A stretch of 52,776 nt of DNA from a virus. The stretch lies in the IMG/VR virus record IMGVR_UViG_3300042731_003369, positions 1-52,776 of that record; one strand, written 5' to 3'. The notes beneath the pieces are model-generated. The model ran no database searches and was not told the DNA's origin. It saw only the letters and a program-made list of their open reading frames with translations. The position numbers were made by a program, and so were the translations under genes. Shown one piece after another: positions 1 through 52,776 of this stretch (positions within the stretch are counted from its first letter, which is position 1; the number at the start of each line of letters is the position of its first letter).

Positions 1-12
1 AAAATTACGCAA
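1..12. repeat. left copy of 12-bp terminal direct repeat (candidate cos end)
   Basis: The sequence AAAATTACGCAA opens the window and recurs exactly as its last 12 bases. The terminase genes begin 60 bases downstream, as cos does in lambda. A 12-nt 5' overhang filled in during library preparation would give this duplication. A chance or assembly origin cannot be excluded. Confidence 0.6.
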
Positions 13-51
13 CCTCGATTTCTGACAGCTCGCAGGGTATAACAAGGTAAA

Positions 52-71
52 TTGTTTACATATATAAACAA
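52..71. promoter_or_regulatory. 7-bp inverted repeat next to the terminase start
   Basis: TTGTTTA and TAAACAA flank a 6-base centre and end one base before the ATG of the small terminase gene. The site could be a terminase binding site (cosB-like), a protein operator or an RNA hairpin that limits initiation. No good Shine-Dalgarno lies at the usual distance from this ATG, which fits translational control. Confidence 0.4.
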
Positions 72-686
72 ATGAATTTAATAACACAGGCAAATTTAGC
101 GAAGATAATTGCAGATAAAACAGGGGAAAGTTTTACAAGGGCTGCTATCGCAAAGTCAATTCTTGAAGGAAGGCTTACCGCACATATCAAAGGCAAGAAA
201 CGTCTGATTGATCTTGATGACAAACAAACTAAACTTTATATTCGGGCAGTAAATCGCCAGCGAGAGCAGGCAAAGAAAACGAACGAATATATCAAGTATT
301 TGGACAAAGCGGCGGAGAAAGAAGACAAAAAAAGCAAGAAAAAGAAAGGTACGTCAGACTTAGAGAACCTTGATCCGATGGAAATGAGAAGGCGGGCGCA
401 GTTTGCGGATATGCGCAAGCGGGAATTGCAAGTTCTTATACTTGAAAAGAAATTTCTTCCTATTGAATTTGTTGACGGTGTTTATATCAAATACATTGAA
501 ACGCTTAATAGTACAATCGAAAGATTGGCTTCTACTTTTATAAATGACATTGGGAAAAAGATTTTAGAGTCCGGAGAAATCCTTCCCGAACATATTGAAA
601 AGTTTACATCTCTTATTTTGGAAGCGATACATAATAATAAAAAGACTTTAAAAAGAATAGTTAAAGATTATGAACCCGGTTTATGA
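72..686 (+). CDS. terminase small subunit-like DNA-packaging protein
   Basis: This 204-aa protein lies between the putative cos site and the large terminase gene, the position of lambda nu1. The N-terminal 50 residues look like a helix-turn-helix with a possible wing (AAIAKSILEGRLTA followed by GKKRLIDL). Residues 55-100 are highly charged and Lys-rich, and the C-terminal half is helical. Small terminases bind cos/pac DNA through the N-terminal domain and recruit the large subunit through the C-terminus. The gene overlaps terL by 17 bases. The call rests on position plus the HTH-like start. Confidence 0.75.
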   Translation: MNLITQANLAKIIADKTGESFTRAAIAKSILEGRLTAHIKGKKRLIDLDDKQTKLYIRAVNRQREQAKKTNEYIKYLDKAAEKEDKKSKKKKGTSDLENLDPMEMRRRAQFADMRKRELQVLILEKKFLPIEFVDGVYIKYIETLNSTIERLASTFINDIGKKILESGEILPEHIEKFTSLILEAIHNNKKTLKRIVKDYEPGL

Positions 687-2667
687 TTATGCAAGAGATT
701 ATTTTCTTGATCGTTTGGAAACTCGAATACCTACACGGACACATAATCCGGATATTGTGGAATATGCAGAGAAAACGATCATAGCTACCGGAGTTTACCG
801 GGGACTTAAATTTTCACATGATCGTGCGCCTTACCTTACGCGCCCAATGTGGTGTCTTTCGCCTGAATCACCTTTCCGTGAAGTTACAATGATGTTTCCT
901 GCGCAAAGCGGCAAGACATTTACCGCAAATACTACGGCTTTGTATTATATCGAGGCTGTACCCTCCGAAATTATTTATGCTACATCCGATGAGACAATGG
1001 CCATGAAGTGGCTTGAGAGAGAAATCGAGCCGAGAGCGGCACAAGCAGGGATTATTTTTAAATCCGAAGTAGAGAATAAAAAAAGTAGAAGAACTGGAAG
1101 CACGGCATACAGTAAATCTTTTCCGGGAGGGAATATTGATATTGCTTCCGCCAGGTCGCCTTCACAACTGGCAGCAGCAACAAAAAGAATTATATTCGGG
1201 GATGAGGTTGATCGATGGAAAATTAAACTTGGAGAACAGGGATCAACACTTAACCAGCTAAGAGCAAGAGGGCAGGCATGGGGAATGCAGCAGAAAGTTT
1301 TATGGTTTTCAACGCCGGCATCCGAACAGGAATCTTTGATATGGCCTCTTTATCTTCAGGGAACGCAGGAAGAATATTATGTGCCGTGTCCTTATTGCGG
1401 GACGTTGCAGCTTATGGATTTTGAGGAAGACCGGGGATATGGGATTGTCTACGAAATAAAAGATAATCGCTTGCTGAAAAAATCAATTGAATTGATCTGC
1501 GAGAATAAAACTTGCGGACGGGGGATAAAGGAAGCAAGCAAGCCGAGAATGTTAAAAGAGGGTGAATGGCAGGTGCAAGCGCAGGCAGAATATGATTACA
1601 TGGTTTCTTTTCATCTTAACGGATTATATAGCTTTCAATTGTCATGGTATGACATGGTCATTGCTTATATTGAATCAAAAGACGATTCTTTAAAGAAACA
1701 AGACTTTGATCAGCTTAAAATGGGACGACCGCACAGGGGAAGCGGGATAAGGCCGAAAGCGGAGAAACTTCTGGAACATCGGGGGAAATATAAATCTGGA
1801 GAGGTGCCGCCGGGAGTTTTATATACGGCGATAGGAATTGATGTTCAGAGAGGGAGCCAGAAAGACCCAGATAATCCGCCGCGTTTAGAAATGCAGGTTT
1901 TAGGAATAGGTGCAAAACATAGAACATGGAGTATTGATTATAAAGTATTTTACGGCGATACGTCAGTGCCTTTTGACGGGGCGTGGGCGGAATTAGATAA
2001 ATATGCAGTTGAAACTAAATTAACATATACCAGGTTAAATGATGGGGCAAAGTTTCCGGCAAGAATAGTGTTTGTCGATAGTTCAGATGGCGATAGAATG
2101 GACGCTGTTTATCAGTTTTGCCAGCAGTGGCAGAATACATTTCCGATAAAAGGGCAAAGATCAATTCAGAGGAGTAAAAAGGATGCGCCGGATGAGTTGT
2201 TTGAAGGAAGCGCGATACAATGGAGGAGATCAAGACAGGATGAACTTGATATATATATTATTTCTACAGTGTTATACAAGAATAGGATTTATAACAGTCT
2301 TAAAATAGACAGGCTTCCGAATGATCCACAGAATTATGGATTTGTCGATTTTCCCAGGGATTACGGGGAGAAATATTTTGATATGTTAACTGCTGAAGAA
2401 AAAATGGCTGATGGCAGCTATGAAAGTCACGGACGCAGAAACGAAGCATTGGATAATTTTGTTTATGCATTATGCGCGGGAGATGTTTATTTAGCAAGCG
2501 AAGTTGAAAGGCACAGGCTTAACGCTTTGAATAAAGGTTTTCCTTACCGGATAGGAAGCGTTAAAGTTAAGAACAAAAGCGAACTGGTTAAAATCGATAA
2601 AAGACTTGTGATTGATTTAATGATTGCCGGAACTGATCCGAAAGGGCTTTATAAACACTTTAATTAA
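670..2667 (+). CDS. terL: terminase large subunit (lambda GpA family)
   Basis: The 665-aa length is close to lambda gpA (641 aa). The ATPase domain shows Walker A at residues 77-83 (PAQSGKT) and Walker B at 174-181 (IIFGDEVD). A zinc-ribbon-like insert has CPYC at 240-243 and Cys at 277 and 282. The C-terminal nuclease domain has the acidic IGIDVQRG strand at 388-395 and a second acidic motif FVDSSDGD further on. The enzyme translocates DNA into the prohead and cuts concatemers. GpA-family terminases usually cut at cos and leave 5' overhangs, which agrees with the 12-base terminal repeat. It is the start of the head operon. Confidence 0.95.
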   Translation: MNPVYDYARDYFLDRLETRIPTRTHNPDIVEYAEKTIIATGVYRGLKFSHDRAPYLTRPMWCLSPESPFREVTMMFPAQSGKTFTANTTALYYIEAVPSEIIYATSDETMAMKWLEREIEPRAAQAGIIFKSEVENKKSRRTGSTAYSKSFPGGNIDIASARSPSQLAAATKRIIFGDEVDRWKIKLGEQGSTLNQLRARGQAWGMQQKVLWFSTPASEQESLIWPLYLQGTQEEYYVPCPYCGTLQLMDFEEDRGYGIVYEIKDNRLLKKSIELICENKTCGRGIKEASKPRMLKEGEWQVQAQAEYDYMVSFHLNGLYSFQLSWYDMVIAYIESKDDSLKKQDFDQLKMGRPHRGSGIRPKAEKLLEHRGKYKSGEVPPGVLYTAIGIDVQRGSQKDPDNPPRLEMQVLGIGAKHRTWSIDYKVFYGDTSVPFDGAWAELDKYAVETKLTYTRLNDGAKFPARIVFVDSSDGDRMDAVYQFCQQWQNTFPIKGQRSIQRSKKDAPDELFEGSAIQWRRSRQDELDIYIISTVLYKNRIYNSLKIDRLPNDPQNYGFVDFPRDYGEKYFDMLTAEEKMADGSYESHGRRNEALDNFVYALCAGDVYLASEVERHRLNALNKGFPYRIGSVKVKNKSELVKIDKRLVIDLMIAGTDPKGLYKHFN

Positions 2668-2702
2668 AAAATAATTGACAATTTAATTTAATTATGTCTC
2701 AT
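2667..2702. repeat. copy A of a repeated intergenic element
   Basis: Two blocks, AAAAATAATTGACAA and TAATTATGTCTCAT, are separated by 7 bases here and by one base in copy B at 7102-7131. Both copies begin at or right after the stop codon of the gene before. The TTGACA inside resembles a -35 box, but no -10 at consistent spacing is seen in this copy. In this copy the ATG-TCT-CAT is followed at once by TGA, whereas in copy B it starts a 47-aa gene. Confidence 0.5.
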
Positions 2703-2708
2703 TGAATT

Positions 2709-2984
2709 ATGGGATATATATCTGCTAGAAAAACACGTTTACAAACTCAATTAACAACAATACAAACACAGATTGAAAATCTTAATACTGTATTGTCAGA
2801 AATGTCCGCCACAGGTGCGCAATCTTATGCTTTTGATAGCGGAGAAGGAAGTCAGAGAACAACCCGCAGAACTCTTAAAGAAATAATGGATATGCTTGAT
2901 AGACTTCAGGCCACTGAATCACATCTTATCAACGAACTTTATAATATGGGTATTGTTTCCGTTAAACTTCGGAGAAAAAATTGA
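2709..2984 (+). CDS. gpW-like head-tail connector protein
   Basis: This 91-aa protein sits between the large terminase and portal genes, as gpW does in lambda-like heads. Its N-terminal half is a predicted helix rich in Gln/Thr, the middle carries a YAFDSGEGSQRTTRRT stretch seen in small connector proteins of this type, and the C-terminal half is another helix (LKEIMDMLDRL). It would bind inside the portal to stabilise packaged DNA and form the tail attachment site. It overlaps the portal start by four bases. Function is assigned from position and size. Confidence 0.65.
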   Translation: MGYISARKTRLQTQLTTIQTQIENLNTVLSEMSATGAQSYAFDSGEGSQRTTRRTLKEIMDMLDRLQATESHLINELYNMGIVSVKLRRKN

Positions 2985-4558
2985 ATATATTCACAAAAAT
3001 AAAATCAATTTTTAGACCTGTAATTAAAAATATCAGCAATATAATTCCAGGACGAGGAACTAATAGATATGGTTCCGGTTCCAAATGGCCTGCCGGGAAT
3101 AGTCGCGGTGCATCCATAGATTATCACGATCACTTTGCAATACGTCAAAAAGTCCGCAATCAGATGTATGACAGTATAGAAGGCCGGGCTTTAATGACAT
3201 CGATAACAGATACCGTTGTTGATGTAGGGCTTAAACTTAAACCAACACCTATACCTGAAATAATAGGACTGTCACCTGAAGAACTGGAGATATGGTCGGA
3301 AAAAACATCAATGATGTATCACCTCTGGTCACAATCTAAAAAAAGTCACAGATCGAGAATTAATAACGGATACCAGAATCAAAGATTTTATCAATGGAGC
3401 CAGCAGCGCGATAACGATATATTTGTCAAATTCTATTATGGCCGCGATAAAGATTTGATTAATCCTTTGCAAATAGAATTTATTGATCCTAACCAGATAA
3501 GAGGATATGGATATACTACCACATATGTTCAATATCCTGCGAAAACAGACGGGATAGTCAGGGATGCTTCAGGACGTGAAATAGGATATAAGTTATGGAA
3601 TATTGATAAAGACGGGAAATATTCGGAAACAATAATACCGGCAATTGGTGAGAAATCGGGACGGAGATTTATGATACATGGATATAATCCTGAATACGCT
3701 GGACAGGGGCGTGGTTATTCCAAAATGGCTCATCTTATACAAGAGCTTGAAAATTTGACTGATTTCAAGGCGTCAGTGATCCAAAAGGCAATCAATCAGG
3801 CCAGTTTTATGGCTGCGGTCGAGAATGAAGAACAGGACGCATCTAATTTTATGGAAGGAAGAACAGCCGGTCCAATACAAGAATACGGAGTATCTCCTGA
3901 TCCGGCTACAAATGTTAATCCTTCTGAAACACCCATAATAAATTGGGATACAATGAACGAAGCAACAATACGGCAGCCAGGATCAGTTTTAATTGGTAAT
4001 TTAAGGAGAGGTGACAAACTTAAGTTTCTTCAGGATACGAGTCCTTCGGAGCAATATAATACTTTTGTTGATTCGTTTTTTTCCTCTATTTGTGCTAGTA
4101 CGGGATGGGCTATAGAGCTTGTGCTTAAAAAATTCAATCAGAATTATTCGGCTTCCCGCGCTACTTTAATTCTCTGCTGGAGGACTGCGCAGATTGAAAG
4201 GGATGAAATGATCGCCGATTTTCTTGATCCTGTTTATGAAATGTGGCTGTCTGAAGAAATCGCGGCAGGAAGGATACAATGTCCGGGATGGTCGGATAAG
4301 TATATTAAAACTGCTTGGTTGAATTGCGAATGGGCAGGCGCACCGATGCCAAATATCGATCCGCTTAAAACAGCAGAAGCAGATCAGAAATATACGGAAC
4401 TTGGCGCACAAACACTTGATGATGTGGCAAGAAATCTAAACGGTAGTTCGGGAAAAGCAAACAGAATTAAACTTGCGAGACAATATGAAGAATTGCCGAC
4501 ACCTCCCTGGCCGCGCGCGCCGATAACAAAAGTACCGGAGGAAGAAAATGATATGTAA
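2981..4558 (+). CDS. portal protein (lambda GpB family)
   Basis: The 525-aa length matches lambda gpB (533 aa). Family-like features include the N-terminal DHFAIRQKVRNQMYD region, QQRDNDIFVKFYYG, LQIEFIDPNQI and the conserved late segment SSICASTGWAIELVLKKF with the NYSASRA motif. The dodecameric portal is the DNA entry channel and packaging motor platform. The start is TTG at 2981, inside the stop of the gene before, with a GGAGA site just upstream. Its end overlaps the next gene by 11 bases. Confidence 0.93.
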   Translation: MNIFTKIKSIFRPVIKNISNIIPGRGTNRYGSGSKWPAGNSRGASIDYHDHFAIRQKVRNQMYDSIEGRALMTSITDTVVDVGLKLKPTPIPEIIGLSPEELEIWSEKTSMMYHLWSQSKKSHRSRINNGYQNQRFYQWSQQRDNDIFVKFYYGRDKDLINPLQIEFIDPNQIRGYGYTTTYVQYPAKTDGIVRDASGREIGYKLWNIDKDGKYSETIIPAIGEKSGRRFMIHGYNPEYAGQGRGYSKMAHLIQELENLTDFKASVIQKAINQASFMAAVENEEQDASNFMEGRTAGPIQEYGVSPDPATNVNPSETPIINWDTMNEATIRQPGSVLIGNLRRGDKLKFLQDTSPSEQYNTFVDSFFSSICASTGWAIELVLKKFNQNYSASRATLILCWRTAQIERDEMIADFLDPVYEMWLSEEIAAGRIQCPGWSDKYIKTAWLNCEWAGAPMPNIDPLKTAEADQKYTELGAQTLDDVARNLNGSSGKANRIKLARQYEELPTPPWPRAPITKVPEEENDM

Positions 4559-4850
4559 TACTACAGTAGAGACAATATGTCAAACTCCGGCATATTTAGA
4601 TTTATGTTTTGTGGCTGGCGATGATTTTTCTTTAACAATAACTTTTCCTTTTGTTATTACGGATTATAGTATTGTTGCTAGAATTGGAAGTATTGATTTC
4701 ACCGTTAATAAATCAACCGATAAAATATTAATTATAACATTAACTGATACACAAACAGCAGGTTTATCAAATCATGCTCAATGGTCATTAAAGTTGACGA
4801 AAAATAATATTACCAGAACATACATATCCGGTAAATATATACAATCATGA
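4548..4850 (+). CDS. small beta-rich protein preceding a fibre gene
   Basis: A 100-aa protein with alternating hydrophobic strands (AGDDFSLTITFPF, SIVARIGSIDFTV, KILIITLTD, AQWSLKLTKN). It resembles the small beta-sandwich modules at the start of baseplate/fibre proteins such as BppU N-domains, but this is only a pattern resemblance. It overlaps both the portal gene and the fibre gene, so it probably assembles with the fibre or anchors it to the head. Confidence 0.55.
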   Translation: MICNTTVETICQTPAYLDLCFVAGDDFSLTITFPFVITDYSIVARIGSIDFTVNKSTDKILIITLTDTQTAGLSNHAQWSLKLTKNNITRTYISGKYIQS

Positions 4851-6811
4851 ATGTAGCCTCTCCTAAAAAAATAACTCTTTCTGTTTCAGAATTAACTACT
4901 AATTTATCTGTTAAAGAGTCAATAACTCAGCAATTGATAATTAGGGATGAAGAAGTTAATCTATCTATACAGGGGATTAGTTCCCCGGCAATAGGTTTAA
5001 ATCAGACAAATATAAGTTTATCATTAGAAGATGTTCAAGATATTCAATTATCGGCATCGAATAGTCAGGGCGCAAAAGGTGATCCCGGAGAGCCAGGGCC
5101 GAATAATATTACAATTTTAACAGAAACTGATTTAAATGGAATTTTGAAAGGGGATGGATTTAATGTTGGTGTAGCAATTCCGGGGATAGATTATTTATTA
5201 TCATCAAGTATAATAAACCATAATGCTTTAAACAATCTTGACTATGCTTCTGCAGGACATACGGGCTTTCAACCGGCTTTAGGATTTACTCCTGCCGATA
5301 GTTTGATTACTATAACTGGCACAGGATTGCTCGCTGGTCAGGGCGGGGATTTAACCGTGAATAGAATTTTCACATTGAACAATGCCGACATTGATCATGA
5401 TTCTATAACAAATACACATAATTTGACTACAGATATAGATCATGGATTAATAAATGGACTGGGTGATGATGATCACCTTCAGTATATGCCCGTAAATGCA
5501 TCAAGAGATTTCACAGGATCGCCTAACCTAAATTCATACAATCTGGAATATAGAATAAATGGCAATAAAGCATTGGGTATGCCTGTTGATAATACAAATC
5601 TTGCTCTTGGATATCAATCATTAAATTCTGTAACGAGTGGTCAATATAATTTTAGTGCAGGTTATCAGTCTTCATACTCGCTTCTAGACGGAATAAGGAA
5701 TATGAGTTTTGGCTATCAATCTCTGTACTCAAATATTAGCGGGAATGATAATATTGCTATAGGTGCTAATTCCTTAGAGAAATTTACATCAAATTTTAAT
5801 TTAGCAATTGGTACCCGTGCATTAAGGTATTTTACCGGTGAATACAATGTTGGTATTGGATATCAATCATTGCTCGGAGTAGATGGATCATCTACGGGTT
5901 GGGGCAATATCGGTATTGGTTATTTAACATTGCAGAATCTAGAGAGTGGAAATACGAATATAGTTATTGGATCAAACGCTGGAAAGGCATTAGTTGACGG
6001 TGTTTCAAATATAGCAATTGGATATCAAGCGTTACTCAATACCACAAGTAATGGCAATATTGCTATCGGAACTGCCGCTCTGGCGCTTAATAATATAACC
6101 GGGTCAGGCAATATTGGTATTGGTCCTAGTGTGTTGTACAGTCTTTCATCCGGGAGTTTTAATGTAGCGTTTGGAGTAAACTCAGGTAGAAATGTTTCGA
6201 CCGGGTGGGGAAATTCATTTTTTGGATATGCTTCTGGCTATAACAATACAGTTGGATTTACTAATTTAGCAAGTGGATATCAAGCTCTTTATTTTAATCA
6301 AAGTGGGGATCGTAATGTTGCTATTGGATATCAGGCTATGTACGGCGCTAACGGGAATAGTCCAAATTATGACATTGCAGTTGGATACCGAGCATTAAGG
6401 GTTATTACTACTGCGACATATGATATAGCTATTGGATATGAAGCTGGAAGTTTGATAACAACAGGCGGTAATAATATTTGTATAGGTTATCGGGCTGGGG
6501 ATGTTTTAACGACTGGAGCTAATAATATTATTATAGGTCATGATGTAGACCCTAGCGGGGCAATAGTTAGCAATGAACTGAATATAGGTAATACAATATA
6601 TGGCGATCTTGCAAATAATAAAATTGCAATCGGAGCAATGCCTTTAACAAATGAATGTGATGTTGGCTGTTTAAACGATGGCATTTTAGCACTTAAAGAG
6701 ACAACGACACCGACAGCAGATAATGATTATGGTAAAATTTATACCAAAAATGATAATAAATTATATTTTCAGGATGGCGCAGGTGTTGAGCATGAAGTTG
6801 CACTTGTATAA
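4847..6811 (+). CDS. YadA-like beta-roll fibre protein inside the head cluster
   Basis: This 654-aa protein has a short collagen-like piece (GAKGDPGEPGP, residues about 75-85) and then about 19 imperfect 20-27-residue repeats around N-[IV]-[AG]-[IF]-G-Y-x-[AS]-L from about residue 245 to 565. The repeats resemble the left-handed beta-roll of trimeric YadA adhesin heads. The C-terminus (LALKETTTPTADNDYGKIYT, then LYFQDGAGVEH) is of a type common in phage tail fibres. It is probably a trimeric adhesin on the virion. Its position between portal and protease, away from the tail genes, is odd. Confidence 0.75.
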   Translation: MNVASPKKITLSVSELTTNLSVKESITQQLIIRDEEVNLSIQGISSPAIGLNQTNISLSLEDVQDIQLSASNSQGAKGDPGEPGPNNITILTETDLNGILKGDGFNVGVAIPGIDYLLSSSIINHNALNNLDYASAGHTGFQPALGFTPADSLITITGTGLLAGQGGDLTVNRIFTLNNADIDHDSITNTHNLTTDIDHGLINGLGDDDHLQYMPVNASRDFTGSPNLNSYNLEYRINGNKALGMPVDNTNLALGYQSLNSVTSGQYNFSAGYQSSYSLLDGIRNMSFGYQSLYSNISGNDNIAIGANSLEKFTSNFNLAIGTRALRYFTGEYNVGIGYQSLLGVDGSSTGWGNIGIGYLTLQNLESGNTNIVIGSNAGKALVDGVSNIAIGYQALLNTTSNGNIAIGTAALALNNITGSGNIGIGPSVLYSLSSGSFNVAFGVNSGRNVSTGWGNSFFGYASGYNNTVGFTNLASGYQALYFNQSGDRNVAIGYQAMYGANGNSPNYDIAVGYRALRVITTATYDIAIGYEAGSLITTGGNNICIGYRAGDVLTTGANNIIIGHDVDPSGAIVSNELNIGNTIYGDLANNKIAIGAMPLTNECDVGCLNDGILALKETTTPTADNDYGKIYTKNDNKLYFQDGAGVEHEVALV

Positions 6812-6822
6812 GGAGATTTAAA

Positions 6823-7101
6823 ATGGCATGGGATGATTTTATACTTAGTCCGACAACAGAAATTGAAATTAGTACGACAGTACCGGCATGGTTGAGACCT
6901 TATTTGCAAAGTTGGTATTTAGCAACAAGAGATGGCGGTGAAACCATGAACGAATTTACATTGAGAATGATGGGCAAAATGGCGTTAGATTATCGAAAGT
7001 CAACTCTGCATACAATAGCTATTAATGAGCAAAATGATGAAATCGAACCATATCAAGAAGATTTAGAAACTGATTATAATACGGAAGTAAATAAATTATA
7101 G
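6823..7101 (+). CDS. hypothetical protein following the fibre gene
   Basis: A 92-aa acidic protein beginning MAWDDFILSPTTEIE with a clear AAGGAGATT site upstream. It contains PAWLRPYLQSWYLA and a helical LRMMGKMALDYRK stretch. No family is recognised. It follows the fibre gene by 11 bases, so it may be a small fibre-associated or virion protein. Confidence 0.6.
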   Translation: MAWDDFILSPTTEIEISTTVPAWLRPYLQSWYLATRDGGETMNEFTLRMMGKMALDYRKSTLHTIAINEQNDEIEPYQEDLETDYNTEVNKL

Positions 7102-7131
7102 AAAAATAATTGACAAATAATTATGTCTCAT
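7102..7131. repeat. copy B of a repeated intergenic element
   Basis: The blocks AAAAATAATTGACAA and TAATTATGTCTCAT recur here one base apart (copy A is at 2667-2702). Here TTGACA is followed 18 bases later by TATTAT at 7134-7139, a passable promoter. It would start transcription inside the 47-aa gene, about 180 bases before the terminator at 7300-7331. Confidence 0.5.
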
Positions 7132-7266
7132 AGTATTATAGATAAAATAGTGAATTTTTTTTTAAAATTGAAAGATGAAAAATTTACAGGCGATATAGAG
7201 ATACATTTTAATCAAGGCGGCATACAAGGAATAAAGAAAACGAGGAAAGAACCGATTAAATTATAA
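7123..7266 (+). CDS. 47-aa DUF2292-like protein (moron-like)
   Basis: The short protein starts MSHSIIDKIVNFFLKLKDEK and continues with a FTGDIEIHFNQGGIQGIKKT stretch. That is the pattern of DUF2292 proteins: a helix, then two strands with a basic end. Their function is unknown. The gene stands alone between a repeated element and a Rho-independent terminator, as morons do. There is no clear Shine-Dalgarno, so expression is uncertain. Confidence 0.5.
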   Translation: MSHSIIDKIVNFFLKLKDEKFTGDIEIHFNQGGIQGIKKTRKEPIKL

Positions 7267-7299
7267 CCGGATTCTTTTAGTCCTGGAAAGATTACTAAA

Positions 7300-7331
7300 A
7301 GCCCGTGTACAAGAGTACATGGGCTTTTTTT
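7300..7331 (+). terminator. Rho-independent terminator
   Basis: AGCCCGTGTAC at 7300-7310 and GTACATGGGCT at 7315-7325 form an 11-bp stem with one G-U pair and an AAGA loop, followed by seven T. An upstream 8-bp pair (7274-7281 with 7294-7301) overlaps the base of this stem by two bases and could compete with it. It separates the fibre/moron segment from the protease gene. Confidence 0.85.
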
Positions 7332-7342
7332 ATGGGGTAAAA

Positions 7343-8701
7343 ATGAAAAGAATAGTAATAGAGGGTGAATTTGGATGGGAAATTTCATCATCTGGAATTC
7401 GCGATTTACTTGATGAAGCAGGAGGAGAAGACCTTGATGTTCATTTGGCTAGTCCTGGTGGAAGTGTGTTTGAAGGGATTAAAGTATATAATGATTTCAG
7501 AGATTATAAACGTAAATATCCAAAATCACAGAATATACTTACGGTAAAAGGTCTTGCGGCATCGATGGCAAGTTATTTTGCAATGAATCCGGCTTTTGAA
7601 ATAATTGCAGTTGAAGATAATGCTGTTTTAATGATTCATAATCCCTGGGGTGGGGTTATAGGCGATTACAGGGAGACGGAAAAATTTACTGAAATGTTGA
7701 AAGGTCTTACTGATCTTTTGGCTTTAGCTTATGTTCAAAAAACAGGACGTGAAAAAAGAGAAATACGACAATTAATGGATAATGAAACCTGGTTTTTTGG
7801 TACTGAAATTAAAAATGCTGGATTCGCAGATGAAGTAATAGAAACAAAAGAGGATAAAGAAAAAAATTCAGCAATTGCAAATGCAAAAATACAGTTTAAA
7901 GAAACAGAAAAGAAAATACGCGGGATGGAAATAGATGATAATGAAATATTAGAAATTGCGGCATTTATAGATATTGAAAATTCAGAACCATACATGCCTT
8001 ATCCGAATGAACATGCCGCTAGGGTACGAGAACCGGGAGATTTTGAAGAAAAAAGTTTTCGCAGGAAAAATATTGAAACAGGAATTGATATAATAATAGG
8101 TCGTTTAAAAGGGAAAACTACTACTACAACACAGGCTTATCGATTTAAGAAAGATAAATTTACGACAGATGAAGCAAAAAAATGGCTTAAAGATCATGAT
8201 ATTAAGTATATAAAATTTGAAGCCGCTTCAGGAGAGCTTAACCCCGCATTATCGCGGGATAATATAAACCAGGAGGTTATTATGACTCTAAAAGAGTTTT
8301 TGGAACAAAACCCCGCCGCGAGAAAAGAATATGAGGATGAATTAAAATCAAAATTCGATGCCGGGGTTAAATCGGTTCAGGACAGAATCGCAGGAGCCAT
8401 GGTATACATAAAGCCGGATAGCGAATATCCAGCCCCTATACGCGGTCTTGCAATTCAGGTCGTGGAAGGTAAAGTCACTAATGATTCATTAAGCGCAGCA
8501 GTAGCTACTTATGATTCTTTAGTCGAGAAGGGTAAAAGCGATGATGCAAAAGATGAATCGGAAAAGACGAAAAATGCTACAGGTCAGCAGATAAAAGAAT
8601 TATCTGACGAATTTCAGAAGGACGGAATTATTAAATCTGAAACTGATCTAATGGCAGTAGTAAATCAGCATAAAACTGAAAATGGTATGGAGGTAACATA
8701 A
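7343..8701 (+). CDS. ClpP-like prohead protease with C-terminal scaffold domain
   Basis: Numbered from the ATG at 7343, this 452-aa protein has an S14/S49-type protease domain: SPGGSVFEG, the nucleophile Ser74 in GLAASMAS, His99 in MIHNPW and a candidate Asp146 in MDNETW. A middle segment (AYRFKKDKFTTDEAKKWL) resembles a motif shared by phage protease fusions. The last 139 residues form a helical scaffold with its own start. An upstream ATG at 7319 lies in the terminator stem and is rejected; the ATG at 7343 follows a GGGG purine run. The arrangement copies lambda C/Nu3. Confidence 0.88.
   Translation: MKRIVIEGEFGWEISSSGIRDLLDEAGGEDLDVHLASPGGSVFEGIKVYNDFRDYKRKYPKSQNILTVKGLAASMASYFAMNPAFEIIAVEDNAVLMIHNPWGGVIGDYRETEKFTEMLKGLTDLLALAYVQKTGREKREIRQLMDNETWFFGTEIKNAGFADEVIETKEDKEKNSAIANAKIQFKETEKKIRGMEIDDNEILEIAAFIDIENSEPYMPYPNEHAARVREPGDFEEKSFRRKNIETGIDIIIGRLKGKTTTTTQAYRFKKDKFTTDEAKKWLKDHDIKYIKFEAASGELNPALSRDNINQEVIMTLKEFLEQNPAARKEYEDELKSKFDAGVKSVQDRIAGAMVYIKPDSEYPAPIRGLAIQVVEGKVTNDSLSAAVATYDSLVEKGKSDDAKDESEKTKNATGQQIKELSDEFQKDGIIKSETDLMAVVNQHKTENGMEVT
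8282..8701 (+). CDS. nested capsid scaffold protein (Nu3-like, in frame)
   Basis: An in-frame ATG at 8282 follows AGGAGG with 6-7 bases spacing, inside the protease gene. The product is 139 aa, starts MTLKEFLEQNPAARKEYEDE, and is mostly helical with an Asp/Lys/Glu-rich middle. Lambda Nu3 is made the same way from the 3' end of C. It would guide capsid assembly and then be degraded by the protease. The site is stronger than most Shine-Dalgarno sites in the window, so internal initiation is likely. Confidence 0.75.
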   Translation: MTLKEFLEQNPAARKEYEDELKSKFDAGVKSVQDRIAGAMVYIKPDSEYPAPIRGLAIQVVEGKVTNDSLSAAVATYDSLVEKGKSDDAKDESEKTKNATGQQIKELSDEFQKDGIIKSETDLMAVVNQHKTENGMEVT

Positions 8702-9150
8702 TGGCATTTCAAGAACGGGAAGACTTATCAAACACCCCTCTTATTCTATCCGATGAATCAGATGTGGAAAATCATGACATTATACAGAATGGAGACAGGA
8801 CAACTGAGTTGCTTTACGGGACGGTAATGGCGCAAATTGCGGCATCCGGGTTATGGACGCCGTTTGTAAGTGTAGCCGGAACGGATGGTTCGGGAGTTCC
8901 TAGAGGGATTTATTTAGGCGATAATATCGCAGCGGCTGATCTTGCTGATGATAATATCGAAGATGTACCAATTCTTGTCGGTAATGCGCGGGTGAATGAA
9001 AGCGAAGTGATCTGGGACGATGATACACTGGATGCAGATACGGTTGTTGCGCCGGCTACAGTAGAAGCAAGAACGGCAAGACGTGCCCTTGAAGAATCCG
9101 TGAATATAAGACTAGAAGCGACCGTGACAACTACGGCGCATGAAAATTAA
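8701..9150 (+). CDS. head decoration protein (lambda GpD-like)
   Basis: A 149-aa protein between the scaffold and major capsid genes, the lambda D position. The GTVMAQIAASGLWTPF segment and an acidic beta-rich body ending in an EESVNIRLEATV strand fit trimeric decoration proteins. It would stabilise the expanded capsid. Its ATG overlaps the protease stop by one base and follows GGAGG. Confidence 0.8.
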   Translation: MAFQEREDLSNTPLILSDESDVENHDIIQNGDRTTELLYGTVMAQIAASGLWTPFVSVAGTDGSGVPRGIYLGDNIAAADLADDNIEDVPILVGNARVNESEVIWDDDTLDADTVVAPATVEARTARRALEESVNIRLEATVTTTAHEN

Positions 9151-9161
9151 GGAGGTTAATA

Positions 9162-10394
9162 ATGCTAAGTCCAAATACAGTTGATTCATACAGCCGCTTC
9201 ATGGATGAAGTGTTCGATGAACGGGAAATAATTGCCGTTGATACTGCCTGGCAGGCTTTCTTTGGTAATCCTGCAAGCGGTGGATCGAAAACGGTTTATA
9301 ACCCGGACAGCGAAGTTGTCGATATCGATATAATCCGGGCGGACGGAGAGAAATACGCGAAAATGATTCATAGAGGAACGAACAGCAGATTTCTCAATAT
9401 GCAGAAAAATGTGTCCGATATAAACTGGTCGAGTTTTTCGAGAGTTTATCCTCTTTGTGAAGAACTTTCCGATATTACGGCAAGTCAGTTAAATAAGAGA
9501 ATGCCGGGCGAAAATCCGTATGAAAGAATGGATCGTCAGGCTAGGATGAGAGAATATGCAAGGAAATTTCATGCTGAGCATATAAGACGATATGTAAGAT
9601 TGTTTGAAGTTCTTTGCGGTTTATCTCTTTTAGGTGGCGCACATCCTGGGATTTTGGGGGATACTGCTTCGGCGAATACCGATAATTGGTACGATTTCCG
9701 ACGTAACGCCAGCCTGATTGCATCTCCTACGATTCCATGGGATAATGCGGCAGCAGATATTCTGGGTGACTGGGATTCTGCTTTACAGACAATGCGTGAA
9801 GTCGGAAAGGTTAAAGCGGATATGGCGATTGCAGGGGCAAATGTGTTGCCGGTTATTCTTAACGATACAACAATACAAGCCTTTGCCGATAATCGCGGTT
9901 TTCAAATGATTCGTGCAGGTGAAAGAAACTGGTCGCTTCCTGCAAGATATCAGAGATTTGTAGATGCAGGATTGACTCCGATAGCATGGTTTATGACTCC
10001 CAGAGGCCGTACTTTTTATCTTTTCGGTTACGATGGGATAGTAACGGATGATGACGGCGATGTTCAGTATCTTATGCCGGTAAACGGATTTTTCTTCGCT
10101 TATAGCGGAGCAAGATGTGACAGGTATTTCGGACCGGGTGAAGTTCTTCCGGCTGATCCGGTAACTCAACAGCTTTACAGTTACTGGTTTGGAATGGATA
10201 TGAGCGTTCCGATGATTCCTGCTAAGATCAAGAATCCGGGCGGTTTGGTTACGCCGCAGATGTTTAATTGCGATGCATACCCGGCAGGAGATAACAAGAA
10301 GGTGACGATCAGAACACAGTCTGCGCCTATTTTTGCGACAACTCAGACTGATGCTTTTTTTACATTCCATCACTGCTTGACAGTAAGTAGCTAG
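9162..10394 (+). CDS. major capsid protein (lambda GpE-like)
   Basis: The protein has 410 aa (lambda gpE has 341), a strong AAGGAGG site, and lies after the D-like gene. An extended acidic N-terminus is followed by HK97-fold-like segments. The C-terminal part (FFAYSGARCDRYFGPGEVLP, then a Tyr/Trp-rich YSYWFGMDMSVPMIPAKIKN) matches the kind of sequence found in GpE-family capsids. It forms the icosahedral shell. The call rests on order, length and these segments. Confidence 0.85.
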   Translation: MLSPNTVDSYSRFMDEVFDEREIIAVDTAWQAFFGNPASGGSKTVYNPDSEVVDIDIIRADGEKYAKMIHRGTNSRFLNMQKNVSDINWSSFSRVYPLCEELSDITASQLNKRMPGENPYERMDRQARMREYARKFHAEHIRRYVRLFEVLCGLSLLGGAHPGILGDTASANTDNWYDFRRNASLIASPTIPWDNAAADILGDWDSALQTMREVGKVKADMAIAGANVLPVILNDTTIQAFADNRGFQMIRAGERNWSLPARYQRFVDAGLTPIAWFMTPRGRTFYLFGYDGIVTDDDGDVQYLMPVNGFFFAYSGARCDRYFGPGEVLPADPVTQQLYSYWFGMDMSVPMIPAKIKNPGGLVTPQMFNCDAYPAGDNKKVTIRTQSAPIFATTQTDAFFTFHHCLTVSS

Positions 10395-10402
10395 GGGGGA
10401 AT

Positions 10403-10675
10403 ATGAAAAGAGAATTAATGTTTTCAGGGCCGGCGTTTCGCAAAGAGAAATCCGGAGAAAGTATTTCGGGTCGTATCGGTAAAATTTTTTCAAAAGAGAA
10501 AATTGAAAATGATGATAAATTAACTGCTGCTTATGTTGAGATCGATGAATTAAAAGAGAAACTTGCTAAGTTGAAATCCGGTACTAAAAAAGATTTAATG
10601 GCAAGGATAGAGGAACTGGAAGCGGAGAATGAATCTTTGAAGGGAGGCGGGAATGAATATAGTACCGAAGAATAA
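10403..10675 (+). CDS. small coiled-coil protein after the capsid gene
   Basis: A 90-aa Lys/Glu-rich protein. Residues 35-80 form a predicted coiled coil (AAYVEIDELKEKLAKLK, then MARIEELEAENESLKGG). A GGGGGG run precedes the ATG. Its position matches lambda FI-type accessory genes, but no homology is recognised. It overlaps the next gene by 23 bases. Confidence 0.6.
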   Translation: MKRELMFSGPAFRKEKSGESISGRIGKIFSKEKIENDDKLTAAYVEIDELKEKLAKLKSGTKKDLMARIEELEAENESLKGGGNEYSTEE

Positions 10676-10871
10676 AACAGTTTACGCAGGCGGTAAAAAG
10701 TTTATCGAAGGCGATGTAATACCGCCTTACGTAAAATTTAAAATTATCGATACCCGGAAGAAAACAGTAAAAGAAGAAAAAGAAGAAAAACCTAAACGGA
10801 TTTACAGATCAAGAAAGGGAGCAACGACAAAGATTGAAAATGGAAAATCTTCGCGCACAAATAGAGTCTGA
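10653..10871 (+). CDS. small basic head-region protein
   Basis: This 72-aa protein has a short ordered N-terminus (IVPKNKTVYAGGKKFIEGD) and a Lys/Arg/Glu-rich tail. It is preceded by GGGAGGCGGG, and it overlaps both neighbours, which supports it being translated. It may be a small head-completion factor; no family is recognised. Confidence 0.55.
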   Translation: MNIVPKNKTVYAGGKKFIEGDVIPPYVKFKIIDTRKKTVKEEKEEKPKRIYRSRKGATTKIENGKSSRTNRV

Positions 10872-11253
10872 TTTACATGAAAGTCTGGAAGGCGAATGGA
10901 AAATGCCTGTTGAATTAACAAGTCCTGATGGGCAGGTACAAAGGTATAGTTTAAATAATTCTTCCCAGCTTTTAGGTGGACAGGTTTTATATTACTCAAG
11001 ACGCGAAGACCCGGAAACGGGAGAATCTATTATTATTAATGAGCCGGTAGTTACATTGAGAATATCAAGTTTAATTAGAGTTCCTAGGGCCGGTGAGAAT
11101 TGGTATATTAAGATGCCTATATCGCCAATCGAAGGAGCTTTAAAAGAAAGATTTGTATTTACACCCACGAGATCGCCTGAACATGGAACTGATATAGGAT
11201 TTATTCGTATTTATCCGCAAAGAGTAGAAGAATCAGAGGTTCCCGTATCATGA
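10834..11253 (+). CDS. putative head-tail connector/head closure protein
   Basis: A 139-aa beta-rich protein containing VELTSPDGQVQRYS and PRAGENWYIKMPISP. Its place after the capsid genes and before the tail terminator candidate is that of head completion proteins (FII or SPP1 gp16 type). The TTG at 10834 has a GGGAG site 12 bases upstream; an ATG two codons later is further from it. The overlap with the gene before supports coupling. Confidence 0.6.
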   Translation: MKMENLRAQIESDLHESLEGEWKMPVELTSPDGQVQRYSLNNSSQLLGGQVLYYSRREDPETGESIIINEPVVTLRISSLIRVPRAGENWYIKMPISPIEGALKERFVFTPTRSPEHGTDIGFIRIYPQRVEESEVPVS

Positions 11254-11870
11254 TGATGTTCAGAGAAGTCAAAGAAGTATTAAAGACTTTGTTAGCAGAA
11301 CAGGCGGAAAGCAGATTCAGAGTTATTGGATTTCAGCGGCAATCCAAAAATGCGAATGAAGTTTTGAATAATGACAGGTTAGTACAGGTTTATTATTCAG
11401 AAGGTGATTTTTTAAAATCTGCCGGAAGGATGAAGGGTTCTAAAACACATGATCTGACTGTAGAAATTGATATGACGGCAAGCGCTAAAGCAAGTGTGGA
11501 TGTGTCCGTGTTAGATTTGGTAACGGCTACAGAACAGCAAAAAGCCTATGCATTATCGGAACTTAAAGAAGCTGCGGAAAGGGCAGATGAAAAGATTGAT
11601 GAATTGATTGAATATGTTTACCAGATAATAATGGATGCCAGAAATGAGAAGATAAATTTTGAATCCGGAGAAATTTCAAGCCGTTGGATTTCTAAAATAA
11701 CAAAAGATGTTCAAATAGAACATGGTGATCTTGTAGTTAAGACGGCAAATATGAAATATACTTGCAGGGTTCAGGAAGAAGTCCTGGGAAGTTTGGGGAA
11801 TCAGCCTGATCCCATAGTTATTGATTCAGACGTACCGTTTAGAGATACGGGCGTTATTATAGAAAATTAG
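11250..11870 (+). CDS. putative tail completion/terminator protein
   Basis: This 206-aa protein is directly upstream of the tail sheath gene, overlaps the gene before as ATGA, and contains a helical mid-part (residues 100-135, LSELKEAAERADEKIDELIE). Mu-like phages carry a gp37-type tail completion protein here. Tail terminators cap the tube and join it to the head. No diagnostic motif was seen, so the role comes from position. Confidence 0.55.
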   Translation: MMMFREVKEVLKTLLAEQAESRFRVIGFQRQSKNANEVLNNDRLVQVYYSEGDFLKSAGRMKGSKTHDLTVEIDMTASAKASVDVSVLDLVTATEQQKAYALSELKEAAERADEKIDELIEYVYQIIMDARNEKINFESGEISSRWISKITKDVQIEHGDLVVKTANMKYTCRVQEEVLGSLGNQPDPIVIDSDVPFRDTGVIIEN

Positions 11871-11879
11871 GAGGTCAAT

Positions 11880-13445
11880 ATGCCAGTTTATCCTTCGTCT
11901 CTTGCGGCAGCAAATGTCGTAGGATTACAAAATGAACAATATGCGGTATCTGCCGGAGTTCTTGCGCAAAAAAACGTTATAATCGGTACGTTTGATGAAG
12001 ATACATTTATATCGATAACGGAAAATGTTCCGATAAGAGTTTATAGCGCTGAGGATGTCGGCGGCAAAACCGGGTACGGTTTTATGTTGCACAGATTGGC
12101 TAAAGCAGCATTCAGACCGGGTAAAGTTGAGACATGGATTATACCCCAGCTGGAGGGCGGTTCCGATCCGGCAACGGCTGTGGGAGAGTTTGATTTTAGC
12201 GCTAGTGCGGACGTACAGGCAGGGACTTTATATCTTTACATAGCCGGTGATCTTGTAAGGGTGACGGTTGCAGAAGATGATTCGGCAGATGACATCGGGG
12301 AAGCGGTAGAAGATGCAATAAACAACGATGATGATCTTCCCGTTACGGCATCTAACGCGGCTGGAGTTGTAACAATAACAAGTAAATCAGGCGGTGATTG
12401 GGGAGACGATATAACGCTTGCGATAGGAAATCAAAATGATCCCTATACTGCGGTATATCCGACAGGTGTCGCCTGTACGGTAACAGCCATGACAGGCGGT
12501 TCCGGTGTGCCTGACATAGAGGATGCGCTTGATGCGCTCGGAACCGGAGATAATCAAAACGAAAGATTCTTTACAAATTTAATTCACGGTTACGGCGCAG
12601 ACACTACAACACTTAATACAATTTCAACTTATAACGGAATCGGGAACGATTTTGTCGGTAATTATAGAAAAGAAATTGCAAGACCTTTCAGATCATTGGT
12701 CGGCGATACCACGGACGGATCGGCAGGATTGACAGCAGCTTTGGCATTTGCGTTACTCAGGCGGGAAACGGACAGGACAAACGGAAAAGTTTGTGCGCCG
12801 GGAAGTTATAATCATCCGCAGGAAATTGCAGCTCAGGTTTTGGGAGCGATGGCTGTTTTACATAGCACTTATCCACAGGTTGGAATGATAGACCAGATAC
12901 TTGACGGAGTCTGGGCAGGCGTCGGAGCAAACAGGTGGACAGATGATTATGACAACAGGGATTTAGCAGTTAAAGGCGGACTTTCAACAACGTTATCCAA
13001 GAACGGCATTTTAACAATGCAGAATATCGATACATTCTTCAGACCGACAACTATCCCCGCCGAGTCTAATTATTTCAGGCAAATGAAAAACATATCAATT
13101 GCTCAGAATGTACTTTACAATTGGAAACAGAATTTTGAAAGCACTAAATGGAAAGGTATTTACATTGTTGAGGATGTTACGGAAGTCACTGATACTACGG
13201 CTAAATTAAGAGCCAGGGATGTTGAGACGGTCAAAGATGATGTTATCGCTTTAATCGATGCTTTTGTAGGGCTTGGCTGGATATATCAGGGAGATTGGTC
13301 AAAGACTCAGTTTACGGTACAATTAAGAGCCGGGCTTACGGGATTTGATATTTATTGTCCGCTAATTCCTTCGGGCGAAGGCGGAATATTCAACACCCTG
13401 ATAGGAATGGATACAAGTATTGCAATTTTACTAGGAGGTGAATAA
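11880..13445 (+). CDS. contractile tail sheath protein (Mu gpL-like)
   Basis: The 521-aa length matches Mu gpL (495 aa). The start (PVYPSSLAAANVVGLQNEQY), the inserted middle domain rich in D/T/G, and the C-terminus (LGWIYQGDWSKTQFTVQLR, followed by a GLTGFDIYCPLIPSGEGG stretch) fit sheath proteins. Sheath subunits surround the tube and contract to drive it through the envelope. GGAGG lies upstream, and the tube gene starts on its stop codon. Its presence defines a myovirus. Confidence 0.88.
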   Translation: MPVYPSSLAAANVVGLQNEQYAVSAGVLAQKNVIIGTFDEDTFISITENVPIRVYSAEDVGGKTGYGFMLHRLAKAAFRPGKVETWIIPQLEGGSDPATAVGEFDFSASADVQAGTLYLYIAGDLVRVTVAEDDSADDIGEAVEDAINNDDDLPVTASNAAGVVTITSKSGGDWGDDITLAIGNQNDPYTAVYPTGVACTVTAMTGGSGVPDIEDALDALGTGDNQNERFFTNLIHGYGADTTTLNTISTYNGIGNDFVGNYRKEIARPFRSLVGDTTDGSAGLTAALAFALLRRETDRTNGKVCAPGSYNHPQEIAAQVLGAMAVLHSTYPQVGMIDQILDGVWAGVGANRWTDDYDNRDLAVKGGLSTTLSKNGILTMQNIDTFFRPTTIPAESNYFRQMKNISIAQNVLYNWKQNFESTKWKGIYIVEDVTEVTDTTAKLRARDVETVKDDVIALIDAFVGLGWIYQGDWSKTQFTVQLRAGLTGFDIYCPLIPSGEGGIFNTLIGMDTSIAILLGGE

Positions 13446-13831
13446 TGGGTAATAACACTGGTACTGTTAATAGAGTTATTATTAACGGTGTAAGTTACGA
13501 TGTGCCTGCTGATATTAACATAACTTTTAACCGGTCTGGATTTACCGTTGAAGGCATTCCGACATCCGGTAAAACAATCATGAAGTATACCCGCAGGGTA
13601 CAAACTCAGGAATCGGTCATATTGATGACATCCCCGCAGGAAATGGAAGATTTGAATAATGTCGCAGAATCTTTGGCTGATGTTACTGTTGCGGTTGAAC
13701 TTGCTGACGGTTCTACTTACAGAACAACAGGCAGGATTAATTATGAAAGTTATGAATCAGAAGAAGGCAGATCGACATTGACAATCATACCTGCAAAATC
13801 TAAAAATGCTTGGACTCCGGTATTGGCCTAA
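13445..13831 (+). CDS. tail tube protein (Mu gpM-like)
   Basis: A 128-aa beta-rich protein directly after the sheath. It contains INGVSYDVPADINITFNRSG and TGRINYESYESEEGRSTLTI, in keeping with Mu-type tube proteins (118 aa in Mu). It polymerises into the inner tube that conducts DNA. Its ATG overlaps the sheath stop, so the two are probably made in proportion. Confidence 0.8.
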   Translation: MGNNTGTVNRVIINGVSYDVPADINITFNRSGFTVEGIPTSGKTIMKYTRRVQTQESVILMTSPQEMEDLNNVAESLADVTVAVELADGSTYRTTGRINYESYESEEGRSTLTIIPAKSKNAWTPVLA

Positions 13832-13834
13832 TGT

Positions 13835-14644
13835 ATGGAACCAGTATATATTCTTATAAGAACATCGGGCAGGCCGAAATTTTTTTCCTGCCTGATGGAA
13901 TCTATAAAACAGCAAACCTATGATAATATAGTCACAATAGTTCATAGCGATGATCCCAGAGATGAATATGTTACTGGCGATATAATCGTATGCGGGCAGG
14001 CTTACGGCCCGGAATACGGAGACGGTACTTACAATCTTTATAACAACAGGCTTTTAAAAGCTATTCCCGATGAACCCGGCTGGTTCCATTTTATCGATGA
14101 TGATGACAGATATGTCGCGCCGGATGTCATAGAAAAATTAGTCAGGAAATCAAAAAAAGATCATATTAATATCGCAAGGGTGAAACGCTGGAATAATGTT
14201 ATTTTTCCGCGTCACTGGGGCAGTCAGAAATCTTATCAAACCGAATGTTTTTTTATTCATACAAATTACCGTTTTAAAGCCAAATGGTGGGGGAATAAAG
14301 GCGGAGATCATAACTACTCAAAACAATTAACAAAAATACTTCCAATAAACTGGATTGATAAACTTTTGATCTGCGAGGCACAGGAAGGGAAAGGACACGG
14401 TCTAAAACTGGATAAAGGCGCAAAAAGGGTTCAGAAACCCGATCTTCCGCCTGATACAAAAGTGGCTGTACTAGGATTAAGAAAACACATGACTGGGAAA
14501 AGAAGCGAATGGATCAAGCCGGGACAAATGAAATACTTACCTTACCGGGTAGCGTCAAAACTTGAAAAGTTAGAAAAAGTTAAAATTACATTTTACATGA
14601 ATCAAACGGAGAAACCTCCGGCAAGAAATATATTAGAAATTTAA
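13835..14644 (+). CDS. GT-A-type glycosyltransferase embedded in tail genes
   Basis: This 269-aa protein starts PVYILIRTSGRPKFFSCL and has the donor/metal-binding acidic run IDDDD at 87-91 expected of a GT-A fold, plus LLICEAQEGKGHG. About 60% of its first 200 residues match the glycosyltransferase at 50473-51066. It has an extra C-terminal 70 residues with PDLPPDTKVAVLGLRKHMTG. It would transfer a sugar from a nucleotide donor. Placed between tube and chaperone genes and co-directional with them, it is probably expressed late, perhaps to glycosylate virion proteins. Confidence 0.8.
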   Translation: MEPVYILIRTSGRPKFFSCLMESIKQQTYDNIVTIVHSDDPRDEYVTGDIIVCGQAYGPEYGDGTYNLYNNRLLKAIPDEPGWFHFIDDDDRYVAPDVIEKLVRKSKKDHINIARVKRWNNVIFPRHWGSQKSYQTECFFIHTNYRFKAKWWGNKGGDHNYSKQLTKILPINWIDKLLICEAQEGKGHGLKLDKGAKRVQKPDLPPDTKVAVLGLRKHMTGKRSEWIKPGQMKYLPYRVASKLEKLEKVKITFYMNQTEKPPARNILEI

Positions 14645-14653
14645 GGAGATTTT

Positions 14654-15079
14654 ATGTCAGAACAAATCAAGGAAGAAAAGTACAAATTAAGCGTTTCTTC
14701 AGCCAGAAGTGAATTAAAAAAGATGACGGATTATTATGAGATTGAAATTGAAGAAATTGAAGACGAGAATTTGAGGAAAGGAATTCAGCAGGGGTACGAT
14801 AGAGCATTACAGGCTATCAGAAAAGGGCGGCTTCAGGTTAAAGTTGAAAATGGTATTAAAATAATCCAGACTACAAAAAAAGGCGAAACAATCGAATATC
14901 GGGAAATTGACGGGAATGCTAAGGCCGCAATGGATGGACATCCTGCAGAGGCTTATTACAGACGCGCTTATGCTTTACTGGGAGCTTTATCCGGTAATGG
15001 AGAAGCGGCAGTAAAGAATATGAAAGGTGTTGATCTTAGCCTTGCTGAAGTATTAGGATTACTTTTTTTAGCCGTATAG
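14654..15079 (+). CDS. tail assembly chaperone, unshifted product (gpG-like)
   Basis: A 141-aa protein between tube and tape measure genes, where tail assembly chaperones lie. The N-terminal part is charged and helical; the C-terminus (LSLAEVLGLLFLAV) is hydrophobic and holds the slippery site. Such proteins coat the tape measure during tail assembly. A GGAG site precedes the ATG. Confidence 0.78.
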   Translation: MSEQIKEEKYKLSVSSARSELKKMTDYYEIEIEEIEDENLRKGIQQGYDRALQAIRKGRLQVKVENGIKIIQTTKKGETIEYREIDGNAKAAMDGHPAEAYYRRAYALLGALSGNGEAAVKNMKGVDLSLAEVLGLLFLAV

Positions 15080-15237
15080 GCAAAGTGTGGCAGTGGATGG
15101 GAAATCTGTTTTATCGAAAACAGCCTATTTCTGAGATAAAAAAATTACGCTTTGCCGAATTAAGAGAATGGAATACATGGCATGAGATAATGGATAAAGA
15201 GGAAAAGAAGATAATAGATGAGGTTGAAAATGCCTGA
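14654..15237 (+). CDS. frameshifted tail assembly chaperone fusion (gpGT-like)
   Basis: A -1 shift on T_TTT_TTA at 15064-15070 moves ribosomes from the chaperone frame into a 55-codon frame ending at TGA 15235-15237, giving a 194-aa fusion. The extension includes a WQWMGNLFYRKQ piece and the motif LRFAELREWNTWHEIMDKEE, the sort of short Trp-rich tail found on shifted products in lambda- and Mu-like phages. The T part binds the tape measure protein and recruits tube subunits. The second frame has no start of its own. Confidence 0.75.
15064..15070 (+). promoter_or_regulatory. -1 programmed frameshift site T_TTT_TTA
   Basis: The heptamer fits X_XXY_YYZ in the chaperone frame (codons CTT TTT TTA) three codons before the stop. 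A perfect 7-bp hairpin (CTGTTTT-ATCG-AAAACAG, 15106-15123) begins 35 bases downstream. That is further than the usual stimulator, so its role is uncertain. Confidence 0.75.
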
Positions 15238-17164
15238 TTTTGCGGTTACGACAGCATTTAAAGCAACAAATCAATATAGTCCCGTTGTGAGAACAATGGG
15301 ACGCGATACAAAAAATTTTGGCAATACTGCGTCAGATGCATTCAATCGAGCATCTAAATCAAGTACATTATTAAGAGGAAAGATATCAGGTATTGCAGGG
15401 AGTATTATAAAAGCGAATATATTAATGCGTGGTGCACGTGCGATATGGGAATTTGGGAAAGGTGCTGTTGATCTTGCATCTGATCTAGTCGAAGTTCAAA
15501 ACGTGGTTGATACTACTTTTACCGAAATGTCGAAAGATGTTAATAATTTTGCCAAAACTGCAATAAGAGATTTCGGAATTTCAGAATTACAAGCGAAACA
15601 ATATACCGGGACAATAGGGGCAATGATTAAAAGTTCCGGTTTGTCCGGTCAGACAATGACGACAATGTCAAAAAATTTAGCAGGTCTAACGGGTGATTTT
15701 GCATCGTTTTATAATCTTCCCCATGAACAGGCATTTCAGAAAATAAGGGCAGGAATATCGGGCGAGACTGAACCTTTAAAGCAAATCGGTATAAATATGA
15801 ATGTTGCCAACCTTGAAGCGTTTGCATTAACTCAGGGAATGACGAAACAATATAAAGCAATGACTCAGGCGGAAAAGGTTACTTTGCGTTATAATTACTT
15901 ATTGGATAAATCAAAGGATGCACAGGGTGATTTTGCTAAAACTCTTGAAACAAGTTACGCAAATCAAAAACGTGTATTTCAAACGATGAAAGAACAAACA
16001 GCAGCAAGGGCAATGTCAAAAGTTTTACCTGTTTTAACGCAGGGATATGCGAAACTTAATGAAATGATGGCTAAAATAGATGCCGATAAAATCGGAAATG
16101 GATTAAAAAATATTACGGAAAAAATGATTTCATTCTTTAAAATAACATTTCAGGTTTTAAAGATTTTAAAACCTTTTGCGCCGATAATCATAACTTTGAT
16201 ATCTGGTTATTTATTATACAGTAAAGCATTGGTAATAGCAAGTAACGCGCAGAAGATATTTAATTCAATCATGGGAATGTCTAAATTCAAAATTATGATT
16301 ATTTTAATCGGAGCATTGATCGGGATGATTATCTATCTTAGAAAGAACTGGGATAAATTAAGCGTAAAAGGAAAGGCATTAATTATTATTTTATCGGGGA
16401 TAGCTGCTGCAATATCTGGAGTTATTCTAGTTCAAAAAATAATGATGGCCGTTGGATGGATTAAATATTTAATAATGATGCGTAAGACTATCTGGACGGC
16501 TATTAAGATGACTAAATTGTGGGCAATAGCACAGAAGATAATGAATATTGTTTTAACCGCTAACCCTATCGGTTTAATAGTGGTGGGTATTGCCGCATTG
16601 ATAGCATATATTATAATAGCAATTAAATACTGGGATAAATTCGGCAAGACAATGTTATTCATTGCGGGACCTTTAGGATGGGTCATAAATGCGATTATCT
16701 CTATTTACAAAAGATGGGATAAAGTAAAAGCTGCATTTACAGCAGGCGGCATTAAAGCCGCGTTATTGGAAATAGGCAAGGCTTTGCTTGATAGTTTATT
16801 GCATCCTATTCAGAAAATTCTTGAAGTGTTCGCGAAAATACCGGGCGTTGGTAAGTTCGCGCAAGCCGGGGCAGATAAATTGAAAGCATTCAGAGAAACT
16901 TACTTGGGCGCGGTAAAGGAAGCCGCAGGCGTAATTGATAAAACAAATCGAAACACGCAGAGCGCATTAATAAGAAATATGGTTAAAACGCCTTTGCCCG
17001 ATCAGACAACACAACGCCGCGCGCCGAATGAAACTGAAGCAAGGGCAAGAAGAATTGATTTTCAAGGCAGAATAGATATAGCCAATGCGCCGGAGGGGAC
17101 ACAAGTACAGAGCCAGACAAGGGGCGCGCCTGCCATATTACTTCAGTTATTAGGAGCGCAGTAA
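15230..17164 (+). CDS. tail tape measure protein
   Basis: From the ATG at 15230 the protein has 644 aa. The N-terminus is rich in Ala/Ser helices, followed by a coiled region and hydrophobic membrane-like segments at about 310-490. A GISGETEPLKQIGINMN motif occurs widely in tape measures. This protein fixes tail length and is later ejected. Its size suggests a tail of roughly 100 nm. The ATG at 15230 is preferred over 15218 because GAGG lies 6 bases upstream and it overlaps the end of the shifted chaperone. Confidence 0.88.
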   Translation: MPDFAVTTAFKATNQYSPVVRTMGRDTKNFGNTASDAFNRASKSSTLLRGKISGIAGSIIKANILMRGARAIWEFGKGAVDLASDLVEVQNVVDTTFTEMSKDVNNFAKTAIRDFGISELQAKQYTGTIGAMIKSSGLSGQTMTTMSKNLAGLTGDFASFYNLPHEQAFQKIRAGISGETEPLKQIGINMNVANLEAFALTQGMTKQYKAMTQAEKVTLRYNYLLDKSKDAQGDFAKTLETSYANQKRVFQTMKEQTAARAMSKVLPVLTQGYAKLNEMMAKIDADKIGNGLKNITEKMISFFKITFQVLKILKPFAPIIITLISGYLLYSKALVIASNAQKIFNSIMGMSKFKIMIILIGALIGMIIYLRKNWDKLSVKGKALIIILSGIAAAISGVILVQKIMMAVGWIKYLIMMRKTIWTAIKMTKLWAIAQKIMNIVLTANPIGLIVVGIAALIAYIIIAIKYWDKFGKTMLFIAGPLGWVINAIISIYKRWDKVKAAFTAGGIKAALLEIGKALLDSLLHPIQKILEVFAKIPGVGKFAQAGADKLKAFRETYLGAVKEAAGVIDKTNRNTQSALIRNMVKTPLPDQTTQRRAPNETEARARRIDFQGRIDIANAPEGTQVQSQTRGAPAILLQLLGAQ

Positions 17165-18426
17165 TGTCCTGGGAAAATGAGGTAAAAGACGAAATCGTTT
17201 TAAAGTCTCCGGATGGAATAGAGTTTTCTGCAAAATGGAGAAAAGACCCCAGGGTAACGGAGAAAAAACTTGGCATATTTTCGATACCGAAATTTGATGG
17301 TGATATAGTTCAGGATATGGGAATTAAATCAACTATCTATCCTCTTACGATATACTTTGACGGTATGTTTCATCATTTTTTTTCAAATTTGTTCCAACAG
17401 GCTTTAAAGCAGAGGGGACAATGGGAGGTAGTGCATCCGGTTGAAGGGGCTTTGATCTTACAGCCTATAAAGTTTACGGAAAACATAGACACGATTGATG
17501 AAAATGTAACCGAGTTCCAGACGGAATGGATTGAACCTGCAAACGTGGAAAGACTTGTCAGTCCTGACGAATTGGCATCTTCCATATTATCAACAGCTTT
17601 AGTTTTGATCGAAGACGCAGCTACATTGTTAAGGCAAGTTCGCGCGGATGCTTATGCGCTTATAAACGCGACAACAACCATAATTAATAAAATCGGTGGG
17701 GCTATGGATAGCATAATCGAAGAACTCACAGCAACTAAAGCCGCGTTATATGATAATTACCAGGATGCCAAGGCTGCATTTAATTCAGCTTTAGTAAATT
17801 ATGGCATAGGGGACGATCCTGATGAAATAGCGGAAGCACAAACGGACATGATGCTTATCCCTACAGAAGCATCGAGTGATTTTTCAACAAGATATTCATA
17901 TTATGAAAGACTTTCTGAAACAATTCTGGAATTTGTGCCGGAGACAATAACTAAAGAAGATTATAATACTATAGTCGGATTGGAATTCGGGGCAACCTTA
18001 ACGCTTTTGGCAGTCGCAGAGATTACGGCAACGAGCGAATTTAACTCCAGATCGGAGATTATAAGTGCAATTGAGAATTTAACATCAATACTTAATAATA
18101 CTATCAATGCTATTGAAGAAATACAGGATAACTTTAGCGGATTAAGGATAGATCAACAGTACTACTCAGGGATTCAAACTTATACAACATTGATTAATAT
18201 TTATACACTATGTTTTAAATTTCTCATACAGCAGTTTTTTAATTTAAAAGTTGAAAAAAGAATAACTCTCAAAAATGCCAGATCGCCTCTTGAGATCACG
18301 GTGACGGAATACGGCAGCTTGGGAATAGATGATGAAAATTATGACCTTTTTTTAAATTCAAACGAGCTGACGGCAAATGAAATACTTTTACTTCCGAAAG
18401 GCAAAGAGGTGGTAGTGTATGTCTGA
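17164..18426 (+). CDS. DNA circulation/tail protein (Mu gpN-like)
   Basis: The 420-aa protein follows the tape measure and precedes the gpP-like hub, as N does in Mu. Its N-terminus (SPDGIEFSAKWRKDPRVTEKK, a 20-residue window of it read as FSAKWRKDPRVTEKKLGIF) and the PLTIYFDG segment fit the family N-domain. A long helical middle and a beta-rich end follow. The family name refers to a historic circularisation claim; the proteins sit at the tail-baseplate junction. Confidence 0.75.
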   Translation: MSWENEVKDEIVLKSPDGIEFSAKWRKDPRVTEKKLGIFSIPKFDGDIVQDMGIKSTIYPLTIYFDGMFHHFFSNLFQQALKQRGQWEVVHPVEGALILQPIKFTENIDTIDENVTEFQTEWIEPANVERLVSPDELASSILSTALVLIEDAATLLRQVRADAYALINATTTIINKIGGAMDSIIEELTATKAALYDNYQDAKAAFNSALVNYGIGDDPDEIAEAQTDMMLIPTEASSDFSTRYSYYERLSETILEFVPETITKEDYNTIVGLEFGATLTLLAVAEITATSEFNSRSEIISAIENLTSILNNTINAIEEIQDNFSGLRIDQQYYSGIQTYTTLINIYTLCFKFLIQQFFNLKVEKRITLKNARSPLEITVTEYGSLGIDDENYDLFLNSNELTANEILLLPKGKEVVVYV

Positions 18427-19465
18427 CTATATTTCCGGTAAGAAACATGATGAATTAACCTTAGTGATCGAGAACAGGGAAATTATAATTTCAAGCGGAA
18501 AACTTTTAAAAACTATGGATACCGGCGCAGATGGATTTACGTGCATAATGCCGTGGCAGCCGGGATTGGATGCGGAAATTGATTCTATCACCGCGCCGAA
18601 TTCTTACAACGAAGCTAAGGTATATATCGGCGGTTACCTACAAATGACGGGGGTTTTATATTATGTTAAATCCGTTATGGGAATCGAAGGAATGACAAGA
18701 GAACTTAAGATATATACAAAAATAGCTGATATGATAGACAGTGTATGGCAGCCTCCTTATGAACAGAATAATATTAAACTTGATGAACTTTGCGCGAATC
18801 AGGCTGGAGTATTTGAAATTGAAAATGTAATAGTAAACGCGGATGTAGGGGGAAGATTCAGCCGGATTTCAGTCGGACAGACTGAAAAGTGTTTCTCAAA
18901 ACTTGCAGGATTTGCGGCACAGAGAGGATGTATTTTATCCTGCGATAAGTACGGAAATTTAGTTATAGTCGAACCTAATGTAACAGGTAAACCGGTTGGG
19001 ACGTTACAAGTGGAAAATCCTTATACGCGGAATTATGAATTTGAGTTTGACGGCAGGAAACGATTCTATCAATACGAAGTTATTGTTTCTTCCTCACAAT
19101 CCAATAGAACCAGGGTAAAGCATAAAGCCATTGATGAGTCCGTACCGTCTACAAGATTTTTAACAGTAAGCGCAGATGAAAGTCTTCCGGGCGAAGGATT
19201 AAATGCCGCAGAATGGAAACGAAATAAGACAGCCGCAGAGGCTTTACAGATTCCTTTTCCGGTTAATACGTGGTATGCGCCTAATGATGAATTGTTTCAG
19301 CCGAATACTACGATTACTATTAAAAATCCCGTTATATCGGAAAATGGATTTACTTTTTTAATCTCTCAAGTTGAATTTAATTACGAAGTATCCGGGACTA
19401 CAGGAATATTACAGTTGAAACCTCCGTCCATGTATCAAATAGGAGACATAGAAGAGCCGTGGTAG
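18419..19465 (+). CDS. baseplate hub protein (Mu gpP-like)
   Basis: A 348-aa protein with hub-like features: GFTCIMPWQPGLD, YNEAKVYIGGYLQMTGVLYY, and a middle with KLAGFAAQRGCILSCDKYGN. Gp27/gpP hubs form the trimeric ring below the tube and hold the spike. It overlaps the gene before by eight bases and the spike gene by seven. A final NTTITIKNP segment is another common hub motif. Confidence 0.8.
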   Translation: MSDYISGKKHDELTLVIENREIIISSGKLLKTMDTGADGFTCIMPWQPGLDAEIDSITAPNSYNEAKVYIGGYLQMTGVLYYVKSVMGIEGMTRELKIYTKIADMIDSVWQPPYEQNNIKLDELCANQAGVFEIENVIVNADVGGRFSRISVGQTEKCFSKLAGFAAQRGCILSCDKYGNLVIVEPNVTGKPVGTLQVENPYTRNYEFEFDGRKRFYQYEVIVSSSQSNRTRVKHKAIDESVPSTRFLTVSADESLPGEGLNAAEWKRNKTAAEALQIPFPVNTWYAPNDELFQPNTTITIKNPVISENGFTFLISQVEFNYEVSGTTGILQLKPPSMYQIGDIEEPW

Positions 19466-19938
19466 GGATAATTAAAAACGCAGAGATAGCAGAGAACAAA
19501 GACGGTGATAAGAATCGATTACTGCTTCAGGTAGAATTAATACCGGAAGATGTCAGAACAGTTGAATTGATTACGCAGGCTGGAGAAGATACTTACCCGG
19601 CTAAAGGATGCAGGGTATTAGTCCTGGATGCAAATGGTTTTCTGGCTGGAGTTGCAGTTACAGATGATCTTGAACCTGAAACGGAAGCTGGAGAAAAAGA
19701 AATTTACAGCACGGATTCACCGGCTACAACAAAGAAGGCACGTATTAAACTTGGTTCAGACGGGTTGATTACAATACAAAACGAAGTTGAAGTTTTAATG
19801 ACTTTATTTTCAGATTTTATCGATGAAATAAAAGCAATACAAACAGTCGGTAGTCCGGCAAATCATACAGTATCGCCGGCAAGTCAGGCATTGCTTGAAA
19901 CGATAAAAACAAGATTAGCGACACTTTTGGGGGAATAA
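19459..19938 (+). CDS. baseplate spike/assembly protein (Mu gp45-like)
   Basis: This 159-aa protein begins with an OB-like domain (VGIIKNAEIAENKDGDKNRL, PAKGCRVLVLDANG) and continues with a short beta-strand repeat (IYSTDS, KARIKLGSDGLITIQNE) typical of membrane-piercing spikes. It ends in a helix. The start is GTG at 19459 with AGGAGA upstream. In Mu the trimeric gp45 needle punctures the outer membrane. Confidence 0.78.
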   Translation: MVGIIKNAEIAENKDGDKNRLLLQVELIPEDVRTVELITQAGEDTYPAKGCRVLVLDANGFLAGVAVTDDLEPETEAGEKEIYSTDSPATTKKARIKLGSDGLITIQNEVEVLMTLFSDFIDEIKAIQTVGSPANHTVSPASQALLETIKTRLATLLGE

Positions 19939-20144
19939 TGGCAGTTAATAAAAGTACAATTAAAACAGCACTACAGGCATTATATACTAGCGCTCAATCC
20001 GGAATGACAGATGCCGATTTCGCAGACGCAATGGCGGATATTATCAAAGATGCTATATTAAGCGCAGATGTACAGGCTGGAATAACACTTACAACGCCTG
20101 ACACTATTAACGGCGCAACAACGGGAACGGGGTCATTACTATGA
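19938..20144 (+). CDS. small baseplate-region protein
   Basis: A 68-aa Ala/Thr-rich protein: a helix (STIKTALQALYTSAQSGM) then a flexible end. It overlaps both neighbours. Small proteins of this kind occur between spike and gp46-like genes in related phages; the role is unknown. Confidence 0.6.
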   Translation: MAVNKSTIKTALQALYTSAQSGMTDADFADAMADIIKDAILSADVQAGITLTTPDTINGATTGTGSLL

Positions 20145-20593
20145 GTAGATTTCAGGGCGATCCGGCAGTTAAAATAACAGAAAACGGCGCGAAGATGAAA
20201 TTCACGGACGGACAGCCTGTTATGGATCAGGGAATTGAGAATGCCGTTCAGATTTCATTATTTACGAAACCCGGATGGTGGGGGAACTCATTAGTTAAAA
20301 ATACGAATCAAAAAATAGGTTCTGAATTTGAAAAACAAAGAGTTATTGTTGATGTCGATACTCTTAATGATGTCAGAAATGATGCAAATGAAGCGCTAAA
20401 ATGGATGCTGGATGTAAATTTGGCAAGTCAAATAAATGTGGTAGTCAATAATCCCGATCTTAATCATATTAACACTTATATTCAGATCAAACCGCCGGGG
20501 CAAGATATACAAGAGTTGCTTTTTTACAACAATGGAATTAATTGGATAAATCAGAGTTTAAATCCTGCACATGAGAGGATGAAAGATGTATAG
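20141..20593 (+). CDS. baseplate wedge protein (Mu gp46-like)
   Basis: A 150-aa protein with FTDGQPVMDQGIENAVQISL and the conserved KPGWWGNSL motif of the GP46/gp25-like wedge family. These proteins help trigger sheath polymerisation at the baseplate. It overlaps the gp47-like gene by eight bases. Confidence 0.85.
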   Translation: MSRFQGDPAVKITENGAKMKFTDGQPVMDQGIENAVQISLFTKPGWWGNSLVKNTNQKIGSEFEKQRVIVDVDTLNDVRNDANEALKWMLDVNLASQINVVVNNPDLNHINTYIQIKPPGQDIQELLFYNNGINWINQSLNPAHERMKDV

Positions 20594-21773
20594 AATAAAA
20601 ACAACACAGGAACTTTTTGACGATTATCTGGCTACATTTGAGGGACAACTTGGGCAGACCTCCCCTTTAAACGATAAGGCTTTTTTAAGAGTTCTGGCCG
20701 GGGCGGAAGCAGGACAGGATGTAGGGCTATATAAATATGCGGCAGATAGGGCGAAACAAAATTTAGCTTTAACAGCCACAGAGAATGGCCTTGACCGGAT
20801 AGGCGATGATAATTATACACCCAGGAAGTTGGCCGAAGCTGCAATTCTTACAGTTGAAATTACTGCAACTAACGGAACTGTTTACCCAGTCGGATGGGAA
20901 TTTGTCGGCGATTCCAACGGACTAAGATACAAGAATCAATCCGAAGTAACAGCCAGTGGCGGATCGGCGGAATTGGATTTAAGATGTGTCGAAACCGGAT
21001 CAGACGGCAATCTTGATGTCGGAAATACCTTGTCTATATCATCACAAATTGCAGGATCGCAGACACAGGCTGAAGTTACCGAAGTTGATACCTTGGGAGT
21101 TGACAGGGAAAGTGACGCAGATTATCGTCCACGGGTTTTATTCGCGCAGCGCGCCATAACGGGCGGAGGTAATGCGGCAGATCACAAGATTTGGGGTGAA
21201 GCTGTCACCGGAGTTAAGACGATCTTCCCCTGGGCTGGGCGCCCTGAGGAAGAATATTCATATCCGGGAGACCGTACTATTTACATAGAGGCTACAACGG
21301 ATGTTGATCCTGACGGGATCGCGCCTGCGATTTTAATAACAGCAGTCAGAACGGCTTTAGGAACTGATCCGAATACGGGGGAATCAAGATTTGTATTAGG
21401 ACATACAAACGAAAATCTCTGGATTGAATCAATTATAAGAACTCCGATACATGTTATAATACATAATTTTAACTGTCCTGAAGATTCGGAAGAAGACTGC
21501 AAAACGGACATAGAAGATAATTTAACAGCTTACTTTTTGACTTTAAAACCTTTTATCGCAGCGATAGATTTGATTCAGGAGCGGAGAGATATTATAACTA
21601 AGGTGGCAATATCTGAAATAGTTCAGGATGTTTTAAAAACTTACGGAGCTTCTGCGACAGATATTACATTTGAAGTCTATGATGGGGAATATTACGTAGA
21701 ACCTGATGATGACAAATACGAGTTAGAGAATAATGAACTAACTAAACTGGGAGATGAACCGGAATATGTCTAG
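20586..21773 (+). CDS. baseplate J-like protein (Mu gp47-like)
   Basis: The 395-aa protein shows family features: GQTSPLNDKAFLRVLAGAEAG, TATENGLDRIG, GSDGNLDVGNTLSISS, and ESDADYRPRVLFAQRAITGG, GGNAADHKIWGEAV. Baseplate J proteins form the wedge ring linking hub and fibres. It has the normal length (Mu gp47 has 360 aa). Confidence 0.9.
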   Translation: MYRIKTTQELFDDYLATFEGQLGQTSPLNDKAFLRVLAGAEAGQDVGLYKYAADRAKQNLALTATENGLDRIGDDNYTPRKLAEAAILTVEITATNGTVYPVGWEFVGDSNGLRYKNQSEVTASGGSAELDLRCVETGSDGNLDVGNTLSISSQIAGSQTQAEVTEVDTLGVDRESDADYRPRVLFAQRAITGGGNAADHKIWGEAVTGVKTIFPWAGRPEEEYSYPGDRTIYIEATTDVDPDGIAPAILITAVRTALGTDPNTGESRFVLGHTNENLWIESIIRTPIHVIIHNFNCPEDSEEDCKTDIEDNLTAYFLTLKPFIAAIDLIQERRDIITKVAISEIVQDVLKTYGASATDITFEVYDGEYYVEPDDDKYELENNELTKLGDEPEYV

Positions 21774-22482
21774 AAAAGTTTTAAATGCTTTATGGCCGGA
21801 AGGCTCGTTTTGGGAACCTGCTTTAGACGATGATTATGACAAGTTGTTAAATGCAATTGCTATAAATTCGCAATTGGCGGAGGCTGATCTTTTCGATCTT
21901 GCCGATTTAAGAAATCCGATGAAAACTTCTATTCTTTCCGATCTTGAACGGGATTATGGACTTATTTATGCAATAGGATCGACAGAACTGCAAAGGCGAC
22001 AGGCTTTAAAAGGTTTTATGTTTAACCGCAGTACAAGCGGGGCTTATGATCAATTGCAAGACAAACTCCAGGAAGCCGGATTTGATGTTGTTGTTATTCC
22101 TAATTCACCTCCGATTGATCCGAATATTTATTATGATGCGGAATATTCTCTTGAAGGTGAATTGATAGTAAATTATATATTTGATAACAGCGTGTACTCA
22201 ATACCGGAAGATTCCGGCTATTGGCCTTTATTTTTCTTTATTGGCAAATCAGTTACCAGGGATGAGTATGGGAATATAACTGATATAGAACATATAGACG
22301 TTCCTGACGGGCAAAGACAGGCAATGATCCAGATCATTTTAAAATATAAACCTTTGCATTCATGGTGTGTACTTGTTGAAATCAGAACGCAATGGTTAAG
22401 CGGTGTGTATGCAGATGATGGCACAGATTTTTATCTTAGCGGCGATGTCTGGCTAAATGGCTTTGGCCGTGATGTCGTATAA
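21754..22482 (+). CDS. tail protein (Mu gp48-like, YmfQ/DUF2313)
   Basis: A 242-aa protein directly after the gp47-like gene. It has LNALWPEGSFWEPALDDDYD, LADLRNPMKTSILSDLERDY, and RRQALKGFMFNRSTSG with conserved family spacing, and it ends near the fibre gene. It is a wedge or fibre-attachment protein. Two starts are possible, ATG 21754 and ATG 21766; the second overlaps the stop of the gene before. Confidence 0.82.
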   Translation: MNRNMSRKVLNALWPEGSFWEPALDDDYDKLLNAIAINSQLAEADLFDLADLRNPMKTSILSDLERDYGLIYAIGSTELQRRQALKGFMFNRSTSGAYDQLQDKLQEAGFDVVVIPNSPPIDPNIYYDAEYSLEGELIVNYIFDNSVYSIPEDSGYWPLFFFIGKSVTRDEYGNITDIEHIDVPDGQRQAMIQIILKYKPLHSWCVLVEIRTQWLSGVYADDGTDFYLSGDVWLNGFGRDVV

Positions 22483-22497
22483 TACAGGAGGCTTAGA

Positions 22498-23994
22498 ATG
22501 GCTTATAATCCAACAAAAACTAGAACTTGGCGGGATGGCACAACTCCGGCAACCGGAACTTTAGCGCTTGGTAGTTTTTTTGAAGCGGAGTTCAACCAGC
22601 TTTACGAGAATTGGAATGAATTTTTTAATGTAGCAGGGAATCAGTTTTCAATTGCTAGAATAAATGTGGATAATATTTATTCGGTTGATGGAGACGGGAT
22701 TAATTTCCTTGAACCGATAGGATATAACATTGATGCGCCTGTAACGCAATTACAAATTCATGAAGGAAGTTCAGGTTCATCTCTTGCACATTTTACCAAT
22801 ACAACAACAGGGGCAACGCTTGGCGATGGATTATCAATTGGTCTTGATGCATCTGAAAACGCAATAATATTAAATCGAGAAAACACAGATTTAATACTGA
22901 GTACGAATAATACTCCAATAGCCTATGTGAAATCGAATGGTTTAGCAATCGGCACGACAGCAGTTAAAGGCACAAGAGGGATTGTACATATAGCAAATGG
23001 AACAAACGCAGATACAAATTGGCATGCTTATGCTAATTTAGTAATTGAAACAGATCAAGCAGCAGGTGGAATAAATATCCGAACACCCAATAATGCGACT
23101 GGTTTTATATGGTGGTCTGATCCTGATGCAGGGACTGGATATACGGGGGCAATAGGATATGATCATGATGTAAATCGGTTAAAATTTTATGCTGCCGGAT
23201 CGAATTATATGGGGTTATCTTCTGTTGGTTTGCGAGTAGGGGACTCGGCTGGAGCTTCCAACCCTTTCCATATCCAGTCAACCACTACGCCGCAACAGAG
23301 GGTTGCTTATGATGATAGTAATTATTTAACTGTAAGCGTTGTAAGCGATGGAGATACAACACTGACAACGGTAGGTTCAGGAGGTGATTTAAAACTAGAC
23401 CCTGCTGGAAACTTGTATATAATGGATGGAGTCCTGACTAGATTTTATTCAAGTGATTTAGGCGAATATGGCCAAATACAGCATAATGGTTCAAATTTCG
23501 TAATAGCCACCGCAGGTACTTCCGCAGGCGATATAGTAATCTCCAATACTACAGAATCTACTACAAAAGACACAGGAGCTTTGATTGTAGAAGGTGGGGT
23601 GGGGGTTGAGAAGAATTTATATGTTGGTGGTAATCTTTCTATAACCGGGAATTATTTAGGGAATGTAAATTTAAGTACAGGCTATATTACCACAGCTAAA
23701 GGAAGATGGCCAACGGGGAGTATAGAAGGCAGTGCCATTACAGAAAATACAATATTTGATACACTAAGCCCTTATATTTCCAGTACGGATAATGAAATGA
23801 TAATTAGTGGGGGTTATTCAGATGGTTCTCCTGCTTTGATGTGGACATTTAATAGGGCTAAAAGAATAAATGCTACTCAAATATATTTATATGGCGTTTG
23901 GATTAATCATACCGCAGGAACAACTGGAGATGGTTATTACACTATCGATGATGGATCAGGAAGTACACTATCTCATTTTAGTATATCATGGTAA
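22498..23994 (+). CDS. tail fibre protein
   Basis: The 498-aa protein is the last gene of the tail operon, with AGGAGG upstream. The N-terminus (WRDGTTPATGTLALGSFFEA, EFNQLYENWNEFFN) probably attaches it. The body is beta-rich and glycine/serine/threonine-rich, with DTGALIVEGGVGVEKNLYVG, a motif often seen before fibre knobs. The final 120 residues may bind the receptor. No chaperone gene follows; the next gene is on the opposite strand. Confidence 0.8.
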   Translation: MAYNPTKTRTWRDGTTPATGTLALGSFFEAEFNQLYENWNEFFNVAGNQFSIARINVDNIYSVDGDGINFLEPIGYNIDAPVTQLQIHEGSSGSSLAHFTNTTTGATLGDGLSIGLDASENAIILNRENTDLILSTNNTPIAYVKSNGLAIGTTAVKGTRGIVHIANGTNADTNWHAYANLVIETDQAAGGINIRTPNNATGFIWWSDPDAGTGYTGAIGYDHDVNRLKFYAAGSNYMGLSSVGLRVGDSAGASNPFHIQSTTTPQQRVAYDDSNYLTVSVVSDGDTTLTTVGSGGDLKLDPAGNLYIMDGVLTRFYSSDLGEYGQIQHNGSNFVIATAGTSAGDIVISNTTESTTKDTGALIVEGGVGVEKNLYVGGNLSITGNYLGNVNLSTGYITTAKGRWPTGSIEGSAITENTIFDTLSPYISSTDNEMIISGGYSDGSPALMWTFNRAKRINATQIYLYGVWINHTAGTTGDGYYTIDDGSGSTLSHFSISW

Positions 23995-24396
23995 TTAAAA
24001 TTTTAAATGAAATCCTCCCATAGTTCTATAATTTGAATGAATTACTTTTCCTTGAACTCCTATCCAAATTGATTGCCAAATGGTTCGAGGATGAAATTTT
24101 ATATTTTTAATTGCAATTGTAGAAGGTAATATATATGAAATTCCTATATGTAATGTATTACAAATAAGATCATAAACGATTATATTTTTACGAGTAGGAT
24201 AGTGTCCTAAAAAAGAATTAGCTTCTCTGTGTCCAGGTTGCTCTAAAAAATAAAAAGTTTGTAAAGTATCAATACAATTAACTAATATAAATGTACTCTC
24301 TAATAAAGTATCTTGAGTAGTCCATTTATCCGGTTTCCATGCAAATAAATTAACAGGAATTAAAACCATCAATACAAGTATAAGTAGTCTTTTCAT
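23995..24396 (-). CDS. exported membrane-associated protein
   Basis: This 133-aa protein has a signal peptide (MKRLLILVLMVLIPVNLFAW) and two further hydrophobic segments. A pattern of W-x-x-D, DTLQTFYF and EANSFLGHYP occurs in a widespread small family of phage and proteobacterial membrane proteins of unknown role. It ends at the tail fibre stop, so the two transcripts converge. Confidence 0.65.
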   Translation of the reverse strand: MKRLLILVLMVLIPVNLFAWKPDKWTTQDTLLESTFILVNCIDTLQTFYFLEQPGHREANSFLGHYPTRKNIIVYDLICNTLHIGISYILPSTIAIKNIKFHPRTIWQSIWIGVQGKVIHSNYRTMGGFHLKF

Positions 24397-24397
24397 T

Positions 24398-24781
24398 TTA
24401 TGTTTCCTTTGATAATTTTAATTTCTTCCCACAATAAAAAGGTTTCCCTTGTAGTGCTGTGCCATCTACTATTAAACTTCCGGTTTTATCAATATTCATG
24501 GTAGCTTTCCTGTCTTTATTATAAGATATTTTGCTATTTGGTAAAACAGGTAGTTGCTTTTCAATTCCAATACCCCCCTGATTACCCCCAAGAGAACCTG
24601 TACTTTTGCTTAGCTTTTTTTTTAATTCTTCCAATAATTTTCTTTTTAATAATAATTGGCTTTTACCTTTTCCTTCAACACTTATACCCGTAGGAAGATA
24701 AGTAATTTTCATCCATACAGGATCGACATAATTAGTGAATATATCAATTCTTATTTGACCTAATTCTAATAACTTTTCCAT
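24398..24781 (-). CDS. hypothetical protein with a release-factor-like segment
   Basis: A 127-aa protein. Residues 20-60 (VWMKITYLPTGISVEGKG, LLLKRKLLEELKKKL) resemble the region after the GGQ loop of class I release factors (V-x-I-T-H-x-P-T-G). No GGQ is present; GGNQGG at about 65-70 is a poor substitute. It is therefore not called a release factor. The C-terminus is beta-rich. Confidence 0.5.
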   Translation of the reverse strand: MEKLLELGQIRIDIFTNYVDPVWMKITYLPTGISVEGKGKSQLLLKRKLLEELKKKLSKSTGSLGGNQGGIGIEKQLPVLPNSKISYNKDRKATMNIDKTGSLIVDGTALQGKPFYCGKKLKLSKET

Positions 24782-24782
24782 T

Positions 24783-24959
24783 TTATGTTTTCTTTTTAAA
24801 ATGTTTTGATTTACAAAAATTTTTCAGTACTTCTCCTGTCTTTGCATTTATAACTTTACCATTATGTAGTTCGGCATAATGACAAGCAATCTTGAATTGT
24901 TTATCGGAGAACATCGCTGCTGATTCTCCGCGTTTGGTGATGATTTTGAATTTGACCAT
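24783..24959 (-). CDS. small hypothetical protein
   Basis: A 58-aa basic protein starting MVKFKIITKRGESAAMFSDK, preceded by AGGAAAG at good spacing. It overlaps the gene upstream in a different frame and ends beside the next. A HYAELHNGKVINAKTGEVLK stretch looks like two beta hairpins. Confidence 0.5.
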   Translation of the reverse strand: MVKFKIITKRGESAAMFSDKQFKIACHYAELHNGKVINAKTGEVLKNFCKSKHFKKKT

Positions 24960-25077
24960 ATTCTTTCCTGCAGTCTATTAGTATTTGGCGTGTTGTTTCC
25001 TTGTTCCCTTCCGAAAGGGCTTTGTCAAACTTAGCTTCGTATTTGTTTTTAAATAGTTGAAGGTGTTCTTTTTTCAT
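24901..25077 (-). CDS. small charged protein overlapping its neighbour
   Basis: A 58-aa helical protein starting MKKEHLQLFKNKYEAKFDKA. Its last 59 bases overlap the next gene in another frame. The C-terminal half differs in character, which fits overprinting. Confidence is limited by length. Confidence 0.4.
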   Translation of the reverse strand: MKKEHLQLFKNKYEAKFDKALSEGNKETTRQILIDCRKEYGQIQNHHQTRRISSDVLR

Positions 25078-25081
25078 AGTT

Positions 25082-25300
25082 TTAACCTGCGAAACAAATA
25101 AATTTTCCGGTTACATTATCATGATGGCTTGTGCAAACATAACCTTTTTCTTTAAATTCTTTTTTATAACTTTCCAATAATATCTTTTCATATTCCTCGC
25201 CACGTCCTTTATAGCGATCCGGTTTGTAGTAGCGATTAAGATATTCTTCAACGGTTTTCACGTCAGTGACTAAACAATGCTGTAAATATTTAGGAACCAT
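25082..25300 (-). CDS. hypothetical protein
   Basis: A 72-aa protein with many Tyr and Lys (VEEYLNRYYKPDRYKGRGEE) and a Cys/His pair near the end (CTSHHDN). GGAGG is upstream and the start overlaps the zinc-ribbon gene stop by one base. No family recognised. Confidence 0.55.
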   Translation of the reverse strand: MVPKYLQHCLVTDVKTVEEYLNRYYKPDRYKGRGEEYEKILLESYKKEFKEKGYVCTSHHDNVTGKFICFAG

Positions 25301-25476
25301 TATATTTCCTCCATTTGTTTTTGAAAACAGTCAGGACATAATCCGTGTGATATGTACCTTGCTTTCTTCCCGATCCTTGGGAATCTTGGGTAATATATTC
25401 CGTAGGTTCTGTCAGTAAGCTCGGTTTTTTTGCATACTGAACACTCTGTAAAGTCGGTTCTGTTTATGTCTAACAT
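25300..25476 (-). CDS. small zinc-ribbon protein
   Basis: Started at the ATG at 25476, which has GGAAGGAAC directly upstream, the protein has 58 aa. It holds two CxxC pairs (CSVC near the start, CPDC near the end), a likely zinc ribbon. The more upstream start would overlap the preceding small gene further. Confidence 0.6.
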   Translation of the reverse strand: MLDINRTDFTECSVCKKTELTDRTYGIYYPRFPRIGKKARYISHGLCPDCFQKQMEEI

Positions 25477-25619
25477 GTTCCTTCCTTCAAGCATGTTTCC
25501 TGATCTTCTATGGCATCAGGTTTTTCGCGTTGCATCAGAATCCGTGCCGCTGGGGTCAAAGTGTCCTGGCGATTGCTGTCTTGATTCCTTATCGTTGCTT
25601 TGCTTGTTTTCATTTTCAT
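25470..25619 (-). CDS. small hypothetical protein, first gene of the minus operon
   Basis: A 49-aa polar protein starting MKMKTSKATIRNQDSNRQ, 15 bases downstream of the -10 box at 25634-25639. GAGAGA precedes the ATG. It overlaps the zinc-ribbon start by seven bases. It contains PAARILMQREKPDA and may be a leader-like peptide. Confidence 0.45.
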   Translation of the reverse strand: MKMKTSKATIRNQDSNRQDTLTPAARILMQREKPDAIEDQETCLKEGTC

Positions 25620-25633
25620 TGTCTCTCAATACT

Positions 25634-25662
25634 AATATAGTAAAAGTATACACAAGTGTCAA
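25634..25662 (-). promoter_or_regulatory. sigma70-like promoter for the 25619-23995 minus operon
   Basis: On the minus strand TTGACA (25657-25662) and TATATT (25634-25639) are 17 bases apart, close to consensus. The spacer holds AGTATACA (25645-25652), a near match to TGTATACA sites in two other promoters of the window, so it may be repressed by a phage protein. Confidence 0.8.
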
Positions 25663-25667
25663 GTAAT

Positions 25668-26183
25668 TTATATATAAATCCACATTTTTTTATTAATTAT
25701 ATTCCAGGCATGACTATTGCTTATATTGAATATTTCTGCAATTTTTTTATAAGTATAATTATTATTTTTATATGTTTCACGAATTAATAATATTTCTTTA
25801 TTATTAAATTTTGAATTTCCGTTTTTTTCCCCTGAATTATTTATTAATCCTATTTTATAAGCATGATTTCTATTTTCAAAAGCTGTTACCCATTCTAAAT
25901 TAGAGATATAATTATTTTTTTTATTTCCATCAATATGATTAACCTGCGGTTTATTTTCTGGATTTGGAATAAAGGCTTGTGCTACTAATCTGGAAACTAA
26001 TTTTGTTTTTTGTATTTTCCCAAAATATAAAATAACGAAATAATAACCTTGTGGATTTTCTAAATTTTTTAATATTTTTTCTCTATAAGTTCTATGTAAA
26101 TTTTTAAGACTTTTAATTCTGCCATAATTACTAATTTGATATTTGTTTTCATATCCTTTAATATTTATCCAAATTTCTTTCAT
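25668..26183 (-). CDS. HNH homing endonuclease with NUMOD4 domain
   Basis: The 171-aa protein starts with a NUMOD4 segment (EIWINIKGYENKYQISNYGR, IKSLK) and carries an HNH core: VNHIDGNKKNNYISNLEW. The C-terminus (YTYKKIAEIFNISNSHAW) is a helix-turn-helix (NUMOD1-like) for DNA recognition. It is very AT-rich. Free-standing HNH enzymes of this type spread themselves between phages. It follows the 26341 gene closely and overlaps its stop. Confidence 0.88.
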   Translation of the reverse strand: MKEIWINIKGYENKYQISNYGRIKSLKNLHRTYREKILKNLENPQGYYFVILYFGKIQKTKLVSRLVAQAFIPNPENKPQVNHIDGNKKNNYISNLEWVTAFENRNHAYKIGLINNSGEKNGNSKFNNKEILLIRETYKNNNYTYKKIAEIFNISNSHAWNIINKKMWIYI

Positions 26184-26341
26184 TTTAACTCCCTTTCTGT
26201 TTTATCGAATAATGCAATAAGATATTTAGCATTTGTCATTTTATTTATCGCTGCTCGGATGCGTAATTCTTCTTTTATTGCATTACGTTCTTTTTCTGTT
26301 TTACATCTACAATGAAAAGAAATATTATTTTGTTTAGTCAT
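26180..26341 (-). CDS. small RHH-like protein
   Basis: From the ATG at 26341 the protein has 53 aa: a short beta strand (NISFHCRCKTEKERNAI) followed by two helices, in the order of a ribbon-helix-helix regulator, although one strand is cysteine-containing. AGAGG is 9 bases upstream. It is first in a minus transcript that continues into the HNH gene. Confidence 0.5.
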   Translation of the reverse strand: MTKQNNISFHCRCKTEKERNAIKEELRIRAAINKMTNAKYLIALFDKTERELK

Positions 26342-26353
26342 AATTTTAACCTC

Positions 26354-26361
26354 TGTATACA
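26354..26361. promoter_or_regulatory. TGTATACA palindrome (operator candidate 1)
   Basis: This 8-bp palindrome sits just downstream of the minus promoter's -10 box. It is matched exactly at 26428-26435 in the divergent promoter and nearly at 25645-25652. Confidence 0.4.
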
Positions 26362-26389
26362 TAATAATACACTATCGGAAAATGAGCAA
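26361..26389 (-). promoter_or_regulatory. minus-strand promoter for the RHH-like and HNH genes
   Basis: TTGCTC (26384-26389) and TATTAT (26361-26366) are 17 bases apart on the minus strand. It faces away from the plus promoter at 26420-26448, forming a divergent control region. Confidence 0.6.
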
Positions 26390-26419
26390 TAAAAAATTTA
26401 AATTAATTGCAAAAAATAC

Positions 26420-26448
26420 TTGACACATGTATACACTTAATATACATT
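26420..26448 (+). promoter_or_regulatory. plus-strand promoter with internal palindrome
   Basis: TTGACA (26420-26425) is followed after 17 bases by TACATT (26443-26448). The spacer holds TGTATACA at 26428-26435. It would drive the 55-aa gene and the IbrA/IbrB genes. Confidence 0.7.
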
Positions 26449-26482
26449 ATATAGTAGAAAGATTAAACAAAGGAGAAACAAA

Positions 26483-26650
26483 ATGACAAATACAGAATAT
26501 TTACAATTATCAATGCAGTACCAAAAAAGCAAGGATTATATTTCTACTCGTAAAAACATTACACCGGGCGAATGCCTGCAAGAGTTCGGAAATATTTTTT
26601 TACTAATAAAAACATTACGGGAGGATGCCATCAAATATGACAATAATTAG
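26483..26650 (+). CDS. small helical protein
   Basis: A 55-aa protein starting MTNTEYLQLSMQYQKSKDYI, with AAGGAG eight bases before the ATG. It is the first gene after the plus promoter. It has no recognised family, and is followed directly by the first structured leader element. Confidence 0.55.
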   Translation: MTNTEYLQLSMQYQKSKDYISTRKNITPGECLQEFGNIFLLIKTLREDAIKYDNN

Positions 26651-26738
26651 CAGAGTCAAGCGGGCAATAGCCCGTTTAATGTGCCTGACAGTAGTCAGCC
26701 CGTGACAAGCCGGGAAATAAAACATAAGGAGAAACAAT
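26651..26738 (+). ncRNA. structured leader element, copy 1
   Basis: The element starts CAGAGTCAAGCGGGC right after a stop codon. It has a hairpin CGGGC-AATA-GCCCG (26661-26674), a second CTGAC-AGTA-GTCAG (26685-26698) and a third CCCG/CGGG (26699-26714), then AAGGAG and an ATG-AAA-AAA start. Copy 2 at 28694-28788 shares the first 24 bases with compensatory pairing in the stem. Confidence 0.55.
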
Positions 26739-26945
26739 ATGAAAAAAAGAAAATATTTAGTTAAAGAAAAAAAAGAAATTTATAATAAAAAATGGGATCA
26801 ATGTTTAAATCATAATCCAATTATAAACCATAGGAAAGAATTGAAATCATATCATGTTTTTGCTTATTGCCAAGAAGATGCTTGTTTTATTGTTGCAGAA
26901 AGATTAAAAAAAAGTATTCTTGATTATAATGCCGAATTAATATGA
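26739..26945 (+). CDS. hypothetical protein before IbrA
   Basis: A 68-aa Lys-rich protein (KKRKYLVKEKKEIYNKKWDQ) with a short AYCQEDACF cysteine pair. It follows the first leader element and overlaps the IbrA start by four bases, so it may be co-translated. Similar short genes next to ibrA are not known to me. Confidence 0.6.
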   Translation: MKKRKYLVKEKKEIYNKKWDQCLNHNPIINHRKELKSYHVFAYCQEDACFIVAERLKKSILDYNAELI

Positions 26946-28192
26946 AAAATTATTTAAAAATAAATGTTTTGCAAGCTACTCAAGAAAGAATTAAATATAT
27001 ATTTGATAATTTTAATAAAATATATGTATCTTTTTCAGGTGGAAAAGATTCAACTGTAATGCTTCATCTTATAATGGATGAAGCAATTAAACGCAATCAA
27101 AAAATCGGTTTATTATTTATAGATTTAGAAGGGCAATATAAATATACTATTGATCATATTAATGAAATGATCAAATTATATAATAATCATATTGAATTAT
27201 ATTGGATATGTTTACCTTTAATTTTACGAAATGCTGTTTCAGTATTCGAACCACGATGGATATGCTGGGATAATGATAAAAGAGATATTTGGATTCGTTC
27301 ATTGCCTGATAATGTTATTCATGATATTACTTATTTTTCATTTTTTAGAAAAGGAATGGAATTTGAAGATTTCGTAATTGAATTTGGAAAATGGTATTCT
27401 CAAGGAAAAAAAACTGCATGTTTTGTTGGTATACGATCAGATGAATCTTTAAATAGATTTAGAACAATTAAAAATGATAAAAAACAAACATATAATAATA
27501 AAATGTGGACTACAAAAATATATGATACAAATATATATAATATATATCCGATATATGATTGGAAAACATCTGATATATGGAAATATAATGGGAAATATAA
27601 AAAATGTTATAATAAACTTTATGATATTATGTATAAAGCTGGATTGTCTATTCATCAACAAAGAATATGTCAACCTTATGGAGATGATCAACGAAAAGGA
27701 TTGTGGTTATTTCATATAATAGAACCGGAAACTTGGTCAAAAATAATTGCTCGTGTTAATGGTGCAAATAGTGGGGCAGAATTTGTTCAATATTCAGGAA
27801 ATATTTCTGGACAAATTAAAATAACAAAACCTGAAAATCACACATGGCAAAGTTTTAGTTTATTACTTTTGGAAACAATGCCTGAACAATTAAAAGAACA
27901 TTATAAAAATAAAATCCATATTTTTTTAAGATGGTATGAAGAACGAGGATATAGAAATGGAATTCCAGATGAAGTTGATTTAAAAGAAGAATCAACAAGA
28001 AAAAGACCATCATGGCGCAGAATAGCAAAAATGTTATTGCGTAATGATTATTGGGCAAAAGGATTATCGTTTAATCAAACAAAAGATGGATATTTTTATA
28101 AACGATATTTAACAAGAATAAAATTGGATAGAGATAAACGAGAATTTGAAAATAAAATAAAATGTAGAAACGGAGGTAAATTTTTAATATGA
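26942..28192 (+). CDS. ibrA: IbrA-like PAPS reductase-family protein
   Basis: This 416-aa protein has the N-type ATP pyrophosphatase loop SGGKDST at 32-38 and the family body with YPIYDWKTSDIW, FVGIRSDESLNR, HQQRICQPYGDDQRKGLW. The length and C-terminal WRRIAKMLLRNDYWAK part match IbrA-type proteins (PAPS reductase plus DUF3440). IbrA/IbrB were described as activators of immunoglobulin-binding eib genes in E. coli; the chemistry is not settled. Very AT-rich codons suggest transfer. It overlaps the ibrB-like gene by four bases (ATGA). Confidence 0.88.
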   Translation: MKNYLKINVLQATQERIKYIFDNFNKIYVSFSGGKDSTVMLHLIMDEAIKRNQKIGLLFIDLEGQYKYTIDHINEMIKLYNNHIELYWICLPLILRNAVSVFEPRWICWDNDKRDIWIRSLPDNVIHDITYFSFFRKGMEFEDFVIEFGKWYSQGKKTACFVGIRSDESLNRFRTIKNDKKQTYNNKMWTTKIYDTNIYNIYPIYDWKTSDIWKYNGKYKKCYNKLYDIMYKAGLSIHQQRICQPYGDDQRKGLWLFHIIEPETWSKIIARVNGANSGAEFVQYSGNISGQIKITKPENHTWQSFSLLLLETMPEQLKEHYKNKIHIFLRWYEERGYRNGIPDEVDLKEESTRKRPSWRRIAKMLLRNDYWAKGLSFNQTKDGYFYKRYLTRIKLDRDKREFENKIKCRNGGKFLI

Positions 28193-28692
28193 ACCAAGAA
28201 TGGATAAAAGATCATCCTATAAATAATGTAATATGGTTGCCCATAGAACAAATATTTGGTAATGATTATAATCCAAATAAAGTTGCTCCTCCGGAAATGG
28301 AATTATTGAAATTATCCATTCAAACAAATGGATATACTCAACCAATTGTTGTATGGAAAACTGAATATGGTTATGAAATAGTGGATGGTTTTCATAGACA
28401 TTTAATTGGAATTGAATTAAAATTATCTCATCTTCCTTGTGTTATAATTAACAATAAAGATACCGGTAGAAGTGATCGTATAGCAGCAACAATCCGACAT
28501 AATAGAGCAAGAGGAAAACATCAAATTCAATCAATGAGTGATATAGTATTGGAACTTTCCCGTAGAAATTGGAATGATAAAAAAATAGCGAAAGAATTAG
28601 GTATGGATGCAGATGAAGTATTGCGTTTAAAACAAATAACTGGTCTTGCGGAATTATTTGCAGATGAAGAATTTTCAAAAGCATGGGAATAA
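28189..28692 (+). CDS. ibrB: IbrB-like ParB/Srx-domain protein
   Basis: A 167-aa protein with the ParB-fold motif YEIVDGFHRHLIG, then IAATIRHNRARGKHQIQ and a helix-turn-helix-like KKIAKELGMDADEVLRLK, ending ADEEFSKAWE as IbrB proteins do. ParB-fold proteins bind DNA or hydrolyse nucleotides. The pair with IbrA is well known in prophages. It is co-translated with the PAPS-reductase-like gene and followed by the second leader element. Confidence 0.88.
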   Translation: MNQEWIKDHPINNVIWLPIEQIFGNDYNPNKVAPPEMELLKLSIQTNGYTQPIVVWKTEYGYEIVDGFHRHLIGIELKLSHLPCVIINNKDTGRSDRIAATIRHNRARGKHQIQSMSDIVLELSRRNWNDKKIAKELGMDADEVLRLKQITGLAELFADEEFSKAWE

Positions 28693-28693
28693 A

Positions 28694-28788
28694 CAGAGTC
28701 AAGCGGGCACTAGTCCGCTGCCTCTCTCTGAAGCCGGGAGACTGAAGATGGCCAGGGCAGGCCGAAACAAAATTAAGAGGTAAACAAT
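28694..28788 (+). ncRNA. structured leader element, copy 2
   Basis: CAGAGTCAAGCGGGC opens the element two bases after the ibrB-like stop. The hairpin GCGGGC-ACTA-GTCCGC (28703-28718) is the partner of copy 1, with changed bases that keep pairing. GGCC-AGGGCA-GGCC (28750-28763) forms another stem. An AAGAGG site and an ATG-AAA-AAA start follow. It may regulate translation of the next gene. Confidence 0.55.
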
Positions 28789-28971
28789 ATGAAAAAAATA
28801 AAAATTGAACTAACACCGACACAATATCATGTATTGACCGAAATTATCAGTAATGTACTTGATGTAATCGAATGGGACAGTAATTTACAAATGTATTCCG
28901 TAGGTGACAGATTTATTTACAGTTGTTTCAAAGATCAACTTCAGACATTAAAAAATTTAGGAAAAATATAA
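28789..28971 (+). CDS. small hypothetical protein after the second leader
   Basis: A 60-aa protein starting KKIKIELTPTQYHVLTEIIS, mostly helical with an amphipathic first part. AAGAGG lies upstream. It and the 26739 gene both follow a leader element, but their proteins are not similar. Confidence 0.55.
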   Translation: MKKIKIELTPTQYHVLTEIISNVLDVIEWDSNLQMYSVGDRFIYSCFKDQLQTLKNLGKI

Positions 28972-28983
28972 AGAGAGGTCTAA

Positions 28984-29148
28984 ATGACAAAACCAGACAA
29001 ATGTAAAAACATCCAGTGTACTGAGTGCGGTAATCGCAAGTACTGTAAAGAGTTTGAAGAATATGAAACTAGCCTTGACGAAGCCCTTAATCGGTTTGAC
29101 AAATTTAAAGTCAAAGAACTTGTCGGAAAGTGGACAGGGATTATTTAA
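28984..29148 (+). CDS. small cysteine-rich protein
   Basis: A 54-aa protein with Cys at 7, 12, 15 and 21 (CKNIQCTECGNRKYC), likely a zinc finger, followed by an amphipathic helix. GAGAGG is upstream. It is the last gene before the hairpin at 29171. Confidence 0.55.
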   Translation: MTKPDKCKNIQCTECGNRKYCKEFEEYETSLDEALNRFDKFKVKELVGKWTGII

Positions 29149-29170
29149 AGGTTGAGCGTTTTCATTTTCT

Positions 29171-29199
29171 AAAAAAACAGCCGAGTTGAGAGCTCGGCT
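29171..29199 (-). terminator. Rho-independent terminator on the minus strand
   Basis: AGCCGAG (29179-29185) and CTCGGCT (29193-29199) form a 7-bp stem. On the minus strand it is followed by GTTTTTTT, so it should end the minus lysis-type transcript. On the plus strand the run after the stem (AAATTTT) is weaker. Confidence 0.7.
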
Positions 29200-29225
29200 A
29201 AATTTTAATAAGAAGGTAACTAAAT

Positions 29226-29253
29226 GTTTAGTGTCAATTTAAATATACTAAAC
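29226..29253. promoter_or_regulatory. GTTTAGT/ACTAAAC inverted repeat upstream of the HTH gene
   Basis: Two 7-bp half-sites are 14 bases apart, 18 bases before the HTH start. Such an arrangement suits autoregulation by the small HTH protein next to it. Confidence 0.45.
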
Positions 29254-29271
29254 TGATAGAGGTATGTCAAT

Positions 29272-29493
29272 ATGGATCACAAAAAAATAATTGAAAATTA
29301 TAACACCGGGAAAAAAGAATTGTATTCGGAAATTAGAGGGATGCTGAAAATGATCGGAACGGCGGAAGCATCCAGGATTCTCGGCGTCAGAATGCCTTAC
29401 GTATCGAATCTCAAAACAGGCCGGAAAAAGGTTGGCTATCAGCAGCTACTTAGCATTCGCGCGCTACTCTCCAGGCCAGATTATGAGCAATAA
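29272..29493 (+). CDS. small helix-turn-helix regulator
   Basis: A 73-aa protein whose residues 25-62 (GTAEASRILGVRMPYVSNLK, TGRKKVGYQQLLSIRALL) form a clear HTH of the XRE/Cro type. It lacks a dimerisation or cleavage domain, so it resembles Cro more than CI. An inverted repeat lies just upstream. It converges with a minus gene and overlaps it by 30 bases. It is one of few candidate lysogeny regulators. Confidence 0.7.
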   Translation: MDHKKIIENYNTGKKELYSEIRGMLKMIGTAEASRILGVRMPYVSNLKTGRKKVGYQQLLSIRALLSRPDYEQ

Positions 29494-29559
29494 TTTCCTT
29501 GAAATTAGATAAAGTCCTGCAATACAAATTAATATCCCGACAATAATTCCTAGTAACAT
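29464..29559 (-). CDS. 31-aa single-span membrane peptide
   Basis: The peptide MLLGIIVGILICIAGLYLIS plus a short charged end is almost wholly hydrophobic. GGAGGG lies upstream of its ATG. It is last in the minus lysis-like block and could be a small holin regulator or toxin-like peptide. Confidence 0.5.
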   Translation of the reverse strand: MLLGIIVGILICIAGLYLISRKLLLIIWPGE

Positions 29560-29601
29560 AATGGTTGCCCTCCGTTTTTTTCATCATACATAATTTTTTT
29601 A

Positions 29602-29769
29602 TTAAGCCCATGTCCACCGATCAGGATAACATGGTTCAATGTAAGGTATATAAATCGGTCTTTCTTGACGCCCAAAATATTCGTGTAATTTCAGGTACAG
29701 CTCTTTTGCTTTTTCGTCAGAAAGTTCTAAAACTTTATCATCAATTTTAAATTGAATTTTTACTTTCAT
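29602..29769 (-). CDS. small hypothetical protein of the lysis-like block
   Basis: A 55-aa protein starting MKVKIQFKIDDKVLELSDEK, with Pro/Tyr-rich end (PIYIPYIEPCYPDRWTWA). It overlaps the upstream holin-like gene as ATGA, so it is probably translated by coupling. No family recognised. Confidence 0.55.
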   Translation of the reverse strand: MKVKIQFKIDDKVLELSDEKAKELYLKLHEYFGRQERPIYIPYIEPCYPDRWTWA

Positions 29770-29984
29770 TCTTTAACTCCGTTTTTATTTTTCATCATAT
29801 TTACACCGGCTTGGCTGCCCCATGTCACTGTCAAGATTGCAGCCTGAGCATATAGGATTGTATCCATATCGCTTATCTTCGCCGTGTCTTTGGAGACTTT
29901 ATATAATGTCATTACAGCAAAAAATATAATAATGACTTCTGAAATTACAAAAGCCGTTAAGCCGATTTTTTTAGCTGTTCTCAA
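29766..29984 (-). CDS. holin-like small membrane protein
   Basis: This 72-aa protein has two hydrophobic segments (residues 9-27 and 44-58) and a Lys/Asn-rich end (MMKNKNGVKE), the general shape of a class II holin. It follows an XhlA-like gene. The holin would form the membrane lesions that release an endolysin. The identification is from shape and context only. Confidence 0.5.
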   Translation of the reverse strand: MRTAKKIGLTAFVISEVIIIFFAVMTLYKVSKDTAKISDMDTILYAQAAILTVTWGSQAGVNMMKNKNGVKE

Positions 29985-29993
29985 ATTGTTTCC

Positions 29994-30233
29994 TTAATTA
30001 TTTTTTAACTTCTCTGATTTCGCACTTGAGCCAATCAATGGCTTCTCTGATGCCGGACATATCTTTTGTTCGTTCAAATAGTTCTTTGATTTGGGAGTCG
30101 TATCCTTTGACCATGCGTACAAGGAAAAAACCAAAAATCCCGATGACAATAGAAACAATAGTAAAAATAATAGTTGTAATGTTGATAGATATTTGCGTCT
30201 CCAATTTGTCCTCCCGGTAGAATATGCGTTCAT
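29994..30233 (-). CDS. overlapping ORF in a second frame, leader or dual-coding gene
   Basis: This 79-aa frame starts at an ATG preceded by AAAGGAG with eight bases spacing and overlaps the whole XhlA-like gene. Its first 13 codons carry the Shine-Dalgarno of that gene. The protein has a membrane segment (LQLLFLLLFLLSSGFLVFSL). It is either a real dual-coding product, in the manner of Rz/Rz1, or translated to open the second start. Confidence 0.35.
   Translation of the reverse strand: MNAYSTGRTNWRRKYLSTLQLLFLLLFLLSSGFLVFSLYAWSKDTTPKSKNYLNEQKICPASEKPLIGSSAKSEKLKNN
29998..30204 (-). CDS. XhlA-like holin-associated protein
   Basis: A 68-aa protein with one membrane segment at residues 9-30 (ITTIIFTIVSIVIGIFGFFL) followed by an amphipathic helix (QIKELFERTKDMSG, IREAIDWLKCEIREV). 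XhlA proteins have such a helix-membrane arrangement, often in reverse order. The start is TTG with GGGAGG six bases upstream. Confidence 0.5.
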   Translation of the reverse strand: METQISINITTIIFTIVSIVIGIFGFFLVRMVKGYDSQIKELFERTKDMSGIREAIDWLKCEIREVKK

Positions 30234-30257
30234 ATATTACTCCTTTGGGTTTTTTAC

Positions 30258-30286
30258 ATCATACAAAATAAAGATTTTTTATGCAA
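30258..30286 (-). promoter_or_regulatory. promoter for the minus lysis-like block
   Basis: TTGCAT (30281-30286) and TATGAT (30258-30263) lie 17 bases apart on the minus strand. The promoter is 28 bases from the divergent promoter at 30314. Confidence 0.6.
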
Positions 30287-30313
30287 GGATTAAAATTTTT
30301 CTTGACTTTTTTG

Positions 30314-30342
30314 TTGACGTGTAACATTGTGTAACGTATGTT
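30314..30342 (+). promoter_or_regulatory. plus-strand early promoter with direct repeats
   Basis: TTGACG (30314-30319) and TATGTT (30337-30342) are 17 bases apart. Two GTGTAAC copies at 30319-30325 and 30329-30335, one helical turn apart, fill the spacer and look like a repressor site. It would start the long early operon that begins at 30362. Confidence 0.65.
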
Positions 30343-30361
30343 AAAAACAAAGGAGGTAACC

Positions 30362-30712
30362 ATGGATATAGAAATAAAAAACGCAATAATTGAAAGTGCA
30401 AAAATAACAAATGATGATCATGGATTCTTAACAGCATGGATTTATTTGGATTATGGAGATTGTGGACATCAAGGATTTGGCGGATATGCTTTATATCTTC
30501 CTAAATCTTTTACTTATCATAAGTTATTATCTCACGCCGGTCATTGGATATGGCGAGTAATGGAAATTGCCGGTGTTTCTGAATGGTCAGAATTAATAGG
30601 AAAAACTGTACGAGTTAGAAGTGAACATTCAAAAATTCATGAAATCGGTCATATTGTAAAAGATGATTGGTTTAATCCAAGTATAGATTTTAAAAACAAA
30701 GAGGCAGAATGA
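30362..30712 (+). CDS. conserved-type phage early protein of unknown function
   Basis: The ATG at 30362 has AAAGGAGGTAACC just upstream; an upstream in-frame ATG at 30338 lies in the promoter and is rejected. The 116-aa protein has a Gly/His-rich centre ([18 protein letters not shown]) and a [19 protein letters not shown] part. A similar arrangement occurs in small phage early proteins. It is the first gene of the early operon. Confidence 0.6.
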
Positions 30713-30861
30713 GAAAAGAACACGTAACATTCCGACTGGAACCGGACACTAAAGCTAAACTTGAGAAACAGGCAAAGAAACGGGATAGAACATTTTCCGA
30801 TCTTTTGCGCTGGCTGATCAAGCATTTTTTGAAAAATCCTGAGAAATTTAAGGAGGAGTAA
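30709..30861 (+). CDS. ribbon-helix-helix regulator (Arc/CopG-like)
   Basis: A 50-aa protein: strand [20 protein letters not shown], then a turn and helix [16 protein letters not shown]. That is the ribbon-helix-helix order with F/R/E residues in the strand, which would contact DNA as a dimer. It starts as ATGA on the stop of the gene before. It may bind the direct repeats in the early promoter. Confidence 0.7.
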
Positions 30862-31464
30862 ATGTATATCTATTATAAAAATAATTGGATACAAGTAAAT
30901 CAAAATGATGATCGAGTGAAAAAATTAAATATCATCATCGGAGAAGGAGTTGCCATCGGAGAAGGAGTTGCCATTGGAGAAAAAGCTGGCATTGGAGAAA
31001 AAGTTGCCATCGGAGAATGGGCTGACATCGAAGAATGGGCTGCCATTGGAGAAGGAGCTATTATTGGAGAAGGAGCTATTATCCGAAAAGGAGCTGTTAT
31101 TGGAGAAAAAGCTGGCATTGGAGAAAAAGTTGCCATCGGAGAAGGAGCTGTCATCGGAGAAGGAGCTATTATCCGAAAAGGAACTGTTATTGGAGAAGGA
31201 GCTATTATCCGAAAAGGAGCTGTTATTGGAGAAAAAGCTATCATCGAAAAAGAAGCTATTATCGATATAATCATATCAAGATACAACTGCAATAAATATT
31301 TTGATGAAAAATTAAAAATATCATACATCCGAATAGGTTGCGAAATTCATCCTGTGGAAAGATGGAAAGATATTGCTTTTCAGGAACAACTTGCAGATAA
31401 ACATGACCGGACATGGTGGGAAGAAAAAGGCAGAAAAATATTAGTTTTTTTATTGGAGGAGTAA
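30862..31464 (+). CDS. hexapeptide-repeat left-handed beta-helix protein
   Basis: Residues about 25-135 of this 200-aa protein are some 18 copies of a hexapeptide like I-G-E-G-A-[VI], encoded by near-identical 18-base repeats. This is the left-handed parallel beta-helix signature of acyltransferase-type proteins. The C-terminal 65 residues are a different helical domain (HPVERWKDIAFQEQLADKHD). No catalytic His in a transferase loop is seen. The role is unknown. The repeats could change in number by slippage. Confidence 0.75.
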   Translation: MYIYYKNNWIQVNQNDDRVKKLNIIIGEGVAIGEGVAIGEKAGIGEKVAIGEWADIEEWAAIGEGAIIGEGAIIRKGAVIGEKAGIGEKVAIGEGAVIGEGAIIRKGTVIGEGAIIRKGAVIGEKAIIEKEAIIDIIISRYNCNKYFDEKLKISYIRIGCEIHPVERWKDIAFQEQLADKHDRTWWEEKGRKILVFLLEE

Positions 31465-31506
31465 CTGTAATTGGATAATAAAAATAATGAATAGGGAGAT
31501 AAATAA

Positions 31507-31794
31507 ATGATCTGCTCTAAATGCGCACACAGAGAATATCTTCGTTACAAAAACATAGAAGCCTTTGACTGCGGCGAACTAAGAAAAGTCAGCTACGATA
31601 ATATTGATTACTGTCATAAACACAGACTGCCCTGTGATGACGCATACTTGGATTGTGAATACCGGGAAATTTCAATTGAAGTTGAAAAACTGGAATCTAT
31701 AAGAGATTTAATGACAGATTCTTATGACGAATATGAAACACTAGATTTGAAGACAGCTTTAAATTATATCAATGAAATACTGGAGGAAGAATGA
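31507..31794 (+). CDS. cysteine-rich small protein
   Basis: A 95-aa acidic protein with six Cys in the first half (CSKCAHREYL, FDCGEL, CHKHRLPCDDAYLDC), likely binding zinc. The second half is an acidic helix. It overlaps the next gene by four bases. Confidence 0.6.
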   Translation: MICSKCAHREYLRYKNIEAFDCGELRKVSYDNIDYCHKHRLPCDDAYLDCEYREISIEVEKLESIRDLMTDSYDEYETLDLKTALNYINEILEEE

Positions 31795-32021
31795 AAGTAA
31801 ATAAAAAACCATTGATAGATCATTATACAGATATTAGTTATTTACAATTGGTCATTGATGGTCGCAACCGGGCATTGATTGATCTCTGTGAGTTTCCCGG
31901 ATTTAAGACAACTTGGATGCGCTACAAATTGTACAATGTCCGGGACAGACTTATAATAACCTATAAATCAGCAATTCTCTGGCTGTTCTGGCTGGGGTGT
32001 TATGTACAAATAATAAAATAA
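31791..32021 (+). CDS. small protein with C-terminal membrane segment
   Basis: A 76-aa protein with a charged N-terminal part and a hydrophobic end (SAILWLFWLGCYVQII) that may insert in the membrane. It is coupled to the gene before through ATGA. No family recognised. Confidence 0.55.
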   Translation: MKVNKKPLIDHYTDISYLQLVIDGRNRALIDLCEFPGFKTTWMRYKLYNVRDRLIITYKSAILWLFWLGCYVQIIK

Positions 32022-32032
32022 GGAGGCAGTAA

Positions 32033-32302
32033 ATGATAATAAAATTTAAAGGTTGCGATAAATTAAAATATGAAGGATTCAATGTACCGCGACAAGCTAT
32101 TTCAACAAAAAATGGAACTGCTGTATGTTTTGCTAGACTTGATTCTGACGGTCAACTACAATTAGTGCAATTTTGTATTAGAGGAAGGATGAATAATCCT
32201 TTATCCGGAATCGAAATAAAATGCTGCCCGTTTTATCAGGAAATTGAGCATTGCATAGATGTTCCTGATTCTGAATTAGATTCCAATCCAAAAACATTTT
32301 AG
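32033..32302 (+). CDS. hypothetical early protein
   Basis: An 89-aa protein with mixed strands and a late Cys-Pro-Phe segment (IEIKCCPFYQEIEHCIDVPD). GGAGG precedes the start. No function can be read from the sequence. Confidence 0.55.
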   Translation: MIIKFKGCDKLKYEGFNVPRQAISTKNGTAVCFARLDSDGQLQLVQFCIRGRMNNPLSGIEIKCCPFYQEIEHCIDVPDSELDSNPKTF

Positions 32303-32313
32303 GAGATATAAAC

Positions 32314-32550
32314 ATGGCTTCGTGTGAAAAATGTTGGGGAGATGCATTTGATAGAATGATAACAACAGGAAAAGATCAAGCAGAATATTATCATGATTTA
32401 ATCATTGAACGTAAAGACAATCCTTGTACACCAGAAGAACAAGCCGGAGAAGATGCGAAATTATGTTTAGAATGTAAAAGAAAAACAGTGCATCAATATA
32501 CACATTGTTGCGTAAATTCAGATTGTAAAAAATATTATCAGAAGGTATAA
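32314..32550 (+). CDS. putative zinc-finger protein
   Basis: This 78-aa protein has CEKC near its start and a second group, CLECKRKTVHQYTHCCVNSD followed by CKKYY, a plausible zinc site. Its middle is acidic and helical. AGGAG is upstream. Small zinc proteins like this are frequent in phage early regions. Confidence 0.6.
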   Translation: MASCEKCWGDAFDRMITTGKDQAEYYHDLIIERKDNPCTPEEQAGEDAKLCLECKRKTVHQYTHCCVNSDCKKYYQKV

Positions 32551-32552
32551 AC

Positions 32553-32699
32553 ATGAAAAAGATGAAAACAGATTTATTAACATTTATAGGCTGTACAGTA
32601 CTTTTAATTTTATCAATTGCGATATGGTGCATAGGGAAACATCTTCTCGCATTATATTTGTTAGGTTTAGCAATTTTTGTAAAAATACAATTTAAATAA
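32553..32699 (+). CDS. small two-span membrane protein
   Basis: A 48-aa protein with two hydrophobic stretches (LLTFIGCTVLLILSIAIW and LLALYLLGLAIFVKI) around GKH. AAGG lies seven bases upstream. It may act on the host membrane; nothing more can be said. Confidence 0.5.
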   Translation: MKKMKTDLLTFIGCTVLLILSIAIWCIGKHLLALYLLGLAIFVKIQFK

Positions 32700-32710
32700 G
32701 GAGGCAGTAA

Positions 32711-32749
32711 ATGAGTGAATACGAAAACAAGGAAAACACAAATGAATAA
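32711..32749 (+). CDS. 12-codon leader peptide before the ERF gene
   Basis: An ATG with the strong site AAGGAGGCAGTAA begins the peptide MSEYENKENTNE. It ends at a TAA that overlaps the likely ATG of the ERF gene at 32742. It could couple or tune ERF translation. Confidence 0.4.
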   Translation: MSEYENKENTNE

Positions 32750-33551
32750 AGTAGCAACCACAGAAAAAAAACCAGTAAAGAAAAGACAGCCGAAAGTTGA
32801 CCTTCCAGCAACTCCGGAGAATATGCTTATGACGGCACTCAAGGAAGGAATGTCCATTGAAGTTATCGAAAAACTTTTAACGCTTAAAGAACGAATCGAA
32901 AAGAATGAAGCAGAAAAAGCATATCAAGAAGCGATGAGTAAATTTCAAGCAGAATGTCCAGTTATCCCTAAAAAGAAACCTGTTAAGAATAAAGACGGAA
33001 AGACAACTAGATACAAATATGCCCCTATAGATGATATAGTTCCGATTGTATATCCAATTATGACAAAAAATAATTTATCATTTACAGTCAAAACTCATTT
33101 AGAAACAAAAGATGAAATTTCCGGAATGACAGCAGTGGCAAAAATATCTCATATTTTAGGTCACTCGGAAACAACAGACTTTTGGGCTCCCATTGATGAT
33201 AATGAATACATGACCAGACAACAGCGATATGGTTCTACGCGGACATTTACATCAAGATATGCTTTATGTGATGCACTTGGAATTATAACGGGTGATGAAG
33301 ACAATGACACAAATGATCCGCAGAATCTTAAAGACCAGGAAGAAGCAAAGAAAGCAGAACTGGAAGCACACACAAAATTAAAGGCAATGCCGGAGAACGT
33401 AATTAATGGATTTAAAGCACTTGGATATATTACTGAAAAATCATGGAAAGCAGCATGGAAATTTGCAGAAGCGCGGAAATGGAATCCAGAAGCTATAGCA
33501 AAAGAATTAAACTTTTTAGCAGATAAGGAAACAAAAAAAAATGAACAATAG
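32742..33551 (+). CDS. erf: ERF-family single-strand annealing protein
   Basis: Numbered from ATG 32742 the protein has 269 aa. The ERF domain is at about residues 45-190, with a helix KAYQEAMSKFQAECPVIPKK, then YKYAPIDDIVPIVYPIMTKN, and GSTRTFTSRYALCDALGII, which closely fit P22 Erf-like proteins. It anneals complementary strands in phage recombination, working with the exonuclease encoded next. A GTG nine codons upstream in frame is possible but has a poorer site. Confidence 0.9.
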   Translation: MNKVATTEKKPVKKRQPKVDLPATPENMLMTALKEGMSIEVIEKLLTLKERIEKNEAEKAYQEAMSKFQAECPVIPKKKPVKNKDGKTTRYKYAPIDDIVPIVYPIMTKNNLSFTVKTHLETKDEISGMTAVAKISHILGHSETTDFWAPIDDNEYMTRQQRYGSTRTFTSRYALCDALGIITGDEDNDTNDPQNLKDQEEAKKAELEAHTKLKAMPENVINGFKALGYITEKSWKAAWKFAEARKWNPEAIAKELNFLADKETKKNEQ

Positions 33552-34137
33552 ATTTGATGAAGTGAATCATATCTTTTATATAGATGATGAACAAGTCCCA
33601 TCAATTACACAAATAATGCCTGAGCAAAAATATTTTGTTTCAAAAGAACGATTAGAAGAATTAAAAATTGAAGGATCGGAAAATCACGCAATGATTAAAA
33701 TGTATTTTGATACAGGTGATATTTTCGGGGATCCGATGTTAATGGCACTTGACATATGGTACCAGCAAAATAAATCTATGCTTGGGAATTTACTCTGGCA
33801 CGAAAAGCCTTTATATTCGGAAAATTATATGTTTGCAGGAATACCAGATGCTATATTTGAGAATGCTATAATTGATTTTAAAAGATCATTTAGCAATGCG
33901 AATTATCATGCTTTACAATTAGCAGGTCAATATATTCTTGCAGAAGAAAATAATATTTGCAATACTGATAATTGGTATGTAGCATATTATCAAAATTCAA
34001 AATTTAAAGTAAAATCAGTTTATAATGATGCTGCAGAAACGGCTTTTTTAAGATGTATAGAAAAGTATGAACTTAATCAACAAATACAAACTTATTTAGA
34101 GAGGAATCATGGAGAACCAATTACAAGTAATAGTTAA
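33541..34137 (+). CDS. PD-(D/E)XK exonuclease-like protein
   Basis: The 198-aa protein has FAGIPDAIFENAIIDFKRSF (D in PD, then the D-x-K signature) and the helix YHALQLAGQYILAE, the arrangement of PD-(D/E)XK exonucleases. N-terminal residues are less typical. Its place overlapping the ERF gene by 11 bases fits an exonuclease-annealase recombination pair, as in lambda Red. Confidence 0.75.
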   Translation: MNNRFDEVNHIFYIDDEQVPSITQIMPEQKYFVSKERLEELKIEGSENHAMIKMYFDTGDIFGDPMLMALDIWYQQNKSMLGNLLWHEKPLYSENYMFAGIPDAIFENAIIDFKRSFSNANYHALQLAGQYILAEENNICNTDNWYVAYYQNSKFKVKSVYNDAAETAFLRCIEKYELNQQIQTYLERNHGEPITSNS

Positions 34138-35029
34138 TCAAAGCGGGCTTGATAAAAACAAGGCAGACTTTATTTTAACACAATTTCAGGATTATTTCAA
34201 GATTGCGGCAGAATGGGAAGACAAGGCAAAAACGATTGTCGTTACGGATGCCATCCAGAAAACGGAAATGGAAATGGCGAGAGTGGGACGGTTGTTTTTG
34301 AGGGAAAAAAGGATTGCTGTTGAAAAAGCTCGGAAGGCAATGAAAGAACAGGCACTCCGGGAAGGCAAAGCCATTGACGGAATTGCGAATGTCTTGAAGG
34401 CTTTAATCGTACCGATTGAAGAATATCTGGATAAGCAAGAACACTTTGTGGAGATCAAGGCAAAAGAAGAAGCCGAAAGAATACGTCTTGAAGAAGAAAA
34501 GAAAGCTGAAGAAGAACGATTGAGGCAGGAAAAAATTCAGACGCTACACAATGAACGAGAAAAGCAGTTATTACCGTATTTACAATGGTGGAAAGAAGAA
34601 TTGGAAACAGCAAATTTAGGAGAAATGCCTGATAAAGAATTTAATAATATTTTATTATCTTTACAAAAAGAAAAAGCAGCTTTTGATATAGAACAAAATA
34701 ATATCCGCGTCGAAAATGAAAAGCTAAGAAAGCAAAAAGAAGCTGCGGAGAAGAAACGCAAGGCACAGGAAGAAAAAGCAAGACTTGAACGAGAACAGGC
34801 CGAAGCCGAAAAGCGAGCAATCGAAGAAAAAGCAAGAAAGGAAAGAGAAGAAGCCGAACGCAAAGCCAGGGAAGAAAAAGAAAAACAGGATGCTATAATT
34901 GCCAAACAGAAAGCACAGGCAGAAAAAGAGAAGAAAGAAGCCGAAGAAAGAGAACGGAAATTACAGGAAGAACTTGCAAACAAAAAAGAAATCGAATGCC
35001 CTTATTGTCATAAGAAATTTACAATATGA
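34109..35029 (+). CDS. coiled-coil protein with C-terminal zinc knuckle
   Basis: A 306-aa protein. An N-terminal domain (residues 1-115) is followed by a coiled coil from about 120 to 290, rich in AEEKARLEREQAEAEKRA-like repeats, and a CPYCHKKF end that may bind zinc. DUF1351-type proteins with similar long helices occur next to recombination genes. It overlaps the exonuclease gene by 29 bases. Confidence 0.7.
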   Translation: MENQLQVIVNQSGLDKNKADFILTQFQDYFKIAAEWEDKAKTIVVTDAIQKTEMEMARVGRLFLREKRIAVEKARKAMKEQALREGKAIDGIANVLKALIVPIEEYLDKQEHFVEIKAKEEAERIRLEEEKKAEEERLRQEKIQTLHNEREKQLLPYLQWWKEELETANLGEMPDKEFNNILLSLQKEKAAFDIEQNNIRVENEKLRKQKEAAEKKRKAQEEKARLEREQAEAEKRAIEEKARKEREEAERKAREEKEKQDAIIAKQKAQAEKEKKEAEERERKLQEELANKKEIECPYCHKKFTI

Positions 35030-35187
35030 ACCAGACAATAACTAAATTCTGTGAAAAAGCAGACTGTAAAGGCGAGTGTAAACTGATTGATTTGAAATAC
35101 ACTTGGATTTGGAAATGCTTAAAATGTGGGCAAGATCATATATTCAGAAAAGATAAATTTATATTTGAGAAGACAATAAAAACATGA
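35026..35187 (+). CDS. small zinc-finger-like protein
   Basis: The 53-aa protein has CEKADCKGEC and CLKCGQDH, a likely zinc site. It is coupled at both ends by ATGA overlaps with its neighbours. Confidence 0.6.
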   Translation: MNQTITKFCEKADCKGECKLIDLKYTWIWKCLKCGQDHIFRKDKFIFEKTIKT

Positions 35188-35396
35188 AAAAATTATATAC
35201 GTTTTCTGCACTCCTGCAATATAATTATGTAGTTGCTGCGGAAAATGAAAAATTAGCAAGAAAAGCAATTGAGTCGTATGAAGATGCATGGACTACAGGA
35301 GATTTCGGTGGCGTAAAAGATATTGAATTGGTTGACGTTTCTAAGGCGGATCAAGATGCGATTGATGATTTTGCTCATGAAATATATGAGGGATAA
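35184..35396 (+). CDS. small acidic protein
   Basis: A 70-aa protein with a KLYTFSALLQYNYVVAAENE opening and an acidic helical end. The layout (strand, then helix with E-x-x-A-x-x-A) recalls small phage proteins of unknown role. Confidence 0.55.
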   Translation: MKKLYTFSALLQYNYVVAAENEKLARKAIESYEDAWTTGDFGGVKDIELVDVSKADQDAIDDFAHEIYEG

Positions 35397-35424
35397 CATG
35401 TATTTATGCCTTAAAGGAGGAAAC

Positions 35425-35775
35425 ATGACTTTCAAAAAGGAAAATCCGTGTACTAAGCCATATATTGGATGTCTAAATTGTGGCGCTGGTGAAATGAAAA
35501 GTGATAAAAAGAAGATAACTGCAAGAATGAACACCCGTATTTATAACGGATTTGGCGGATGGACAATTACCAAAAACGGTAAACTTATTTTCATGGGTGA
35601 ACAGGATAAGGAATTTCATGAATACCCAACTTTAATGAAATTTGAGAACATGGCAAGAAAAGACCCGAATCATGATTGGAGAGCAGAATGCTTCTTGCCC
35701 TTGCGTGATGCAACATATCAGAGGCAAGGTAAAAATGAATGGGTTTTAATCAAAAGTGGGCCAGGGTTTGCATAA
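35425..35775 (+). CDS. hypothetical protein
   Basis: Started at the ATG at 35425, where AAAGGAGG sits five bases upstream, it has 116 aa. An extended start at 35323 would run through the gene before and is rejected. It has a CTKPYIGCLNCGAG zinc-like motif and then a beta-rich domain (NGFGGWTITKNGKLIFMGEQ). No family recognised. Confidence 0.6.
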   Translation: MTFKKENPCTKPYIGCLNCGAGEMKSDKKKITARMNTRIYNGFGGWTITKNGKLIFMGEQDKEFHEYPTLMKFENMARKDPNHDWRAECFLPLRDATYQRQGKNEWVLIKSGPGFA

Positions 35776-35825
35776 CCAAACGCTTGAGTTGACTTCGCAA
35801 CTCAGCTAATTGTTCAGAGGCTAAC

Positions 35826-36068
35826 ATGTCAAATCAAAATTTAAGAGAATATAAAGTTTGTTATAGCGCGGTATCTGTGTTGGCATCAATGTGCGCTGGT
35901 AGCGAAAACAAAATTATAGATTTATTAACAGGCTATTTATGGGATGAAGAGGAAGCAGGTAGTATCAAAAAAGCCTCTGGACCCACAAATAAACAGGAGC
36001 AGCTACCATCTTCGCAGAGCATATTTGATTTAAATAAAAGTAAAACAAAGGGCTATCCAAGTCTTTAA
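35826..36068 (+). CDS. hypothetical protein
   Basis: An 80-aa protein with a Cys-containing start (YKVCYSAVSVLASMCAG) and a polar, disordered end. A hairpin TGAGTTG-ACTTCG-CAACTCA lies upstream at 35785-35804, and AGAGG precedes the ATG. The function is unknown. Confidence 0.5.
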   Translation: MSNQNLREYKVCYSAVSVLASMCAGSENKIIDLLTGYLWDEEEAGSIKKASGPTNKQEQLPSSQSIFDLNKSKTKGYPSL

Positions 36069-36133
36069 CAATTTAACCTGCCCTGTTATTTAGGGTAGTT
36101 ATGCATGAGATCATTATTTAAAAGGAGAAACAA

Positions 36134-36304
36134 ATGGTACCAACACGATCATTGGTAGTTGTAAGAGAAATACTAGGAGATAGAACAGGTGATATACTCC
36201 TTAAAGATCAGTATGGAAATTTGTGGATAAAAAATGAATATTCTCCTCAATACACAGGTGATCGCAAAGGAGTATTAATTGGCAATCAAATTTATGAAAA
36301 ATAA
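36134..36304 (+). CDS. small beta-rich protein
   Basis: A 56-aa protein starting MVPTRSLVVVREILGDRTGD with an AAAGGAG site. Repeated strand-turn elements (LLKDQYGNLWIKNE) suggest a small beta barrel. Nothing points to a function. Confidence 0.5.
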   Translation: MVPTRSLVVVREILGDRTGDILLKDQYGNLWIKNEYSPQYTGDRKGVLIGNQIYEK

Positions 36305-36329
36305 CAATTGCTTTAACTAGGTAACAAAT

Positions 36330-36530
36330 ATGAAACAAAAAGATATAACTCATAAACTCCCGAAACTGAACGACAGATATTGGACATCGTTTGCGATAAA
36401 GAATCGTTCTGACGCTGAAAAATATCTTAATTATATTAATGATGATAAATATGACAAATGGATAGGCAGAATAAGAATAGGTTTTGCTTTTGTAATAGGA
36501 TTTGTATTAGCTTGGTTGGTTTTGAAGTAA
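36330..36530 (+). CDS. small protein with C-terminal membrane anchor
   Basis: A 66-aa protein. The charged N-terminal part is followed by a hydrophobic span (IRIGFAFVIGFVLAWLVL). It may be a tail-anchored inner membrane protein. Confidence 0.5.
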   Translation: MKQKDITHKLPKLNDRYWTSFAIKNRSDAEKYLNYINDDKYDKWIGRIRIGFAFVIGFVLAWLVLK

Positions 36531-36557
36531 CAAATTAAGGAATGATGTAATTACGAA

Positions 36558-37082
36558 ATGATTATAAATAGAATTTTTGATCAAGCAAATAAATGGACTT
36601 TTCAAATGCAATCAGTTAAATCATTATTGTTAAAATATAACGTAGGAAAGGGGTGGGTTGATCCATATGCAGGCAGAACCTCGCCAGCTGAATTTACAAA
36701 TGACCTTAATCCTGATTCTATTGCTAAATATCATATGGATGCTAAAGATTTTGTTCTTTTTCTTGATGGTAAGTATAAAGGAATTTTGTTTGATCCTCCA
36801 TATTCTTTTAGACAAGTTACAGAACATTATGCTAAAAATGGAATTAAAGCGACTTCTCTTGACACATCAAATAATTTTTATAAAAGAGTAATTGATGGAA
36901 TTTATAATAAAATAATACCTGGTGGACATGCTATTTCTTTCGGATGGAATAGTACCGGATTTGGAAAATATCGAGGTTTTGAAATAATAGAAATTCTTTT
37001 AATAAATCATGGATCACATCATAATGATACCATTGTTACAGTTGAAGAAAAAATTAATAACCAGGGCAGTTTATTTGAATAA
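36558..37082 (+). CDS. putative DNA adenine methyltransferase (DPPY)
   Basis: The 174-aa protein has DPPY at 79-82 (GILFDPPYSFRQ) and an earlier WVDPYAGR at 33-40 that may be the cofactor motif. After that comes a helix and IIPGGHAISFGWNSTG. Family members modify adenine in DNA. The size is small, so it may lack a target-recognition domain. A second DPPY protein is at 37820. Confidence 0.65.
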   Translation: MIINRIFDQANKWTFQMQSVKSLLLKYNVGKGWVDPYAGRTSPAEFTNDLNPDSIAKYHMDAKDFVLFLDGKYKGILFDPPYSFRQVTEHYAKNGIKATSLDTSNNFYKRVIDGIYNKIIPGGHAISFGWNSTGFGKYRGFEIIEILLINHGSHHNDTIVTVEEKINNQGSLFE

Positions 37083-37100
37083 CATAAAACAGGAGGGAAG

Positions 37101-37163
37101 ATGAAAGATTACAAAAAATGTTTTCATTGGCCTGTTTGTAAATTTGTAACACATATTAAATAG
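37101..37163 (+). CDS. 20-aa micro-ORF
   Basis: An ATG with the strong site AGGAGGGAAG opens MKDYKKCFHWPVCKFVTHIK and stops. The ribosome site argues for translation. The peptide has two Cys and one His. Confidence 0.35.
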   Translation: MKDYKKCFHWPVCKFVTHIK

Positions 37164-37173
37164 GAGAATAGAA

Positions 37174-37359
37174 ATGCATGAGTGTCCAAGATGTGGAAAG
37201 CTGACTGATGGGGCGTGGTCCGAAGGTGGATTAAAATGGGCCATATGTGATGATTGTATGAGAAATGAAAGAGAACAATTTAATAGAGATTATGAAAAAT
37301 GTTTAGAACAAGGCAGACGATATGGAAAAACTGGGAATGTTAATGAATTTAGATATTAA
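37174..37359 (+). CDS. small zinc-ribbon protein
   Basis: A 61-aa protein with CPRCGKL and CDDCMRNE, a classic zinc-ribbon pair, and then a charged helix. AGGAG precedes the ATG. Confidence 0.6.
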   Translation: MHECPRCGKLTDGAWSEGGLKWAICDDCMRNEREQFNRDYEKCLEQGRRYGKTGNVNEFRY

Positions 37360-37407
37360 AGAAAACTAATATTGACAACAAATAACTATATTTAAGGAGA
37401 GTAATAT

Positions 37408-37623
37408 ATGCAAGAAACATTAAAAGATTGTAAAAACATCAATAAAAAATTAGCAAAACAAATTAATAAATTATTAAAACTTTATTATCGAGACAAACAA
37501 CCTCATTTGGTGGATATGGGATTACAAATAGAATATATCGGAAATAATTTAATTAAATTATCAAAAGAAATGTTTGATACTTGGTACGGTCAAAAAGAAA
37601 AAAATGAAAGTAAAAATAAATGA
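37408..37623 (+). CDS. hypothetical helical protein
   Basis: A 71-aa Lys/Asn-rich helical protein (DCKNINKKLAKQINKLLKLY). AAGGAG is upstream. It overlaps the next gene by 20 bases. No family recognised. Confidence 0.5.
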   Translation: MQETLKDCKNINKKLAKQINKLLKLYYRDKQPHLVDMGLQIEYIGNNLIKLSKEMFDTWYGQKEKNESKNK

Positions 37624-37792
37624 TACAATTATTAACACTGATAGAAAAGTAAGAATAGAAACTGAAGATTATATATTTGATTTTTCGATTTGTCCGGCAA
37701 CTAAGAATTTAATTATAAATAAAGTTGATGGTATAGAAGATAGTAATTTAAATATTCTTCCAAAATACTCAAATGTCATAGAAATTTTTTAA
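37604..37792 (+). CDS. small beta-rich hypothetical protein
   Basis: From the ATG at 37604 it has 62 aa (MKVKINDTIINTDRKVRIET). An upstream TTG at 37574 has no site. Strand-rich sequence with a FDFSICPATKNLIINK middle; function unknown. Confidence 0.5.
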   Translation: MKVKINDTIINTDRKVRIETEDYIFDFSICPATKNLIINKVDGIEDSNLNILPKYSNVIEIF

Positions 37793-37819
37793 AATACACA
37801 CAGATACTAGGAGAATAGA

Positions 37820-38431
37820 ATGATAAATCCGGACTGGAAAAAATTTAATGAATATTCATATGTATCTGAAATTCAAAATAAAAATATAGCATGGTTTTTA
37901 CCAAGGCCAAGACCAGATCACTATAAAGGTGGAATGCCACTTCATGCAGAAGAATGGTTATTAAAATTAGGAAGAACATTATTATTTGAAACAGGATTTA
38001 TAAATTCAAAAAATTTAAATCATAAAATAAAAATTATGAATTTATTTTGTGGAATGAATAAATATGGATTCAGAGTAGATATAAAAGAAGAAGTAAATCC
38101 TGATTATATCTGTGATGCGCATGATTTATTTAGTAAAGTAGGCATGAGAACAAGAATTAACAGTTATGGAAAATTTGATATAATATTGGCCGATCCCCCA
38201 TATTCGAACAAAGAATCTGAAGAAATTTATGGAACTGGAAAATTAAATTATAAAAAATGGACTGATGAATGCGATAAAGTGTTGGAAGTTGGTGGATTAC
38301 TCATGATATATCATAAATATGTAATGCCAAATCCTGATTCGAATAAATATAGTGTATTGAAAAGAATTTTTATAGGCAATAGGCCTTACCATTTACCTAG
38401 AGCATGTATCATTTTTAGAAAAAACATTTGA
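37820..38431 (+). CDS. putative DNA methyltransferase (second DPPY protein)
   Basis: This 203-aa protein has IMNLFCGMNKYGFRVD around residues 72-87 and IILADPPYSNKESEEIYG with DPPY at 125-128, followed by a helix and LEVGGLLMIYHKYV. That is the order of a class I adenine methyltransferase. N-terminal residues 20-55 (AWFLPRPRPDHYKGGMPLHA) are unusual. The phage may protect its DNA from restriction. Confidence 0.68.
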   Translation: MINPDWKKFNEYSYVSEIQNKNIAWFLPRPRPDHYKGGMPLHAEEWLLKLGRTLLFETGFINSKNLNHKIKIMNLFCGMNKYGFRVDIKEEVNPDYICDAHDLFSKVGMRTRINSYGKFDIILADPPYSNKESEEIYGTGKLNYKKWTDECDKVLEVGGLLMIYHKYVMPNPDSNKYSVLKRIFIGNRPYHLPRACIIFRKNI

Positions 38432-38445
38432 CAGAATAGTTCTAT
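38426..38445 (+). repeat. 20-bp direct repeat, copy 1
   Basis: ATTTGACAGAATAGTTCTAT runs over the stop codon of the methyltransferase gene. Copy 2 is at 38721-38740 over another gene's end. The TTGACA inside lacks a suitable -10 here. Confidence 0.6.
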
Positions 38446-38461
38446 TACTAGGAGCAAATAA

Positions 38462-38477
38462 TACATCGTACGATGTA
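38462..38477. promoter_or_regulatory. perfect 16-bp palindrome
   Basis: TACATCGTACGATGTA reads the same on both strands. It lies between two genes, 30 bases before the ATG at 38507. It could be an operator or a recombination/methylation site. Confidence 0.5.
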
Positions 38478-38506
38478 AATATAAATTAAAAATTAGGAGA
38501 ATTTTT

Positions 38507-38734
38507 ATGGATGAAGACAATGTCCAGTGTGAAGCAGAAGCACCGCCACAAGAAGTAGTACAAAGAGAGACTTCAAAAGAACATGAAGTCCGAATTAAAC
38601 AAGTTGAAAACGGATTTTATGTGAAAGTAAGCTGTAAAGGATTTGTTTTCGATAATATTTCAGATTTACTTGAAGCGATTGATCTGTTTTATACAGATTT
38701 TAAAGCAGCGAAGAAAAAATATTTGACAGAATAG
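38507..38734 (+). CDS. hypothetical protein
   Basis: A 75-aa acidic protein with a disordered start (DNVQCEAEAPPQEVVQRETS) and a small alpha/beta end. AGGAG is upstream. It lies between the palindrome and the structured RNA region. No family recognised. Confidence 0.5.
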   Translation: MDEDNVQCEAEAPPQEVVQRETSKEHEVRIKQVENGFYVKVSCKGFVFDNISDLLEAIDLFYTDFKAAKKKYLTE

Positions 38735-38740
38735 TTCTAT
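38721..38740 (+). repeat. 20-bp direct repeat, copy 2
   Basis: Identical to 38426-38445. It ends 15 bases before the structured RNA region. Both copies straddle a stop codon (here TAG inside the repeat). Confidence 0.6.
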
Positions 38741-38754
38741 CTGTTATAAGAGAC

Positions 38755-38944
38755 ATAATTCAGGTGATGCGTTGCGCGCCGAAAGGCAATGCGCATCCAA
38801 CTTCATCTGAATTATAGTGAGCAAGACACTATGAAAAATGAAAATCGGGGAAGGGAAATATTAAGAGGCTATTACGGAGCTGCTTCAGTATGCACATCCC
38901 TTCCCGTGTTACTGAGGACTTGTCAGTTCCGTAATAGCCTTTTG
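38755..38944 (+). ncRNA. structured RNA with pseudoknot upstream of replication genes
   Basis: Three hairpins follow each other. H1: ATAATTCAG (38755-38763) pairs with CTGAATTAT (38807-38815), with GATGCG/CGCATC inside and a GCC-GAAA-GGC tip. H2: ATAGTG/CACTAT (38814-38832). H3: 38863-38882 pairs with 38924-38943 for 20 bp with two G-U pairs, enclosing TCAGTA/TACTGA (38885-38915). GGGAAGGGA at 38848-38856 can pair with the H3 loop TCCCTTCCC at 38897-38905, a 9-bp pseudoknot. No good coding frame covers it. It could be a non-coding RNA, a replication origin or a control element. Confidence 0.6.
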
Positions 38945-38964
38945 CTATTCCAGGGGGTTATTAA

Positions 38965-39606
38965 TTGGCGAAGCGTAGAATGTTTAGTTTGGATGTCATA
39001 GACACGGATGAATTTTTAGAAATGCCAGCAACAACACAAAATTTATATTTTCATCTAGGATTAAGAGGAGATGATGATGGTTTTGTTTCCAGTCCTAAAA
39101 AAATTATGAAAATAATAAACGCCAGTGAAGATGATTTAAAAGTATTATTTGCTAAGAAATTTATAATAGGGTTTGATACTGGAATAATAGTAATAAGACA
39201 TTGGAAAATACATAATTATATACAATCAGATAGATATTCAGAAACAATTTATCAGGAAGAAAAAGAACTTTTGACTGAAGAAAATAGAATGTATACAAAA
39301 TGTATACAAAATGGAAACACAGATAAGGTTAGTATAGAGTTAGGTAAGATAAGTAAAGAAAAGGTTATAGATGAGAAAAATAAAATTCCGCCTACACTTG
39401 AAATGGTAAAAGAATTTTGTAAAAAAAGAAATAATAATGTTAATCCAGTTAAATTCCATAGTTTTTATAGTTCTAAAGGCTGGTACGTTGGAAAAAATAA
39501 AATGAAAGATTGGCAACAAGCAATATATACATGGGAAAATGATAATAAAGACAAACAACAGCCTAACCCCTCGGATAATTATAAAAATACAATGGTACTA
39601 AAATGA
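38965..39606 (+). CDS. replication initiator/replisome organiser-like protein
   Basis: The 213-aa protein starts at TTG 38965, with GGGGG upstream, as AKRRMFSLDVIDTDEFLEMP, the opening found in phage replisome organisers. It is followed by TQNLYFHLGLRGDDDGFVS and a winged-helix region with VIRHWKIHNYIQSDRY. The C-terminus (NPVKFHSFYSSKGWYVGKNK, MKDWQQAIYTWE) fits DnaD-like C-domains. It probably binds the origin and loads the DnaB-like helicase encoded next. It contains two TGTATACA sites. Confidence 0.8.
   Translation: MAKRRMFSLDVIDTDEFLEMPATTQNLYFHLGLRGDDDGFVSSPKKIMKIINASEDDLKVLFAKKFIIGFDTGIIVIRHWKIHNYIQSDRYSETIYQEEKELLTEENRMYTKCIQNGNTDKVSIELGKISKEKVIDEKNKIPPTLEMVKEFCKKRNNNVNPVKFHSFYSSKGWYVGKNKMKDWQQAIYTWENDNKDKQQPNPSDNYKNTMVLK
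39290..39308. repeat. two TGTATACA sites 11 bp apart inside the initiator gene
   Basis: TGTATACA occurs at 39290-39297 and 39301-39308, one turn of the helix apart. The same palindrome is found in the promoter region at 26354 and 26428. Iteron-like pairs inside an initiator gene recall the lambda origin in O. Confidence 0.4.
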
Positions 39607-40847
39607 ATATGCCCCCGCAAAACTCAGACATAGAAAAGAATTGTTTAAGCTGTGGAATACTTTCTTTGTCTGCATTGACCGATATAGCATCAGAACTTAA
39701 AGACGATGATTTTTATTACGATAATCATAAGACATTTTTCAGATGCTTAAAAGAACTAAACATAGCAATGCCGGATTTTAAATCAATACAATCATGGTAT
39801 AAAAAGAATGGGTTACAGATTACTCCGCAATTTTACATGGAAATATTTGAAAATTCAGCATCAAGCGCAAACGTGCATTATTACATTACGGAACTTAAAA
39901 AATTAAGTAATGCAAGACAGATCATTAAATTAAGCCAGAATGCTATTGAGCAAGTACATAAAAAGATTAATCCGGAAGACGTATCAATAGAATTACTACA
40001 GGGGATAAGGGAAATAAATCATTCGGAACTAATTAAAATTTACAGCAGCGAGGAACTTTTCAAGGATAAGACGATCAAAGATTTTTCTTTTAAACCTGAA
40101 GATTATATTAAAACCGGAATACAGGATTTTGACGAAAATTTTTTTGGATTATATAAGTCTGAATTAGTTCTGATTACCGGGAGACCGGCTACCGGGAAAT
40201 CAGCCCTAGCGATGAATATTGCCATGAATCAGACAGAACCTGTGCTTTATGTTTCTCTGGAAATGCCGGAGAAATTTTTCAAGATAAGAATGTTATCCCG
40301 TGAATCGATGGTAAACAGCATGAAAATACAGCATAACTGGAAAATCACTGACATAGAAAAAGAGAAAATTGAAGATGCCATTAAAAAATTATCCGAACGA
40401 AAATTATATGTCATTGATAAATCGGGATTGAAAAAGGAAACAATCGACAGTAAAGTAAGACAGTTCTATAATAAAAATAAATTTGAATTATTGGTAATTG
40501 ATTATTTACAGATCATGGGAACGTCTTCAAACGAACAAAGATACATAAGAATCGGCGAGGATTTACTCGCTTTAAAGAATATCGGCAGGGATTTGAATAT
40601 TCCGGTCATAGTTATTTCATCGAAAAGCCGGGGATCCGAGAATAGCAAAGATTTGCTTTCAGGGTTTTCCGAATCCGGAAAGATTGAATATGAAGCTGAT
40701 AAGGCAATATTTCTTGAGTATGAAAACTGGGAAGAAAATGTCGCTAATGAATCAGTGCAAGGAAAGATTATACTTGCAAAGAATAAAAATGGAGCAATAG
40801 GAAATGCGCCTATTATTTTTTATAAGCAATACAGTAAATTTATTTGA
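39603..40847 (+). CDS. replicative DNA helicase (DnaB-like)
   Basis: A 414-aa protein with an N-terminal helical domain (1-140) and a RecA-type core: Walker A GRPATGKS at 193-200, SLEMP at 218-222, Walker B LLVIDYLQIM at 296-305. It ends with a KIILAKNKNGAIGNAPIIFY segment that matches the DnaB family. It unwinds DNA ahead of the fork. It overlaps the initiator gene by four bases. It is somewhat shorter than host DnaB, mainly at the N-terminus. Confidence 0.93.
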   Translation: MNMPPQNSDIEKNCLSCGILSLSALTDIASELKDDDFYYDNHKTFFRCLKELNIAMPDFKSIQSWYKKNGLQITPQFYMEIFENSASSANVHYYITELKKLSNARQIIKLSQNAIEQVHKKINPEDVSIELLQGIREINHSELIKIYSSEELFKDKTIKDFSFKPEDYIKTGIQDFDENFFGLYKSELVLITGRPATGKSALAMNIAMNQTEPVLYVSLEMPEKFFKIRMLSRESMVNSMKIQHNWKITDIEKEKIEDAIKKLSERKLYVIDKSGLKKETIDSKVRQFYNKNKFELLVIDYLQIMGTSSNEQRYIRIGEDLLALKNIGRDLNIPVIVISSKSRGSENSKDLLSGFSESGKIEYEADKAIFLEYENWEENVANESVQGKIILAKNKNGAIGNAPIIFYKQYSKFI

Positions 40848-40858
40848 GGAATTTTAAA

Positions 40859-41065
40859 ATGATTACAGTAAAAGAACGGAATGAATTACTTAAAGAATTT
40901 ATTCTTTATCAGCAACAAACGAAAAGAGAAATATCATATCAAGATTACATTGAAGAATGTTTGATAGCTGATAGAATTAGAGTAAAGCAATATTCAAAAA
41001 TAATTAGAAGCAATGAATTAAAGAACATCGAGAATAAAAAAGTAGTAAAGGAATTACCATTTTAA
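40859..41065 (+). CDS. small protein after the helicase
   Basis: From the ATG at 40859 (GAGGA site eight bases upstream) it has 68 aa. It is helical and charged (VKERNELLKEFILYQQQTKR). It may be a helicase partner by position, but no motif supports that. Confidence 0.5.
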   Translation: MITVKERNELLKEFILYQQQTKREISYQDYIEECLIADRIRVKQYSKIIRSNELKNIENKKVVKELPF

Positions 41066-41076
41066 AGGATAATATT

Positions 41077-41259
41077 ATGTTTAAAAAATACGGACATTTT
41101 CGGCAAACAGAATTAAATGGAACTTGGAATAATGCAATTGATGTAAAAGTCGATAATTTAAAAGGCGATATTTTAAAATGTAAAATAAGATTTAACGGAA
41201 AGATTTATATCCCTGAAGGTGTGACTGGTAAATTCTTAGAGATTAAAAAAGTTTTATAA
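41077..41259 (+). CDS. small basic protein
   Basis: A 60-aa beta-rich protein (MFKKYGHFRQTELNGTWNNA). AAAGGA precedes the start. The sequence looks like a small OB or Sm-type fold, but this is not firm. Confidence 0.5.
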   Translation: MFKKYGHFRQTELNGTWNNAIDVKVDNLKGDILKCKIRFNGKIYIPEGVTGKFLEIKKVL

Positions 41260-41280
41260 AATAACAAAAGGAGAGATTTT

Positions 41281-41610
41281 ATGAAAAAGGTAATTGATTT
41301 AAAAAATATAAAATTCGGATCGCTTAACAATAAATATAAAGGTAATTTTAAATTAACAGATTCGTATAAAACTTTCAAGGAAGAAATTTTTTATAACATT
41401 AAGCGGGGCAAAATAAAACCGAATTATGCTATTACAATTCAATGCGCGATGTACCACGATATTGATAATATTATTAAGCCAATTTTTGACGCATTGCAAA
41501 AAGCAGAAATCATTGACAATGATAGAAATATTTTAAGTGTTGATATGTTTAAACGGCAGATCAAAAAAGGAAAGCCAGGAAGCCTTGAGGTATGGATAGA
41601 AACCGTATGA
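41281..41610 (+). CDS. rusA: RusA-like Holliday junction resolvase
   Basis: The 109-aa protein has DIDNIIKPIFDALQKAEIID at 60-79, with the acidic residues D60, D62 and D70 that bind the metal in RusA, and a later DNDRNILSV. The length is close to E. coli RusA (120 aa). It resolves four-way junctions made during phage recombination and replication. AAGGAG is upstream. Confidence 0.88.
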   Translation: MKKVIDLKNIKFGSLNNKYKGNFKLTDSYKTFKEEIFYNIKRGKIKPNYAITIQCAMYHDIDNIIKPIFDALQKAEIIDNDRNILSVDMFKRQIKKGKPGSLEVWIETV

Positions 41611-41888
41611 ATCGCACAGCAATAAATAAAAAAGCAAACAGGGAAATCGATAAGCAGATTGAAAAGTTAGGTATTAAGACTTGCGAAATAGGATTGCCGG
41701 GATGTCTTAACTCCTGGTTTTTACAAAGAACACATCGGCATAAGCGGGGCTGGTATTACGACAAACCGGATAGCCTGCTATGGAATTATAAAGAATGGTG
41801 TCTTGCCTGCCATAAGTGCCATGAGACCATCGAAAGAGATAAAAAACTTACAGAAGAAACATTCTTAAGATTGCGGGGGCAGGAATGA
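41592..41888 (+). CDS. HNH-type/zinc phage protein
   Basis: A 98-aa protein with CEIGLPGCLNSWFLQRTHRH and later CLACHKCHETIERD, the Cys and His pattern of a small HNH-like domain. It overlaps rusA; a second start (ATG 41607) sits in the rusA stop. NinG/Rap-type recombination proteins have a related layout. Confidence 0.6.
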   Translation: MDRNRMNRTAINKKANREIDKQIEKLGIKTCEIGLPGCLNSWFLQRTHRHKRGWYYDKPDSLLWNYKEWCLACHKCHETIERDKKLTEETFLRLRGQE

Positions 41889-42052
41889 AAGACATTAATA
41901 AAATTAAGAAGGTAGTCGCAGAGCAGGCCGAAGATTATGGATTATGGGGGCAAGCTCAATATGCATCAGAAGCGTATATACAATCTGAATTGAGAAGATT
42001 ACATAAAGTGATTGAAGATGAATTCGGAGACGCTAGGATATTGGAGGAATAA
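41885..42052 (+). CDS. small helical protein
   Basis: A 55-aa protein (KDINKIKKVVAEQAEDYGLW, then a charged helix). It is coupled by ATGA to the HNH-like gene. Sequences of this form (EQAEDxGLWGxAQxAxE) recur in phage early regions; function unknown. Confidence 0.6.
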   Translation: MKDINKIKKVVAEQAEDYGLWGQAQYASEAYIQSELRRLHKVIEDEFGDARILEE

Positions 42053-42163
42053 ATGTTGATCTATATTTTATTATCTTTATTAATTATATTTTTTGTTTAT
42101 GCTGCAATTAAGCTAAATAAAAAAACAAAAATCCCGGGAACGCATAAAGGAAAACATTATTAA
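42053..42163 (+). CDS. 36-aa membrane peptide
   Basis: The peptide has a hydrophobic span (LIYILLSLLIIFFVYAAI) and a basic end. GGAGG lies five bases before its ATG, in the end of the gene upstream. Confidence 0.5.
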   Translation: MLIYILLSLLIIFFVYAAIKLNKKTKIPGTHKGKHY

Positions 42164-42174
42164 GGAGAAGATTA

Positions 42175-42456
42175 ATGAAACAGTTTGACTGGAAGAATTG
42201 CAAGAGAGAAATAGAAATTTTCAGGAAAAATTGTAACAGTTTTTATGTTAACGGTGTATATGCCGCAATCGGTAAAATCTTAGAAATAATAGAGAATAAC
42301 ATAAAGGGAAAGAAAACAGCACGGGTAGAACTGGAAGAATTTTACGAAAAAACAAGGGATAAATGGGTATTCCATTCGCAAGAAATATCTCTTAAAGATT
42401 ATGATAAATTATATAATCTTGCAATTCAAGCAATAGAGAAAGGCGAAAAGAAATGA
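42175..42456 (+). CDS. hypothetical protein
   Basis: A 93-aa helical protein starting MKQFDWKNCKREIEIFRKNC with AAGGAG upstream. Its body carries a basic ENNIKGKKTARVELEEFYEK segment. No family recognised. Confidence 0.5.
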   Translation: MKQFDWKNCKREIEIFRKNCNSFYVNGVYAAIGKILEIIENNIKGKKTARVELEEFYEKTRDKWVFHSQEISLKDYDKLYNLAIQAIEKGEKK

Positions 42457-42483
42457 TCTTTATAAAACAACAAGGTAAATTAA

Positions 42484-42840
42484 ATGAGTGACATAATAGA
42501 AATATCAAAACAAATAGAAGCGAAGATAAGAGAGATTGATAAAATAAGATCACAAATAAAACAGCGTGGAGAAGAAAAGGCACAGACAGCAAGCGATTAT
42601 GATAAAGCTATGGCAATGACTTTAATCGGACTTGAAAATGGCAAGGTATACACTCTTGATGGTTATACAATAAATGATCCGCCGAAAAGCATAATGGAGA
42701 AAACAGCCAGGGGAATTTGTTGGCAGGAAAAACTTGAAGCGGATAAAGCCGAAGCTAATTATAAAAGTATTATTTCAAATTTAGAAGCTGTTAAAAGTCA
42801 GCTTAATGCTTTACAATCATTAAATAAACATTTAGATTAA
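42484..42840 (+). CDS. coiled-coil hypothetical protein
   Basis: This 118-aa protein has two long helices (IIEISKQIEAKIREIDKIRS and SIISNLEAVKSQLNALQSLN) around a short beta part (VYTLDGYTIND). It may form a dimer. There is no strong ribosome site. Confidence 0.55.
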   Translation: MSDIIEISKQIEAKIREIDKIRSQIKQRGEEKAQTASDYDKAMAMTLIGLENGKVYTLDGYTINDPPKSIMEKTARGICWQEKLEADKAEANYKSIISNLEAVKSQLNALQSLNKHLD

Positions 42841-42849
42841 GGAAAACCA

Positions 42850-42999
42850 ATGAATGATTACAATTGCTGTGAACCGGACACAAAAATCATGACAAAAGAA
42901 GAAAGGGAAAAATTTGTCCGGGAATGGCTCAAGAAAAATAAGGAAGGGATAAAAGAAACGCTAGATGAATATCGGATTGATAGATGTAGACAGCCATAA
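42850..42999 (+). CDS. small charged protein overlapping the radical SAM gene
   Basis: A 49-aa protein (MNDYNCCEPDTKIMTKEERE) that overlaps the next gene by 35 bases in another frame. AAGGAA is upstream. It is probably translated, and may regulate the next start. Confidence 0.45.
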   Translation: MNDYNCCEPDTKIMTKEEREKFVREWLKKNKEGIKETLDEYRIDRCRQP

Positions 43000-43828
43000 T
43001 TTTCCCAATCTTGCATTGATGAAAATATCGGCATACTATAAAGCGATGGGAGATCAGGTTGAATTTGCTGATATGTTTGGACATTACGATATTATATATA
43101 AAAGCAAAGTATTTTCATGGACGGCGGATAATATTACAGCTTATGATTGCGATGAATACATAGAAGGTGGTACTGGATATAATTTTAATAATTTACCTGA
43201 AATGATGAATGATATGTGTCCTGATTATTCTCTTTATAATTGTAAACATGCGTATGGGTTTTTAACGAGAGGGTGTATCCGAAATTGTGAATGGTGTATT
43301 GTTCCTGAAAAAGAAGGCAAAATACGAGCAGAAAATGATATTCAAGATTTTATTGCGGATAAAAAATCTGCTATCCTTATAGATAATAATGTATTAGCAT
43401 CAGAACACGGAATAAAACAAATTAAAAAGATTATTGATTTAGGAATTAGCATAGATTTTAATCAAGGATTAGATGCAAGACTTATCGATGATTATACCGC
43501 TTACTTATTATCAAAAGTGAAATGGTTAAGTCCTTTACGGATGGCTTGCGATAGTCAGGCAATGAAAAAACCAGTAAGAAGGGCGATTAACTTATTGATT
43601 AAACATAATTGTAAACCTAAGAATTATTTCATTTATACGTTAGTGAAAGACATTGATGAATCATTAGATAGAATTGAATTTTTAAAAGCATTACATGTTG
43701 ATCCCTTTGCTCAGGCTTATAGAAATTTTAAAAACACAGAGCCTACATGGGAACAAAAAAGATTGTGCAGATGGGTTAACCATAAGGCTATATTTAAGAG
43801 TATAGAATGGGAAAATTATAAAAAATAA
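42965..43828 (+). CDS. radical SAM enzyme
   Basis: The 287-aa protein has an N-terminal alpha/beta part (NIGLIDVDSHNFPNLALMKI) like a reduced cobalamin-binding domain and a radical SAM cluster motif C104-x3-C108-x2-C111 (GCIRNCEWCIVP). The C-terminal half includes IDFNQGLDARLIDDYTAYLL and LRMACDSQAMKKPVRRA. It uses a 4Fe-4S cluster and SAM to make a radical. Its substrate is unknown. Genes of this type occur in other phages. Confidence 0.82.
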   Translation: MNIGLIDVDSHNFPNLALMKISAYYKAMGDQVEFADMFGHYDIIYKSKVFSWTADNITAYDCDEYIEGGTGYNFNNLPEMMNDMCPDYSLYNCKHAYGFLTRGCIRNCEWCIVPEKEGKIRAENDIQDFIADKKSAILIDNNVLASEHGIKQIKKIIDLGISIDFNQGLDARLIDDYTAYLLSKVKWLSPLRMACDSQAMKKPVRRAINLLIKHNCKPKNYFIYTLVKDIDESLDRIEFLKALHVDPFAQAYRNFKNTEPTWEQKRLCRWVNHKAIFKSIEWENYKK

Positions 43829-43840
43829 AGGAAACATTAG

Positions 43841-44209
43841 ATGCCCATAAGACCGGAAAACAAAGAGGAAGTATATAATAAATATAAAGGTCATTGTGCC
43901 TATTGTGGGAAAATTATTGATTATAGGAGTATGCAAATTGATCATATCAAACCACAGGCATTTGGCGGATTAGATAATATTGAAAATTTAAATCCTTCTT
44001 GTAGACAATGCAATCATTATAAAAGAGGGATGCCTTTAGAGGATTTTCGTAATATTTGGCTTGGTAAACTGCATGAGAGATTATTAAAACAATATACAAT
44101 AAAAGTAGCAATAAGCTATGGTATAGTAAAAATAAAGCCATTTAATTTAAAATTTTATTTTGAAAAAAGGATAAAGGAAACGCTGAATGCTATCAAAGAC
44201 AAAAATTGA
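43841..44209 (+). CDS. HNH endonuclease
   Basis: A 122-aa protein with CAYCGKIIDYRSMQIDHIKP and NPSCRQCNHYKRGM, a full HNH/zinc domain with DH and N residues. The C-terminal 50 residues are basic. It overlaps the following DUF5131-type gene. Between the two radical-SAM-type genes, it may be a homing insertion or a partner of the modification enzymes. Confidence 0.8.
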   Translation: MPIRPENKEEVYNKYKGHCAYCGKIIDYRSMQIDHIKPQAFGGLDNIENLNPSCRQCNHYKRGMPLEDFRNIWLGKLHERLLKQYTIKVAISYGIVKIKPFNLKFYFEKRIKETLNAIKDKN

Positions 44210-44846
44210 ATGGTGCGATTATGTATGGAATCCGGTTATTGGCTGTAAAACCGGGTGTAAATTCTGTTATGCTAAAAAAATAAACGACAGATTTCATTTT
44301 ATTAAAAATTGGGATGAGCCGGAATGGAGGGAGAATTCTTTTAATAAATCTTTTCCGAAAAAATCGGCAAGAATTTTTATCAATTCAATGTCTGATATTT
44401 GTTATTGGGAAGATATATGGATGAGACGAGTATTGGATAAAATTAAGAAATATCCGCAGCATACTTTTTTATTTTTGACGAAAGATTTTGATATATATGC
44501 TGATTATGAATTTCTGAAAAATTGCTGGTTAGGATATACGATTATTAATCAAAAACAAATGGATATTTTAGCCTATGATGACGCTTTTTATCCGCCGGAA
44601 AAAAAGAATAAGTTTTTCATATCCATTGAACCGATGCAAGAAGACATTATTTTGCGGATAACTTGTGATTTGTTGATTATAGGTGCTGAAACCGGAAATC
44701 GTAAAAATAAAATAATACCTAAACAAGAATGGATAGCAAATTTATTGCTGCAGGCAGATAAAGATAATATTCCTGTTTTTATGAAAGACAATCTCAAACC
44801 TATTTATGGGGATAATTTAATACAGGAATTTCCAAAGGATAAGTAA
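44187..44846 (+). CDS. DUF5131/Gp37Gp68-type radical SAM-like protein
   Basis: This 219-aa protein begins TKIEWCDYVWNPVIGCKTGC, with Cys at 20, 24 and 27 (C-x3-C-x2-C) like a radical SAM site. NSMSDICYWEDIWMRRVLDK, FLTKDFDIYA and LIIGAETGNRKNKIIPKQEW match the phage Gp37/Gp68 family. Members are widespread in phages; their substrates are unknown. It overlaps the HNH gene by 23 bases. Confidence 0.85.
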   Translation: MLSKTKIEWCDYVWNPVIGCKTGCKFCYAKKINDRFHFIKNWDEPEWRENSFNKSFPKKSARIFINSMSDICYWEDIWMRRVLDKIKKYPQHTFLFLTKDFDIYADYEFLKNCWLGYTIINQKQMDILAYDDAFYPPEKKNKFFISIEPMQEDIILRITCDLLIIGAETGNRKNKIIPKQEWIANLLLQADKDNIPVFMKDNLKPIYGDNLIQEFPKDK

Positions 44847-45209
44847 ATGAAATTAACAAAAACAGATCAATATATCTTGACAAGAAAACAAAAAGACGGT
44901 GAATCTTGTGGCCATCCAGGATGTTTAGCGCACGTAACCCATCCTTGTGAAGCATGCGGAAGAATAGCTGGGAATATATATTCTAAAATGCTTATAGACC
45001 AACATCCCATATTATTTAAAGAATTTTTTAATTTAGGCGTAAAGTATCCAAGAGACAATAATTATATTAAAATAAAAAGAAAATTATCATTAAAAAATTT
45101 GATAAGATTTATAGTAAATTTATTCCATAGAAAAGAAAACATTGATGCATTATATTTTACTAAAACTATAAGAAGGAGAAATAATGTTCAGCAAAAAAAA
45201 AGAAGATAA
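44847..45209 (+). CDS. putative zinc-binding protein
   Basis: A 120-aa basic protein with CGHPGCLAHVTHPCEACGRI, an unusual set of Cys and His near the N-terminus. The end is Lys/Arg-rich. It starts one base after the stop of the gene before. Confidence 0.55.
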   Translation: MKLTKTDQYILTRKQKDGESCGHPGCLAHVTHPCEACGRIAGNIYSKMLIDQHPILFKEFFNLGVKYPRDNNYIKIKRKLSLKNLIRFIVNLFHRKENIDALYFTKTIRRRNNVQQKKRR

Positions 45210-45600
45210 AATATATCAGGACGGCAAAGAAGAAAAAAGAAAAAGGAAATTAAAAGAGGCGACAAAAATTGGATATGATAGAGGTTATGCTAAATGCACT
45301 GATATTTTAACTAGTAAATATAATCAAAAAATTCAAAACATTAAAGATGATCATACGATAGAAACGGCTTCTTTAAATGCTGTTATTGATTCGTTAAATA
45401 GGCATGCAATATATTTAGAGGGAGAAAATAAACGCATGAAAAAAACAGAAACAGAAGCCAAAATTTTGAAAAAGCAAATGGTTCAATTCGCCAAAGATAT
45501 GGATTATGTTCTCGATGAAGAAAACGAAATGGATAAAAAAAAGTATGGTACTTTCAAGAGTTATATTGATAAAGTTTTAGAAAATAAATTATTGGAATAA
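45184..45600 (+). CDS. coiled-coil hypothetical protein
   Basis: A 138-aa charged helical protein. Residues 60-125 have heptad-like spacing (LNAVIDSLNRHAIYLEGENK). AGGAG lies upstream. It overlaps the zinc protein's end by 26 bases. Confidence 0.55.
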   Translation: MFSKKKEDKIYQDGKEEKRKRKLKEATKIGYDRGYAKCTDILTSKYNQKIQNIKDDHTIETASLNAVIDSLNRHAIYLEGENKRMKKTETEAKILKKQMVQFAKDMDYVLDEENEMDKKKYGTFKSYIDKVLENKLLE

Positions 45601-45620
45601 AACAAATTGAGGGGGGAGAA

Positions 45621-45746
45621 ATGATTTTGAAAAAACAAAAAATATATAAATGTATGAAATGTGGTAGTATCGTTAAAGCGGATACGAAGCAAAAAGACCG
45701 GCGAAGGGTACGATTGCGCGGGCAAAAATTTGTTATAGATGTTTAA
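45621..45746 (+). CDS. small zinc-knuckle-like protein
   Basis: A 41-aa basic protein with one CMKCG pair and an Arg-rich second half. The site GGGGGGAGAA precedes the ATG by few bases. It is the last gene before the glycan operon. Confidence 0.5.
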   Translation: MILKKQKIYKCMKCGSIVKADTKQKDRRRVRLRGQKFVIDV

Positions 45747-45787
45747 TTAAAGGAAGAAAAGTAAAGTAATTAAAGAAAATTATTTAT

Positions 45788-45816
45788 TGACAAAAATAAA
45801 ATATAATAAAGAATAA
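45788..45816 (+). promoter_or_regulatory. candidate promoter of the glycan operon
   Basis: TTGACA at 45788-45793 lies 28 bases before the first glycan gene in a 75-base gap. No clear -10 sits at 16-18 bases (AAGAAT is the closest), and TATAAT at 45802-45807 is too close. It is noted because transcription needs a start near here. Confidence 0.3.
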
Positions 45817-45820
45817 AAAT

Positions 45821-46528
45821 ATGGAAATCATTATTCGATGTTGTGGTGAAAGAACAGAAAAAAAATGCATTGAATTAGCAAAACAACAGGGCAATGTTCA
45901 TATTATTCGGGCATATCCGTTCGGCGAATCTTTGCGAAAATCTTATGAATTAGCGATGACTTTTAGGCAAAAATGGATTCCAATGGTTGACGCAGACGTT
46001 CTTCTTTTAGATGGTTCTTTGAAAAAAGGAATTAAATTTTTAAATGATAATGATAAAAAAAATAATATTTTCTGCCTTGATGGGAAAACAAAAGATAAAA
46101 TATTTTTAAATACCCGCCGGGCAGGAATACATATATATAAACGAAATCTTTTAAAACAAGCCTATCCTCATATTAAAAATACGAAATTAAAACCAGAAAG
46201 TTATGTAAGGCGTACAATGGCGAGTTTAGGTTATCCTACAGTAACAGGAAAATTGGTTTTTGGATATCATGATTATGAACAATATTATTGTGATCTATGG
46301 CGGAAAGCATTTGCGCAATCTCAGAAACTTGCAAGAAAAATAAGACGAACAAGTATAAGAAATAAATGGAAAAAACGTGCTGTACATGATGAGGATTTCA
46401 AAGTGATTCTTGCGGCGCACGATCAAGGCAGATTATATCAAAAAAAAATAATAATAGATAGACGCATAGATTACGGGGCGGAAAAAGGATTAAAAGAGTT
46501 AGGAATAAAAGAGAAAAAAGAATTATGA
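45821..46528 (+). CDS. GT-A-type glycosyltransferase-like protein
   Basis: This 235-aa protein opens with a Rossmann-like strand (EIIIRCCGERTEKKCIELAK) and has the metal-binding D-A-D at 57-59 (KWIPMVDADVLLLDG). A basic helical region (residues 155-185) follows. It is the first of nine overlapping glycan genes. The sugar donor and acceptor cannot be read from the sequence. There is no clear Shine-Dalgarno before the ATG. Confidence 0.7.
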   Translation: MEIIIRCCGERTEKKCIELAKQQGNVHIIRAYPFGESLRKSYELAMTFRQKWIPMVDADVLLLDGSLKKGIKFLNDNDKKNNIFCLDGKTKDKIFLNTRRAGIHIYKRNLLKQAYPHIKNTKLKPESYVRRTMASLGYPTVTGKLVFGYHDYEQYYCDLWRKAFAQSQKLARKIRRTSIRNKWKKRAVHDEDFKVILAAHDQGRLYQKKIIIDRRIDYGAEKGLKELGIKEKKEL

Positions 46529-47052
46529 AACGTTGGGATGCGATAGCGAAAAGATGTCCTGGAGGTAAAATAATGGGGGTTGAAGTTGGTGTTTATAAAG
46601 GCAAAAATGCTAGAAATCTTTTGAATTTGTTACCGGGGTTAACATTATTTTTGGTTGATAGATGGGCAGAATATAATTCAAAAGAAATTAAAAACGATGA
46701 AGCTTCTACAATGGGATTTATTAACCAAGATACATGGAATAAAATTTATAATAAAGTACTGAAATTACAGAGAAGGCAAGGATTAAAGCGGGTCAAAATC
46801 ATAAGAAAAAATAGTATCCAGGCATCGAAGAAGTTTAAAGATAGATCATTGGATTTTGTTTTCATCGATGCTGGACATAGTTTTGAATCGGTCAAGAATG
46901 ATATTATGGCATGGCTGCCAAAAATTAAATCTAGTGGTTTTATTGGCGGTCATGATTATAATCGATCAGGAGTTAAACAAGCAATTGAATTTATGTTTCA
47001 GCATTCAGTTATCGAATATGATATAAATAAAACTTGGTTTGTAAAATTATGA
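46525..47052 (+). CDS. class I SAM methyltransferase (Methyltransf_24-like)
   Basis: A 175-aa protein with the SAM motif IMGVEVGVYKGKNARNLL at about 16-33, an acidic LFLVDRW strand end, and LDFVFIDAGHSFESVKNDI, GFIGGHDYNRSGVKQA. This FIDAGH-GGHDY pattern is typical of methyltransferases in polysaccharide gene clusters. It probably methylates a sugar hydroxyl. ATGA links it to the gene before. Confidence 0.82.
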   Translation: MKRWDAIAKRCPGGKIMGVEVGVYKGKNARNLLNLLPGLTLFLVDRWAEYNSKEIKNDEASTMGFINQDTWNKIYNKVLKLQRRQGLKRVKIIRKNSIQASKKFKDRSLDFVFIDAGHSFESVKNDIMAWLPKIKSSGFIGGHDYNRSGVKQAIEFMFQHSVIEYDINKTWFVKL

Positions 47053-47642
47053 AAATATATAAATATAAAAATTATGCTGAATACAGGAAATATCAAATTG
47101 AAGCAAACAAAAGAAAATCAAAAAATGTTTGGGCGAAAGAAGAAAACATAAAAGCCATTGCAGAATTTATCAAACAGCGAAATCCAGAATATGGAATGTG
47201 TCACGGTGTACGGCAGGGGCATGAAGTAATCTGGTTTAAGAAATATCTTAATTGTACAATAATTGGAACTGAGATCGGAGACATAAAATATAGAAATATA
47301 ATTCAATGGGATTTCAATAAAGAAAGTCAATTATGGATTGGCAAATTTGATTTTATATATAGCAATAGTTTCGATCATGCTTATAATCCACAGGAAACCA
47401 TTAATATTTGGAAGAATCAATTGAAACCAAATGGATTGTTGATATTAGAATATGACCGGCGTCAAGAACATACCGGAGAGATCAGCAAAGGAATAAATAA
47501 AACCGATCCTGTGAGTATAAAATTTAAAGAATTACAGAAATTAATTCCTGAATGGACAGGAATGAAATTAATTAAAATACTTGATATGCCTGTTATTACT
47601 CAGGAATGGCGAAAGGCTATAGTCTATGAGAAAATTACTTAA
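47049..47642 (+). CDS. class I SAM methyltransferase-like protein
   Basis: From the ATG at 47049 (which overlaps the stop before) it has 197 aa. KFDFIYSNSFDHAYNPQETI and LKPNGLLILEYDR fit the later motifs of Methyltransf_11 enzymes. The SAM-binding glycine motif is weaker (CHGVRQGHEVIWF). It may act on another position of the glycan. An upstream TTG at 47034 is rejected. Confidence 0.7.
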   Translation: MKIYKYKNYAEYRKYQIEANKRKSKNVWAKEENIKAIAEFIKQRNPEYGMCHGVRQGHEVIWFKKYLNCTIIGTEIGDIKYRNIIQWDFNKESQLWIGKFDFIYSNSFDHAYNPQETINIWKNQLKPNGLLILEYDRRQEHTGEISKGINKTDPVSIKFKELQKLIPEWTGMKLIKILDMPVITQEWRKAIVYEKIT

Positions 47643-48159
47643 TGAGAAACAACGGCAGCAGAAAATAAAAGCAATCGAAAAGACAGTTGCAATTTTAAAT
47701 AAATTAAATATTGAATATTTTGTCGGAGGTAATCTTCTACTTGATATTTATAGAGAAAAAAAAGTATCAAATTGGCCTTATGGAATAGCGCTAAATGTTA
47801 AATATGAAATATTGGAAAGTAAAATATCAATATTAAGGCAGGAGCTAGAAAAAGAAGGATTTAGGACGACAAAATTAATAAGTCCGTTACGATGTAAGAT
47901 AAATGCATATTATAAAAATAGACTTTGTGAAATAGTCGCTTGGTATGATAGAGGGAAATACAGGATTCGGAAAAAATATAAACTTCCAGCTAAATTTTTT
48001 AAACCTGGGAGATATAAAAAATTGCATGGTAAGAAATACCAAGTGTTAAATCCGCCGATAGAATATCTAGAATATCGATTTGGAAAAAATTGGCAAATAC
48101 CAATTAGAGTTAATGGCGGTCATCGGGGTAAATATGAAGAAGCAAGGTATCGAAGATGA
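47626..48159 (+). CDS. LicD-like nucleotidyltransferase-fold protein
   Basis: The 177-aa protein has NIEYFVGGNLLLDIYREKKV, close in pattern to the GG-x-LL region of LicD/fukutin proteins, and a C-terminal PIEYLEYRFGKNWQIPIRVN that fits their end. The catalytic D-x-D stretch expected after the first motif reads NWPYGIALNV here. LicD adds phosphocholine to glycans. Because the acidic residues are missing it may be inactive or altered. Confidence 0.6.
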   Translation: MRKLLNEKQRQQKIKAIEKTVAILNKLNIEYFVGGNLLLDIYREKKVSNWPYGIALNVKYEILESKISILRQELEKEGFRTTKLISPLRCKINAYYKNRLCEIVAWYDRGKYRIRKKYKLPAKFFKPGRYKKLHGKKYQVLNPPIEYLEYRFGKNWQIPIRVNGGHRGKYEEARYRR

Positions 48160-48689
48160 AGATAGCAGGTATAATCGCAGCAAAAGAAAATAGTAACCGT
48201 TTTCCGGGCAAGAATTATTACTCTTATAAAAACAAACCTATATATCGGCATAATTTTGATTTGTTGAATGAAAATCCGTTGGTTAATATGACTTATATAG
48301 TTACTAATTCATTTGAGATTAAAAGTTATTTTAAAAATATACCTTTGGCTGTAATAGAAAGAAATATAAATATATGTGAAGATGATCAGCCTATTTTTGA
48401 CGTTATTAAATATGCTTATCATTGTTTACCGGAAAGATATCATATTATAATTTCCATTTTGGCAAATTCTATAAATCATACTCAGGAATCCATCACAGAA
48501 GCATTAACCAAAATGATTAATAATCCTGAATTATTAGAAATCAGAAGCTATGGTGAAAATGGAATTGAAAATGGTATTCTAGTATTAAGGGATAAGGCGT
48601 TTAAGAAACATGAATTATCATGGTATATAGGAATGGTGAAATCGCCGGGAAAAGAGATACATTACAAGAAAGATTTGGATTATGTCTAA
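48156..48689 (+). CDS. CMP-nonulosonate cytidylyltransferase-like protein
   Basis: A 177-aa protein starting KIAGIIAAKENSNRFPGKNY, the CTP-binding motif of NeuA-like enzymes with Lys in place of the usual Arg. VTNSFEIK and a helix with TQESITEAL follow in family order. Normal NeuA is about 220-230 aa, so parts are reduced. It would activate a nonulosonic acid as CMP-sugar. It lies directly before the NeuB-like gene, a common pairing. Confidence 0.75.
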   Translation: MKIAGIIAAKENSNRFPGKNYYSYKNKPIYRHNFDLLNENPLVNMTYIVTNSFEIKSYFKNIPLAVIERNINICEDDQPIFDVIKYAYHCLPERYHIIISILANSINHTQESITEALTKMINNPELLEIRSYGENGIENGILVLRDKAFKKHELSWYIGMVKSPGKEIHYKKDLDYV

Positions 48690-49524
48690 ATTATATTTCA
48701 TAGCCGAACTTGGACAGAATCATCAGGGTGATATAAAAATCGCGAAACAGATGATTGATCAACTTATGGGATCAGGCGTAAAAGCAATAAAAACGGCAAA
48801 ACGCAATATAGATTTAATGCCCGAAGATCAAAAAAATATGCTTTATGATAATAAACATAGTTTCGGAAAAACATATTACGAACATCGAAAAGCTCTTGAA
48901 TTATCAGAGACAAATTTTGAAGAATTGAAAGGATATGCAGAAAAAAAAGGATTTGATTTTGTTTCTTCTTTTACAGATATTCCAAGTTTTTTATTTTTGG
49001 GGCTCATAGGAATAAAACAATTTAAAATAGCATCACAGCGAATCGCAGATGAAGAATTATTAAGGTATGTTGCTGAACACTGGAAAGGAACTGTTTATAT
49101 GTCTTCTGGGATGTCAAAATTACCAGATATTGAAAATATGATAAATATATTCAGAAACAATAAAAAATATTTAATGCAGTGTACAAGTGTTTACCCTGCG
49201 GATGCTAAAATACAGCATTTACGGATATTAAAGACATATCGCAGAAAGTTTAAAAATAAAGTAGACGGTTTTGGATATAGCAGTCATTACAAAGGGATTG
49301 CGCCGGACATTGCTGCTTATGCGCTTGGGGCAACGATAATCGAAAGACATTTTACATTAAATCGAAAATGGAAAGGAACTGACCATGCGTTAAGTTTGGA
49401 AATACATCAAGTAAGGAAATTAATTAAATATTTAAATGAAGTTGCAAAAAGTCTGGGTGATTCTGAAAAAAAAATATTGAATGAGGAAGTACCGGCAATT
49501 AAGAAATTAAGGGCAGATTTATGA
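48682..49524 (+). CDS. NeuB-like nonulosonic acid synthase
   Basis: The 280-aa protein has LYFIAELGQNHQGDIKIAKQ, KIASQRIADEELLR, YMSSGMSK, LMQCTSVYP, GYSSHYKG and IIERHFTLNRKWKGTDHALS, all in NeuB order. The two metal-binding His are kept at 202 and 223. Normal NeuB has about 340 aa; the C-terminal SAF (antifreeze-like) domain is absent. The enzyme condenses PEP with an N-acetyl-hexosamine to give a sialic-type acid. The usual D in YSDHT is S. Confidence 0.9.
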   Translation: MSKLYFIAELGQNHQGDIKIAKQMIDQLMGSGVKAIKTAKRNIDLMPEDQKNMLYDNKHSFGKTYYEHRKALELSETNFEELKGYAEKKGFDFVSSFTDIPSFLFLGLIGIKQFKIASQRIADEELLRYVAEHWKGTVYMSSGMSKLPDIENMINIFRNNKKYLMQCTSVYPADAKIQHLRILKTYRRKFKNKVDGFGYSSHYKGIAPDIAAYALGATIIERHFTLNRKWKGTDHALSLEIHQVRKLIKYLNEVAKSLGDSEKKILNEEVPAIKKLRADL

Positions 49525-49823
49525 GATTTAAATTTGACATAGATAATACGATAATATTTTCAAAAGTCAATGAAAAGGGATTATATGAATTTGTCGGATT
49601 TGATAGAATAATTCGGGATAAAATTAATAGGCTTTATGAGGAAGGACATATAATCATAATAGAAACCGGAAGACATTGGAATCAATTAGAAATTACAATA
49701 AAACAATTACAGATGATTGATTTAAAATATCATACATTAATAATGGGGAAACCGCCGGTTGATCATTATGTCGAAGATAAAGCATTAAAACCGAGTGAAT
49801 TTAAAAATATGGAATTAAAATGA
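49521..49823 (+). CDS. HAD-type phosphatase-like protein
   Basis: A 100-aa protein with KFDIDNTIIF at 4-13 (the D-x-D-x-T of HAD enzymes), TGRHWNQLE as motif II, and MGKPPVDHYVEDKAL with the lysine and acidic motifs III/IV. Small HADs of this type occur in capsule and phage sugar clusters. It could dephosphorylate a sugar intermediate, as in the 9-phosphate route of sialic acid. It is linked by ATGA at both ends. Confidence 0.78.
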   Translation: MRFKFDIDNTIIFSKVNEKGLYEFVGFDRIIRDKINRLYEEGHIIIIETGRHWNQLEITIKQLQMIDLKYHTLIMGKPPVDHYVEDKALKPSEFKNMELK

Positions 49824-50476
49824 AAATTTTACACGTTCCCAGAACAGGCGGTACCGCAATAAAAGCAAGTCTTGTTAAGGGATATAGAAAGCATCCAAAA
49901 GATATAAAATATCTTTCAACAAGAATACCTAAATTATATATTTGTAATCATAAACAAGTACTAGATAGTAGAGATCAGTATATAATATTTGTCCGTGATC
50001 CCATAGAAAGATTTATTTCTCATTTTGTTTTTTTGAAGAAACATGCCGCAGGATATGATACCGAAAAATATATGAATCCTTCGACAGATAAAGTCATAGG
50101 GAAATATGATAATATTAATGATTTTGCTAAAGATATTTTTAAATTTAAACTAAGAAAATTTATCCGGTTTTCGGATATACTAATAAGTCCGGAATATGTA
50201 AAAAGACATGAAAAAAATATTAAATTTGTCGGTAGAACGGAATATTTAAATCAGGATTTTTTACAGATGCAAAAAGTTTTGAAAACATTTACAAAAATAG
50301 AAATAAGTAAAAAATATACAAATAAACGTCCGGATAGGTACGACGAATTAACAAAACTTGATAAAATTTCATTTAAAAATTTAAGAAAATATTTGAGCAA
50401 AGATTATATGATAATTAAGACATTATCTGAGCTTGGATTTTTGGATCGACAATATTTGAAGGAAATACATTTATGA
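49820..50476 (+). CDS. PAPS-dependent sulfotransferase-like protein
   Basis: The 218-aa protein has the 5'-phosphosulfate loop LHVPRTGGTAIKASLV at 4-19 and the 3'-phosphate motif YIIFVRDPIERFISHFVF at 54-71, the two diagnostic motifs of the sulfotransferase family. Lys-rich helices make up the rest. It would move sulfate from PAPS to a sugar. It is joined to both neighbours by ATGA. Confidence 0.85.
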   Translation: MKILHVPRTGGTAIKASLVKGYRKHPKDIKYLSTRIPKLYICNHKQVLDSRDQYIIFVRDPIERFISHFVFLKKHAAGYDTEKYMNPSTDKVIGKYDNINDFAKDIFKFKLRKFIRFSDILISPEYVKRHEKNIKFVGRTEYLNQDFLQMQKVLKTFTKIEISKKYTNKRPDRYDELTKLDKISFKNLRKYLSKDYMIIKTLSELGFLDRQYLKEIHL

Positions 50477-51066
50477 TCCCGGTATATATATTAATTAGAA
50501 CTAGCGGTAGGCCGAAGTTTTTTAAATGTCTTTGGAAGTCTATCCAGCAACAGACATATTCGAATATTATAACAATTACACATAGTGATAATACTAGAGA
50601 CAAATATGTAAAAGGCGATATTATCATTAGAAGCAGACCAGAGCCGCACAAAGGCCGGGGATTTTACAATCTTTATAATAATGTTTTACTGGCGAATATC
50701 CCGAAAGGCCAGGGATGGTATGTATTTGTTGATGATGATGATATGTACGCCGCGCCAAATGTTATCGAGAGATTTGTAAAAGCTGCGAAAACTGATTATA
50801 TTAATGTTGCGAGGGCAGACCGGGGCAGAGGCAAGGTTTGGCCGAAAACATGGAGAGGGCAGAAAGTTTTCCAGACAGAATGTTTTATGCTGCATACAAA
50901 ATATAAAAAAATGGCTAAATGGTGGGCTAAGCAGGGAGGTGATCATTATTATACGAAACAGATTACAAAAAAATTACCAATAAACTGGATTGATAATTTG
51001 ATAGTATGTAAAGCACAAGCCGGCAAAGGCCGGGGATTAAGACTTGATAAAGGTCAAAAAAAATAA
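50473..51066 (+). CDS. GT-A-type glycosyltransferase, paralogue of the tail-module copy
   Basis: This 197-aa protein starts PVYILIRTSGRPKFFKCLWK and has the acidic VDDDD at 86-90. The sequence is about 60% identical to the glycosyltransferase at 13835-14644, including TECFMLHTKY, GGDHYYTKQ and LPINWIDNLIVC. It lacks that protein's last 70 residues. Even the bases after its stop (AAGGAGATTTTATG) repeat those after the other copy. It ends the glycan operon. Confidence 0.82.
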   Translation: MIPVYILIRTSGRPKFFKCLWKSIQQQTYSNIITITHSDNTRDKYVKGDIIIRSRPEPHKGRGFYNLYNNVLLANIPKGQGWYVFVDDDDMYAAPNVIERFVKAAKTDYINVARADRGRGKVWPKTWRGQKVFQTECFMLHTKYKKMAKWWAKQGGDHYYTKQITKKLPINWIDNLIVCKAQAGKGRGLRLDKGQKK

Positions 51067-51075
51067 GGAGATTTT

Positions 51076-51528
51076 ATGGAAACAATTAAAATTACTAAAA
51101 AACAAGCTATAGAGAAATGGAATATACTCAATAGCCTTGCAACAAATTCAGATATTCCGAATAATGATGGTTGGTATGCATTATCAAGAGCACATGCGAA
51201 ATTAAAATCAGCAGTTCAGCCGATTCTTGATAAAAGGGCAGAAGTTGAAAAAGAATACATAAAACGGGATAAAACCGGACGTTTTACAAATGATCTAAAG
51301 GATGAATATACTTTTGATGATTTTGAAAAAGCAATCGAAGCAATAGAAAGCGGTGACGAAATAGAAGTCGAGATTTATAAAATAAAACTCTCCACTCTTA
51401 AAGATGCCACTATGACAAACATGATGACAGGGAAGACTGTAAGAATTCCGCCGTCGGTAATTACAAATCTTGATTTTTATATCATACATGACTACGAGGA
51501 AACAAAAGAACTTGAAGTGGTAAAATAA
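51076..51528 (+). CDS. DUF1617-like hypothetical protein
   Basis: A 150-aa protein with an N-terminal helix (KITKKQAIEKWNILNSLAT), a central EVEKEYIKRDKTGRFTN, and an acidic IESGDEIEVEIYKIKLSTL end. The shape fits phage DUF1617-type proteins, though identity is not certain. AAGGAG lies upstream and the next gene starts on its stop. It may belong with late genes that lead to cos. Confidence 0.5.
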   Translation: METIKITKKQAIEKWNILNSLATNSDIPNNDGWYALSRAHAKLKSAVQPILDKRAEVEKEYIKRDKTGRFTNDLKDEYTFDDFEKAIEAIESGDEIEVEIYKIKLSTLKDATMTNMMTGKTVRIPPSVITNLDFYIIHDYEETKELEVVK

Positions 51529-52229
51529 TGAATGATTTCTATATAGATAAATCAGGGTTGAAGAAACTTGAACAATTTTTCAAGGATTCTCCGCAATTAT
51601 TAAGGCCGGTGACGGCAAACGTATTAACGTCATTGGCTTTTAATGCCAGAAAGCAGTACATAAGTTCAATAAATCAATCCATGATTGTACGTAATAGAAG
51701 ATTTGTTGAATCATCCCTGAGAGTACAGAAAGCCAGATCAGGCAAAATAGAAAGTCAAATAGCTTATTCGGGATCGATAGAAAGGCCTAGATTTACCGGA
51801 TGGGAAGAGCAACAGACAGGAAAACAACCTAAGAAAAAAAGAGCAATAACATTAGCAGGAAGGCGGGGAAGTAAACGTAATATAGCTATATCCAAGGCAA
51901 GGCTTAAATCAAGTAATCGATTCTATAAACCGCAGCAGTTTTCAGGGAATACGCTACATTCTAAGTTTATGTTTATGATGAGAGTCCTAAGCAATAGAGG
52001 AGGAGGCGAATTTATTATTGACAGATCTTTAACCACGAGAAAAGGACAATTAAAAAAAGGGCTATATCAACTAAGAGGACATAAGATAAATAAATTCCAA
52101 ACATTTGATGTAAATAAAACAACCCGTATTCCCTGGATGTTAACAGCAAACAGAAAGTTAAGATTCAGTACTGATATAGTAAAAGTCTATAATGATGGAA
52201 TAAAGCATATTATAGCGAGGTATAAATAA
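51528..52229 (+). CDS. putative minor virion protein
   Basis: This 233-aa basic protein starts NDFYIDKSGLKKLEQFFKDS and carries SSINQSMIVRNRRFVESSLR and IESQIAYSGSIERPRFTGWE. The composition, rich in Arg/Lys with strand-helix segments, resembles head-tail joining or minor tail proteins of the HK97 gp10 type. It lies on the other side of cos from the terminases, so it may be a structural gene separated by genome linearisation. Confidence 0.5.
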   Translation: MNDFYIDKSGLKKLEQFFKDSPQLLRPVTANVLTSLAFNARKQYISSINQSMIVRNRRFVESSLRVQKARSGKIESQIAYSGSIERPRFTGWEEQQTGKQPKKKRAITLAGRRGSKRNIAISKARLKSSNRFYKPQQFSGNTLHSKFMFMMRVLSNRGGGEFIIDRSLTTRKGQLKKGLYQLRGHKINKFQTFDVNKTTRIPWMLTANRKLRFSTDIVKVYNDGIKHIIARYK

Positions 52230-52529
52230 ATGAGTAATTTAAAACATACACCTGAACCATGGATAATAGAAGAAAACGATAATGATACAGAATGGATTAG
52301 ATTTCCAGATTATTATATAGATTCAGGTGAGGTTAATATAGCACAACTTTTTGATACAGAGAATGATGCTAATGCTCGCCTTATTGCTGCTGCTCCTGAT
52401 ATGCTAAAAGCGTTAATTAAATATCGTGAATATATTCCTGATACTTTTGAAATGGAAAGTGGAATTGCTTATGTCGATAGTATTATTGAATCTGCAACAG
52501 GAATGAAAATTCAAGACATAGAGGTATAA
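52230..52529 (+). CDS. small phage protein with HTPEPW/NARLIAAAPD motifs
   Basis: A 99-aa protein with KHTPEPWIIEENDNDTEWIR near the start and DANARLIAAAPDMLKALIKY in the middle. Both segments are signatures of a small protein family found in many phages of unrelated hosts. The function is unknown. It starts one base after the gene before and ends beside the next. Confidence 0.8.
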   Translation: MSNLKHTPEPWIIEENDNDTEWIRFPDYYIDSGEVNIAQLFDTENDANARLIAAAPDMLKALIKYREYIPDTFEMESGIAYVDSIIESATGMKIQDIEV

Positions 52530-52751
52530 ATGAAAATATTCAATTATAAAAAAGCATTAAAACAAATTGAAAAAATTTTAGAAATAGGATTATATCTTGA
52601 TTACAAAACAATAAAAAATATTATAGATAGCAATATACAGAATAAAGAAATTGATATTAAAATTATAGAAGGGAATAGAAAGGCTGGAATTATAGATGGA
52701 TACATATATTATGAACCGAATGAAAATAAAAGGTACTGTGCTAATATATAA
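52530..52751 (+). CDS. hypothetical protein at the right end
   Basis: A 73-aa AT-rich helical/strand protein (KIFNYKKALKQIEKILEIGL) that ends 25 bases before the window does. GAGG lies upstream. No family recognised. Confidence 0.5.
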   Translation: MKIFNYKKALKQIEKILEIGLYLDYKTIKNIIDSNIQNKEIDIKIIEGNRKAGIIDGYIYYEPNENKRYCANI

Positions 52752-52758
52752 GATTAAA

Positions 52759-52776
52759 TTGCGCAAAATTACGCAA
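52759..52776. promoter_or_regulatory. paired TTRCGCAA octamers at the right end
   Basis: TTGCGCAA at 52759-52766 and TTACGCAA at 52769-52776 lie ten bases apart, one helix turn. The first is a perfect palindrome. They cover the right copy of the 12-bp repeat and could be a terminase cutting or binding site. Confidence 0.45.
52765..52776. repeat. right copy of 12-bp terminal direct repeat
   Basis: AAAATTACGCAA ends the window and is identical to positions 1-12. Together the two copies suggest that the window is one full genome with cohesive or redundant ends. Confidence 0.6.

Follow-up and report, generated by a model that had tools for sequence, protein, structure and literature searches.

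What would a tailed phage do with a run of genes for making and decorating a sialic-acid-like sugar, and on what would that sugar be placed? The locus lies in a 52,776-nucleotide viral sequence (IMG/VR record IMGVR_UViG_3300042731_003369), the whole of which is referred to here as the window. Nine ORFs in a row, all on the plus strand, were found at 45821-51066, as an earlier note made from the sequence had described. All eight junctions overlapped (4, 4, 17, 4, 8, 4, 4, and 4 bp from 5' to 3'), one more than the seven counted there. Since junctions in the structural half of the same genome also overlapped in 12 of 24 cases, the tight packing of the cassette, taken alone, is nothing special. 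Promoter- or terminator-like sites in the cassette region were no more frequent than in shuffled sequence. With a probability of roughly 0.6, the cassette is a two-layer glycan-decoration operon, with a virion protein as the most likely acceptor and an acidic, methylated, and sulfated product. The nine ORFs were annotated as follows (profile matches in parentheses).

45821..46528, plus strand: GTa, probable GT-A glycosyltransferase, opening the backbone (Glycos_transf_2, 0.034; homologues in L106 and G020)
46525..47052, plus strand: MTa, class I SAM methyltransferase (Methyltransf_24, 4.6e-17)
47049..47642, plus strand: MTb, probable SAM methyltransferase (Methyltransf_31, 1.7e-4)
47626..48159, plus strand: LicD-like nucleotidyltransferase-fold protein, weakly assigned (LicD, 0.071; NF045866, 5.4e-7, partial)
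48156..48689, plus strand: NeuA, putative CMP-nonulosonate synthetase, short at 177 aa, opening the added block (CTP_transf_3, 2.4e-8)
48682..49524, plus strand: NeuB, short nonulosonate synthase without the C-terminal SAF/antifreeze domain (PF03102, 1.5e-56)
49521..49823, plus strand: small HAD phosphatase, 100 aa (phrog_1238, 9.6e-20; EcbF-BcbF, 2.2e-5)
49820..50476, plus strand: ST, PAPS-dependent sulfotransferase, closing the added block (Sulfotransfer_2, 1.7e-8)
50473..51066, plus strand: GTb, GT-A-like glycosyltransferase, last gene of the backbone (60% identity to the product of 13835-14644)

Large terminase, portal, protease, capsid, sheath, tape measure, and baseplate genes were present in the window, a set that identifies a contractile-tailed phage. 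The ends of the contig were identical.

1..12: left copy of a 12-bp terminal repeat, a probable cohesive end
52765..52776: right copy of the 12-bp terminal repeat

The related contig G002 likewise has 12-bp identical ends, and contig L003 ends at the same site. Judged from these ends, the window is very probably a complete 52.8-kb genome with 12-nucleotide cohesive overhangs. The position of the cassette near one contig end is what might be seen if a phage had been joined to a bacterial capsule locus during assembly, an artifact the earlier note had considered. However, phage genes flank the cassette on both sides, the ends are shared with G002 and L003, the same backbone is present in other phage contigs, and no cellular home was found for the NeuB clade among the best 80 matches listed by a cellular scan, so a chimera is hardly credible.

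The NeuB ORF is certain at the family level, its predicted product covering the full PF03102 model (positions 1 to 241 of 241). It missed the cutoff of TIGR03569, the N-acetylneuraminate synthase equivalog (203.7 versus 399.65 bits), and ends before the SAF domain. Predicted residues E9, K37, K115, Y171, H202, H223, and D234 aligned to E25, K53, K129, Y186, H215, H236, and D247 of meningococcal SiaC, which we take to be Mn- and PEP-site residues; the metal histidines (H202 and H223) and the PEP-site lysines (K37 and K115) are among those kept. At Q55 and E134 of SiaC, presumably sugar-side positions, changes to A39 and R120 were found throughout the clade, with partial deviation at the first site in viral locus L014. 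The SAF domain, which the phage NeuB lacks, presumably supplies R314 of SiaC. Because of these replacements and the missing domain, the sugar handled by this NeuB could be unusual. Short NeuBs without SAF were the rule in both phage and cellular samples.

A quick tree placed the NeuB of the window in a nine-member, all-phage clade (SH-aLRT, 99%) whose members are 51 to 57% identical, and cellular NeuBs among the best 80 matches listed by a broad genome scan were at most 43% identical to it. No bacterial member of the clade was found among the collections searched (for the cellular scan, the best 80 matches listed), and a clade-specific scan of genomes with narrow patterns also found no relative. 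The clade is phage-only in the collections searched, which does not in itself prove its absence from cellular genomes.

The ORF annotated as NeuA passed the PF02348 (CTP_transf_3) cutoff, and its AF2 model (pLDDT, 85) was most similar in Foldseek to the CMP-Neu5Ac synthetase 6ifd (6.7e-11; TM, 0.87 by query), in agreement with the NeuA-like label given earlier. The model also matched CMP-Kdo, CMP-Kdn, and CMP-Pse synthetases, and sequence matches included CMP-Kdo synthetases. The predicted protein is about 40 to 70 aa shorter than solved chains (about 217 to 245 aa), and the canonical C-terminal D-x-D metal motif is missing across the clade, with EIHYKKDL (E-I-H-Y) there instead; its predicted activity is not assured. 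The small HAD retains the motif residues DxDxT, T/S, K, and D. The putative sulfotransferase passed the PF03567 gathering score (35.3 versus 22 bits) and contains the PAPS motifs VPRTGGTAI (PRTGGT) and FVRDPIERFIS (RDPxxRFIS). PDB sequence searches with NeuA and with ST returned nothing useful. The synthase, phosphatase, and sulfotransferase calls made previously were all borne out by these profiles, and one phage operon does unite genes for making and activating a nonulosonate-type sugar with genes for methylation, sulfation, transfer, and, probably, dephosphorylation.

Backbone annotations were less even. Two methyltransferases had been proposed; MTa is firmly assigned by its profile match, and MTb more weakly. 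ATG 47049 is the more likely MTb start, rather than the listed TTG 47034, because homologues begin there. The two glycosyltransferases and the LicD-like protein, as named in the earlier note, are weaker assignments as well. The ORF at 47626..48159 missed the gathering cutoff of the LicD family PF04991 (13.6 versus 22.6 bits), and GTb scored 18.5 bits against PF00535 (Glycos_transf_2; gathering cutoff, 23.3; E = 0.002). The GTb annotation is helped by family-wide matches, with 20 of 23 members matching Glycos_transf_2 at E values of up to 0.01 (best, 4.5e-7) and a DDDD motif invariant across the 23 homologues. A PDB sequence search with the glycosyltransferase family yielded nothing useful.

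Comparison with related cassettes separated the nine ORFs into two parts. GTa homologues (53 to 58%) head the NeuB-less cassettes of L106 and G020, in which MTb homologues (62% and 54%, respectively) were also found. The G020 order is GTa-MTa-(two small ORFs)-MTb-GTb, with an MTa homologue (39%) after GTa. The more distant L106, just 5' of a portal gene, has the order GTa-MT-MTb-(140 aa)-LicD-GTb, with a LicD-like homologue (53%) immediately 5' of GTb. NeuA, NeuB, HAD, and ST were not found at either cassette. Because L106 and G020 share the outer genes without the NeuA-NeuB-HAD-ST block, the block reads as an insertion into an older cassette, and the gene orders are most simply read as the gain of a four-gene module, 48156-50476, between LicD and GTb. 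The L106 and G020 lineages could instead have lost the block, which would take more events. G002 carries 12-bp ends of its own, and homologue searches of it did not find GTa, MTb, LicD, GTb, or NeuB, so the whole cassette appears to be accessory. The earlier note had missed this apparent two-part makeup, with a glycosyltransferase/methyltransferase backbone common to NeuB-less phages and an added block.

The added genes recur in other viruses. An alignment-based scan found NeuB relatives in 354 IMG/VR contigs; single-sequence scans of viral contigs with NeuB and with ST gave no matches. Only 3 of 50,697 records in a phage collection had NeuB matches, and one of these was bacterial. NeuB genes are not rare in uncultured viruses, which the earlier note, calling such a pathway unusual for a phage, had missed. 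Short NeuA, NeuB, and HAD ORFs clustered in varying orders across viral contigs, including NeuA-NeuB-HAD with 4-bp overlaps (L014), HAD-NeuA-NeuB (L012), and NeuB-HAD (L007 and L008). A small HAD lay no more than 8 kb from NeuB in 50 of 80 viral loci versus 0 of 76 cellular loci (P = 4e-20, kinship of loci ignored). The neighborhood search proposed earlier, for NeuB beside a sulfotransferase in other phages, was positive: ST adjoins NeuA or NeuB in L011, L012, and L014 and lies nearby in L007 and L008. PF03567 was present in 14 of 50 NeuB-bearing records versus 0 of 22 relatives without NeuB, mostly partial contigs, and was also absent (0) from control genomes. GT29 sialyltransferase genes were found in 8 of the 50 NeuB-bearing records, which supports a CMP-nonulosonate product in those viruses.

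A likely target of decoration is suggested by a paralogue of GTb elsewhere in the window.

13835..14644, plus strand: GT-tail, GTb paralogue in the tail operon, between the tail tube and tape-measure genes (synteny)

GT-tail is syntenic in about 18 related contigs. In the window, the adjoining tail tube gene (13445-13831) is phrog_4699. The predicted GT-tail structure had a pLDDT of 43, from an alignment of three sequences only. No clear membrane segment was found in the cassette proteins (the highest hydropathy over 19 residues, 1.65, fell within the barrel of NeuB), and the cassette contains no flippase, polymerase, export gene, lipid-linked enzyme, or membrane glycosyltransferase. Related cassettes in other phages adjoin portal or terminase genes. 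Because the GTb paralogue is fixed in the tail operon and no cassette protein looks membrane-bound, a virion target is favored; we infer that the acceptor is cytoplasmic and that it is most likely a virion protein rather than a surface polysaccharide. The earlier note had left virion and host surface side by side, and the choice is narrowed toward the virion by this paralogue and the missing membrane and export genes. Remodeling of the infected host's surface polysaccharide, leading to superinfection exclusion or receptor masking, would fit with comparable NeuA/NeuB/glycosyltransferase sets in bacterial surface-polysaccharide loci (such as L006, Moritella), and a flippase and polymerase could be borrowed from the host. 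Nevertheless, the cassette's lack of membrane-associated and lipid-linked functions, the tail-operon paralogue, and the portal- and terminase-adjoining relatives make host-surface remodeling unlikely. DNA-base glycosylation was set aside, as no modified-base gene was recognized among the proteins scanned.

With a virion protein as acceptor, the backbone enzymes (GTa, MTa, MTb, LicD-like, and GTb) would transfer sugars to a tail or other virion protein in the cytoplasm and methylate them. The added block (NeuA, NeuB, HAD, and ST) would use a host sugar and phosphoenolpyruvate to build a nonulosonic acid. HAD would take off the phosphate if the sugar is phosphorylated, as in the Kdn route from mannose-6-phosphate, and NeuA would join the nonulosonic acid to CMP. 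The CMP-sugar could then be used by one of the two cassette glycosyltransferases or by a host one, and ST would sulfate the product using host PAPS, giving a strongly acidic, methylated, and sulfated virion glycan. No GT29 or other recognized sialyltransferase was found in the window, and no APS kinase was found, so PAPS must be supplied by the host. The pathway had been called self-contained, which overstates it, as the cassette also lacks precursor-sugar enzymes. A PAPS-reductase-like gene at 26942-28192, beside a ParB-like gene, was rejected as a sulfate-donor supply; PAPS reductase would consume PAPS, and an APS kinase was not found.

The product could be Kdn or another nonulosonate and is less likely to be Kdo. 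That the block makes some other ulosonic acid, either a Kdo-like eight-carbon sugar or a nonulosonate from an unusual precursor, is possible but doubtful, and would be compatible with either target. Kdo synthesis likewise proceeds from synthase to phosphatase to CMP transferase, the predicted NeuA resembles CMP-Kdo synthetases in sequence and fits them in fold as well as CMP-Neu5Ac synthetases, and A39 and R120 of NeuB replace SiaC Q55 and E134. The synthase, however, belongs to the NeuB family and not to KdsA, and GT29 sialyltransferases are encoded close to several of the viral relatives. Another speculative and rather unlikely possibility is that a phage-evolved NeuA/NeuB/HAD lineage with altered sugar-site residues makes a new kind of ulosonic acid, which would be sulfated and attached to phage tails as an acidic coat not so far described for viruses of bacteria. 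Degenerate or repurposed proteins with no complete pathway running might be suspected from the short NeuA with its altered metal motif, the NeuB without SAF, and several weak family assignments. This is improbable, since the ORFs are intact and overlapping, catalytic motifs are kept across the phage clade at 51 to 57% identity, and SAF-less NeuBs are the rule in the phage and cellular samples alike.

Among known systems, virion glycosylation of actinobacteriophages was reportedly described by Freeman et al. in 2023, and to our knowledge it involves neither nonulosonate synthesis nor sulfation. As cited in PMC13313380, it resembles the present cassette in its phage-encoded glycosyltransferase and methyltransferase, with virion proteins as targets there. 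In gene content alone, the added block resembles the Kdn pathway of Bacteroides thetaiotaomicron, which uses Kdn-9-P synthase BT1714 (a sialic-acid-synthase type enzyme), a HAD phosphatase, and a CMP-Kdn synthetase, starting from Man-6-P and PEP (PMC6200933). That pathway is bacterial and algal, whereas the phage set has a HAD of only 100 aa, a NeuA shorter than solved synthetases, and a sulfotransferase in the operon. NeuA and NeuB are adjacent and overlapping, as in bacterial nonulosonate loci for surface polysaccharide (NeuB/NeuA and PseI/PseF). Unlike those loci, the phage cassette has neither precursor enzymes (such as NeuC) nor export genes, and its small HAD had no homologue near NeuB in any of the 76 cellular loci compared.

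NeuB in viral DNA is already known: neuB sequences have been recorded in viromes (PMC3877843), and phage DLP4 has a NeuB-domain ORF in its lysis module (PMC6469090). Neither paper, in the portions available, reports a cassette, a NeuA-NeuB-HAD module, or a link to a sulfotransferase. In the open-access literature searched, no account was found of a phage nonulosonate module, of a sulfotransferase associated with one, or of such a module inserted into a tail-linked cassette. If the two-layer reading is true, tailed phages carry a sialic-acid-like pathway of their own as an exchangeable unit, and they may display sulfated acidic sugars. This would matter for adsorption, for host defense, and for how phage particles are recognized, and the short enzymes would form a compact toolkit for the synthesis and activation of acidic sugars. 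Such a module could be tested in many candidate systems among the 354 viral contigs. The motif YFIAE[IL]GQNHQG is shared across the NeuB clade of the window, and most members also have IKTAKRD at a place where other NeuBs show KFQ.

The glycosyltransferase-like gene at window 13835-14644 was found in a fixed position, between the tail tube and the tape measure, across an entire phage group (contigs L087-L103 and L109). Members of this glycosyltransferase-like group contained a C-terminal domain that was absent from GTb, the GT-A-like glycosyltransferase encoded by the last gene of the cassette. Among other phages, four sulfotransferase-like genes were found within approximately 4 kb of contig L011 (1099-5360), one of which was located between NeuA and NeuB. 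Genes of family GT29 (eukaryotic-type sialyltransferase) were found in phages L005, L007, and L010, with several clustered in one region of the 484-kb phage among these.

Elsewhere in the window, a ParB-like gene was overlapped by a PAPS-reductase-like gene (phrog_2302), and together these two genes, spanning 26942-28692, resembled the IbrA/IbrB pair. The region upstream of the cassette (window 42965-44846) contained an HNH gene together with two phage genes of the radical-SAM type.

The window had identical 12-bp ends (1-12 and 52765-52776), adjoining the small terminase gene. The related phage contig G002 also had identical 12-bp ends, but with a different 12-mer, and contig L003, at its start, ended at the same site as the window. 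These repeats are probably 12-nt cohesive ends, and the IMG/VR class "linear, no end repeats" may therefore hide complete genomes.
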